Source: Thermoproteota archaeon
GTDB taxonomy: Archaea; Thermoproteota; Thermoprotei; Thermoproteales; Thermocladiaceae
Length of the DNA stretch: 32,505 bases
Reading direction: 5' to 3'
Assembly: GCA_013153275.1 (NCBI GenBank)
Contig: JAADER010000030.1
Coordinates: 1 to 32,505, forward strand
The notes below the pieces were generated by a model. That model saw only the letters and a list, made by a program, of their open reading frames with translations, ran no database searches and was not told the DNA's origin. Shown one piece after another: positions 1-32,505 of this stretch; position 1 is the stretch's first letter; each line of letters begins with the position of its first letter. Made by a program: the position numbers and the translations under genes.

Positions 1-1
1 A

Positions 2-493
2 TTGCAGAAAGGTATCTCAAGGATAAAGGAATCATATGAGGAAATCAGGAAGATAATTGAGGACCTGTTGGGAAAACATGTTCTAGGTATATTACTGTTT
101 GGAAGCACAATATACATGGGGGAAGGTCACGATGTCGATATTATTATAGTGGTCGAAGGAGAATTGAATGAGAAGGGGAAACTTGATCTTGAGGCTGAGA
201 TCTCTAGAAGACTTTTTCGATCTATGAGTGGTACTGTGTTTGATGTTCATATAATGAGCTTGAGAGATTTTGAAAACAATCTTGTTCCTGGAAGTTTCTT
301 ATCTGGACTCGCACTAGGCTACGAGATCCTTCTAGATAAAGTAGGAATTGAAGATAGGATAGTTAAGTTCTTAGAGAATCTTTCTAACACTAGGTATGTA
401 CTTCATAATGAGTATGGAGAATGGAATCTTAGTCACCACGCTCGTGTAACATTAAGTATAAGGAGACGTAAAATCATAACAGAGAGATACTGA
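2..493 (+). CDS. MNT-type nucleotidyltransferase domain protein (5' end may lie outside window)
   Basis: A 163-residue reading frame with a minimal nucleotidyltransferase core near residues 26-50: a hydrophobic strand, then a GS dyad followed eight residues later by D-V-D. This is the GS...DxD signature that binds nucleotide and metal in the polymerase-beta superfamily. The usual MNT spacing is about ten residues, so the loop is short. The TTG at base 2 is simply the first start available at the window edge, so the true start may be upstream. Such proteins usually pair with a HEPN partner, but none follows here; one could precede the window. The next gene is a nucleoside phosphorylase about 40 bases downstream on the same strand. 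Substrate and role are unknown. Confidence 0.7.
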   Translation: MQKGISRIKESYEEIRKIIEDLLGKHVLGILLFGSTIYMGEGHDVDIIIVVEGELNEKGKLDLEAEISRRLFRSMSGTVFDVHIMSLRDFENNLVPGSFLSGLALGYEILLDKVGIEDRIVKFLENLSNTRYVLHNEYGEWNLSHHARVTLSIRRRKIITERY

Positions 494-533
494 GGTCAAA
501 GCTAATTTAGCTCTTCCAGTCTAACTAAAGCAT

Positions 534-1325
534 ATGCTTCATGTTCTTCATGAGCTCGGGTTCAACTATTCTGAGGACGTTGATGTACGTGAGACTGTTA
601 TAGAGTTAGCAAGATTGAGAGGTCTTAATTTAAGGGATTTAGAGCTTCCTGAAGTAGGTATCCTAGCTCTCAGTGTGGGTGTTCTCGATCTTCTTGTCAA
701 GGAGTTGAACGGTATTGAGAGACGATGGATCTATAGGGCTAGACCGCTATATGTGGGACACGTAAATGATGTACCTGTATGTTTTATCTGGGCTGGTCCC
801 GGTGCTCCTCTAGCTACCATGATTATGGAGCATCTTGTAGCTTGTGGTGTAAGATATGTGATCGGTATAGGTCTTGTTGCAGCTGTAAGATCTAATGTAG
901 ACGTTGGCTCTCTTGTTCTTCCTAGGCTAGCTATAAGAGGTGAGGGAACGTCCTACTACTATCTTCCAGAGAATGTTGAGGCTGTTCCTAATGAGGAGGT
1001 AACGTGTTATCTAGAGAGGGCATGTATAGATCTAGGGTTGAGATATCTTAAGGGTACGATATTCACCATAGACGCCGTGTTGAGGGAAACGAGGACCCTA
1101 ATAGATGAGCTAGCTAGAAGAGGAGTGCTCGGCATAGATATGGAGACCTCAGCAATATATTCCGTAGGTCTCTACCGTAAAGTGAAGACTGGATGTGTAC
1201 TAGTAGTGTCGACAAATCCTAGTATAAGATCTACAGGATTCTACAGTGAAGCTATGACAAGCCCTATAAGAGATGCTATTAATGTCGTGAAGAGAGCTAT
1301 ACTATACTTAAAGAAGAAAAGCTAA
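534..1325 (+). CDS. Nucleoside phosphorylase (PNP/uridine phosphorylase superfamily)
   Basis: This 263-residue protein matches the phosphorylase superfamily, which cleaves nucleosides with phosphate to a free base and ribose 1-phosphate. Visible signatures are a glycine/proline-rich stretch near residues 88-100 (GPGAPLATMIMEHL), the glycine-rich strand GIGLVAAV typical of the phosphate/ribose site, and GIDMETSAIY near residue 200, where the Met-Glu pair contacts the ribose. Length fits the hexameric uridine/purine phosphorylase group. The base specificity cannot be told from sequence. It starts at an ATG; no strong ribosome binding site is visible. It lies directly upstream of a HEPN/MNT pair, with an 18-base gap, but a functional link is not established. 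Confidence 0.85.
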   Translation: MLHVLHELGFNYSEDVDVRETVIELARLRGLNLRDLELPEVGILALSVGVLDLLVKELNGIERRWIYRARPLYVGHVNDVPVCFIWAGPGAPLATMIMEHLVACGVRYVIGIGLVAAVRSNVDVGSLVLPRLAIRGEGTSYYYLPENVEAVPNEEVTCYLERACIDLGLRYLKGTIFTIDAVLRETRTLIDELARRGVLGIDMETSAIYSVGLYRKVKTGCVLVVSTNPSIRSTGFYSEAMTSPIRDAINVVKRAILYLKKKS

Positions 1326-1343
1326 TACTTGACTATATGACCC

Positions 1344-1745
1344 GTGGAGAACATTAGAGAGGAAGCTAGAGACTGGTACGATGCTGCTAAGGTAGATCTC
1401 GAGGAAGCTAAGGCGGCTCTAAGAGATGGTAGATACAACTGGGCGTGCTTCGCGGCTCATCAATGTGTTGAGAAAGCTCTAAAGGCAGCTATAATGATCC
1501 TAAAGCGTGAGAGACCGCCAAAAACGCATGATCTAACTAGACTTCTCAGAATAGCAGAGCTAGATCTAGATAATGAGACTAGAAGAACAATAGCTGAACT
1601 ATCACCATACTACACGATAGCTAGGTACCCAAACGCAGGTCTAGAGAGACCATGGGAATCTATAGATAGGGAAACTGCAGAGAAATTTATAAAGACTGCA
1701 GAACTAGTGTTATCAAAGGTCGGTGAGTTATTTGAAAGACATTGA
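1344..1745 (+). CDS. HEPN domain protein (putative toxin of a HEPN/MNT pair)
   Basis: A 133-residue all-alpha protein of the PF05168-like HEPN family. Recognisable landmarks are the opening WYDAAKVDLEEAK helix, the AAHQCVEKALKA helix and the following PKTHDL turn. Arg57-x4-His62 (RPPKTH) fits the Rx4-6H RNase motif seen in many HEPN toxins. The tyrosine two residues after the histidine that MNT partners AMPylate in the best-studied systems is absent (Asp-Leu follows). The start is a GTG at 1344. The gene overlaps the downstream MNT gene by 23 bases, the usual tight coupling of HEPN/MNT modules. Many archaeal HEPN/MNT pairs are of unproven function, so 'toxin' is inference. Confidence 0.85.
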   Translation: MENIREEARDWYDAAKVDLEEAKAALRDGRYNWACFAAHQCVEKALKAAIMILKRERPPKTHDLTRLLRIAELDLDNETRRTIAELSPYYTIARYPNAGLERPWESIDRETAEKFIKTAELVLSKVGELFERH

Positions 1746-2088
1746 CAATATTCCTGAAAATGTTAGAGAAATAATTAAGGACTTTGTGAAAAAGCTAAGA
1801 GAGAAATTAGAAGATGATGTTAGGATACTCCTTTTCGGAAGCTACGCAAGAGGAACCTGGCTAAAAGATAGTGACTTGGACATCATCGTTATATCTAACA
1901 GGTTCAGAGGACTTAAACTACATGAGAGGTACATACTCGTTAGAGAACTGTTACCAGATAACGTCTCTGTGGATTTGCTCCTGTATACAGAAGAGGAGTT
2001 TGAGAAATTTAAAAGAAAGAGCATAATATTGCAAGATGCTTTAACATATGCTATAGACGTATCAGATATGTGTTATGACAAAGTTTAG
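1723..2088 (+). CDS. MNT nucleotidyltransferase (putative antitoxin partner of HEPN)
   Basis: A 121-residue minimal nucleotidyltransferase with the full GSYARG signature and D-L-D ten residues after the GS dyad, near residues 40-54, plus a later Asp in SVDLLLY as the likely third metal ligand. In characterised pairs the MNT protein AMPylates the HEPN toxin and neutralises it; that role here is inferred from the family and the 23-base overlap with the HEPN gene. A GTG at 1723 opens the frame and a TTG at 1732 is an alternative start nine bases later. The gene closes the cluster: the next 30 bases are AT-rich and lead into the MFS transporter gene. Confidence 0.87.
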   Translation: MSYLKDIDNIPENVREIIKDFVKKLREKLEDDVRILLFGSYARGTWLKDSDLDIIVISNRFRGLKLHERYILVRELLPDNVSVDLLLYTEEEFEKFKRKSIILQDALTYAIDVSDMCYDKV

Positions 2089-2119
2089 ACTTATCTTAAA
2101 TTCTTATATTAGTTCTTAA

Positions 2120-3328
2120 ATGCTTTATACTGTACTTAACGATACTATGTTAGGTAGATGGGGGAAAATTATTACCATGTTTATAGCATCTGCATTATTC
2201 ATATGTTACCTAGTTAGTAGTGCTCTTGTACTTGTTATTCCTCTATACTTGAAGGTTCTTGACTTCTCTACAGTTATGATAGGTCTGGTAGTTTCAGTAT
2301 CTTCTTTTGTTAGAATACCTCTAGCATTTTTTGCTGGTTATCTATCTGATATTGTTGGAAAATTTAGAATGCTTGTTATTGGTTGTTTATTAACTTCTAT
2401 TGGAATATTTATGCTAGAATTCCCCTACCTCATAACTATTGTGATTGGAAGACTTATTTTTGGCCTATTTGGTGCCTTTATTACCCCGATATTATGGTCA
2501 TACGTCTCTCATATTGCTTCCAGGTATGGAAGAACTGGTAGAATGATTGGGCTCATTGGTATGGTTACTAACGCTGCGTCTGTCATATCATACTTATTGT
2601 TTGGAATCTTAATAGATCTTCTAGGATTTTATAACATAATTCTGACACTATCTATTTTAATAATATTAATAATATTTTCTACTATTCCTGTGAGAACTAT
2701 CGAGTATGAGAATAAGAAGATTTTGAAACCTTCTTTTAGAGATGTCATAAGATTTGTTAGAAATAACTTCATAATATTGATATTATGTTTATGTTGTCTT
2801 CTTGAATGGTATGTCGTCTATTCCTGGCTTATGTTAGTTGTACTTTATATGAAAAGTCTTGGCTTTTCCGGTACAACAATTGGAACTGCGTTAACTATAG
2901 AGACGCTAGTCTATATGATTGCTCAACCAGTAATAGGACGTGTATTTGATAGACTTAAAGAGAGGTCTCTATTAATGCTTACATCCGCTATAGGATATGC
3001 AGCAATATTAATTATTTTACCGCATGTTAGAACTTTTATTCATATAATTACTTTATTAATATGTTTAGCATTAGTATCTTCACCAATATCTGTTACTTTG
3101 TTCTCAATGATCTCGTTATTATCTCCACAAGAAAAGAGGGGATCTATTATGGGGTTAATGTTCATGTTTGGATACATGGGAATAGCAATAGGAACATTGT
3201 TAAGTGGATTTATTGCAAGTTTCAGTTATATCTTATCGTTCAGCTATCTATCGATTCCATTAACATTGATAGCTATGTTAGGCATCATAGGTTACTTGAA
3301 GTTAAGAAGGTTCTTTATTGAAGAATAA
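2120..3328 (+). CDS. MFS transporter
   Basis: A 402-residue, very hydrophobic protein with about 12 membrane segments in two six-helix halves, separated by a charged loop around residues 193-208. The loop between helices 2 and 3 reads GYLSDIVGKFRML, a good match to the Major Facilitator Superfamily motif A (GxLaDrxGrk). A second copy-like loop, GRVFDRLKERSLL, occurs at the equivalent place in the C-terminal half. These features mark it as a secondary transporter in the cytoplasmic membrane; the substrate is not predictable. Base composition is clearly AT-richer than the ribosomal or cdh genes in the same window, which with the neighbouring genes suggests an acquired or fast-evolving accessory block. 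Confidence 0.85.
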   Translation: MLYTVLNDTMLGRWGKIITMFIASALFICYLVSSALVLVIPLYLKVLDFSTVMIGLVVSVSSFVRIPLAFFAGYLSDIVGKFRMLVIGCLLTSIGIFMLEFPYLITIVIGRLIFGLFGAFITPILWSYVSHIASRYGRTGRMIGLIGMVTNAASVISYLLFGILIDLLGFYNIILTLSILIILIIFSTIPVRTIEYENKKILKPSFRDVIRFVRNNFIILILCLCCLLEWYVVYSWLMLVVLYMKSLGFSGTTIGTALTIETLVYMIAQPVIGRVFDRLKERSLLMLTSAIGYAAILIILPHVRTFIHIITLLICLALVSSPISVTLFSMISLLSPQEKRGSIMGLMFMFGYMGIAIGTLLSGFIASFSYILSFSYLSIPLTLIAMLGIIGYLKLRRFFIEE

Positions 3329-3379
3329 ACAATTATCAAGGATCACGTTTTAATATGTCTCTAAGTAATTTGAAATAAA

Positions 3380-3784
3380 ATGAGCGTTAGTGATAGAGTT
3401 CATAAACATTTAGGAGGAATCATATTTGTAGCATGCATGTTTCTAGGTATGGGCATAGGGATGCTATTTGGTAGATCTGGTGCAGGAACGCTTATCGGTA
3501 TGGGAGTAGGATTTGTGTTGATGGGACTATTCATGTCAGGTATATTGAAGATAAAAACTACAGAAACAGTTAAAATAACAATAAGAACATCCTTCATATT
3601 GACATCTCTAATAATTACAGGAACATTCTTTATCGGAATAGGACTAGGGTTAATATTCAATATAAAAATACTGATAAGATATATATCAGGATTGTTATGT
3701 ATAGCGGTAGGAATATTACTAATAACACTTGGAGCATACATAGCACAATATAGAAGGATTAAGGAGGAATCGAAACGATACTAA
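3380..3784 (+). CDS. Small four-helix membrane protein, unknown function
   Basis: A 134-residue protein with four predicted membrane helices, roughly residues 13-31, 37-56, 69-94 and 98-122, rich in glycine (FLGMGIGMLFG, GIGLGLIF) and ending in a basic cytoplasmic tail. I do not recognise the family. It lies 52 bases after the MFS gene and before an ABC-type ATPase/permease pair on the same strand, so it may be an accessory of one of these transporters; that is only positional. The stop codon is in frame with the small ORF that follows at 3839. Confidence 0.6.
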   Translation: MSVSDRVHKHLGGIIFVACMFLGMGIGMLFGRSGAGTLIGMGVGFVLMGLFMSGILKIKTTETVKITIRTSFILTSLIITGTFFIGIGLGLIFNIKILIRYISGLLCIAVGILLITLGAYIAQYRRIKEESKRY

Positions 3785-3838
3785 TCCGCAGATAGCAATA
3801 TATTTATAGCTCTCAGTAATGACATCAATAGGACGTCT

Positions 3839-3952
3839 ATGACGTTTACAGAGTATTATAAGGTAATGAAGATCATCACAGAGATATCACTTACAGACGT
3901 TAAGAACAACATCTCATATATAGATCCACCGTTAAACCTAGTACTATGGTGA
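3839..3952 (+). CDS. Possible 37-residue ORF just before the ABC ATPase gene
   Basis: An ATG-initiated frame of 37 codons ends with TGG-TGA and overlaps the ATG of the ABC ATPase gene (3946) by seven bases, the kind of overlap used for translational coupling. The peptide begins MTFTEYYKVM and has no membrane segment. The frame is open back to the stop codon of the preceding membrane-protein gene and is in phase with it, so it could be a short coupled gene, a remnant of a longer gene, or chance. No family is recognised. Confidence 0.3.
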   Translation: MTFTEYYKVMKIITEISLTDVKNNISYIDPPLNLVLW

Positions 3953-4725
3953 TATCGATCAAAGATCTTATAGTTAAGTTTGATAATCGTATAATTTTGT
4001 CTATATCGTCTGCTGTTATTAATGGTAACTCTATTATTCTTGGTCCTAATGGTAGTGGTAAGACTACTCTAATAAAAACTATTATAGGACTCTACAAGCC
4101 TGCGAGTGGTATAATAGAGATAGATGGTATTAATATTGTTAAAAATCCTGTACCTAGACTACTAGCAGCTAATATAGAATCTGTATACCTATTGCCTTGT
4201 ATAAGATTGAGAGATATTATAGATATTTATTGTTTAGCATTTAACTGTGATCGTGGTAAAGTTTTAGAAAACATATCATTATTGAAACCTAAGACTGATA
4301 AGTTTTGGAGATTATCAGCTGGAGAAAGAAAATGGATTAGTAATATTCTTGCAATTTATTCTAATGTTAAGGTAGTACTACTTGATGAGCCTTTTGAAGA
4401 TCTTGATCCATATCTTGTTAAGAAACTTATACATGAGATAAGAGAGATTTCTAAGTGTAAGCATATAATTTTCACATTACATAATATTTATATACTTAAA
4501 GAATTTAGAGATTGGGATCTGTTTTTCATGTTTGATGGACGTTTATATGGACCAGTTAAGGTTCAGGAGTTGTTCAAGTTAAGTATTGTAGAAGGAGAAC
4601 ATTCTAATGCTCTTCTAACATTTAAGATATTTGACAAAACTTACTCGTTAGTTAACGATGATAGTATTGGTATTCGATTAAAAGATATTGGAGATCTATC
4701 ATACCTCTATACAAGACAACTATGA
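3946..4725 (+). CDS. ABC transporter ATP-binding protein
   Basis: A 259-residue ABC ATPase that would power the membrane protein encoded next to it. Walker A is GPNGSGKTT near residue 33, the signature is LSAGER (the usual Ser-Gly is Ser-Ala), Walker B is VVLLDEPFEDLDP with its catalytic Glu, and the H-loop histidine follows in FTLHN. The Q-loop region is weakly conserved. The roughly 60 residues after the ATPase core are an unassigned extension. It overlaps the permease gene by four bases (ATGA), so the two are co-translated. With a six-helix partner and no binding protein, the layout suggests an ABC-2-like exporter; substrate unknown. The gene is AT-rich. Confidence 0.88.
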   Translation: MVISIKDLIVKFDNRIILSISSAVINGNSIILGPNGSGKTTLIKTIIGLYKPASGIIEIDGINIVKNPVPRLLAANIESVYLLPCIRLRDIIDIYCLAFNCDRGKVLENISLLKPKTDKFWRLSAGERKWISNILAIYSNVKVVLLDEPFEDLDPYLVKKLIHEIREISKCKHIIFTLHNIYILKEFRDWDLFFMFDGRLYGPVKVQELFKLSIVEGEHSNALLTFKIFDKTYSLVNDDSIGIRLKDIGDLSYLYTRQL

Positions 4726-5471
4726 ACACCAATAAGATATTACTACTATATTTTAAATCTATTGTTAAGAATATTTTAATATCTCCAGAAGTCTATTTAG
4801 GAATCTTGTTTATTGGTGGAGTACTTGGATATATTGGAGCTAGAATTGCAAATATTATTCCGCCTTTATGGTTCTCAATAACATATCTACTATTAGCATT
4901 CTCTATTGCTGGAGGTATCTCCAGATCTATTGCAATTGGTTCAGGAGCATTAAACTACTTGATAAGAAATGCTGGACTAAATCCTCTTAAACTGGTACTA
5001 ACGCTAACATTAGCAAGTATAGTAATTCAACTCTCTATATTTCCAATATTTATGATACTGATATCATCCATATACTACATATTTGATAAGATAATACTTA
5101 TGATAAATAATGTAGAACTTATGGTAACTGGTATAGTATTAGCAGCATTATTTACATCATCTCTCGCAATTATCATAGGACTAGGAATAGTAACCCAGAA
5201 GAAAATTATTACAAAACTCGTAAACGCTATTCCCTCGCTCATGTTATGTATATACATTACATCTCTCGCAATGCCATACAATATTCAAAAATATAACCCA
5301 ATAACAGGACTAATAACATTAATATCAGAATCATTCTACCCTACCACGATTCAAAACCTAACAACACCAATAATAGTAATATTAGCATCAATAATTGTGA
5401 TGATAATAATATCAATAACATTAACAAAGAAACTAACAGAAATAGATATCTACGATATAATACTAGGATAA
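4722..5471 (+). CDS. ABC transporter permease (ABC-2-like membrane subunit)
   Basis: A 249-residue membrane protein with about six hydrophobic segments, near residues 22-42, 48-70, 87-118, 129-154, 165-180 and 216-236. It shares a four-base ATGA overlap with the preceding ABC ATPase gene, which makes it the likely transmembrane partner. No EAA loop typical of importers is visible, which together with the size points to an ABC-2 type exporter, though sequence similarity to a named family is not obvious. It is followed by 227 bases without a convincing gene (5472-5698), AT-rich, holding only the probable promoter of the next gene. Confidence 0.75.
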   Translation: MNTNKILLLYFKSIVKNILISPEVYLGILFIGGVLGYIGARIANIIPPLWFSITYLLLAFSIAGGISRSIAIGSGALNYLIRNAGLNPLKLVLTLTLASIVIQLSIFPIFMILISSIYYIFDKIILMINNVELMVTGIVLAALFTSSLAIIIGLGIVTQKKIITKLVNAIPSLMLCIYITSLAMPYNIQKYNPITGLITLISESFYPTTIQNLTTPIIVILASIIVMIIISITLTKKLTEIDIYDIILG

Positions 5472-5698
5472 CATCCTCATAATCCACTATCATAGAAGTT
5501 TCTTGTACTAACGTCTTTATTATTGAATGATCTATGAGTAGTGATACGTGACTGATGTTAAGATTATATGAACAATAGTAGTATGTTAAAGGTAAGGTAT
5601 ATTCTTAGAGTGTATGTAATATATTGCGTAATGCTTAGTATAAAGTAATAAAATGGTTAGGTTAAAAATATTAAAAGGTAGAAAATAAAAAGTCTTTT

Positions 5699-6375
5699 AT
5701 GTCTCTACTTTATGTAGTATTTATTGATGAGTCTGGTAACTTTAAGGAAAGAAAGAATGAAATCATTGTTCATGCTATTTTGTGTATAAACTATAGAGTC
5801 TTAGTAGAAGTATCTAAAACGGTTAATCAGATATTACATGATACGAGATCGTGTTTTAATATTAGAAATTTATATGAGTTTCATGCTAAAGAGATCGTGC
5901 AAAGGGAATCTTATTGGAGTAAGGTTTCTCCGGAAGAGCGAGTAAGAATATTTGAAAAATTGATTGATATAGTTAAGGTCTTCAACATTTCTGTATTTTG
6001 CGTAATATCACATAAGGTAGCTAATGAAAGACCAAGTAAAGCTGTTACTAAAGCATTATCTAAGCTATTTAAATGCATTGAATCATTGCCTAAATTTGTA
6101 AAGGAGATAGACAATCTTGATACTAAGTATCAAGCATACACTATAATTTTGATGAAGCTCCATATATAAGACATAGGATTGAAAATATAGAAAAAGAGAT
6201 TACAGAGAGACTTCATTGTAGAGGTGTGAACAGAGCAGGAATAAATATTAAAATTGGTTCCTCTAAAGATTATGTTGAGCTACAGCTCTCAGATATTATC
6301 GCATATACTCTGCGTGAGATATTAGTTGGGAGATATAGGGTGCACAGTTTCAACTTTGCAAGGTACCTCAAATAG
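5699..6375 (+). pseudogene. DUF3800 protein gene interrupted by a single frameshift
   Basis: The first 145 or so codons encode the N-terminal half of a DUF3800 protein: YVVFIDESGNF is the family's opening Asp-Glu-Ser-Gly motif, followed by FHAKEI. That frame then ends at 6169. The C-terminal half continues in the next frame from about 6145 to 6375 with the diagnostic FDEAPY and QLSDIIAYTL motifs. Adding one T to the four-T run at 6147-6150 joins both halves into a seamless product of about 225 residues. DUF3800 proteins have a predicted RNase H-like fold and are often found near mobile or defence genes; their activity is not established. The break may be a mutation, a sequencing error in a homopolymer, or slippage. 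The two downstream ORFs are broken in the same way. Confidence 0.82.
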
Positions 6376-6420
6376 CTTTTGTCCATAGGGAGATTTTGGA
6401 TTTTTAAGAAAGGGATATAA

Positions 6421-6434
6421 GTTAGTTAACTAAC
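6421..6434. repeat. Perfect 14-base palindrome
   Basis: GTTAGTTAACTAAC is its own reverse complement. It lies immediately upstream of a run of five T and of the GC-rich hairpin block at 6441-6500, so it could be a protein-binding operator, part of a terminator for the DUF3800 gene that ends 46 bases earlier, or chance. Confidence 0.5.
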
Positions 6435-6440
6435 TTTTTC

Positions 6441-6500
6441 GGTGAAGCCCCGGGGCTCCCGGGGGCAGCGGCCCTCTTGGCCGCAGAACCCTCGGGGTTC
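6441..6500. ncRNA. Candidate structured RNA: three tandem GC-rich hairpins
   Basis: In a strongly AT-rich gene-free stretch this 60-base block is almost entirely G and C and folds into three consecutive hairpins: 6447-6466 (eight pairs with one bulge), 6468-6484 (GCGGCC against GGCCGC, loop CTCTT) and 6486-6500 (GAACCC against GGGTTC, loop TCG). High GC in a stable stem is the hallmark of functional RNA in AT-rich hyperthermophiles. No tRNA, box C/D or box ACA signature was found on either strand. A run of T at 6536-6541 could terminate a plus-strand transcript. The strand cannot be decided, because the stems are equally strong in both orientations. Confidence 0.45.
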
Positions 6501-6543
6501 AATACTACTATAGTCGCATCTTCGGGTACTACCATCTTTTTAA

Positions 6544-6866
6544 GTCACTTCAACTAATAATAGGATTGAAGTAGCAATTAGAGTTGAAGATAAGATTATA
6601 GTTGTAGGATTTTTAGAAGAAATCATAAGAATATCAGAAGATTTTGAAGAAACAAATTAGAGAAGAAAAACGCTCAAAAATTATTAAAACTTGCAGCTCA
6701 TGATAAAACTGTCCTAAGAGTACTTAAATATACACCAGAGCTTGAAGATGTTCCTGGAGCAATAGAATTATACAAAATATTGCTAGAGCGTCTAGTTCAC
6801 GTTTTAGAGCTGGCTTCATATTTGAAACGGAGAGGACGTATTACTACAAGAGACTTGGACTACTAG
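6544..6866 (+). pseudogene. Remnant of an unidentified gene, broken by a frameshift
   Basis: Two overlapping frames form one coherent charged, helical protein: the first is open from 6544 to the stop at 6658-6660 (core IIVVGFLEEIIRISEDFEET), the second runs on to 6866 (core LLKLAAHDKTVLRVLKY, ending RITTRDLDY). Adding one A to the three-A run at 6654-6656 joins them as ...FEETKLEKKNAQ.... No ATG, GTG or TTG start is visible in the first frame, so the 5' end is also damaged or lost. I do not recognise the family. Hydrophobic spacing suggests a compact alpha-helical domain. Confidence 0.5.
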
Positions 6867-6905
6867 AAAGAATATACACTAGGTGAGAAAGTGCGGAGAC
6901 TTATT

Positions 6906-7008
6906 AAGGCCCCGTCATCAGGCATCTCTACTGCTTGTATATCCGAAATCTTGACCTTATATTCGCTTTTATATCTTCATTTTGCAGTGGGCTTGCCTCT
7001 GGGGCCTT
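6906..7008. repeat. Long imperfect inverted repeat (about 20 base pairs in three nested stems)
   Basis: The ends of this 103-base segment pair as three nested stems: AAGGCCCC (6906-6913) with GGGGCCTT (7001-7008), AGGCA (6920-6924) with TGCCT (6994-6998), and 6928-6934 with 6984-6990 (seven pairs, one wobble), separated by small internal loops. The roughly 50 bases at the tip are AT-rich. It may be a non-coding RNA, a small non-autonomous mobile element (MITE-like), or a processing or termination structure. No clear target-site duplication was found at the ends. Confidence 0.5.
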
Positions 7009-7148
7009 TAGTTATTATTGGTTAATACTTATTAATAAATATTTCTAAAAAATTCCAGGGTTTTAGATATTTGTAAGCTAGTGCTCTTTAGAGGGTGGGT
7101 CATTATATTGTTATTGACTGATCGGACAGTTACTTTGGTATAATAATT

Positions 7149-7366
7149 GTGAAAAAGAAGGAGATAGCAAAATAAGTAATTTTTCATCAAGATTTTCACA
7201 TTTTAAGAAGCTTAGTAGGAATGAAAAGAAGAGGGTACTTAGTACATTTGATAAGAAATTTGTTAATGTAAGGAGATACATAGATCGCTTGGTAACTACT
7301 AAGGGGCTAGACGATCTTGTAATCTTTATACAATGTATTGCAAAATATAAGCAATATGATAATTAA
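7149..7366 (+). pseudogene. Small unidentified ORF broken by a one-base shift in an A run
   Basis: A GTG at 7149 opens MKKKEIAK and stops at 7173-7175. The next frame carries on from about 7167 to the stop at 7364-7366 with a charged helical sequence ending LDDLVIFIQCIAKYKQYDN. Adding one A to the four-A run at 7169-7172 gives an uninterrupted 72-residue basic protein. No other start exists in the second frame except a late TTG. Family not recognised. The lesion type is the same as in the two genes upstream. Confidence 0.45.
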
Positions 7367-7860
7367 TGCATGTAACTATCATCGCATAAAATATAGCAGA
7401 TATAAGAGGGTTGACTTGATATAGTCACTGTGGTGAACGAATCTATGATAATATTAATCCTTAGTAGATACTCAACAAAATACATATTAAATAAAGGATT
7501 ATGAAAAGATATCAGCATCTATAGCATTGTATTAAATATTTCTTAGTAATCTAGGCGTAGTCTAGCGATATACGAATGTGCTCGATATTCAAGTTTAGAA
7601 GTTAGAGTCTATTTTTGTCATCTTTCGAGTGGGGTCCACTTCAGAAGGTCTCTGGCGTCTGTCCTGGTTTTGCCTATGTTTCTACTCTGTGTACGGTACA
7701 GTTCGTGTTTTTGTGTACGGTATTTACGGTGCTTAGTTTGTTGTTCTTTTCCTTATATATTGTAGTGTTATCTCTAGTATTTATGTTTTCCTGATGTTAT
7801 GGTTCTCAATTTTGTGTTGGGAGCGTTGTGTTTTAATGTCTGGCAGTGTTATAGGTCTTC
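7367..7860. other. Gene-free stretch with a short direct repeat
   Basis: No convincing gene is visible on either strand. The first half is AT-rich with many stops. From about 7620 the plus strand becomes T/G-rich. The 11-mer TGTGTACGGTA occurs at 7688-7698 and again at 7712-7722, with a partial third copy (TACGGT) at about 7725, and TTATATATTG near 7753 is a possible TATA box for the gene starting at 7861. GAGTGG/CCACTT (about 7629-7643) can form a small hairpin. Confidence 0.4.
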
Positions 7861-8187
7861 ATGAATGATTTGGACTCGCTTATTAGGGAGCTGCATTCTA
7901 ATGTTATGCGGGATCTCATGGGGGACGTGTGTTCGGAGTTGAATGGGGATGAGGTTGTGTCCTGTGTCAGGAACGTCTTGTCTAAGTATGGGTTCAATAT
8001 CAATTCTTATGTTTTAATGTCTATAAATGGTGAGGTAGTTGATGATCCTGATTTTGCTAGATATCTGAGAGTCGAGGCTTCTCATCCGTCTACTGGGGAT
8101 CTCTCTCACGTGTTCACGTTTGGCGTGCTTAAGAGGAGTGGAAAGTTTAATGTTATATATCTCCAGTCTGCAATAGTTAAGAAGTGA
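7861..8187 (+). CDS. Hypothetical protein, 108 residues
   Basis: An ATG-initiated frame with normal codon use and mixed alpha/beta character. Residues 1-45 look helical (DLDSLIRELHSNVMRDLMGDV) and the second half has alternating strands (SHVFTFGVLKR, FNVIYLQSAIV). Two cysteines (residues 21 and 32) flank a short acidic stretch. There is no signal peptide or membrane segment. I do not recognise the family. Its TGA stop is built into box C of the sRNA gene at 8184-8233, so mRNA and guide RNA share sequence at the 3' end. The upstream 240 bases carry a direct repeat and a possible TATA box. Confidence 0.6.
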   Translation: MNDLDSLIRELHSNVMRDLMGDVCSELNGDEVVSCVRNVLSKYGFNINSYVLMSINGEVVDDPDFARYLRVEASHPSTGDLSHVFTFGVLKRSGKFNVIYLQSAIVKK

Positions 8188-8233
8188 TGAGAGCGTCCCG
8201 TTACAGAGTAATGAAGAGGGCGACCGGTACTGA
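8184..8233 (+). ncRNA. Box C/D guide sRNA (candidate)
   Basis: Box C GTGATGA (8184-8190) and box D CTGA (8230-8233) bracket 50 bases. The internal boxes are degenerate: D' CAGA (8204-8207) and C' TAATGA (8209-8214). The guide before D is AGAGGGCGACCGGTA; by the N+5 rule it would direct 2'-O-methylation of the G in a target containing TACCG. The guide before D' ends CGTCCCGTTA. Box C contains the TGA stop of the preceding gene, and box D ends one base before the stop of the convergent radical SAM gene. Targets were not checked. Confidence 0.68.
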
Positions 8234-9769
8234 CTAGGTCTCTTCCAGATCCTCTATTATTGCCTCTCTAAGAATGAGGAGGCTCTCCTGAAAGTCCTCG
8301 AGACTTCTTATAACTAGGTCAAGTCTGCTACCTCTGTCTCCTCTGCCGTTACTGTTTAAGAGCTCTCTCTTGAACTCATCTATCTCTCTGAGGTACTCGT
8401 TAACTATCTCTAGACAGGTCTCGAGGTCCTTCTTATCTATCTTGAATCTAGGTCTAACAGGAAGCTCCACACTGTCAATACTTACGTATTTGAAATCCTT
8501 TCTCGACAAGATCCTTCTTAATGGTGTAGCTTCCTCAAATATGAATGGATTAGTACGAAGAAGATACGTATGGAAAGACCAGTCAAGACTGTACTCAAGA
8601 TTCTCCTCAAGCTCATCAGGACGAGTCCACGGTGTCGTAAATATCACATATATCGTCCACTTCACACTGCTCTGAGATAACGTCTTTAGACATCGTTCTA
8701 CAGTATTTCTATCATATCCTCTTCTACTTCTTCTAAGATCATTATCATTAAAATATTCTATTCCCACATCAATTATGAGCTTACTCTCAATATAAGGAAA
8801 GAATCTTCTTACAATATTAAGAATATGTTGAACCATCTCTGGACGCGTCTGAAACTTTATAGTTGATATCTCGCTAAGCATGTTCTCCGAGTCCAGGCTC
8901 TCTATGAGCCTCCTGAAGTTTCCAGGAGTCATACAGTCGTCAACCATCATTATACTGAACCTGTCGACTCCTCGTAGACTCGTGTATGCATTATATGCAT
9001 TCTTTATCTCTCTTGTAACTCTATCAGTATTAAAGTATGTTAATCTTGGCTTGATAATTTTCTCAAAAGTCTCTCTTCCATACTCATCCGCGTACGATTG
9101 AATTTGTTCTCCAATACTACAATATATGCATGGTTCCACATAATATTTGGGACAGGATGCAAGAGCACCTAAGAACGGGAAAAGAATACTTCCATCCTCC
9201 ACGTAACTTCCAAGATCAATATCATACTTTTCTACTCTCCAAGATATTACTGGAAGCTCACCTGGCTCAGGAACCATCTCAAGCTTGTTTATTATCACGT
9301 TATCTCCTCTTATGATTCCGATACTTCTTATATTTGAAATATCTTTATTAATATTATTGATAACGTTTATAAATGCTCTCAGAGTCTGGCCATGAACTCC
9401 TCTAAATATTGCAAAGGGTCTAAAAAGCTTCAGATACTCTACAGGAAAACAGGATGGACCCCACCCACCTACAAATACTGGAACGTCCGGTCTTATTCTC
9501 CTAATGACATTAAAGAGAAGTAGATCGTTTGTTATAAACATCTTATATGACGATAATGCTATGATATCTGCCCATTCAACATAGCTTTTGAGATCTCTCT
9601 CAAGATTCTCGACCCTTATGTCTCCTTTATCAATATTATAATAGAAGTTTGCATCAAATATCTTGACCTTGTGACCTCTCTCGCTCAGATACTCTCCAAT
9701 CAGAATAAGGTTTAGATACAGGTCAGGTTCTCCGTGAAGTGAGGGTAGGAGTAGGATCTTCATGAGCAA
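8234..9769 (-). CDS. B12-binding-like/radical SAM protein with Cys-x7-Cys-x2-Cys motif
   Basis: An archaeal radical SAM protein of about 510 residues. The N-terminal 130 residues look like a Rossmann/B12-binding-type domain (MKILLLPSLHGEPDLYLN, then FVGGWGPS). The cluster motif is C206-PKYYVEP-C214-IY-C217, spaced 7 and 2 instead of the usual 3 and 2. Downstream strands such as FSIMMVDDCMTPGNF and IDVGIEYFNDND fit the radical SAM barrel. The C-terminal 100 residues are helical and charged. The reaction is unknown. The outermost start is a TTG at 9769; the ATG at 9763 (MKILLLPS) is more plausible and leaves the C/D sRNA gene free. The gene follows eL38 on the same strand, and the gap holds an antisense sRNA. 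Confidence 0.82.
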   Translation of the reverse strand: MLMKILLLPSLHGEPDLYLNLILIGEYLSERGHKVKIFDANFYYNIDKGDIRVENLERDLKSYVEWADIIALSSYKMFITNDLLLFNVIRRIRPDVPVFVGGWGPSCFPVEYLKLFRPFAIFRGVHGQTLRAFINVINNINKDISNIRSIGIIRGDNVIINKLEMVPEPGELPVISWRVEKYDIDLGSYVEDGSILFPFLGALASCPKYYVEPCIYCSIGEQIQSYADEYGRETFEKIIKPRLTYFNTDRVTREIKNAYNAYTSLRGVDRFSIMMVDDCMTPGNFRRLIESLDSENMLSEISTIKFQTRPEMVQHILNIVRRFFPYIESKLIIDVGIEYFNDNDLRRSRRGYDRNTVERCLKTLSQSSVKWTIYVIFTTPWTRPDELEENLEYSLDWSFHTYLLRTNPFIFEEATPLRRILSRKDFKYVSIDSVELPVRPRFKIDKKDLETCLEIVNEYLREIDEFKRELLNSNGRGDRGSRLDLVIRSLEDFQESLLILREAIIEDLEET

Positions 9770-9817
9770 GTGATGAGTTCACGAGACACTGAGTATGATG
9801 ACTGCACGTCAGGCTGA
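9770..9817 (+). ncRNA. Box C/D guide sRNA (complete, consensus boxes)
   Basis: All four boxes are perfect: C GTGATGA (9770-9776), D' CTGA (9789-9792), C' TGATGA (9796-9801) and D CTGA (9814-9817). Guides are 12 bases each: GTTCACGAGACA before D' and CTGCACGTCAGG before D, with a 3-base D'-C' spacer, the compact archaeal layout. By the N+5 rule the methylated bases would be the U of TGTCU in target TGTCTCGTGAAC and the A of CCTGA in target CCTGACGTGCAG. It exactly fills the 48 bases between the stop of eL38 and the start of the radical SAM gene, on the opposite strand to both. I could not match the guides to rRNA or tRNA without a genome. Confidence 0.92.
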
Positions 9818-10021
9818 TTAGAACTCTACGATGTGTTTTCCCTTGCTCTTGTACTCCTCAAGTATGCTGTTTGCCCACTCTGGTGGTAGCTTTATCACGT
9901 AGAGGTACTTTCTCAGCCTTGCCTTCAACTTCACGAACTTGTCATACCTCTTCACTCTTATCTCATCTGCCTGGTCTGCATACCTCTTCCAGAGCTCTAC
10001 TAGGAATATCTCCTTAGGCAT
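9818..10021 (-). CDS. rpl38e: Large ribosomal subunit protein eL38
   Basis: A 67-residue basic protein that fits eL38: the MPKEIF opening, VKRYDKFVKLKARLRKYLYVIKL (compare the family's VKxKxRxxRYLYTL block) and PPEWANSILEEYK in the C-terminal helix. eL38 is found in eukaryotes and in crenarchaeal-type archaea but not in most Euryarchaeota, so it is a useful lineage marker. The protein is an extra-ribosomal-core component of the large subunit. The start is an ATG with a TATA element 24 bases upstream, so the mRNA is probably leaderless. The radical SAM gene follows on the same strand after 48 bases. Confidence 0.85.
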   Translation of the reverse strand: MPKEIFLVELWKRYADQADEIRVKRYDKFVKLKARLRKYLYVIKLPPEWANSILEEYKSKGKHIVEF

Positions 10022-10044
10022 AGATAGATGGGAGATGTGTAGAG

Positions 10045-10052
10045 TATAAATG
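10045..10052 (-). promoter_or_regulatory. TATA box of eL38 (also near-symmetric for the plus strand)
   Basis: TATAAATG on the plus strand reads CATTTATA on minus, centred about 27 bases before the eL38 ATG, the spacing of a leaderless archaeal promoter. In the plus direction the same element would start transcription near 10073, at the beginning of the hairpin block at 10075-10136. Confidence 0.5.
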
Positions 10053-10074
10053 CGTTTCTCAACTTATCAGTATG

Positions 10075-10136
10075 CTACGGCCGCAAGGCTGCCCCACTCA
10101 TTCAGGGGAGGGCCTCTCCCCCGTAGTGGAGCAGCT
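10075..10136 (+). ncRNA. Candidate structured RNA upstream of uL18
   Basis: A GC-rich block in an AT-rich divergent intergenic region. A long hairpin pairs 10088-10097 (GCTGCCCCAC) with 10126-10135 (GTGGAGCAGC, one mismatch), with an internal loop (TCATTCA/CGTA) and an upper stem GGGGAG/CTCCCC (10105-10110 with 10116-10121). Alternative pairings are a GCAA-capped hairpin CGGCC/GGCTG (10078-10091) and CTACGG/CCGTAG (10075-10080 with 10121-10126), so it could switch. Stem, internal loop, stem resembles an H/ACA guide, but no ACA follows the 3' strand. A plus-strand TATA at 10045 and a separate uL18 TATA at 10159 suggest an independent transcript. Confidence 0.45.
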
Positions 10137-10158
10137 GACTAACTGTGGGGTTTCTAGC

Positions 10159-10166
10159 TTATAAAC
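10159..10166 (+). promoter_or_regulatory. TATA box of uL18
   Basis: TTATAAAC lies about 65 bases before the uL18 ATG and is followed by CGTTTTT. It predicts a leader of roughly 40 bases for the uL18 mRNA. The leader ends in the 11-mer ACTTGACTAGC that is also found in front of eL32. Confidence 0.5.
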
Positions 10167-10216
10167 GTTTTTAATCTGTGAGAAAGCATAACTTATTAAT
10201 AGGATCTTTTGAGAAG

Positions 10217-10227
10217 ACTTGACTAGC
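10217..10227 (+). promoter_or_regulatory. 11-base leader element shared with eL32
   Basis: ACTTGACTAGC stands exactly one base before the uL18 ATG. The identical 11-mer stands exactly one base before the eL32 ATG at 11934-11924 on the other strand. No Shine-Dalgarno-like sequence is evident in it. It may be a conserved translation or autoregulation element of ribosomal protein mRNAs, or chance. Confidence 0.4.
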
Positions 10228-10228
10228 G

Positions 10229-10900
10229 ATGGCTAGAACCCCAAGATACAAGGTAAAGCACAGGAGGAGAAGAGAGGGAAAGACAAACTACTATAAGAGA
10301 CGTGAGCTTATAAAGAGTGGAAAGCCAAGGCTAGTCATCAGGAAGACCAATTACAGAATAATAGTGCAGATCGTGACCGCCACACCACTAGGAGACATAA
10401 CACATGTATGGGCATCAAGTGACCAGCTGAGAGCATTCGGCTGGAAAGGAGGACTGAAGAACACACCTGCAGCATATCTGACAGGTATGCTAGCAGGGTT
10501 GAAAGCCTGGATGAAAGGAATAAGAGAAGCTGTAGCAGACATAGGCCTGCACAGTCCAGTAAAAGGAGCAAGAATATTCGCAGCACTTAAAGGAGCTGTA
10601 GACGTAGGACTCGACATACCACACAGTGAGGAGGTGTTCCCAAGCGAGGACAGGATAAAAGGAGAACACATTGCAAAATATGCAAAAATGCTGAAAGAGA
10701 CCAATGAGGAGCTCTTCAAGACTAGGTTCTCACAGTACCTTAAGAACGGTCTTGATCCGGAGGAGCTTCCAAAACATTTTGAAGAAGTCTACAATAGATT
10801 ATTGAGAAGGTTTGAAGGAATGTTCAAAAAGTATAACATACCGCTACCACCAATACTGAGCGGAGAGAAAGAGGAGGCTGCTGAGGTAGAGGCAGAGTAG
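10229..10900 (+). CDS. rpl18: Large ribosomal subunit protein uL18
   Basis: A 223-residue protein with clear uL18 features: the basic N-terminus ([19 protein letters not shown]), [16 protein letters not shown], the 5S-rRNA-binding core and [22 protein letters not shown], typical of the archaeal/eukaryotic long form. It ends in an acidic alanine/glutamate tail. It binds 5S rRNA in the central protuberance. In most archaea it follows eL19 in the spc operon; here it points the other way and its stop lies six bases from the stop of eL19, so the genes are convergent. It has its own promoter. The ATG at 10229 matches the expected MA-R start. Confidence 0.95.
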
Positions 10901-10906
10901 GGAGTA

Positions 10907-11362
10907 TTACCTTATCTTGTCTGGTGGTACTATCTTGTTAGTTATGAGATACTGCTTTAGATGTCCTAGGTCTCTGAAGTATCCTCCTTTTGCCATCTTG
11001 TAGAGCTTTCTCCAGGTCTTGGGGTCTATTATTCCACTATCCTTGAGGTACTTCAAGTATCTTCTTAGAGTTCTTATTCTATTCATCCATATACGTTTTG
11101 GATCCTCTCTAGCTGATTTCGGACCTTTCCTGCTACCGTAGCCCCTTCTTCTACCCTTCCTCTTCTTCTCATGCCTGAGTCTCCATCTTCCTCTGCTGTT
11201 TCCTTTAGCAGGCTCTGCTATTATGAGTCCTTCCTTTATGAGTCTCCTTACGTCTGCTCTTGTTGAGACCTCTTCAAGCTTCTCTAGAGCTTCTGGAAGT
11301 ATCTTCACTCTTGACTCTCCTACTCCAAGTATGTCTGCTGCTAGTCTTCTCACGTCTACCAT
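10907..11362 (-). CDS. rpl19e: Large ribosomal subunit protein eL19
   Basis: 151 residues, the normal archaeal eL19 length. Diagnostic segments are VDVRRLAADILGVGESRVKI at the N-terminus, the very basic KGNSRGRWRLRHEKKRKGRRRG stretch around residues 54-75 and MNRIRTLRRYLKYLKDSGIID. It is a large-subunit protein that crosses to the small subunit in eukaryotic-type ribosomes. It sits two bases after eL32 on the same strand, preserving the ancestral eL32-eL19 pair. The usual next gene, uL18, is inverted and convergent. Confidence 0.96.
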   Translation of the reverse strand: MVDVRRLAADILGVGESRVKILPEALEKLEEVSTRADVRRLIKEGLIIAEPAKGNSRGRWRLRHEKKRKGRRRGYGSRKGPKSAREDPKRIWMNRIRTLRRYLKYLKDSGIIDPKTWRKLYKMAKGGYFRDLGHLKQYLITNKIVPPDKIR

Positions 11363-11364
11363 GG

Positions 11365-11922
11365 TTACTCACCTCTAACCTCTTGGAGGAGCTTTTTAAC
11401 TTCCTCTACGTTTGACGCGCCCAGAAGCTCCATCATGTCTCTATACGTGATGTTTATCACTTTTATACGTCTGTCCATTGCTCTCCTAATTATCTCAAGT
11501 CTCTTTCTTTTGCTGACTGTGGATGCTATGATCACTGCCTGTCTTGAGGGATCTATCTTTTCCAGATCCTCGGGTCTAAATACTCTCACGGTCTCGAATC
11601 CTGATGGATGTAGTCCGCGGACAGATCTTGGCTGTCTATACCCTATCTTGACCATTGGCGGATATCCTTTTCTCTGATGTCTTATCTTGTTATCGAGAGT
11701 CTTAGGTCTTCTCCATCTCTCTTGTCTAGCTATCTTCCAGAACCTCCACTCGTCCATCCTCATCCATTTCGGCTCTCTACGCTCCATGAGCATCCTGAGC
11801 TTGAGGAGCCTCCTCTGTTCTCTTGGCAGGTCTCGCTTCATCTTGATTAGTAGTCTCAGCTTGGATGCTATTGCTCTCATGTCTGGGCTAGGGGCTGTCT
11901 CTCCTCTCTGTTCTGTGCTCAT
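11365..11922 (-). CDS. rpl32e: Large ribosomal subunit protein eL32
   Basis: A 185-residue eL32 with the conserved WRRPKTLDNKIRHQRKGYPP and RGLHPSGFETVRV segments. Archaeal eL32 is usually nearer 130 residues. Here an N-terminal extension of about 40-50 residues, basic and helical (RLLIKMKRDLPREQRRLLK), precedes the core. A start further in would remove the extension, but the ATG at 11922 has a TATA about 35 bases upstream and the shared ACTTGACTAGC element directly before it, which supports the long form. It is cotranscribed with eL19. Confidence 0.94.
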   Translation of the reverse strand: MSTEQRGETAPSPDMRAIASKLRLLIKMKRDLPREQRRLLKLRMLMERREPKWMRMDEWRFWKIARQERWRRPKTLDNKIRHQRKGYPPMVKIGYRQPRSVRGLHPSGFETVRVFRPEDLEKIDPSRQAVIIASTVSKRKRLEIIRRAMDRRIKVINITYRDMMELLGASNVEEVKKLLQEVRGE

Positions 11923-11923
11923 T

Positions 11924-11934
11924 GCTAGTCAAGT
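11924..11934 (-). promoter_or_regulatory. 11-base leader element shared with uL18
   Basis: Read on the minus strand this is ACTTGACTAGC, followed by one base and the eL32 ATG. The identical word in the identical position precedes uL18 (10217-10227), although the two genes are now on opposite strands 1.7 kb apart. Confidence 0.4.
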
Positions 11935-11948
11935 ACATAGTAACAATC

Positions 11949-11960
11949 TATATTTAAAAT
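11949..11960. promoter_or_regulatory. Shared TATA element between eL32 and the peptide transporter operon
   Basis: TATATTTAAAAT is the only TATA-like element in the 75 bases between the divergent eL32 and dppD genes. It is near-symmetric. On minus it would start transcription about 8 bases before the eL32 ATG, and on plus about 14 bases before the ATG at 11998. The two operons may therefore compete for it. Confidence 0.45.
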
Positions 11961-11997
11961 TGTCGTAACAGTATTCTCAGAGACAGATTGCTAGGAC

Positions 11998-12978
11998 ATG
12001 CTTATTAAGGTCATCTTGCATAATAGTATGGATGTGAAAATTCTGGAGATAATTGACCTGGAGATAATGTACAGGGTAGGCAGGAAGAGCGTGATCGCTG
12101 TACGCGATGTGTCTCTAGCTATCGAGAAGAGAGAGATCAGGGCGGTAGTTGGAGAGAGCGGAAGCGGAAAATCGACCCTTGCCTCGGCTGTCCTTAGAGT
12201 TCTTCCAGGAAACGCGAGGATAGTGAGAGGCTCGATAATGTTCGATGGTGTCGATCTTCTGAAGCTTCCGGAGAGGGAGATGAGGAGGATTCGTGGGTCG
12301 AGGATAGGTATAATCTTTCAGGATCCTTCGGCAACGTTTAATCCAGTTATGAGAGTTGGTGATCACATAGCTGAGCTGCTGTATGTGCACCGAGGAACCA
12401 GATGGGAGGAGGGGTTGAAAGTTGCTGAGAGCCTGGTGAAGAGGTTCGGTATACCTAGCGAGAGAGTGTACGACTATCCTCACCAGCTCTCTGGAGGAAT
12501 GAAGCAGAGGTTCTGTATAGCTATGGCTATAGCGACAAATCCTGAGCTCGTCATAGCGGACGAGCCGACAACGGCTCTAGATGTCGTAACTCAGATGCAG
12601 GTGCTCTCCATGCTTAGAGAGCTTAGAGATGAGTATGGTACGTCAATAATGTTTATAACTCATGACCTAAGTCTAGCATTATCCATAAGTGACAACGTGA
12701 CGGTCATGTATGGTGGAGAGATAGTTGAGGAGGCTCCCAGCGATGATCTGCGAAGGGAGCCTCTACATCCATACACTCAGATGCTTCTTGAGTGCATACC
12801 TAGACTGAGACAGAGACTTGACTTCAGAAGGTTCGAGAAAGAGAGCATAGAGCTTCCAAGCACGAGAGGATGCATATTCTCTAACAGGTGTAGATACGCG
12901 AGGGAACGTTGTCTGAGAGAGGAGCCTCCTCTAATAGATCTGGGAGGAAGAAGAGTGAGGTGCTGGCTCTATGAGTGA
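11998..12978 (+). CDS. dppD: Peptide ABC transporter ATPase DppD/OppD
   Basis: A 326-residue ATPase of the dipeptide/oligopeptide importer family. Walker A GESGSGKST, Q-loop FQDPSATFNP, signature LSGGMKQR, Walker B LVIADEPTTALD and H-loop ITHDLS are all intact. The C-terminal extension has four cysteines (GCIFSNRC, then C and RCW), which hold a [4Fe-4S] cluster in characterised members. The ATG at 11998 gives ten extra residues; the ATG at 12028 (MDVKILEIIDLE) fits the family start better. It overlaps dppF by eight bases. First gene of a five-gene operon in the order D-F-A-B-C. Confidence 0.93.
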   Translation: MLIKVILHNSMDVKILEIIDLEIMYRVGRKSVIAVRDVSLAIEKREIRAVVGESGSGKSTLASAVLRVLPGNARIVRGSIMFDGVDLLKLPEREMRRIRGSRIGIIFQDPSATFNPVMRVGDHIAELLYVHRGTRWEEGLKVAESLVKRFGIPSERVYDYPHQLSGGMKQRFCIAMAIATNPELVIADEPTTALDVVTQMQVLSMLRELRDEYGTSIMFITHDLSLALSISDNVTVMYGGEIVEEAPSDDLRREPLHPYTQMLLECIPRLRQRLDFRRFEKESIELPSTRGCIFSNRCRYARERCLREEPPLIDLGGRRVRCWLYE

Positions 12979-13978
12979 GCCTATACTGCAGGTGATTAAC
13001 CTGAAAAAGTACTTCGCGCTTGAGAGATCGATAGCTGACAGACTGCTAGGAAGATCTAGAGCATATGTCAAAGCTGTTGATGACGTATCGTTCGATGTTA
13101 ATGAGAACGAGATATTTGGAATAGTTGGAGAAAGTGGATGTGGAAAATCGACTCTTGGAAGAGTCATAATTGGCCTTCTCAAACCAACATCTGGGAGAAT
13201 ACTCTATAAGAGTAAGATATTTAACAGGACTGTCGACATAGCATCACTGAAAGAGAAGGATCTCAGACTACTTAGAAGAGAGCTACAGATAATATTCCAG
13301 GACCCATACTCTGCACTTAACCCTAAAATGAAGATAGGAGACTTCATAGGTCATCCTCTAGAGATACATAAGATAGCTACTGGTGAGGAGAAGCGTGAGA
13401 TCGTTATGAAGATAATGGAGAAGGTTGGTCTTATTCCTCCAGAAGAGTACTATGATAGGTATCCTAGGGAACTTTCAGGTGGTCAACGTCAGAGAGTGGT
13501 CATTGCTAGAGCCCTCATCCTGAATCCACGTCTCATAGTTGCTGATGAGCCTACATCTAACCTGGATGTGTCTATCCAGGCCAGGATAATAGCGCTACTT
13601 CTCAGACTGAAGGACGAGATGAAGCTGACATATGTGTTCATTACTCACAGTATTGCTCTAGCACATAACATATGTGATAGAATAGCAGTCATGTATCTGG
13701 GGAGGATAGTTGAGCTAGGAGGAGCACCGTCCATAGTTGATGAGCCTCTCCACCCATATACTAGATTACTGATGAGATCTGTGATCGATCCTGACACGAG
13801 AAACATACCTAGAGTTCGCGAGGTCTCTGAACCTCCGTCTCCGGTAGGTGATTTTAGAGGATGTAGATTTGTACGAAGATGTCCAGAAAAGATGGAGAAG
13901 TGTGAGAGAGAGGAGCCTCCCCTAGTAGAGGTCAGTACGGGACACTACGTCAGATGCTGGCAACATGTTAAGAGATGA
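12971..13978 (+). CDS. dppF: Peptide ABC transporter ATPase DppF/OppF
   Basis: A 335-residue second ATPase of the heterodimer. It has Walker A GESGCGKST, Q-loop FQDPYSALNP, signature LSGGQRQR, Walker B LIVADEPTSNLD and switch FITHSI. The usual Asp after the His is Ser, so the H-loop reads THSIAL. The C-terminal four-cysteine motif (GCRFVRRC, then C and RCW) matches that of dppD. The start codon lies inside the dppD 3' end, so translation is coupled. It is followed by 63 bases with a TATA element in front of dppA. Confidence 0.93.
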   Translation: MSEPILQVINLKKYFALERSIADRLLGRSRAYVKAVDDVSFDVNENEIFGIVGESGCGKSTLGRVIIGLLKPTSGRILYKSKIFNRTVDIASLKEKDLRLLRRELQIIFQDPYSALNPKMKIGDFIGHPLEIHKIATGEEKREIVMKIMEKVGLIPPEEYYDRYPRELSGGQRQRVVIARALILNPRLIVADEPTSNLDVSIQARIIALLLRLKDEMKLTYVFITHSIALAHNICDRIAVMYLGRIVELGGAPSIVDEPLHPYTRLLMRSVIDPDTRNIPRVREVSEPPSPVGDFRGCRFVRRCPEKMEKCEREEPPLVEVSTGHYVRCWQHVKR

Positions 13979-14009
13979 GTTTCACGTGACGTTGACTGGC
14001 ATAATAATG

Positions 14010-14017
14010 ATTAAAAT
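14010..14017 (+). promoter_or_regulatory. TATA-like element of dppA
   Basis: ATTAAAAT is centred about 28 bases before the dppA GTG, the distance expected for a leaderless transcript. A separate promoter would allow the binding protein to be made in excess over the ATPases. Confidence 0.45.
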
Positions 14018-14041
14018 GTTCTCGAGAAAATTAGATATACT

Positions 14042-15670
14042 GTGAGTAAGAAACTAATTGGCGTAATAATCGGAGTAATAATAGCTATAATATGTATAGC
14101 TGGGGCAGCATACTACCTAACCTGCACGAGACATCAGGTAGTACATGTAACTAAGACTAATGTAACTCATGTAACAGCTCCGAAACAGGTCGTAATAGTT
14201 ATAGGAACAACAGACACAGTAACTCACCTTGACCCAAGATTAGCATATGATTTCATGTCTTGCGAAGTAGTGTACAATGTTTTTGACACTCTTGTAAGAT
14301 ATAACTCAACTACAGGAAAATTTGAGCCCTGGCTAGCATATAAGTGGGTAGTCAAAGACAACGGTACAGTATGGATATTCTATCTACGTAAAGGAGTAAA
14401 GTTCCAGAACGGTGAGGAGCTGACAGCCGAGGACGTTGTATATGCCATAAAGAGCGCAATCAAGGAAGGAACAGAGCCCTCATGGATGCTTCAGATGGTG
14501 TTCAAAGATGTTAAAGCAATAGGAAAGTACGAGGTCGAGTTCATAGTGAAGGCACCAGCACTAGTGCTACCCGTGCTCTCGTTCACCGTTGCCGCACCCA
14601 TACCTAAGGACGTTGCTGAGAAGATGGGCAGCCAGTTTGACCTCCATCCAGTAGGCACAGGACCTTTCGAAGTGGTCAAGTTCGTGCCAGGTCAGTACAT
14701 CATTCTTAAGAGATTTGACGATTACTGGAACAAGAAGTTCCTACCTAAGGCTGATGAGATAATAATAAGGTTCTTCAAGGACCCGAACTCCATGGTGATG
14801 GCTCTCGAGAAGGGAAGCATAGATATAGCATATAGGCACATACCTATACAGGACCTGGTCTCGCTTGAGAAGAACCCGAACCTGGTCGTATATAAGGGAT
14901 TCCCACCCTTCATAAGGTATCTAGTCATAGCTACAGAGAAGGTCAGAGACGTACGAGTACGTAGAGCACTCGCATACCTGATATATAATCTCGCTCTTCC
15001 GAAAATAATAAACGACATATTCCACGGATACGCAAAGCCGCTCTACAGCATGGTCACACCAGTTCTCAAACTCTTCTACGTACCTGTGTTCAAGATATAT
15101 GTCCTGAACAACACTAAGAAGGCGATAGAGATCGCTGACAAGCTACTAACAGAGGCAGGATACAGTCGGACTCACAAGCTGACTCTAGTGTTAGGATATA
15201 CGACAGATCACTATGGTCCACTAGAGGCATATGTTGCACAAGCCATAAAGAGCGCACTAGAGGCGTCAGGCATGATAAACGTGAAGGTCATAGGAGAGGA
15301 GTGGGGAACGTTCATACAGGACAGTGCTAAAGCAAGAAAGTTCGACATATTCCTCCTAGGATGGTATCCCGACTACCTTGGACCAAGCGACTACCTGATG
15401 TTCTTCCTACACAGCGGATATGATAAGACTACAACAGACTACAATAACACTCTAGTAGACAAGCTCCTAGACGAGGCTATAAGGACCCCAGACCTCAAGA
15501 AGAGGATAGAGCTCTATCGTGAGGTTCAGGAGATAATGGCCAAGGACGTACCTGTGATACCACTGTGGATACCTATATATGAGTACGTTCTAGTTGCTAG
15601 AAAGGATGTCAAGGGAGTGTATCTGGATCCCTCAGGAGTGCTCTGGTTCTACAGCCTATACAAGGGGTAA
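14042..15670 (+). CDS. dppA: Peptide/solute-binding protein DppA (SBP_bac_5 family)
   Basis: A 542-residue extracytoplasmic binding protein of the peptide/nickel family. Residues 5-27 form one hydrophobic segment that serves as signal or membrane anchor, followed by a short Thr/Val-rich linker with Asn-x-Thr sites that may be glycosylated. Family landmarks are THLDPRLAYD, EPWLAYKW, LRKGVKFQNGEELTAEDVVYA and HPVGTGPFEV. The tail has DIFLLGWYPDYLGPSDYL. It captures peptides or sugars outside the cell; the ligand is not predictable. The start is GTG with no ribosome binding site but a well-placed TATA box. Confidence 0.92.
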   Translation: MSKKLIGVIIGVIIAIICIAGAAYYLTCTRHQVVHVTKTNVTHVTAPKQVVIVIGTTDTVTHLDPRLAYDFMSCEVVYNVFDTLVRYNSTTGKFEPWLAYKWVVKDNGTVWIFYLRKGVKFQNGEELTAEDVVYAIKSAIKEGTEPSWMLQMVFKDVKAIGKYEVEFIVKAPALVLPVLSFTVAAPIPKDVAEKMGSQFDLHPVGTGPFEVVKFVPGQYIILKRFDDYWNKKFLPKADEIIIRFFKDPNSMVMALEKGSIDIAYRHIPIQDLVSLEKNPNLVVYKGFPPFIRYLVIATEKVRDVRVRRALAYLIYNLALPKIINDIFHGYAKPLYSMVTPVLKLFYVPVFKIYVLNNTKKAIEIADKLLTEAGYSRTHKLTLVLGYTTDHYGPLEAYVAQAIKSALEASGMINVKVIGEEWGTFIQDSAKARKFDIFLLGWYPDYLGPSDYLMFFLHSGYDKTTTDYNNTLVDKLLDEAIRTPDLKKRIELYREVQEIMAKDVPVIPLWIPIYEYVLVARKDVKGVYLDPSGVLWFYSLYKG

Positions 15671-15696
15671 TCGTTAAAGATCAAAAACATTCCTCT

Positions 15697-15710
15697 AAAT
15701 ATTTATATTT
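15697..15710 (+). promoter_or_regulatory. TATA element of dppB
   Basis: AAATATTTATATTT lies about 25-38 bases before the dppB ATG in the 64-base dppA-dppB gap, again suiting a leaderless mRNA. The operon thus seems to have three promoters: before dppD, dppA and dppB. Confidence 0.5.
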
Positions 15711-15734
15711 TGTTTACTATCATTCTTCAATATT

Positions 15735-16748
15735 ATGTCTCTCGCACGTTACGTGATAACTAGAGTAGCAACCGCTCCACTTCTAGTGATAATACTTTTA
15801 ACGATCACATTTATCATATTGAGAGTACTTCCAGGAAACCCTGTCACAGTGATACTTGGACCAAAGGCGAACCCAGCCTTCGTTAAGGAGGTGGAACATG
15901 AGCTAGGGCTAGATAAGCCTCTATGGCTTCAATATATTGACTTCCTGATAGATGCGTTCACGGGACATTTTGGAATATCGTATCGTTGGAGAGTACCTGT
16001 GAGCGAGCTTATATGGCCTAGAGTAGCTGCTACTGTTGAGCTCACTCTATACTCCTCGATAATAGCTATACTGCTGGCTCTGGTCGTTGCCCTGCTCTCG
16101 TCCAAGTTCAAGATATTTGACAAGTTTGCGAGACTGTATACTGTTGCAACATATGCGATACCGGTCTTCTGGCTTGGACTAATACTTCAGCTGATATTCG
16201 GAGTCTATTTGAAATGGTTTCCTACTAGTGGGAGAATAGATCCCGAGATCCTGATTCTACACCCTGTTCATCCTATAACTGGCCTACTAACTATAGATGC
16301 ACTGATAGAGGGGAACTGGCCGGTGTTCATAAACGCTCTAGAACATCTCGTGCTTCCAGCAGTCACGCTTGGATTCGTGATATCTGGAGTCATGTCACGT
16401 ACGTTGAGACAGGCAATGATAGAAGCGTTAACATCGGACTATGTACGTGCCGCTCGTGCTAGAGGGATACCTGAGAAGAGGATACTCATAAACTATGGTC
16501 TACGTAACGCTATAATACCATTCATAATAATTGCAGGACTACAGATAGCTCTCCTCCTAGGCGGAGCTGTGCTGACAGAGTCAACATTCGGATGGCCCGG
16601 TCTTGGGACGTTTCTTGTAGAGTCCATACTGGCGAGAGACTACAATGCTGTACAGGCAGCAATAGTGATCTACGCTTTCATTGTAGTGATAGTGAACACT
16701 GTTGTGGACATAATATACTCCTTAATAGATCCTAGAGTAAGATACTGA
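15735..16748 (+). CDS. dppB: Peptide ABC transporter permease DppB
   Basis: A 337-residue permease with about six membrane segments. The N-terminus (RYVITRVATAPLLVIILLTITFIILRVLPGNP, residues 5 onward) is typical of DppB, as is GLDKPLWLQYIDFL. The EAA loop near residue 235 reads YVRAARARGIPEKRIL and contacts the ATPases. It forms the translocation pore with dppC, whose gene starts ten bases downstream. Six membrane spans and length match the family. Confidence 0.94.
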   Translation: MSLARYVITRVATAPLLVIILLTITFIILRVLPGNPVTVILGPKANPAFVKEVEHELGLDKPLWLQYIDFLIDAFTGHFGISYRWRVPVSELIWPRVAATVELTLYSSIIAILLALVVALLSSKFKIFDKFARLYTVATYAIPVFWLGLILQLIFGVYLKWFPTSGRIDPEILILHPVHPITGLLTIDALIEGNWPVFINALEHLVLPAVTLGFVISGVMSRTLRQAMIEALTSDYVRAARARGIPEKRILINYGLRNAIIPFIIIAGLQIALLLGGAVLTESTFGWPGLGTFLVESILARDYNAVQAAIVIYAFIVVIVNTVVDIIYSLIDPRVRY

Positions 16749-16758
16749 CGGTGAGACC

Positions 16759-17610
16759 ATGAACATACTTGACCTCCTACTCAGACTGAGATTCTTCAGA
16801 AGATTCAGACCTAATGCACTGGTGATAACGGGACTTGCAATAATAATCGCACTAGTCATGCTTGCTATTTTAGCACCATACTTGACACCTTACGATCCTA
16901 CAGCAGAGGTAGCTCAACCATATATACCTCCCTTCGTAAATCCAAGCCATCCACTAGGAACGAACTTCCTCGGTCAGGACGTGTGGGCAAGACTCGTATA
17001 TGGTGCTAGGAATAGCCTCATGGTTGCTCTCTTAGCTGTCGCAATAGCAGCAGCCGTGGGAGTACCTCTAGGCTTACTGTCAGGATACGTAGGTGGAGTT
17101 CTGGATAGAGTTCTGACCTTCCTAATGGATAGCATGTATGCTTTTCCAGGAATAATACTAGCAATGATAATATCGTTCGTTCTAGGAGCGGGACTCATAA
17201 ATGTTGCACTATCACTAGCAGTAATATACATACCAACCTACTTCAGAGTCGTGAGAGGAACAACATTGACAGTAAAAGAACAACTTTACGTAGAAGCGGC
17301 TAGAGCAGCTGGAGCACCATTGATGACCACATTGAGATACTATGTCGCACCAAACGTCGTACCAGTCGCAGTACCGGTTCTTGCACTAAACTTCGCTGAC
17401 GCAATAATAACGGAGGCTGGACTCAGCTTTCTGGGAGTTGGACTGCCACCAACACAGCCAGACTGGGGTGTAGATCTCTCGTTGTCTAGAGGTGACATAG
17501 TACATGGAGTGTGGTGGACAACGTTCTTTCCAGGACTGATGATATTTATCGCAACATTAGGATTTTTACTGCTGGGAGAGGGACTGTCCGAGGTTGTGAG
17601 AGGAGGGTAG
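16759..17610 (+). CDS. dppC: Peptide ABC transporter permease DppC
   Basis: A 283-residue permease with six membrane spans. Typical DppC features are the N-terminal anchor helix, LAPYLTPYDPT, HPLGTNFLGQDVWARLVYGARNS and the EAA loop YVEAARAAGAPLMTTL. The C-terminus GLSFLGVGLPPTQPDWG is the strong family signature. A GGTGAG-like sequence precedes the ATG. It ends three bases from the stop of uS8 on the opposite strand. Confidence 0.95.
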   Translation: MNILDLLLRLRFFRRFRPNALVITGLAIIIALVMLAILAPYLTPYDPTAEVAQPYIPPFVNPSHPLGTNFLGQDVWARLVYGARNSLMVALLAVAIAAAVGVPLGLLSGYVGGVLDRVLTFLMDSMYAFPGIILAMIISFVLGAGLINVALSLAVIYIPTYFRVVRGTTLTVKEQLYVEAARAAGAPLMTTLRYYVAPNVVPVAVPVLALNFADAIITEAGLSFLGVGLPPTQPDWGVDLSLSRGDIVHGVWWTTFFPGLMIFIATLGFLLLGEGLSEVVRGG

Positions 17611-17613
17611 TTA

Positions 17614-18006
17614 CTAATATACGTACGCTAGAAGTACTCCTCCTACCTTGTTCTGTTTCGCCTCTATGTGACTCATGACTCCTCTAGAGGTCGATATTAT
17701 GAGGATTCCTACATCTCTCGATGGCAGGTACTTCTCCTCCCATCTACTTATGTCTCGATACTTGACTGGGAACCTGGGCTTGATAACTCCACAGTCGTTT
17801 ATCTTTCCGAGCATGTGCACTATGAACTTTCCTCCTCTCCCATCATCTATGTACTCTATCTCTCCAATATATCCATACCTCTGCATCACTCTGAGAACGT
17901 TACCTACAAGCTTAGATATGGGCCAGATAGTTACCTGCTTATGTCCTCTAGCCTCCGCATTCTTAAGCATCACCATCGCATTTGCAAGCACGTCAAGCAG
18001 CACCAT
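17614..18006 (-). CDS. rps8: Small ribosomal subunit protein uS8
   Basis: With the ATG at 18006 ([18 protein letters not shown]) the product is 130 residues, the standard archaeal uS8 length. The frame runs open upstream to an ATG at 18096, but those 30 extra residues do not resemble uS8 and would run into an sRNA gene, so I place the start at 18006. Further signatures are [21 protein letters not shown] and the C-terminal [12 protein letters not shown]. uS8 binds helix 21 of 16S rRNA and in many organisms autoregulates the spc operon. It stands alone here, without uL5/uS14 before or uL6 after it. Confidence 0.93.
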
Positions 18007-18059
18007 GTTGAAGAGGACTAGGAGAACTTTCTTAAAAAAGCTTTTCGTAGACATACCTA

Positions 18060-18110
18060 GTGATGAGCAATCCCGTCGCTGAGAAGGTGAGGACATTTTC
18101 GGGGAACTGA
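18060..18110 (+). ncRNA. Box C/D guide sRNA
   Basis: Box C GTGATGA (18060-18066), D' CTGA (18079-18082), C' AGGTGA (18085-18090, degenerate) and D CTGA (18107-18110). Guides are GCAATCCCGTCG before D' and GGACATTTTCGGGGAA before D. By the N+5 rule the methylated bases are the G of CGACG in CGACGGGATTGC and the C of TTCCC in TTCCCCGAAAATG. It sits in the 150 bases between the divergent uS8 and radical SAM genes, on the strand of the latter, and could be part of its upstream transcript. Targets were not verified. Confidence 0.8.
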
Positions 18111-18156
18111 CGTAGGTTTTATAACTTCTCGCGAGATAGTACTAATGTAAAGGCTT

Positions 18157-19854
18157 GTGAAGATACTGCTAGTTGATGGATACAGTGATGAGCCAGCAGG
18201 TCTAGGAGTACCACCATACATAGACGTCTACCCGAGATATATTGCCGGAGCGATATGGAGCGTAGATAGCTCGATAGAGGTCAGATACGTCACTATAGAC
18301 GACTTGAGAAGAGACCTCACAATACTGAGAGACGAGTGGAAGATCATGATAGTGATAGCTGGAGTAACTACTCCAGGAAAATACTTGAAGTACTCTCCTA
18401 TAACCTTCGAGGAGATAGTTAGAATAAGTAACCTAGCTAGATCAAGACTTAGAATACTCTGCGGCCCTGTTGCACGGTTCGGCTACATATCTGAGGGAGG
18501 CGACATCGCGGTCGATCCTTCAATTTTCAGGAGATATTATGACCTCGTGATATCTGGCGATCCTGATCTGGTAATATATGATCTTCTCCGGTCCTCTCTA
18601 GATATGGGTAAGATCGATCCTTCGGAGATACATGAGGATGATAGCTTAATAAACATATTTGCTGTTAAGGGCTCGAGAATAGTTGTTCAGCATCCATGTT
18701 ACGGTAAGAATCTTATAGCCGAGATAGAGACCTACAGATCATGTCCGAGATATGTTACAGGAGGCTGCAGCTTCTGCATCACTGTCAGAAGAGGAGTACC
18801 ATTAATGAGAGACGTTAGAGGAGTTGTCAGAGAAGTGGAGGCTCTGTGTAGAGCTGGTGTGAAAAATTTCAGAATAGGTAGACAGGCAGATATATTAACA
18901 TACTTCTCTAAAGATGTTGGAAAACTTGAGTTCCCGAGACCGAGACCTGACATCATTGAGAGACTATTTCACGGTATCAGAAGCGTAGCCAGAGGACTAG
19001 AGGTCCTCCACATAGACAATGTTAATCCGGGAACGATATATCACTGGCCTATAGAGAGCATAGAGTGTCTGAAGATAATAATGATGTATCACACTCCCGG
19101 AGATGTAGCGGCGATGGGTGTAGAGACTGCAGATCCAAGAGTGGTCAAGATAAATAATCTGAAGGTGAGTCCAGAAGAGGCGTATGAGGCTGTGAAGATA
19201 GTGAGCAAGCTAGGAGATGTACGTGGATGGAATGGTATGCCTCACCTGCTTCCGGGAATAAACTTTGTTCTAGGACTTCCAGGAGAGACTAAGGAGACCT
19301 ATGATCTTAATAGAGACTTTCTTAAAAAACTTCTTGAAAACAATATAAAAGTTCGTAGAGTGAACATAAGACTTGCAGCAGTATTTCCCGGGACACCATT
19401 GTGGGCTCATAGAGACACTGTATACAGAAACTTGAGAAGACATAGAAAGTATATAGAGTCCTTCAGATACTGGGTCCGCCACGTGTTCGATATCGAGAAC
19501 CTTCAGAGAATTCTTCCAAGAGGATCAATTCTGAAGAACCTTTTCACTGAGATTCATGATAGAGAAGGAACATACTGTAGACAGGTAGGGTCTTACCCGC
19601 TCATAGTATACGTTCCAGAGAAGCTCGAGCTTGAACGTTGGATAGATATAATAGTCGTAGATCATCTGCCTAGATCAGTCATAGGCGTACCATATCCCGT
19701 AGATATAAATAGGGCGCCCGTCAAACTTCTTAAGAAGATCCCCGGAATGAGCGAGGATAAACTCAGAACAGTGATAGCAAGGAGACCTATAGAGAATGCG
19801 GAGGATCTTAAGAAGCTACTCGGTGATTCGTGTAGATATTTCAAGCTTAGGTGA
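18157..19854 (+). CDS. Radical SAM protein with C-terminal helix-hairpin-helix (COG1031-like)
   Basis: A 565-residue protein matching the archaeal COG1031 group, radical SAM enzymes with a C-terminal HhH domain. N-terminal residues 1-140 resemble a B12-binding-like fold. The iron-sulfur motif is C196-PRYVTGG-C204-SF-C207 (spacing 7 and 2). The barrel includes [10 protein letters not shown] and the [15 protein letters not shown] strand. Residues from about 517 ([18 protein letters not shown]) form a ComEA-type HhH that usually binds nucleic acid, so the substrate could be an RNA. The reaction is unknown. It starts at GTG with AAAGG nine bases upstream. Its TGA stop lies in box C of the next sRNA. 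Confidence 0.88.
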
Positions 19855-19900
19855 TGAGTACACGCCCTTGGCGATAGATGAGCGGAGTGGCCAAGTCTGA
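19851..19900 (+). ncRNA. Box C/D guide sRNA (candidate)
   Basis: Box C GTGATGA (19851-19857) contains the TGA stop of the radical SAM gene; C' is AGATGA (19876-19881) and D is CTGA (19897-19900). D' is poor (GCGA, 19871-19874). The guide before D is GCGGAGTGGCCAAGT, predicting methylation of the G in target ACTTGGCCACTCC. It is convergent with the minus-strand sRNA at 19957-19908, with seven bases between the two D boxes. The weak D' box lowers confidence, but a single-guide sRNA needs only C and D. Confidence 0.6.
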
Positions 19901-19907
19901 CCATATG

Positions 19908-19957
19908 TCAGAACCCCCAACCATCCTCATCCCTTCAGAAATGATGTCCCTCATCAT
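19908..19957 (-). ncRNA. Box C/D guide sRNA
   Basis: On the minus strand: box C ATGATGA (19957-19951), D' CTGA (19938-19935), C' GGATGA (19932-19927, one mismatch) and D CTGA (19911-19908). Guides are GGGACATCATTT before D' and GGATGGTTGGGGGTT before D. Predicted methylation sites are the G of AAATG in AAATGATGTCCC and the third C of AACCC in AACCCCCAACC. The TGA stop of the protein gene upstream on the same strand is part of box C, the same arrangement as on the plus strand a few bases away. Confidence 0.78.
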
Positions 19958-20520
19958 CTCTCTAGCTCCTGTGCAATGTTCAAAAGTTTGAGCAAGTAGT
20001 AGAGAAGCTCACTTCTGCTTAATCTTCTCCTAATCTTGAGAGTATGTTGTTGACCGGTGCCCCACTTTCTCCATACTGGCTCCACAGCATTAAGCTCCTC
20101 GAGAGCTCTTATCACCCTTATTAGCTCGACTGTCGCTCTCCCTCGAAGCTTCTCTCTAGACCTTATATGATCAAACCACTGTCCCTCACTTATCGAGGAT
20201 AGAATTCTCATGAACTTTCTACAACGTTCAGCTATCTCGGGTCTCTCACTATATGATGGTCTCACCCTTCTTAGAGATACATCAAACAACGATTGCTCAA
20301 CCTCATATATCTTGTCTATTCCTAAAAAGCTCACAACGTTGTTGATAATATCTAGAGCCTCCTTATCCGGCTCCTCTACAAGATATACGACACAGGCGTC
20401 AGCATCTCGAGATCCCGTCACTATATATCCTACCCTTGTCCTAATTATAAGAATGTTCTCGTATCCTCTCTGTCTTAATTTTCCCGTAACTCTACGAAGT
20501 AGATCTTTATCGGACCTCAT
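19954..20520 (-). CDS. Hypothetical protein, 188 residues
   Basis: A charged soluble protein without membrane segments. Residues 20-90 look like an alternating alpha/beta domain (NILIIRTRVGYIVTGSRDADACVVYLV, then helix and KIYEVEQSLFDVSLRRV). Residues 95-188 are helical and basic and could hold a winged-helix-like or helical bundle domain (VELIRVIRALEELNAVEP). I do not recognise the family. It overlaps the preceding gene by 14 bases and belongs to a minus-strand operon with a 57-residue zinc protein and a 157-residue unknown protein. The operon ends in a C/D sRNA whose box C includes this gene's stop. Confidence 0.65.
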   Translation of the reverse strand: MRSDKDLLRRVTGKLRQRGYENILIIRTRVGYIVTGSRDADACVVYLVEEPDKEALDIINNVVSFLGIDKIYEVEQSLFDVSLRRVRPSYSERPEIAERCRKFMRILSSISEGQWFDHIRSREKLRGRATVELIRVIRALEELNAVEPVWRKWGTGQQHTLKIRRRLSRSELLYYLLKLLNIAQELER

Positions 20521-20980
20521 TATCTGTCATTGATCTAAGAATCTCCTCGAACGTCTCTATAATGAGTTCGGGCGTGTATCCTGATTTTGATTTCTTTAGT
20601 TTCTTAGAGATCTCTCCTGAACTTATATTCACAGTTCTTGTGGATATTCTCACTGTAGCCTTCTTCATCAAGTCAACATATGGTTCGTATCTCAGTCTCT
20701 TTTTTCTAAAATTGTACTTAAACTCTCCTAGAAACGTGTAATATCTTGACTGTGTCATATCTGACACTATGTTCATTATAGATATGAAGGCTCTGAGAAG
20801 TATGACATATTTCTCAACATTTTCAAGAACTCTTGTATATCCCTGCTTGACCAGTGCCACATACTGTGTCCCAGCTATGTCCTGAATAGTGAACAGGTTC
20901 TTACCGTAGACTATGCTTAATGATCTGACTCCGTGATCCCTGGTGATCGCTATGAGACCTTTAGCAACGATGGAAGACAT
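20507..20980 (-). CDS. Hypothetical protein, 157 residues
   Basis: A basic soluble protein with no recognised motif. Residues 1-55 are predicted strand-rich (GLIAITRDHGVRSLSIVYGKNLFTIQDIAG), the middle is helical (VILLRAFISIMNIV), and residues 85-135 are rich in Lys and Arg (YNFRKKRLRYEP), compatible with nucleic acid binding, which is inference from charge. It starts 16 bases after the zinc protein gene, with GGAG in the spacer as a ribosome binding site, and overlaps the downstream gene by 14 bases, so the three genes are a translationally coupled set. Confidence 0.65.
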   Translation of the reverse strand: MSSIVAKGLIAITRDHGVRSLSIVYGKNLFTIQDIAGTQYVALVKQGYTRVLENVEKYVILLRAFISIMNIVSDMTQSRYYTFLGEFKYNFRKKRLRYEPYVDLMKKATVRISTRTVNISSGEISKKLKKSKSGYTPELIIETFEEILRSMTDNEVR

Positions 20981-20996
20981 CTCGAGGTTCTCCTTC

Positions 20997-21170
20997 TTAC
21001 CTCATCTCTAGAGGAGTCTGGTCTGCCGGGCATTTTCCGAAGGTCTTTCTATAACATGTTGGGCAGTATAGTGCACCACATTTTGGGCATCTATAGTACT
21101 CGTCGAACCTGTATATTCTCTTTCCGCATCTCCAGCATCTACCTATCATTAAGGTCTTTGGAACGTACAT
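20997..21170 (-). CDS. 57-residue zinc-binding protein (short ORF)
   Basis: A short gene encoding 57 residues with seven cysteines: C12-x2-C15, C28-x2-C31, C36-x2-C39 and C47. The pairs fit one or two zinc sites of zinc-ribbon or treble-clef type (CWRCGKRIYRF, RCPKCGALYCPTC). It begins MYVPKTLMIG and ends in DQTPLEMR. The ATG is preceded by GGAG six bases upstream and by a TATA-like element at 21198-21207. It heads the operon with the 157- and 188-residue unknown proteins. Small zinc-ribbon proteins in archaea often act with transcription or RNA-processing machinery; no specific role can be assigned. Confidence 0.8.
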   Translation of the reverse strand: MYVPKTLMIGRCWRCGKRIYRFDEYYRCPKCGALYCPTCYRKTFGKCPADQTPLEMR

Positions 21171-21197
21171 GTTGTCTCCATATAGGTTAAGTAGGTC

Positions 21198-21207
21198 TTT
21201 TAAATAT
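21198..21207 (-). promoter_or_regulatory. TATA element of the zinc-protein operon
   Basis: ATATTTAAAA on the minus strand, centred about 32 bases before the ATG at 21170. In the plus direction it lies too close to the ATG of the divergent gene at 21216 to serve it with normal spacing. Confidence 0.45.
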
Positions 21208-21215
21208 GTTCTCTC

Positions 21216-22367
21216 ATGAAGGTAGATCTAGTATTATCTGTCGAGCGGTACGATCATGCTACAGCTTTCTATCCTCTATCGTTAACGACGCCCGTGCAGA
21301 ATCTGATATATGGTGGTCTCAGACTCTTTGAACATGTTCTTCTCAACATGTACATATCTACTGGATATCTTGCAGATATATTAAACATTGTCAGAAACAG
21401 CCTCGCAGTTGACTGGAGAAGTATATACAAGACATTTATCATAGAGAGAGCTCTCGACAAAAATGTCAAAGTAATGTACATAGGGGACAGAGACATAAGA
21501 GGACTTACCGATATTCTATCTAGATATGATACTTTGGTAATATCTTATTCAAATTCTATAAATATTGATATGAATCGTCTTCTAAGAACAAAGGATATAG
21601 ATGTATCAGAGATAAAAAATCTGACATATCTTCCATTTAAGTACGGTGCCTCTGATATAGAGAACGTTAGATCTATACTAGATATTGTGGAGAATAATGT
21701 TCTAATGATAAGAGAGATATGTAAAAAGTTAAAAATAAGTGATAATAGAATAATTATAGATGCTGATATAGGATCTCACGTAAGCATACCTAAGTCATGT
21801 GTACTCTTTCTATGCAAGATTCAGGACAACACACGATTGAGAGATGGATGCGTGCTCTATCCGGGTTCCGTTATAGGATGCGAAGTTAAGAACACTATAG
21901 TTGACGTATACTCACATGTTGAACATAGTGGATATGTAGGTGACTCCTATCTTGGACGCTTCGTCAATGTTGGTGCAGGTACTGTCTTTTCGAATCTGAA
22001 GAATACCAAGGGAAGAGTAAAGTATCTTGGAGTGAAGAGCAGACTTATAAAGCTTGGATCAATTATGGGGGACCACGTTAAGACTAGTATAGGAACGTTA
22101 GTATACTCAGGTAAGTGTGTTGGATCTTACAGTCATGTCTATGGTCTTGTTAATGTTGACGTGCCTCCAGTGGCGATATATAGGGATGGTAAGATTGAAA
22201 GAATGGTTCCTGATAAGCTGAGGATCATGTTAGAGAGGTGGTGTAAGAAGTATATTGGTGACAAGGGTCTCGAATGTGAGTTAAAGGTCCTCGATAGAGT
22301 CTTCATGTACCTATCTACGTTACTTGAAGAATCTCTTTCGAATGTAGTCCCTCTCTATGTTGAATAA
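21216..22367 (+). CDS. Putative sugar nucleotidyltransferase-like protein with left-handed beta-helix
   Basis: A 383-residue protein similar in layout to the GlmU-like 'putative sugar nucleotidyltransferase' family. The N-terminus AFYPLSLTTPVQNLIYGGLRLFEH corresponds to the family's PLTLTRPVxxLRxG opening. The middle (residues 60-165) is a degenerate nucleotidyltransferase-like region without an obvious GxGxR-type loop. From about residue 178 hexapeptide-like turns build a left-handed beta-helix (VNVGAGTVFSNLKN, KLGSIMGDHVKTSIGTLVYSG), as in acyl- or acetyltransferase domains. Activity is probably on a sugar phosphate, for envelope glycans; not proven. The 3' end overlaps the convergent Lhr gene by 48 bases. 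Confidence 0.72.
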   Translation: MKVDLVLSVERYDHATAFYPLSLTTPVQNLIYGGLRLFEHVLLNMYISTGYLADILNIVRNSLAVDWRSIYKTFIIERALDKNVKVMYIGDRDIRGLTDILSRYDTLVISYSNSINIDMNRLLRTKDIDVSEIKNLTYLPFKYGASDIENVRSILDIVENNVLMIREICKKLKISDNRIIIDADIGSHVSIPKSCVLFLCKIQDNTRLRDGCVLYPGSVIGCEVKNTIVDVYSHVEHSGYVGDSYLGRFVNVGAGTVFSNLKNTKGRVKYLGVKSRLIKLGSIMGDHVKTSIGTLVYSGKCVGSYSHVYGLVNVDVPPVAIYRDGKIERMVPDKLRIMLERWCKKYIGDKGLECELKVLDRVFMYLSTLLEESLSNVVPLYVE

Positions 22368-25229
22368 CGTCTCTATTATGTTATCGAGGTTCTCTATCTC
22401 CTTAATGTTCTCTAGAACGTTGTCTATCTCCTCTATCGGTATCTTAGTGCATAGGGCCAGCACGGTTTTTACTCCATGTTTTCTCAACAGGTCACGTGTC
22501 TTCTCTAACATACTTCTTATATGTGCTATCTCCTGTCTCCTTGATCTTTTTCGAAGATCTTCAACTATCTTTGCTGCCTTCTCTTCTGTTATCTTGAGGA
22601 TCCCTATGTTTGTTGATCCACAGTTACTACATTTTAATTCTTCTCCTAGTAGCTCTCTCACTGTACGGATCCTGTAGCTGAGACAGTCTAGACATATCAG
22701 AGCTATGGTCTCGCTCATTAGTCTCGACCTGAACGTTAGCTTGAGCATCATTCTCTGGCTTTCAGGTCCAGATAGCTCGAACTTTCCACTTATTCTCTCG
22801 AGGACCTCTCTAGTTAGTGGTGATGGTTCCTGACTCGTGAACGTCACTATCTCTATCTCTCCGCTTCTTACTTTCTCAAGGAAGGTCATCACAGCCTCTA
22901 TGTCAACGTCCTTGCTCATGTACTCTTTGGCAGCCTCCTCTATTATTGGCGTGCCCTTGAATGCCTCTATGAGTGTTGATATCGATATGCTACTTGGATC
23001 AGCATCCTTAGGTATTGCGTTAAATCTTCTTGCGACATGTATAAATCTCCTCTTAAATGCTCCAGATTTAATCATTGTTCTTGCTATAAGCTCTTCAAGC
23101 TCCTCTCTTGATAGCTCAGAGAGCTGTACTAGAGCCTCCTTTATCTTCTCGGGGTCTAGCGGTGGGTCGGACTCTACGGCTATAGCGTATGGGTCGGCAT
23201 ACTCTCTGAGAGACACACCTATCCTGGAGGAGAGATGTTCTGAAAGGATCTTGGAGAGAGTCTTGTTTCCAAGAGTTCCTAACATGACGTGAATTATGTT
23301 TATTCCGCTCAGATTCTCTATGATCACTCTCCTGCTCGTTGGAAGAGGCTTGCCGGACTCTAAATGTTGCACTACCTTTCTAACTATCTTCTCTATCGTT
23401 TCTCTCCTAACGTTCAATCTCTCGTACAAGATCTCCACCACGTCTCTGAGGCTCCTATAGACCTTCCAGAGATCCTCTATCATCTTGAGTAGTCTAGCAA
23501 CATCTTGAGCTATATCGTATGGTACAGGTATCTCCTCACCTATCCATGCCGGTATAGCACCTATAGGGTCTCTAGCCTCTTCAACTATGATCTTACCTTT
23601 AGTAACTAGATTTATTATCCATACTTTACCTCTAAACACGAATTTAAGACCAGGCTGCGCATATTCAGCTACAAAAGCCTCATCAAGAACGCCGATTATC
23701 TCACCTGTTAACCTGTTAATAACATAGTACTGCTTCTCCTCTGGGATCATGGAGAGGTTATTCGTGAAGTATCGGTATAGTTCTATTCTTGATCTTCGAC
23801 GGATAGGTTTCTCTATCGTCGCAGTTTCCTTTCTATAGTATATCAAAGGTGGGTTTAGATCTTCACTCATGTACTCTACTACCTTCAGAAGCTCTTCCTT
23901 GTCTAGATTTCTGTAGGGGTACGTGCTTCTTAGAAGGTTATAGAGCTCATCTATGCTCCACTTATTCTTTGTGAGTATGCAAGCAACTACTTGGTTACAT
24001 ATTACATCATATGGTTTTTCAGGTATCTTTACAGGCTCTAGGTATCCTCTTCGAGCCTTATCAACTATGACTACTGACTCCAGTGCATCATATATGTCGT
24101 GTACTATTATTATTCCTTTAGGTACTTTATCTAGCCTGTGGCCACTTCTTCCAACTCTCTGCACTAGTCTTGTGACTTGATGAGGGCTTGTGTATTGTAT
24201 TACGATGTTTATGTGCCCTATGTCTATTCCTAGCTCTAGGCTGGATGTCGCTATCACGGCTTTCAACTTACCTTCTCTGAGCAGTCTCTCTATGCCCTCT
24301 CTAACGGTCTTTGATAGTGATCCATGATGTACAGATATGGGATAGTCCGGTCCTAGCCATGCGTGAAATCTCGCTGCCAGGTTCTCAGCCATTGACCGGG
24401 TGTTCACGAATATTATTGCTGGTCCTTCCTTCTCAACTATGTCTCTTATCGCTCTGAGCTTACACGCGACATCTGGGGTCGCATAGATCTTCTCGGCTAT
24501 CTTGACGTCCTCCTCGTTCGGTGTTGGGTAGACTACGTCTAGAACCATCTCTCTTATATGTGAGAACTGTACAATACTATACTCCTCTCCAACTCTCACA
24601 AGGAACCTGGCAACGGTCTCAGGGTCACCTACCGTTGCTGAGAGTCCTATTACCTGAATGCTATCTCCAACAAGCCTCCTAAGTCTCTCTAGAGTGACGA
24701 CTAGCTGTACTCCACGTTTGTCCTCTACGAGCTCATGTATCTCGTCCACTATGACTATCCTGAGCTTCTTCAGATGTTCTCTCAGTCTTCTTCCCATGAG
24801 GATTGCTTGAAGAGTCTCTGGTGTCGTTATGAGGATGTGTGGTGGATCTCTACTTTGTCGTACTCTGTCTCTCGTATCTGTGTCTCCATGCCTCACATCT
24901 ATCTTCAGATCAAGGTTAGTGCACCACCATCTTAGCCTCTCCAGAAGATCCCTATTGAGAGCTCTGAGGGGGGAAATGTAGAGCACATATATTCCGGGAG
25001 AGAGACCTTCCCTCTCCTTCAATTCTAGAAGACGAGCAAGAGCTGGAAGAAACGCGGCCTCTGTCTTCCCGCTTCCTGTTGGTGCAACTATGAGAACATT
25101 AACTCCTCTCACGACCTGGGGGATAGCCTTCTCCTGTACGGGAGTAAGCTTAGAGAAGCCTCTAGCCTCTAACAGGTTGAGTATCCTCTCTGGCAATATC
25201 CTAAGAGTCTCCTCACCATGTGCTCTCAT
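22320..25229 (-). CDS. lhr: Lhr-family superfamily 2 helicase
   Basis: A 969-residue SF2 helicase. Q-motif FSKLTPVQEKAIP (residues 25-37), Walker A APTGSGKTEAA (49-59), DEIH box (162-165), motif III LSATVG near 200, and motifs IV-VI in HHGSLSK, TSSLELGIDIG and QRVGRSGH. The winged-helix and Lhr-core regions follow (AEYAQPGLKFVFRGKVWII is typical). The C-terminus carries four cysteines in two pairs, C846-x2-C849 and C867-x2-C870, a probable zinc site. Archaeal Lhr proteins act on RNA-DNA hybrids and branched substrates in repair or RNA metabolism. It is convergent with the sugar-transferase-like gene, overlapping it by 48 bases. Confidence 0.92.
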   Translation of the reverse strand: MRAHGEETLRILPERILNLLEARGFSKLTPVQEKAIPQVVRGVNVLIVAPTGSGKTEAAFLPALARLLELKEREGLSPGIYVLYISPLRALNRDLLERLRWWCTNLDLKIDVRHGDTDTRDRVRQSRDPPHILITTPETLQAILMGRRLREHLKKLRIVIVDEIHELVEDKRGVQLVVTLERLRRLVGDSIQVIGLSATVGDPETVARFLVRVGEEYSIVQFSHIREMVLDVVYPTPNEEDVKIAEKIYATPDVACKLRAIRDIVEKEGPAIIFVNTRSMAENLAARFHAWLGPDYPISVHHGSLSKTVREGIERLLREGKLKAVIATSSLELGIDIGHINIVIQYTSPHQVTRLVQRVGRSGHRLDKVPKGIIIVHDIYDALESVVIVDKARRGYLEPVKIPEKPYDVICNQVVACILTKNKWSIDELYNLLRSTYPYRNLDKEELLKVVEYMSEDLNPPLIYYRKETATIEKPIRRRSRIELYRYFTNNLSMIPEEKQYYVINRLTGEIIGVLDEAFVAEYAQPGLKFVFRGKVWIINLVTKGKIIVEEARDPIGAIPAWIGEEIPVPYDIAQDVARLLKMIEDLWKVYRSLRDVVEILYERLNVRRETIEKIVRKVVQHLESGKPLPTSRRVIIENLSGINIIHVMLGTLGNKTLSKILSEHLSSRIGVSLREYADPYAIAVESDPPLDPEKIKEALVQLSELSREELEELIARTMIKSGAFKRRFIHVARRFNAIPKDADPSSISISTLIEAFKGTPIIEEAAKEYMSKDVDIEAVMTFLEKVRSGEIEIVTFTSQEPSPLTREVLERISGKFELSGPESQRMMLKLTFRSRLMSETIALICLDCLSYRIRTVRELLGEELKCSNCGSTNIGILKITEEKAAKIVEDLRKRSRRQEIAHIRSMLEKTRDLLRKHGVKTVLALCTKIPIEEIDNVLENIKEIENLDNIIETLFNIERDYIRKRFFK

Positions 25230-25310
25230 CGCGCAACGGCGACTAGATAATGTTTAAAGACCCTAAAATACCTAACGTAACTACTATTAAATCTTAAATC
25301 TAGATAAACA

Positions 25311-25496
25311 GTGATGAGTGAGGAAAAAACTAGATGTGTAGTATGTGGATCAACGAAGATCTACGCCATAATAGATGGAAAACCATACTGCTTCAGGTGC
25401 GGATCAAAGCTAGTAAGACTACATATAGTCAAGTTTCTGAGAAACCTTAAGAGAGAAAAATTAATACCTTCAAACATAGAGATACCTGAACCATAA
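25311..25496 (+). CDS. Small zinc-ribbon protein, 61 residues
   Basis: A 61-residue protein with a single zinc ribbon: C9-x2-C12 and C27-x2-C30 (CVVCGSTK, CFRCGSK). A basic helix (RLHIVKFLRNLKREK) and a short acidic tail follow. Two adjacent ATG codons are possible starts. The stop codon TAATG overlaps the start of the next gene by one base, so both are cotranslated. It may be a nucleic acid-binding or regulatory protein; function unknown. Confidence 0.78.
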   Translation: MMSEEKTRCVVCGSTKIYAIIDGKPYCFRCGSKLVRLHIVKFLRNLKREKLIPSNIEIPEP

Positions 25497-26269
25497 TGAA
25501 CAGAGTAGAAATAATGAGGATAACATTAACATGTCTAGCACTGATAGCCGTAGCTATGGCGATAGCATACGCATATAGTGCCAACAGTAATCCTCTGTAC
25601 ATCATGACAAACATTTTAAAGAACATATCAACGTTCAACTGCAAGATAACAGATATCAGAAGCGTATCTTCAAGTACTCTAACGATCAACATACACTGCG
25701 AGAAAACTATACCGGAGAACTATCTGAGAGAACTCAACTGCCTTCCTATAGGTAATGCAAGTCGAGAATATGAGTGTAAGTGGAAGTTCAGAGACTATAC
25801 AGTGAAAACGAGCTCGACATCATATGAGGGACATAGGATCTATACTATAGAGGTTCATACAATAATGATAGGACCGGTACAGTCTCGACCAGCAGTATCA
25901 GCAACATCCATAGTCTACTGCTCGTCGTCAGGTCCAAGATGTACAATAATGGTATACGGTCTGACAACTCTTAAAAACATATTAGTAATAACACCCAGAG
26001 ACGTACGTTTCCTGTACTGTGATGGTCTCACACTACTTAGAGACTTGAAAATAGGGAGCTATGAGATGTATGTGTTTACGGTAACAACGAACATAAAGTT
26101 AACATATAGTTCTAAAGGAGTATTCTTCAGCAAATGTGCAGTTATATCGGATAGCGAGGCTAGTCGAAGCATGCTCATAGGAAACATAAGTCTGGGAGTC
26201 GCAGCTGGAATAGCTGCTGGACTTCTGGCTCTGCTTGTCGCTTTCTATATCACTTTAAGACGCCACTGA
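25496..26269 (+). CDS. Membrane-anchored extracytoplasmic protein, unknown
   Basis: A 257-residue protein with an N-terminal hydrophobic segment (residues 9-29, ITLTCLALIAVAMAIAYAYS) and a C-terminal one (about 230-253, GVAAGIAAGLLALLVAFYI) followed by basic LRRH. The 200 residues between should lie outside the cell and hold several cysteines (CLPIGNASREYECKW, CSSSGPRC) that may form disulfides. Asn-x-Ser/Thr sites are present. No family recognised. It is coupled to the zinc-ribbon gene by a TAATG overlap, and its 3' end overlaps the convergent XTP diphosphatase gene by 20 bases. Confidence 0.68.
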   Translation: MNRVEIMRITLTCLALIAVAMAIAYAYSANSNPLYIMTNILKNISTFNCKITDIRSVSSSTLTINIHCEKTIPENYLRELNCLPIGNASREYECKWKFRDYTVKTSSTSYEGHRIYTIEVHTIMIGPVQSRPAVSATSIVYCSSSGPRCTIMVYGLTTLKNILVITPRDVRFLYCDGLTLLRDLKIGSYEMYVFTVTTNIKLTYSSKGVFFSKCAVISDSEASRSMLIGNISLGVAAGIAAGLLALLVAFYITLRRH

Positions 26270-26843
26270 CTATGAGGTCAGCCAGCGTTCTGAATGCTCT
26301 TGCTCTATGTGATATCTTACATTTCTCTTCTATACCCATCTCTGCAAACGTTATGTCATATCCTAGGGGTACAAATATTGGATCATACCCGAATCCTCCC
26401 TTCCCTCTTTTTGAATCCGCTATCCTTCCCCTACAGGACCCCTGAACTACCTCGACCTTTCCTGAAGGAGTTAGAACGCCTAGAGCCGCTCTAAATACCG
26501 CAGACCTATTCTCGATTCCGCTCATTATCTTAAGTATTCCCTCTAGGCCTAGTGTCCTGTACACGTACTCTGAGTATGGTCCTGGAAACCCTCCTAGAGC
26601 CTCTATGTATAGTCCATCATCCTCGAGTACCAGGTATGTGTCCTTTCTAGGTTTCACTATTCTCGAGATATCTAACATGGCCTGTCTCGCTATGTCATAT
26701 ATGTCGTCAGCCTGTACCTCTACTTTCCTTATGTTAGGCTCCATCTCGACCTCGAACATCGACTCATAGTCTGACAGTATTATCTCGACCTCTCTCTTCT
26801 TGTGGACATTTCCTGTTATTAGGAGTATCCTATATCGCGTCAT
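26250..26843 (-). CDS. rdgB: XTP/dITP diphosphatase (RdgB/HAM1 family)
   Basis: A 197-residue house-cleaning enzyme that hydrolyses XTP, ITP and dITP to monophosphates, keeping deaminated purines out of DNA and RNA. Signatures are ITGNVHKKREVEIIL at the N-terminus, the catalytic/metal-binding LVLEDDGLYIEALGGFPGPYS, the GFGYDPIFVP loop and SHRARA near the end. Length is standard. The gene is last in the minus-strand run after the disulfide oxidoreductase, with a 12-base spacer, and overlaps the convergent membrane-protein gene by 20 bases. Confidence 0.95.
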   Translation of the reverse strand: MTRYRILLITGNVHKKREVEIILSDYESMFEVEMEPNIRKVEVQADDIYDIARQAMLDISRIVKPRKDTYLVLEDDGLYIEALGGFPGPYSEYVYRTLGLEGILKIMSGIENRSAVFRAALGVLTPSGKVEVVQGSCRGRIADSKRGKGGFGYDPIFVPLGYDITFAEMGIEEKCKISHRARAFRTLADLIVSGVLK

Positions 26844-26855
26844 CTTCTGTTTACC

Positions 26856-27572
26856 TCACCTACCCATCTTAACATGCTCGATTATCCTCTCGAGAAGATC
26901 GGCCTCGCTTGGGATTCCTATGAACTCGAGCCTTCCTTTGAATCCTTCTAGACCCATTATTATGGCTGGGACCATGGTTATTCCATACTCCTCGGCGAGC
27001 TCAGGATCTAGAGAAGCGTCATATACTATCGATACTATCTTTCCTTCCCCCTCCACTGCAAAGCTATTTGCTAGAGATGCAGCGTAGGGGCAGTATGGAC
27101 AGGCCTGCGTTACTAGAGTGACGATGTATAGTCTTCTAGGAAGCTGCTTAATGATGTTCTTAAGCTCCTCACGAGTTCTTGGACTGAGGTTCGTCTTTCG
27201 AGTAGATGCGAGAATTATGGAGTCTAGAAATGTTCTGATCTCCTCGCCGACAGGAGCTCCAAGATAGATGATCTCACAGTTATCGCCTATACATACTACA
27301 GGAACCTTCACACGTGACGTTATTGTAGGCTCAAGAAGCTTCAGAAGCTCTGCGTTCTCGCTCAGCTTCTTCTCTTCAAAAATTATCTTACTATCAGGAG
27401 AGAGCTTAGCTATCTCGGAGACCACCTGCTTAGTGATCTCACACCAGTTTATGTCAGTCCACTCACAGAACTTGTCCCTATATAGAACTATCTTCACAGG
27501 ATTAGTCATTGAAGAGAGAATCTCTCGTATAGCCTCCCTTGTCCTCTCGTCTATCTCTATACTGTAGCCCAT
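26856..27572 (-). CDS. Two-domain protein disulfide oxidoreductase (PDO, glutaredoxin-like)
   Basis: A 238-residue tandem thioredoxin-fold protein of the hyperthermophile PDO family, which makes or isomerises disulfide bonds in the cytosol. The C-terminal unit has the canonical C158-PY-C161 and a cis-proline in MVPAIIM. The N-terminal unit departs from the family: in place of CxxC it has C36-EWTDINW-C44, seven residues between the cysteines. Its cis-Pro site VPVVC follows near residue 91, with C94 and C99 nearby. A GGAAAGG sequence precedes the ATG. It lies between the unknown 133-residue gene and rdgB on the minus strand. Confidence 0.88.
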   Translation of the reverse strand: MGYSIEIDERTREAIREILSSMTNPVKIVLYRDKFCEWTDINWCEITKQVVSEIAKLSPDSKIIFEEKKLSENAELLKLLEPTITSRVKVPVVCIGDNCEIIYLGAPVGEEIRTFLDSIILASTRKTNLSPRTREELKNIIKQLPRRLYIVTLVTQACPYCPYAASLANSFAVEGEGKIVSIVYDASLDPELAEEYGITMVPAIIMGLEGFKGRLEFIGIPSEADLLERIIEHVKMGR

Positions 27573-27602
27573 CCTTTCCTAGACTATATGAATCTAGGTG
27601 TC

Positions 27603-28004
27603 TTATGAGCTTTTTCTTCTGCTACCTCTAGTTCTAGAAGTCTGCTTCTTCTCACAGTATTTTGATAATATTTCATTAATCTTGTTACCTAGCTCACATT
27701 TTTTGAGCTTATCCTCTAGAAGCTTGACTGACGTATCTAATATGGACTTGTCCATCCCCTCCTCTGTTGCTATGATCACCTTGACGAGGCCAGGCTTGGA
27801 GTTAAGTTTAACTAAGTTAAATTCCTCACCACAGCACTGCTTAATAATGTTCCTAAGCTCCTCAAGAACCTTCTCCAGATTAACACCCTTATCGCTTACC
27901 TTCAGATCGAGCACGGCAAGAACATGTTTGAGAGCATCGTCTAGACATATCTTCACTTCTAGGGACGAGTCTATTCCTATAGAGGCTGTACACTTGACAC
28001 TCAC
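27603..28004 (-). CDS. Hypothetical protein, 133 residues
   Basis: A soluble alpha/beta protein with a strongly basic, Ser/Arg-rich tail (SRTRGSRRKSS) and six cysteines, including a CC pair near residue 57 (IKQCCGEEF). The N-terminus (MSVKCTASIGIDSSLEVKIC) suggests a beta-strand. Helices follow with heptad-like leucines. No family recognised. A frame on the opposite strand of similar length has the Ser/Leu composition of an antisense shadow, so I prefer this strand, which agrees with the direction of all neighbours. It lies 65 bases after cdhE and 30 before the disulfide oxidoreductase. Confidence 0.62.
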   Translation of the reverse strand: MSVKCTASIGIDSSLEVKICLDDALKHVLAVLDLKVSDKGVNLEKVLEELRNIIKQCCGEEFNLVKLNSKPGLVKVIIATEEGMDKSILDTSVKLLEDKLKKCELGNKINEILSKYCEKKQTSRTRGSRRKSS

Positions 28005-28069
28005 ATAGATAACTGTCTTCTAAGCATTAAAACATTCTCACTTGGTGAACCTATGATGACTACGAGATG

Positions 28070-29500
28070 TTAGCTACCGCTCTGTAGGCCCTCTACCAGC
28101 TTCTTCCACTGCTTCTCTATGAAGTTAGGTAGGTCGGAGGAGTCGACAGGGCCTACTATGACCTTCCATCCTGTAGCTTCCTCTATGCTTCCAGCAAGCT
28201 TTGCTGCCTTTCCCGGAATCACGAGGTACCTATGTTTCACCTTACCTTCTATTCCTGTCTCCTTTATGAGCTCAGCTATCTTCTCAGGTCTGAACTTGTC
28301 AGCTGCGACAGACACGTCTACGGCATAGCCTTCTGTGTCTATGACTAGCAGGTAGGCGTCCACTTTACCTTTCTCCAGGTCTGATGTGACTATGCTGTAT
28401 GTCAAGGCGTAATTACAGGTCACCAGCACGGGCGAGAGCTCGTTAGGCCTTCCTATCTCTTTTAGACCTGGCTGTATTGTCGTTGGTCTTCTAGGATCAC
28501 TATAATAGTTCTCTCTCAGTACTGTCACCGGTAGGTACGTTACTGCTTCTGGACTGTACATTATGAGTAGACTCGCATATCGTATTATCAGTACCGATGC
28601 TAGACAAGCCTCAAGTATGAGCTTCATATTGTACTCGAGGTCACTCATCCATATTGGAACTGTCGACGTCACAATTGGATAGCCTACGAGCTCGCAGTCC
28701 TCGTTACATGCTAGCCATCTGAAAGTTGTCGCTGTCTTGACTGCATATCCTAGGCATCGTGGCATTGCTCCCGGGTCTATACATATGTCTTCTATTCCAC
28801 GTTTACGTATAGCATTTGCCAGAGATATTAGATACTTCGGATCTCCCTCATGGAGGACAGTCAATGGACAGTCAAACTTCTTAGCATAGTCAGATATTAT
28901 GTGCCAGTTCTCTCTAGTTGCCGCATATATTAGTGGCCTCTCCTCCTTGAGCAGGTCGCCAAGCTTCTCATACACTTTTGGGTGAAGTGACACCACTACA
29001 AGAGGCTTGTTTATTCTTGATCTAACATACTCGAATACTTTTACGAACCTCTCAGGGTCGCCTGACGAGTACTTCACTGCTACAGCGTCGAGAGTGAGCA
29101 CCTTGTCAAGGTACTCAAATCTGAACTTCTTCACTAGGTCAAGTCTGGAGTCTATTGTTTCTTGTTTCATTGTGTCTTCTATTGTTACTGCTATGACTGT
29201 TTTTCTCATAAATGTTAGCTCATGCCTATGCATGACATATTCTCCTCCTATCTTTACGGACTTCTCGTCTCTTCCTATGACTATCTCTCTTATGGCTGGT
29301 CTCAGGAGTTTTTTCAGCTCCTCATAGTTCTTCCTGTACTTTGGATTCTCGATGAGAGGCTTACACTTCTCTATACTTGTCTGAAGATTAAGTAGCTTTA
29401 TTGCGAACGCCATGCAGCTCTCTTCGCCACAGGCCTTACAGTTGGTCTTAGGCAGCAGACGATATATCTGTATGGGAGTCAGCTTAGTTATACGAGGCAT
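28070..29500 (-). CDS. cdhE: Acetyl-CoA decarbonylase/synthase gamma subunit (corrinoid Fe-S protein, large)
   Basis: A 476-residue CdhE (AcsC-type). The N-terminal CxxCG-x3-C motif (TNCKACGEESC, residues 19-28) with a further Cys in SIEKCKP binds the [4Fe-4S] cluster that reactivates cobalt. RPAIREIVIGRD and GGEYVMHRHELTF are typical of the family. The central barrel (VVVSLHPKV, DICIDPG) and the C-terminal domain with IPGKAAKLAGSIEEATGW hold the corrinoid. The protein carries the methyl group between tetrahydropterin and the A-cluster of CdhC. It starts four bases after cdhD, with GAGGT as ribosome binding site inside the cdhD end. Confidence 0.94.
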   Translation of the reverse strand: MPRITKLTPIQIYRLLPKTNCKACGEESCMAFAIKLLNLQTSIEKCKPLIENPKYRKNYEELKKLLRPAIREIVIGRDEKSVKIGGEYVMHRHELTFMRKTVIAVTIEDTMKQETIDSRLDLVKKFRFEYLDKVLTLDAVAVKYSSGDPERFVKVFEYVRSRINKPLVVVSLHPKVYEKLGDLLKEERPLIYAATRENWHIISDYAKKFDCPLTVLHEGDPKYLISLANAIRKRGIEDICIDPGAMPRCLGYAVKTATTFRWLACNEDCELVGYPIVTSTVPIWMSDLEYNMKLILEACLASVLIIRYASLLIMYSPEAVTYLPVTVLRENYYSDPRRPTTIQPGLKEIGRPNELSPVLVTCNYALTYSIVTSDLEKGKVDAYLLVIDTEGYAVDVSVAADKFRPEKIAELIKETGIEGKVKHRYLVIPGKAAKLAGSIEEATGWKVIVGPVDSSDLPNFIEKQWKKLVEGLQSGS

Positions 29501-29503
29501 CGC

Positions 29504-30868
29504 TTAGACCTCGACCGTTATGGGCTTAGATAGCCAGCTCCTGTAATCATCTACATCATCTTTGGAGGGAGCTACACAGCTCAGTCTCTCGCACACGTCC
29601 TTCACAACCTTAACGGTTAAGGGGTGTAGTGAGAGTATGAGATCTATCCCTATCATTACCAGTGAGAGTGCTGTAATGATCTCCCATAGTGGTCCTCTGA
29701 TTTCTCTAGGTCCCCAGAAGGGGTCCATCTTCATCCACGCCTCACGTGCACCCCACGCGTTCGATGCCGCACCGATTGCAGGGTACTGGAGCTCCGTGTC
29801 TCCTGAAAATGCTGCCAACCTTGCTCTCTCCATCGCTGAGAATGCGTACTCCCAGCCGTATCCGATACCTGCCGCATATAGGTCTATAGCGATATCGTTA
29901 GGTGTTAACCATGTTAGGAGCTTCCTGGTGAGCTGTCTTGCCTGGTCGATGTTCATTGTTACTGACGCTACGACGGCGTGTCCACCCTTCTTTATTGCTG
30001 GAATGACCTCGTCGAGCTTCATGTCGAGCGTCACCGGACTAAGTAGGAGTCTCTCACCAGCGAATCTCTCTGAGATCTCTTTGAATAGCTCAGTATCTTT
30101 TTTAGGATTTCCTGACCCTCCTATGAACAGTGGCACCTTGACTGCCTGAAGGACCTCCTCTACTACTTTCACAGCCTCTTTAGGCGGTGTGTCCTTGATC
30201 TTTGGGTCCGTACTAATCAAGTGTAGGCTTATCATATCGGCTCCAAACTTCTCTACACATCTCTTAGCCCACTCTGGCGGATTATCTAGGACATCCTCTC
30301 CAACCATCATCTTCACAGCTCTCGGTAGCGGAATCTTCATGTCGAACACGTCCATCGTCATCACAGGCTTATGAAACTCGTGGGGTCCAGCATAGAGCTG
30401 TGGTGCCTTCTGACCTCCAAGTATGTAGACGACCTCTCTTGTACCTCCCTCCTCTCGTGTTGCACCTACCTTGACGGTGTTTATCTTGCCTTTCCAGGAT
30501 ACCTTCGGTTGAGGAAGCTCTACAAGCTCTATCTCTGGTGCTGGGGGTAGGCCTATGGGGACGAGCTCGACTTCTATCTTTGGTAGCTCTCTCTTCTCCT
30601 CTACGGTCGGCTTGACCTCTATGCTTACGGCCTCCGGCTTAGCCTCGACCTTGGCCTCCTCTCTAGGCTTCTCTTCGACCTTAGGCTTAGGCTGTGGTCT
30701 CACCAGTCTTACAGGTCTTATAACGATCTCGAGCTTGTCTATCTCGACCTCAACATCTCTCAGCTCTATCTCTCTTACGTTCGTCAGATCCTCACCTGTT
30801 ATGAAGCTCAGAAGAGAGTACAGGTTAAGAAATGTTAATGGATTAACTTTTACCTTCTTCTCTACCAC
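29504..30868 (-). CDS. cdhD: Acetyl-CoA decarbonylase/synthase delta subunit (corrinoid protein, small)
   Basis: A 454-residue CdhD. The TIM-barrel part (from about residue 145, YILGGQKAPQLYAG, then HKPVMTMDVFDM, ADMISLHLIS, VPLFIGGSGNPKKDTE) is the methylcorrinoid-binding small subunit fold. Residues 34-54 form a small strand-rich unit (IELRDVEVEIDKLEIVI). A Lys/Pro/Glu/Val-rich linker covers roughly residues 57-110. The start is a GTG with GGTGAT upstream. It forms a heterodimer with CdhE and hands the methyl group to CdhC. The spacing to cdhC is 6 bases and to cdhE 3. Confidence 0.94.
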   Translation of the reverse strand: MVEKKVKVNPLTFLNLYSLLSFITGEDLTNVREIELRDVEVEIDKLEIVIRPVRLVRPQPKPKVEEKPREEAKVEAKPEAVSIEVKPTVEEKRELPKIEVELVPIGLPPAPEIELVELPQPKVSWKGKINTVKVGATREEGGTREVVYILGGQKAPQLYAGPHEFHKPVMTMDVFDMKIPLPRAVKMMVGEDVLDNPPEWAKRCVEKFGADMISLHLISTDPKIKDTPPKEAVKVVEEVLQAVKVPLFIGGSGNPKKDTELFKEISERFAGERLLLSPVTLDMKLDEVIPAIKKGGHAVVASVTMNIDQARQLTRKLLTWLTPNDIAIDLYAAGIGYGWEYAFSAMERARLAAFSGDTELQYPAIGAASNAWGAREAWMKMDPFWGPREIRGPLWEIITALSLVMIGIDLILSLHPLTVKVVKDVCERLSCVAPSKDDVDDYRSWLSKPITVEV

Positions 30869-30874
30869 AAGTTA

Positions 30875-32505
30875 TCACCTTCTCTCTATGGTATCTCCCT
30901 TCTTTATAATTACTTTGCTGATCTTCACTCTCACATTCTGTAAAGTTATCGATATCGGAAACGGAAGCACAGGAAGACCATACTTAGCAGCCTCCTCGGG
31001 ACTGACAGTCATAAAGGGCACGGCTGGAGCAGCTTCCGGCTTAGCCTCTGGCTTGGCTTCGACGGGCTTCGGTGCTGGTGCGGGAGCCTCAGGTTTAGCC
31101 TCGGCAGGTTTAGGAGGTGGCGGAGGTGGGGTCTCCGGCTTGGCCTCAGCAGCTGGCTTAGCCTCCATCTTCACCTCAGCCTTAGCTTCAGCTGCGGGTT
31201 TCACTTCGGCGACAGCTTGAGCCTCGGCTGTGGGTGCGGCCGCGACCTCTATTCCAGCCTCTGCCCACAGTTTAGTTATTGGATGACCAACCTTTACTAG
31301 AAACTCCTTCAGCTGATCCACCGTCTGGACCTCTTTTTCTGTAGGTATCTTCTCAACTATGTCCTTGGGCAACCACTCCCTAGCTCTCTCCTTAGTAAAC
31401 GAGTCCATCCATACTACCCTGTTCCATCCTCCCTCCTTCTGTAGGAACTTCCTGCTCCTCAGGTATAGGAGTCCTATTCCAACGAAACCGCTCACCTGTT
31501 TTCCTCCACTTATCATGTTCGCAATCTGTATGAAGTTCAGCCCGATCGGCGTGTTACCGGTGTACTTTCTGCTAACTATGCCGAAGCCATCTACCTCAGG
31601 TATGTAGAAGACTATAGCTTCGAAGCATCCGCAAGATGTGTGAGGATTCTCAAACACGCTGTGTAGCTTCACAGATGTGACGGTTCCCTGAGACTTCACT
31701 TTCACCACCTCGTTCACACCCTCGTACTCTCCTCCTATGGGATCTATACAGGGACCCTTCTCTATCGGGAATATTGGTCCCTTAGGGTCGAGCATTGACG
31801 CGACTTTAGCGTCTATCCATGTTATTGCTCCACAGTTGGCGGGTCTCTCTGGAGTTATCACACAGACATGTGTGGGAGCGAATGACTGGCATAGCACACA
31901 GCCATAGAAGACATCGACATCCTCCTCTCTTATACCCATCACTCTCTCGTCTCTTGCCCTATATATCTTCACAGCCTCTGCATGCGCCTTCTCAACTTCC
32001 TGCGGATCCGTGATAAATGTTATCTGTATCTTCTCTATTATGGGAAAATCTGCCTTATATAGTCTCATTATCACTTTACCTATATGCTCGAACCTCAGAC
32101 CCGCCTTCACAGCCTTCTTGCTGACTCTTATCCAGATGTCATCACGGCTTCCTGTATGCATTATTCCCTGTATCCAGTTCATGTAGTAGTGTAGCTTTCT
32201 CTCGAACACTCCCTCAGCCTCTGGTCTAAGCTCCTTTCCCGCGGCCTCTATTATGACTCCCAGAGGCTGGTGAGCCGCTCCTTCTGGAAATTCGTTAAGA
32301 TCAGGACCTACGAGAACTATCTTTCCATCTTCTACATTCTCCTCTGGGACTACTCGGAACAGCTCGAACTTGTGAGGTGCTTTCACTCCTCCGAACTCTA
32401 CGTACATGTCCTGCTTCCTTATTCTCTCTCCTTCGTAGGACATGCTTACGTCTACTGGAATGTCGTCAAACTTTGTCTGTCTCTTTACTGTTAATTCGTC
32501 TTTGA
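30875..32505 (-). CDS. cdhC: Acetyl-CoA decarbonylase/synthase beta subunit (acetyl-CoA synthase), 5' end beyond window
   Basis: CdhC makes acetyl-CoA from CO, a methyl group and CoA at the nickel A-cluster. Counting from the ATG at 32443, the cluster cysteines are C182, C185, C194 and C204 (GCVLC, HVC, PANC) and the CGC motif for the distal nickel is C271-G-C273. The frame stays open upstream to the window edge and encodes KFDDIPVDVSMSYEGER, which matches the family N-terminus, so the ATG at 32443 is internal and the gene begins outside. Residues about 405-475 are an Ala/Pro/Glu/Lys linker leading to a small C-terminal module. First visible gene of the cdhC-D-E operon. Confidence 0.95.
   Translation of the reverse strand, partial: KDELTVKRQTKFDDIPVDVSMSYEGERIRKQDMYVEFGGVKAPHKFELFRVVPEENVEDGKIVLVGPDLNEFPEGAAHQPLGVIIEAAGKELRPEAEGVFERKLHYYMNWIQGIMHTGSRDDIWIRVSKKAVKAGLRFEHIGKVIMRLYKADFPIIEKIQITFITDPQEVEKAHAEAVKIYRARDERVMGIREEDVDVFYGCVLCQSFAPTHVCVITPERPANCGAITWIDAKVASMLDPKGPIFPIEKGPCIDPIGGEYEGVNEVVKVKSQGTVTSVKLHSVFENPHTSCGCFEAIVFYIPEVDGFGIVSRKYTGNTPIGLNFIQIANMISGGKQVSGFVGIGLLYLRSRKFLQKEGGWNRVVWMDSFTKERAREWLPKDIVEKIPTEKEVQTVDQLKEFLVKVGHPITKLWAEAGIEVAAAPTAEAQAVAEVKPAAEAKAEVKMEAKPAAEAKPETPPPPPPKPAEAKPEAPAPAPKPVEAKPEAKPEAAPAVPFMTVSPEEAAKYGLPVLPFPISITLQNVRVKISKVIIKKGDTIERR

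Follow-up and report, generated by a model that had tools for sequence, protein, structure and literature searches.

The junction between a radical SAM gene and a gene for a 188-aa protein raises the question of how two box C/D sRNA genes came to face each other with hardly any spacer between them, and whether the TGA stop codons of the two protein genes account for this arrangement. The junction lies in a stretch of 32,505 nucleotides, which was analysed as a whole (the window) and is contig C69 of the source MAG. This MAG (1.386 Mb, 88.6% complete) was labelled G000, and the related genomes compared with it were labelled G001, G002, G003, G004 and so on.

The junction and its two facing sRNAs

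An earlier sequence-only reading had placed a plus-strand and a minus-strand C/D candidate at this junction, facing each other with seven bases between the D boxes. This was confirmed by direct reading of the sequence and by the matrix scores of the two elements, here called W1 and W2, which are predicted to be box C/D dual-guide sRNA genes lying tail to tail on opposite strands. Both contain an RUGAUGA box C, a CUGA box D and internal C′ and D′ boxes at canonical spacing, the D′ box of W1 (GCGA) being degenerate. The features of the junction, with the boxes read from the sequence and the C′ and D′ boxes also from the matrix scan, are as follows:

18157–19854, plus strand: W1 host gene, radical SAM protein of 565 aa (Pfam Radical_SAM, 2.2e-08); stop TGA at 19852–19854, in box C
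19851–19900, plus strand: putative box C/D sRNA W1, whole; 50 nt, matrix score 30.8; conserved in G000, G001 and G003
19851–19857, plus strand: W1 box C, GTGATGA, with the host-gene stop TGA inside
19858–19870, plus strand: W1 D′ guide, GTACACGCCCTTG; complementary to TAAGGGTGTGTAC in the 23S of relatives
19871–19874, plus strand: W1 box D′, GCGA, degenerate
19876–19881, plus strand: W1 box C′, AGATGA
19882–19896, plus strand: W1 D guide, GCGGAGTGGCCAAGT; weak 23S match
19897–19900, plus strand: W1 box D, CTGA
19901–19907, no strand: D-D spacer, ccatatg, 7 nt; 0 nt in the G001 ortholog
19908–19957, minus strand: putative box C/D sRNA W2, whole; 50 nt, matrix score 36.9; kept in G001, G003 and G004
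19908–19911, minus strand: W2 box D, CTGA
19912–19926, minus strand: W2 D guide; its core, GGTTGGGGGTT, is the same in four species
19927–19932, minus strand: W2 box C′, GGATGA
19935–19938, minus strand: W2 box D′, CTGA
19939–19950, minus strand: W2 D′ guide, GGGACATCATTT; conservation does not extend to G003 or G004
19951–19957, minus strand: W2 box C, ATGATGA, with the host-gene stop TGA inside
19954–20520, minus strand: W2 host gene, ORF for a 188-aa protein; stop TGA at 19956–19954, in box C

The TGA stop of each host gene was thus found within the box C of its own sRNA, as had been noticed before, and the predicted spans of W1 and W2 support the earlier description of the junction as RNA-coding almost throughout, on both strands. 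Rfam models gave C/D matches on the strands and spans of W1 and W2, all of them below the gathering thresholds. Both D boxes and the spacer were also seen to form a short inverted repeat at 19896–19912 (TCTGAC-CATAT-GTCAGA), and a hairpin is conceivable in either transcript.

Orthologs of the W1 host gene were present in 50 of the 61 relatives searched, and a Pfam search with the W2 host protein gave no match. At the G001 locus (L002 1186–1234, G001:C92), the radical SAM host frame was found to be shifted by one base, so that translation continues across all of W1 and stops at the box D TGA, and in G003 the W2 host gene ends in TAA ahead of box C. As judged from these sequences, the overlap between stop codon and box C is labile and not required, the sRNA being kept when the stop moves.

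The rRNA of G000 is missing from the MAG, and guide targets were read on the rRNA of relatives. The pairing of the W1 D′ guide with 23S TAAGGGTGTGTAC comprised 11 Watson-Crick and 2 G-U pairs for the G000 form, and with the guide as found in G001 and G003 it comprised 12 Watson-Crick pairs. It follows the N-plus-five rule with a Watson-Crick pair at N+5, and the G predicted to be methylated aligns near E. coli 23S position 1812. For the W1 D guide, an 8-bp 23S match with one mismatch was found on the downstream side of the D′ target, at a distance of 24 nt, with a predicted site (N+5) aligning near E. coli 23S G1835; this match is weak by itself and alone does not beat shuffled guides. Taken together, the two matches 24 nt apart on 23S fit the double-guide geometry described for archaeal C/D sRNAs (PMC4644070). 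W1 probably acts as a double guide on two closely spaced positions of 23S, which would then be methylated; this reading is part of the explanation preferred below. Comparison of the W2 guides with the rRNA of relatives gave no match above shuffled guides, and a search for tRNA targets of W2 gave none that was convincing.

Gene ends and convergent pairs in the whole genome

A C-D′-C′-D matrix scan (a simple in-house version) of the whole 1.386 Mb genome at a score of at least 25 gave 191 raw hits (160 distinct), compared with 8.7 after Markov shuffling and 3 when the sequence was reversed. The 160 distinct candidates correspond to about 115 per Mb, and 127 of them scored at least 30. For Methanopyrus and Ignicoccus, the archaea with the largest sets in PMC4644070, 127 and 128 C/D sRNAs were reported, fewer than these 160 candidates; our estimate of about 150 true C/D sRNAs in G000, a figure derived from sequence candidates, would exceed both. 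Further high-scoring candidates in the window were found at 8184–8233, 9770–9817 and 18060–18110 (+), with scores of 33.1, 38.7 and 35.4.

Among the 1,429 genes called in G000 (again with a simple in-house version of gene calling), a TGA directly after the stop codon was found in 26 of 462 TGA-ending genes vs. 10 of 523 ending in TAG and 12 of 444 ending in TAA. An in-register C/D sRNA candidate was present at 18 of the 26 TGATGA gene ends. The excess of TGA after TGA stops, two to three times the TAA/TAG rate, is accounted for by these sRNAs. Furthermore, 19 of the 3′-overlapping C/D candidates in G000 have the TGA exactly within box C. About 25% of archaeal C/D genes are reported to overlap a 3′ gene end, and in nearly half of these cases box C contains the stop codon (Tripp et al., 2017, reviewed in PMC7994747). 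A stop codon within box C is therefore already described for archaea and is confirmed genome-wide here, and the new part is the mirrored tail-to-tail layout. No mention of abutting convergent C/D pairs was found in the literature searched; an earlier mention may exist elsewhere.

Ten nearest-neighbour convergent C/D pairs within 120 nt were found in G000. The tight convergent pairs (hereafter twins) numbered seven, with D-D gaps of 0, 0, 0, 0, 2, 2, and 7 nt. Permutations in which the 160 sRNAs were put at random into non-coding slots (3,000 runs) gave a mean of 0.38 convergent pairs with gaps of 0–7 nt and a maximum of 4, compared with the 7 observed. For convergent pairs at up to 120 nt, the 10 observed compare with 4.2 expected, and 21 of the 3,000 permutations reached 10. 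No divergent pairs were observed within this distance (4.3 expected), none being nearer than 493 nt, and tandem pairs begin at 12 nt and cluster as the permutation expects. Among the tight twins, both arms have a stop in box C only in W1-W2, and most of the others lie in own-promoter or same-strand contexts. We rejected the possibility that twins are a by-product of convergent protein genes, as most tight twins were found in other gene contexts.

All four gap-0 twins of G000 share the palindrome CTGATCAG, and outside twins TCAG directly after box D was found in one G000 candidate only. As a general rule, a sequence-specific functional site at CTGATCAG was rejected, as many twins have spacers of 1–9 nt.

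Recurrence of twins and change of partners

The gap-0 form was found in 11 of 81 genomes of the class, with zero matches for the reversed pattern, and a search of 398 phylum genomes gave no match to the gap-0 pattern outside the same order (Thermoproteales). A survey of the 81 class genomes with one arm length fixed, a spacer of 0–30 nt and patterns of matched information content showed 33 convergent places in 22 genomes, and at 23 of the 33 the gap was 0–3 nt. The divergent control, of equal information content, gave 11 places in the same genomes, mostly with gaps above 10 nt, and the tandem control gave 10. Genus g4 among the relatives, which we take to be Vulcanisaeta, is referred to as Vulcanisaeta-type. 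Tight twins with spacers of mostly 0–3 nt were also present in other Thermoproteales, among them complete Vulcanisaeta-type and Pyrobaculum genomes. Several twin carriers are single-contig genomes with 99% completeness, which shows that assembly error is not the cause. Conserved twins were found in three or more species.

Other close arrangements were also seen. Three crowded C/D-like elements are present at G003:C33:1342-1504; two of them form a convergent twin separated by 1 nt, next to which a third element lies in divergent orientation. In G028, G030, G034, G035, and G044, C/D genes were seen head to head at short distance, with AT-rich spacers of about 25 nt. These pairs are apparently conserved in genus g7, and their spacers may be divergent promoters.

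Comparison of the W junction across relatives showed that W1 and W2 are both kept at the orthologous junction of G001, as a twin with a spacer of 0 nt. In G003, W1 was found behind its own host (P0001 ortholog) and W2 behind its own host (P0003-P0002 orthologs), on different contigs and unlinked. In G004, W2 was again found behind P0002, with W1 not alongside. Similar changes were seen for other twins. The pairs A1-A2 and B1-B2 are present in G000-G002, whereas G004 contains A1-B1 with a gap of 0, A2 being located nine kilobases off and facing another sRNA at 36 nt. In the Vulcanisaeta-type genus, the partner of the A2 homolog is a third sRNA. The arms of a twin on G004 contig C76 (1-nt spacer) showed 86–88% identity to two G000 sRNAs that are single and unlinked. 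The first of these is the candidate at 9770–9817 of the window; the second has a D guide that recurs in a G022 twin, where the partner is different again.

Where they could be traced, host genes stay with their sRNA, which indicates that the units were recombined and not duplicated. An origin of twins by inverted duplication was rejected, as the two arms do not share guides and relatives contain them as separate, unpaired genes. Second, unpaired copies of one twin arm, E2, were seen at G001:C93:42427-42473 and G004:C46:1335-1382 (87–89% identical), and these copies suggest sRNA gene duplication.

Origin of the twins and comparison with known systems

The finding of W1 and W2 unlinked in G003, each with its host, points to the twin as a product of rearrangement and packing of two pre-existing units. 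We consider it probable that twins in general consist of independent gene-sRNA units that were joined by rearrangement and whose spacer was then eroded. W1 and W2 would each be expressed in the 3′ end of the mRNA of their own host and trimmed out as an L7Ae/Nop5/fibrillarin RNP directing 2′-O-methylation. Two such gene-plus-sRNA units would have been brought tail to tail, and the spacer would subsequently have been reduced to almost nothing. Most archaeal C/D sRNAs are reported not to require a dedicated promoter, the mature RNA being released from a longer transcript by way of the internal boxes (PMC7994747). If the 3′ end is formed by trimming to the RNP, with no terminator, convergent sRNAs could share a border; head-to-head sRNAs would need promoter space. 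If the 3′ side needs nothing, convergent sRNAs would be packable until their D boxes touch, which fits both the gaps of 0–3 nt and the missing close divergent pairs. Packing would account for the short gaps but not for the convergent excess within 120 nt, which is about twice the expected number; with modest probability, this excess has its cause in function or in recombination.

A functional reason would be given if twins were a selected genetic unit of Thermoproteales, in which head-on transcription or antisense tails fix both terminator-less 3′ ends and couple the amounts of the two sRNAs, the D-D border being a recurrent re-pairing site. Such selection would be in agreement with an excess specific to convergent pairs, the clustering of D-D gaps at 0–3 nt over many genomes, the recurrence of the twin state with different partners and the conservation of twins in three or more species. 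However, homologous sRNAs survive as singles in relatives, so that the twin state is not required, and the gaps of orthologous twins vary (0 and 7 nt for W, 0 and 38 nt for X, 0 and 3 nt for the Vulcanisaeta-type twin). We regard a selected unit as rather unlikely, although worth keeping in mind. It seems distinctly unlikely that D-box borders or CTGATCAG are rearrangement hot spots, with twins as the products of recombination. For at least W (G003 compared with G000 and G001) and A/B (G004 compared with G000), the breakpoint fell in the interval that separates the D boxes, and the palindrome is common to the four gap-0 twins of G000, but the many twins with 1–9 nt spacers do not contain it, and simple inversion between two palindromes would not give the gene order seen at A in G004.

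The sequence-only reading had suggested that C/D sRNAs arise or become fixed at TGA-TGA gene ends, which provide box C; the pair would then result from the chance convergence of two ends of this kind. The first part stood, in that TGATGA ends are enriched in C/D sRNAs (18/26) and both W arms use the stop, and such ends still help to explain where box C came from. For the mirrored layout itself they are largely refuted as the cause, since both stops lie in box C in only one of the seven tight twins, the stop shifts between relatives without loss of the sRNA, and the overlap with box C does not explain why the D boxes abut; a chance meeting of two such ends is quite improbable. If the junction were merely rich in TGATGA and the motifs on one or both strands arose by chance, Rfam matches below the gathering thresholds would be expected. 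This is hardly credible given matrix scores far above the null and the conservation of guide and boxes across two to four species despite shifts of the coding frame.

Whether joined by rearrangement and packing, as preferred here, or otherwise, twins are a concrete and countable arrangement with partners that change between species. They make it possible to test whether sRNA 3′ ends result from RNP trimming alone or from convergent transcription too, and whether sRNA borders serve as rearrangement breakpoints. They thereby bear on how archaeal C/D sRNA genes move, acquire host genes and come by their 3′ ends when no terminator is present; according to a 2021 review, mobile features of these genes remain to be discovered (PMC7994747).

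Compared with the archaeal box C/D dual-guide sRNAs of Sulfolobus, Pyrobaculum, Ignicoccus, and Methanopyrus (PMC4644070; PMC7994747), W1 and W2 showed the same C, D′, C′, D order, a similar length (about 50 nt) and two guides, and there is likewise one guide with N-plus-five complementarity to 23S and a double-guide spacing below 100 nt. They differ in forming an abutting convergent pair. The 3′-overlapping C/D genes (Tripp et al., 2017, in PMC7994747) resemble W1 and W2 in having the TGA of the upstream gene in box C on the same strand, probably within a shared host transcript. The W junction differs from these in that two such units face each other, and in relatives the sRNA persists even where the overlap is lost or shifted. 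Polycistronic or tandem archaeal C/D clusters (PMC7994747) likewise contain adjacent sRNA genes, but these are read as one transcript, whereas the arms of a twin are located on opposite strands with a spacer of 0–7 nt and share no transcript.
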